Part shown: piece by piece, positions 1 to 5,007 of the stretch
Numbering within the stretch: the stretch's first letter is position 1
How the letters are laid out: every line of letters begins with the position of its first letter
Source of the DNA: Nitrospinae bacterium RIFCSPLOWO2_12_FULL_45_22
GTDB taxonomy: Bacteria; 2-12-FULL-45-22
Length of the DNA stretch: 5,007 bases
Direction: 5' to 3'
Assembly: GCA_001803565.1 (NCBI GenBank)
Contig: MHDQ01000199.1
Span: 1-5,007, forward strand
Translations under genes and position numbers: made by a program
Notes under the pieces: model-generated
What the model was told of the DNA's origin: nothing
The model's input: the letters and a program-made list of their open reading frames with translations, nothing else
The model's database searches: none

Positions 1-1476
1 AGCCATCATAAGCTCGTAACCATACACGCGGGGGAGCAGATGTTTAGGGACATACTCGTTCCAAGCTGCCTGAATTTGCGCCTCTGTTTTGCCCGCCTTC
101 TTCCACTTTTCGATCATCGTTTTATGGATAACGTCAATAACCTCTACAATGAAAGTGGCTGTGCCGGTAGCAGGGTCAAGGATCAGAACGAACGGTTCAT
201 CAGGTGCAACGCCATCTGGAATCTTGAGCTCAGGATTCCTCTTGACCATCTCACCCCATGTAACGGTCGAGGCAAGACCGTCTTCAAGCCCAAATTCGGT
301 TTTCAGCAATTCATCAACGCTTCTTACAATATAGTAGACAACGGGCTGAGGCGTGTAGAAGACCCCTCGTTCAACCTTTTTCTTCTTGTCATACTCTTTG
401 AGGAAAAGTTCATAGAAGTGGACGACCGGGTCCTCCTGCATTGTTTTCTTGCCGAAATCCCTCATGACTGCTTCAATGTGCGTGTCAGGTCTGTTCAACA
501 AATCTACAACTTCCTGTATCCCAAGTTCGTCAAAATCAATTTTACCTTTGCGACCGCCGACTTTTAAGAATGTACCGAGCATCTCTTTGAGGAAGGGGTT
601 TGTGATAGGAACCATGTCGGCCAGATTATCGGCTATAACACCGGCAGGCCGTGAGACCCGGGCAGCAAGGAGTCCATAGGCAATAGTCTGTGCATACATA
701 TCTGCAAAGTCGTCTTCATTCAGGTCATGGATAAGCGCTGTTTGAAAGGCCTTGTGCAATTTACGTAACGGACCACGCTCTGATTCTATTTTCAGAATGA
801 GATTGGCGCGTTGACGAATACTTTTGGCAAGATCGGCAAGGCGTATTGCCAGCTCTTTGGACGTGGTGATAACTTCCCTAGGGCGCAGTTCAAAGGCGTC
901 TGACCATTTCTTGCGCCACGCCCCGGCATCATCTTCATCATCAGGCCAGCGCATCTTTTCATCAAGAGTATGAACAACATGGTCAATTTTCAACTTTGTG
1001 TCATCGTCATCCCAGCCGAGAACACGCAATGTCGGGAGGTCGCCGAAAAGCCGATCAGCAGGTTCGCTGAAATGGGCGAAGGTAATCTCACGATGTTCAG
1101 ATTCGCCATAGGAGGAAATGAACAGGAGGTCGTGAAAGTTCCACACGGCCTGTTGGGATTTGTTCGCTGAGGCGCGTTTATTGATAACAAGAGAGCGCAG
1201 AATACGCCGCAAAACAACAATGGGTAACTGCTTCGGCTCAAAATTGATGAAAAAGATACCCCAAGGCTGCTTTGAGGAAAGAGGCCTGAGTTGCTTAATC
1301 TCTTTTATCTTTACAGCGGTTTTCGCGTCTATGCCGAGTTCTTCCGGCTCGTAGTCAAAGGTCAGGTCATCAAAGTCGTCTGATTCAATAGGCCAGTCAA
1401 GTTCGTCACGGAGGTATTTTACAAGCGAAGGGAATGTTCTAATTTCCCTGAGCCTCTGAACCTTTTGTGATATCAC
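1..1476 (-). CDS. Large adenine-N6 DNA methyltransferase, Eco57I/type ISP-like (N-terminal 492 residues; C-terminus beyond window edge)
   Basis: This reading frame is open for 492 codons from GTG at 1476 down to base 1, so the gene is cut by the window edge. Residues 1 to about 340 form a helical N-terminal region that includes FADMYAQTIAYGLLAAR (257-273), a segment I associate with large stand-alone restriction-modification methylases. ERGVFYTP (369-376) is the usual lead-in to the SAM-binding fold of N6-adenine methylases. DPATGTATF (434-442) is motif I, and VYGYEL (484-489) supplies the following acidic ribose-binding position. The catalytic NPPY/F motif and any target-recognition domain must lie beyond the edge. 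By family, the enzyme should transfer a methyl group from SAM to adenine N6 in a specific DNA site. GTG is chosen because GGGAGGG lies 4 bases upstream. The gene follows the PLD-helicase gene after 14 bases with no terminator, so the two are probably cotranscribed. The LLPRVYGYELMMA end most resembles type ISP enzymes. A BREX PglX-like or type IIG protein is the main alternative. Confidence 0.9.
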   Translation of the reverse strand, partial: MISQKVQRLREIRTFPSLVKYLRDELDWPIESDDFDDLTFDYEPEELGIDAKTAVKIKEIKQLRPLSSKQPWGIFFINFEPKQLPIVVLRRILRSLVINKRASANKSQQAVWNFHDLLFISSYGESEHREITFAHFSEPADRLFGDLPTLRVLGWDDDDTKLKIDHVVHTLDEKMRWPDDEDDAGAWRKKWSDAFELRPREVITTSKELAIRLADLAKSIRQRANLILKIESERGPLRKLHKAFQTALIHDLNEDDFADMYAQTIAYGLLAARVSRPAGVIADNLADMVPITNPFLKEMLGTFLKVGGRKGKIDFDELGIQEVVDLLNRPDTHIEAVMRDFGKKTMQEDPVVHFYELFLKEYDKKKKVERGVFYTPQPVVYYIVRSVDELLKTEFGLEDGLASTVTWGEMVKRNPELKIPDGVAPDEPFVLILDPATGTATFIVEVIDVIHKTMIEKWKKAGKTEAQIQAAWNEYVPKHLLPRVYGYELMMA

Positions 1477-1477
1477 A
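1466..1477. promoter_or_regulatory. Perfect 12-bp palindrome over the methylase start codon
   Basis: TGTGATATCACA is self-complementary over all 12 bases, and the GTG initiation codon (1476-1474) lies inside it. It could be an operator for a dimeric repressor, or a site through which the methylase or its regulator controls its own synthesis. As RNA it could form only a short hairpin. The palindrome is plain in the sequence; the regulatory role is inferred. It is not a CRP site, because the TGTGA and TCACA arms are 2 bases apart rather than 6. Confidence 0.35.
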
Positions 1478-1480
1478 CAA

Positions 1481-1487
1481 CCCTCCC
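1481..1487 (-). promoter_or_regulatory. Shine-Dalgarno of the methyltransferase gene
   Basis: Read on the minus strand, the sequence is GGGAGGG, followed by TTGT and then the GTG codon at 1476. This is a strong ribosome-binding site at normal spacing. It decides the GTG start, since no ATG lies nearby in frame. It sits entirely in the 14-base gap after the helicase stop codon, as expected for a cotranscribed second gene. Confidence 0.8.
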
Positions 1488-1490
1488 TTC

Positions 1491-4400
1491 TTAAGACAGT
1501 TCCATCCAGGCCTTAAGCGTGGCCTTTACGCCCACAGGTGCCTGAACTTTCTTAAAGTATGAATTTTTAATATGCTTTTCTACAATCGCCCTAATTTCAG
1601 AAAGATTTTTTTCTGGCAATGTCAGATGCCGTGGAGTATCTGGCTTACTCCGGATTAACTGAACGATTTTAGTATCATCTTCAATAATTGAAGCTTTCTC
1701 AATGTCATACAAATACCAGCGGGTAAAGCCCGCTTCATCTGTCCATTGCTCAAGCTCTGGTTTATCCTGATCTTTTGCTGCTTCTGGGCCAGGAAGGGCG
1801 TAACAGAAGAAAACTCCTTTTGCGTTTGCTTTTGGATGCTGTTTGCCGCTAAAAACCTTGCCGGGAAGCATTGAGAGCCGTTCAGTCAGATCAGGATAAT
1901 CTTTTAAAAGCTGCTGATATTCAAGATGCATTTCCTCAATTGGCGTTGTTGTACCTTCATAGGCATGACTAAATTCTTTGAGGGCATCATAATCGTCTTC
2001 AGGGCGTAGAAGCTTTTTCCCTTCAATGCCAAATGTCTTGGAAATGCGCAGAGTCTTATGGGATACCCTTGTGTAAAGACGCAGAAGAATTTCCAATTCA
2101 TCCGGAGGCAAAAAGTTCCAGTAGACGATTTTGCCTCTCAATGGGTTTAAGTCAGGATGATCGCTTAAGAGCCTATCTTCAATGCCCGGATTCATACGGC
2201 GGTCAACACGACCTATCCTCTGCATGAGACGAACCGGATTCCAATGTAAATCATAATTGATCAGCCTCATTGCATCCTGCAGGTTAAGACCTTCCGAAAG
2301 AACATCTGTGGAAATAAGAACCCTGATTTCCTCTTTTCCTTGGGCTTTAATTTCTGCACTTGAGGAGTCATTATAATACGGTGAAAACCGCTGAATGACT
2401 TCACTTCTGTCACGCTTGGAACCACTATCTATCTGCTCAACGCCCTCAATTCCTACATCTTTAATTTGTTTATGTATGTAACGTGCTGTTTCAGCAAATT
2501 CGCTGAAGATAAGAACTTTTTCTTTTTTAAGAACCGGATCGCTCTTAAGGAGTTTAATAAGAGCTTTCAGTTTATCGTCATGTTGAGGTTTGAACTTTCT
2601 TAATTCTTCGAGAAAATCACATATTTCATCAAGATCGAGATAGGTATCATCCAATATTTCCTCAACCTTATACTCTTCTCTGCTTAAATATTCAATGTCT
2701 TCCAGCATTTCTTCAGTGACGATGTCCTCATCGGCATCTTCAGGTTCCTCGTCACCGAATAACTCTTGTTGATGTTCATGCACATAGTTTATTAGTTCAG
2801 CATTTTGGAGCTTCCAGCGTTCAAGTCTCTTTTTCTCATGTTCGGTTTCACTATGTTTTGTTACCCAAGCAAGTAGTTTAAGCAATAACCGTTCACATGA
2901 GAGCCCGAAAGAATAGGCTGAACTCTCAAAACGTTTCAGAAATTGTATCCGTATAAGGCTAACAACCTGTTTTTGCCGATTTTCAACAAAGTGGTCTATT
3001 GATTCATCCGACCCCTTATAGTATGCCAGTGGATAATAGATACCGAGGACAAAAAGGGGTTTATCTTTTGCAAACGCTTTTTCAACTTTATCAAGCAGAC
3101 GGCCATATGTTTTTTTGACTGAATAATCAACAACACGCGGGGCTTCACGGGAGGGGAAGATTGTAGCACTTCCTCCTTGTTGTATTTGGCTCTGTTTTGC
3201 ATATGCCCTGCTTCTCTGGACAACCAGATGACGAAATAGAGTATCTGTCATAAGGGCACGCTCGGCTTCAGCCATATTAAGCTCAAGAAGAAGTTGATCG
3301 CTTGGCGTAATTGTTTTCTTAAGCTCATTTTCCATACGGATAAAATGACCTCTAAGTGAATGTATCCCAAGAGTTGATTTAAAATAATCTTCACGTTGGC
3401 GAGTAAAAAGCTCAACCATATGGCGGAAGTCATCAAGTCGGTTGTTAATAGGTGTTGCGGTTATCAAATAAAGTTCTTTTGAACCTTTGAGTCCCTCTAT
3501 AATGTCGAAAAGAAGACGATACCGTGATGGTCTTCGTTCACCGATTCCTTTAATACCGGGGTTGCGGAAGTGATGGGCTTCATCAATGATGATTGCGTCA
3601 GCCATTTCCTTGATTCGCTCAAACCGATAAGGGAAATCACCACCTCTGCCAAGGTCTGTATGGTTGAAGATAACGAGATTACTAAAATCACCACCTTTAA
3701 CACCACCTATATGACGTAGATAGCGTTTTAGATCTCTTTCCCAAACATCTGCTCGTGTTGATTTTGGAACGAATAAGGCAACCCTTTTCCTGTCATGCAT
3801 TACAAGACGCTCTATGAGCATCAACCCTACAAATGTCTTGCCTAATCCGACACCATCACAAATAAATGCGCCACCATGCTGTCGGGCGATTTTAATTAAT
3901 GCCTGATAGCCCTCTTTTTGATATTGATCCAAAATTGGATACATTTTCGATTCGGTTTGTTCCCATTGTGACGGGGTCATTTCATAGCTGCGGAAATATT
4001 CCTGCAGCGCCTTTGCATAGACTTCAAAGGGAGAATATTCTCGGGTATGCCGTTCAATAACCTTCAGAATGTCCTCACTTATTGGCTCTGCCTCATTCCA
4101 ATGGCGCTCATACCATTCCTGAAGTAACTCTACTTCGCGTCTAATTTGAATATTTAATTCAACATTTTCCGTAAGTCCCGGATAGGTAAAGTTACTCGAA
4201 CCCACGAGAGCTGTAGAGCCGATTACTGCATGTTTGGCATGAGTTATATAAGCCTTGGCGTGAAATTTATCTTTTGTATAAATGCGGCATTCAATCTGGC
4301 TTTTTCTGATAGCATCAACGATAGCTGGTACACCTGTGAGAAAATCGTTTTTCTCTTTCTCTCTTTCAATGCTGGCATCGAGAATTTGCCTGGCTGTTTC

Positions 4401-4649
4401 AATTCCTGCGAGGAGTGCTTTCTTAGTTCGCTTTGATACCTCGTCTCCCATGAGAATTCTAATTTTTTCCAATTTCTGCCACTGACCATCAAGGGCTAAG
4501 AGAGCACCGATTTCAAAGTAACCAGTAGCAATATCAAACTTGTGAGCGAGATCTGTCCACTCATGAAGGTAATTTCTCACCTTCCAATCCTGATCGCTGT
4601 TATCAACGATAAAGAGGTCGGAACCTTGTAGTTTTGACTCTTTTTTCAT
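1491..4649 (-). CDS. PLD-nuclease / SNF2-family helicase fusion, restriction-like DNA translocase
   Basis: A 1052-residue cytoplasmic protein with no signal peptide or membrane segment. Residues 1 to about 190 form a phospholipase-D-type nuclease domain: ATGYFEIGAL (41-50), then FHAKAYI with H130 and K132, then GSSNFT with S152 and N153. This is one HxK...GSxN half-site, as in PLD restriction nucleases such as BfiI, which dimerise to complete the active site. A complete SF2/SNF2 motor follows: a Q-like segment near 241-250, Walker A DGVGLGKT (265-272), Ia LFVPKS (292-297), Walker B DEAHH (356-360), motif III TATPINN (397-403), IV VLIFSEF (712-718), V STDVLSEGLNLQ (780-791) and VI QRIGRVDRR (810-818). 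A strongly acidic stretch (631-683) lies between the lobes. Residues beyond about 850 form a C-terminal domain I cannot name. All motor residues look intact, so ATP-driven movement on DNA coupled to cleavage is expected. The adjacent methylase gene points to restriction. DISARM DrmD is the nearest named alternative, but as I know it that helicase lacks a PLD domain. Confidence 0.93.
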   Translation of the reverse strand: MKKESKLQGSDLFIVDNSDQDWKVRNYLHEWTDLAHKFDIATGYFEIGALLALDGQWQKLEKIRILMGDEVSKRTKKALLAGIETARQILDASIEREKEKNDFLTGVPAIVDAIRKSQIECRIYTKDKFHAKAYITHAKHAVIGSTALVGSSNFTYPGLTENVELNIQIRREVELLQEWYERHWNEAEPISEDILKVIERHTREYSPFEVYAKALQEYFRSYEMTPSQWEQTESKMYPILDQYQKEGYQALIKIARQHGGAFICDGVGLGKTFVGLMLIERLVMHDRKRVALFVPKSTRADVWERDLKRYLRHIGGVKGGDFSNLVIFNHTDLGRGGDFPYRFERIKEMADAIIIDEAHHFRNPGIKGIGERRPSRYRLLFDIIEGLKGSKELYLITATPINNRLDDFRHMVELFTRQREDYFKSTLGIHSLRGHFIRMENELKKTITPSDQLLLELNMAEAERALMTDTLFRHLVVQRSRAYAKQSQIQQGGSATIFPSREAPRVVDYSVKKTYGRLLDKVEKAFAKDKPLFVLGIYYPLAYYKGSDESIDHFVENRQKQVVSLIRIQFLKRFESSAYSFGLSCERLLLKLLAWVTKHSETEHEKKRLERWKLQNAELINYVHEHQQELFGDEEPEDADEDIVTEEMLEDIEYLSREEYKVEEILDDTYLDLDEICDFLEELRKFKPQHDDKLKALIKLLKSDPVLKKEKVLIFSEFAETARYIHKQIKDVGIEGVEQIDSGSKRDRSEVIQRFSPYYNDSSSAEIKAQGKEEIRVLISTDVLSEGLNLQDAMRLINYDLHWNPVRLMQRIGRVDRRMNPGIEDRLLSDHPDLNPLRGKIVYWNFLPPDELEILLRLYTRVSHKTLRISKTFGIEGKKLLRPEDDYDALKEFSHAYEGTTTPIEEMHLEYQQLLKDYPDLTERLSMLPGKVFSGKQHPKANAKGVFFCYALPGPEAAKDQDKPELEQWTDEAGFTRWYLYDIEKASIIEDDTKIVQLIRSKPDTPRHLTLPEKNLSEIRAIVEKHIKNSYFKKVQAPVGVKATLKAWMELS

Positions 4650-4823
4650 AAGGCTTTTCTCTCACCTTCAAGTTTATTCTTAAAAGACAGCAAGGATATT
4701 TCCGTTCATATCGGTAAGCGTTATATCTGGTCTAATGCTTTTCTTACAGTCAGAAATCTTTTGATGTTCTGAACATAAGACATCCTCCTGCTGATAGAGC
4801 AACGTATCCCCCGCTTCCAGCAT
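4646..4823 (-). pseudogene. Short frameshifted relic resembling a PD-(D/E)xK nuclease core, overlapping the helicase start
   Basis: From ATG at 4823 a 47-codon frame runs to TAA at 4682-4680. Its end, IRPDITLTDMNGNILAVF (30-47), reads like the core of HSDR_N/PD-(D/E)xK nucleases, where an RPD aspartate is followed by a turn and a beta strand leading into ExK. Here the strand stops just where ExK would come. If one T of the TTTT run at 4685-4682 is dropped, the frame continues as KNKLEGERKAL and stops at TGA 4648-4646, overlapping the helicase ATG by four bases (ATGA). That is a typical operon junction. The catalytic glutamate would still be a lysine. Upstream the frame is closed by TGA at 4841-4839, next to a palindromic repeat. 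I infer the decayed tail of a gene that once preceded the helicase; no close family is recognised. A chance frame, or a short expressed peptide, remains possible. Confidence 0.35.
4661..4668 (-). promoter_or_regulatory. Probable Shine-Dalgarno of the PLD-helicase gene, long spacing
   Basis: Read on the minus strand, AAGGTGAG ends 11 bases before the ATG at 4649. It matches the GGTGA part of the anti-Shine-Dalgarno complement, at a spacing longer than usual. No better site lies closer. The weak site would fit translation partly coupled to an upstream frame that once ended in the ATGA overlap at 4649-4646. Confidence 0.45.
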
Positions 4824-4841
4824 GATCGCAGCAGCCTTTCA

Positions 4842-4872
4842 ACCCTGTTAGAAAAGAATATTCTAACGGGGT
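4842..4872. repeat. Hairpin-forming inverted repeat, 12-bp arms
   Basis: The arms ACCCTGTTAGAA (4842-4853) and TTCTAACGGGGT (4861-4872) pair over 12 positions, with one T-G wobble and a 7-base loop. No T run follows on either strand, so it is not a standard intrinsic terminator. With the second palindrome 20 bases away it looks like part of a dispersed REP- or MITE-like intergenic element. On the minus strand TTGACC (4875-4870), a 17-base gap and TCTAAC (4852-4847) make a weak sigma-70-like match inside it. I do not call this a promoter. Confidence 0.6.
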
Positions 4873-4892
4873 CAATAACCTTTAAACTTGTC

Positions 4893-4911
4893 CCCCGTAT
4901 CAAGTACGGGG
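4893..4911. repeat. GC-rich palindrome, 7-bp stem with 5-base loop
   Basis: CCCCGTA (4893-4899) and TACGGGG (4905-4911) are perfect inverted arms around TCAAG. An outer CTTG (4887-4890) and CAAG (4921-4924) also pair, and GCAG/CTGC (4911-4914 and 4918-4921) could make a smaller alternative hairpin. Such short palindromes are typical of multicopy intergenic elements. Only one copy is in this window, so repetition in the genome is inferred. Confidence 0.55.
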
Positions 4912-5007
4912 CAGGCTCTGCAAGTATTAAACAGGGATCGGTATCCGTTGCTTCGTTGATTTTAGACATTTTATCTGCACACCTTATTTTTGTCCTTTTG
5001 GTTTTAA

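Follow-up and report, generated by a model that had tools for sequence, protein, structure and literature searches.

A PLD-SNF2 nuclease-motor with repeatedly replaced methylase partners: probably a two-subunit variant of ATP-dependent restriction-modification

A PLD-SNF2 fusion gene directly followed by the gene of a large N6-adenine methylase raises the question whether both products form a single restriction machine and, if so, of which kind. Such a pair occupies the window, i.e., the stretch of 5007 bases analysed here, which represents one entire contig out of the 321 in a metagenome-type assembly (85 % complete) of Nitrospinae bacterium RIFCSPLOWO2_12_FULL_45_22. Both genes are located on the minus strand (Table 1): (i) gene A is a complete open reading frame starting with ATG, and (ii) gene B starts with GTG and stays open until it exits the contig at base 1, i.e., it is shortened by the contig end and not by a stop codon. 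The 14 bases between them (GAAGGGAGGGTTGT) contain a Shine-Dalgarno motif upstream of gene B; in most relatives, the two genes are spaced by gaps of 0–80 bases or overlap shortly. A sequence-only reading of this DNA had described a complete PLD-SNF2 fusion followed after 14 bases by an N6-adenine methylase on the same strand, which is confirmed by the open reading frames, the Pfam domains and 68 orthologous loci.

Table 1 Features of the gene pair in the window (residue numbers refer to the respective gene product)
Feature	Position	Strand	Evidence
Gene A, PLD(HKD)-SNF2 nuclease-translocase, 1052 aa, complete	1491..4649	-	Pfam; orthologues 50–84 % identical in 68 loci
PLD/HKD nuclease domain, gene A residues 37–184	4098..4541	-	PLDc_2, 1.9e-9
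HxK motif, gene A H130-A-K132	4254..4262	-	Invariant in 33/33
GSSN motif, gene A residues 150–153; HxK...SN...E PLD signature complete with E164	4191..4202	-	Invariant in 33/33
Motor motif I (Walker A) GVGLGKT, gene A residues 266–272	3834..3854	-	Invariant
Motor motif II DEAHH, gene A residues 356–360	3570..3584	-	D356, E357 and H359 invariant; A358 in 32/33
Helicase_C lobe, gene A residues 693–817, ending in motif VI QRIGRVDRR	2199..2573	-	1.3e-18; invariant residues
Intergenic gap, 14 bases, Shine-Dalgarno GGGAGGG at 1481–1487	1477..1490	-	Sequence
Gene B, N6-adenine methylase/specificity subunit, first 492 aa	1..1476	-	Pfam; ISP type via L028 (85 %) and L035 (70 %)
Gene B N-terminal domain of ~195 aa, putative docking domain	892..1476	-	Common to three partner types; motor-restricted occurrence
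Methylase motif I DPATGTATF, gene B residues 434–442	151..177	-	Sequence; conserved alignment block

Two further elements were observed in the remainder of the window. A short open stretch at 4683–4823 (minus strand) ends in RPDITLTDMNGNILAVF; NKLEGERKAL follows in a different frame immediately upstream of gene A. The stretch resembles the degraded beginning of a PD-(D/E)XK domain of a restriction enzyme; it has no match in Pfam and is absent from every relative examined. A palindromic repeat at 4893–4917 (minus strand; AGCCTGCCCCGTACTTGATACGGGG), of which three more near copies are present in the genome (contig C17 twice, contig C140), is perhaps a REP-like element.

Gene A cannot be considered a chance open reading frame, since orthologous loci from many phyla were retrieved by genome-contig scan, their best segments sharing the identities given in Table 1. 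In addition to the domains listed there, Pfam recognized SNF2-rel_dom at residues 243–312. The PLD residues H130, K132, S151, S152, N153, N162 and E164 as well as the motor residues GKT (270–272), DE (356–357), TATP (397–400) and QRxGRxDR (810–817) are invariant in all 33 orthologues compared, motor motifs I, II, III and VI deviating only in the alanine of DEAH in a single orthologue; by these signatures, gene A appears to encode a functional enzyme. A structure search places its motor among the Swi2/Snf2 ATPases, RapA included, the PLD catalytic loop (residues 127–171) being predicted with low confidence, and no recognized target-recognition domain was found in gene A. The best PADLOC model, C3a139 (HKD+Snf2), which comes without a stated cut-off, is matched at 1.3e-58, proteins of a sister clade matching it at 1e-126 to 1e-134. 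DISARM DrmD, DpdE and the phospholipD_antiphage equivalog were rejected as identities of gene A, because the NCBIfam scores are far under the curated cut-offs (DrmD models: 128.2 and 79.5 bits, cut-offs 610 and 950).

The two genes travel together: a large methylase adjoins the motor in 56 of the 59 loci (out of 68) that extend at least 800 bases downstream, a number composed of 52 loci from a gap-limited count and of L036, L052, L073 and L081, where the gene overlap exceeded the cut-off and the methylase was confirmed by domain search. The loci devoid of a following methylase are the gene fragments L085 and L089 as well as L026 (13114–16129), which harbours an intact motor gene (96 % identity to L025) and an L041-type spacer, but no methylase within 3 kb; this region may have lost its methylase, decayed or been misassembled. 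The same pair is present in eight loci on viral contigs.

About 20 loci contain extra sequence between the motor and methylase genes. Passengers in several of these gaps are HTH/ImmA-like, MqsA-like with SecB-like, ORF6N, NYN or DUF1016/YhcG; toxin-antitoxin-like ones were observed in L060 (7141–8587), L063 (13210–14689), L072 (13233–14202), L078 (13295–13933) and L077 (9152–9730). The motor-methylase gap is a recurrent insertion place for such passengers.

Pfam detects N6_Mtase at residues 348–389 of gene B (9e-7), and the available stretch reaches motif I, ending before NPPY. Insight into the missing part is provided by full-length relatives, in particular by L035, the identity of which was determined over the 492 residues of the window. 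Its methylase (1141 aa) consists of an N-terminal domain up to residue ~195, a helical region, an N6-MTase with NPPY and Type_ISP_C (1.4e-67); thus, NPPY and the target-recognition domain, both predicted to lie beyond base 1, are found in full-length relatives. In L035, L025, L070 and L052, Type_ISP_C (1e-66 to 1e-80) follows the γ-class N6-MTase, the window ending before that region. Compared with the PDB, a profile of full-length methylases matches DrdV (5e-74), LlaBIII (1e-65) and LlaGI (3e-63). The L035 methylase, as modelled by AlphaFold (pLDDT 82), could be superimposed on residues 714–1577 of LlaBIII (Z 36.0, rmsd 5.4, 789 aligned) and 144–1029 of DrdV (Z 34.8, rmsd 5.8, 783 aligned). 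Since both alignments begin near residue 200 of L035, the N-terminal domain occupies the place taken by the nuclease in DrdV and by nuclease and motor in LlaBIII. The split ISP-like layout with the PLD nuclease on the motor, as put forward by the sequence-only reading, is supported.

The assumption of an ISP-like partner holds for close relatives (L028, L035), but not for the family as a whole: 12 loci possess non-ISP methylases carrying the same N-terminal domain, which are either PglX-like, containing DUF7008, or Eco57I-like, ending in M_Eco57I_C or TaqI_C. On the gene A tree, constructed by a quick method without bootstrap, the type of methylase switches 11 times, and well-supported branches force at least 8 of these switches. 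Already L022, the closest complete relative of the window, has a PglX-like partner, and the motors of L025 and L041 are 96.9 % identical, their methylases aligning only in the N-terminal domain (56 %). The sequence of this domain tracks the methylase type and not the motor (between the window and L022, the motors are 75 % and the domains 32 % identical). Therefore, the whole methylase gene is probably the unit exchanged. This divergence speaks somewhat against docking via the domain, since such an interface would have to accommodate considerable variation.

The N-terminal domain is common to the ISP-like, PglX-like and Eco57I-like partners, non-ISP and ISP methylases sharing 28–36 % identity over the N-terminal 200 residues and 9–27 % elsewhere. 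Six of 288 Verrucomicrobiota genomes harbour a gene A orthologue (1545 bits or more), and exactly these six also harbour the domain, at a distance of at most ~2.2 kb, as compared to none of the 282 genomes without the motor (Fisher p 1.3e-12). In a second phylum, the domain adjoins the motor in both orthologues found, one orphan fragment of 87 residues occurring in addition. Across 585 genomes it thus occurs, apart from this fragment, only together with a gene A-type motor. The domain is never present with other PLD-SNF2 proteins of the same genomes (at most 343 bits), and it was found in all eight viral-contig loci whose motor gene is intact and whose downstream region is available. Pfam and PDB offer no significant relative of this previously unannotated domain, that part of the model being barely sampled in the VIA-align structure search. 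The domain is the actual signature of the system. Carrying it appears to be the condition for partnership with the motor, and its distribution suggests that it docks interchangeable methylase/specificity subunits onto one cutting motor. In L076 (14157–15080), an additional, separate protein of 308 aa with a copy of the domain is encoded between the two genes, next to a DUF1016/YhcG nuclease.

In an unlikely alternative, the methylase alone represents a Type IIG/IIL-like enzyme with the N-terminal domain as its nuclease (as in DrdV), the PLD-SNF2 protein being auxiliary or a separate defence gene. The methylase/specificity part indeed matches DrdV and the PADLOC model REase_MTase_IIG (4e-220), and the predicted helix-strand-strand-strand-helix-strand order of the front domain resembles a PD-(D/E)XK core. 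However, its conserved polar residues (D24, E46, R64, Q70, R90, R101, H135, D180) do not form a conserved D...(D/E)xK signature in the domain alignment, the would-be third strand reading WGIFFVxF; moreover, an intact front domain was not found away from the PLD-SNF2 gene, and a complete nuclease is already encoded in the adjoining gene A.

A counterpart of the domain may exist in sister systems of the C3a139 clade. Most of the DUF4391 loci sampled (Verrucomicrobiota) have an adjoining PLD-SNF2 gene, which suggests DUF4391 as the adaptor there. The front domain itself was rejected as DUF4391, the profile comparison not being significant (prob 0.4, p 0.17); by eye, both share a similar strand-helix-strand-strand order. 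A second pair, consisting of a PLD-SNF2 protein of the C3a139 clade and an Eco57I-type methylase with a DUF4391-like region at residues 116–223, was observed in the same metagenome-assembled genome (L093, contig C183, 3–6742), and a Lactococcus conjugative plasmid (L178, 6989–13055) encodes PLD-SNF2, a stand-alone DUF4391 and then a site-specific methyltransferase. The C3a139 loci resemble the present pair in that their PLD-SNF2 proteins (about 25–34 % identical) adjoin N6-methylases, with DUF4391 alone or fronting the methylase; however, they form a separate clade, their scores staying below 360 bits, whereas complete gene A-type proteins reach at least 1266.

Among known systems, the Type ISP enzymes LlaGI and LlaBIII likewise combine a methylase and Type_ISP_C with an SF2 motor and a nuclease in one functional unit. 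They are, however, single chains with an Mrr nuclease (PMC4666363), whereas two separate genes are present here in the window as well as in the 56 loci, the nuclease is of the PLD family and resides on the motor protein, and the methylase opens with an unrelated domain of ~195 aa. Since both defining features, single chain and Mrr nuclease, were examined and are lacking, the pair is predicted to work like Type ISP without being a member. DrdV and the Type IIL/IIG enzymes are as near to the methylase-specificity part as ISP, but DrdV aligns only from its residue ~144 and has no motor, and no nuclease signature was seen in the alignment of the front domain here. SauUSI likewise joins a PLD nuclease at its N-terminus to an SF2 motor and cleaves after ATP-driven translocation (PMC7913695); in contrast, it forms a single chain, reads methylated DNA by an SRA-type domain and lacks a methylase partner. 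NgoAVII and CglI employ a PLD nuclease and an SF2 ATPase within restriction-modification systems, with a B3 domain for recognition joined to the PLD nuclease there and with a separate ATPase (R2H2; PMC7913695). Class 1 DISARM shares SNF2 helicase, methylase and the use of a PLD nuclease, but here PLD is part of the motor. Moreover, among 133 neighbours in relatives (Pfam and PADLOC), drmA and drmB are not among the top families listed, the window itself having no flank, and the 25 commonest families listed contain no conspicuous DISARM or BREX core gene. The DrmD scores agree with the earlier distinction from DISARM. Within the material covered, neither finding named as refuting the sequence-only reading was made, be it such a gene set next door or homologues of the two genes that go separate ways. 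In the literature covered, mostly openly accessible papers, neighbouring systems are described, but not the present pair. Judged by its predicted parts (nuclease, motor and a linked, presumably cognate methylase with target recognition), the pair corresponds to ATP-dependent restriction-modification in general and is, on this reading, a real, widespread and probably undescribed variant of it.

Taken as a whole, we assign a probability of about 0.7 to the reading that gene A and gene B constitute a two-subunit ATP-dependent restriction-modification system, with an exchangeable gene B product docked to that of gene A; that motor and methylase act together against foreign DNA is very probable. 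The mechanism proposed combines the behaviour of ISP enzymes, which modify a single strand at asymmetric sites by methylation, translocate and cleave upon convergence (PMC4666363), with that of SauUSI, a PLD-SF2 fusion which translocates and shreds DNA as a PLD-held dimer (PMC7913695). Gene B would methylate adenine in a target of the host DNA, on one strand, and would provide the sole target recognition via its Type ISP/DrdV-like specificity domain. Gene A would dock on gene B, most likely via the N-terminal ~195 residues of the latter. Binding of gene B to an unmethylated target would attract gene A or switch it on by way of the docking domain, and the activated SNF2 motor would travel along double-stranded DNA. 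Upon collision or stalling of motors, the PLD nuclease, which probably pairs with a second copy as other PLD nucleases do, would cut both strands. Wholesale exchange of gene B against an unrelated methylase with the same front domain would then confer new specificity, the motor being kept. The further-reaching view of a plug-in restriction machine, in which one PLD-SNF2 motor accepts whole subunits from at least three methylase families (ISP/DrdV-like, PglX-like, Eco57I-like) via an undescribed docking domain and specificity shifts by replacement of whole methylases and not by recognition-domain swaps, is held at even odds.

One may alternatively envisage a modification-dependent abortive-infection or regulatory module, with the motor sensing or remodelling modified DNA and the PLD domain cutting host DNA or another target. 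RapA, an SNF2 protein acting on RNA polymerase, is among the top structural matches of the gene A motor, and suicide action was proposed for other PLD-helicase proteins (PMC10853773); nevertheless, invariant PLD residues and an adjoining specificity-bearing methylase represent the usual make-up of restriction-modification, rendering such a module quite improbable. Membership in the BREX-related (BR) Type-2 systems, the helicases of which also begin with an HKD nuclease fused to Swi2/Snf2 and work with an N6-MTase (PMC12839542), is rejected as highly improbable, since neither the DUF499 ATPase nor DUF3780, by which these systems are defined, occurs in the host genome (85 % complete); of 27 pair-bearing genomes, 18 have no DUF499 and 22 no DUF3780. 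Wherever DUF3780 passes its cut-off, a DUF499 gene is located at most ~3 kb away within a separate cluster, and the methylases scanned contain no DUF1156.

If the two-subunit restriction-modification system is real, it would allow the modularity of ATP-dependent restriction to be tested on a natural example, with one motor, many methylases and one interface, and would present the ISP/DrdV recognition module separated from its usual nuclease and motor. DUF4391, an unexplained domain recurring beside PLD-SNF2 genes, would gain a suggested role as adaptor counterpart in the sister systems. Likewise, methylases filed as stand-alone Type IIG or PglX may represent, in such loci, the specificity half of a two-part system.
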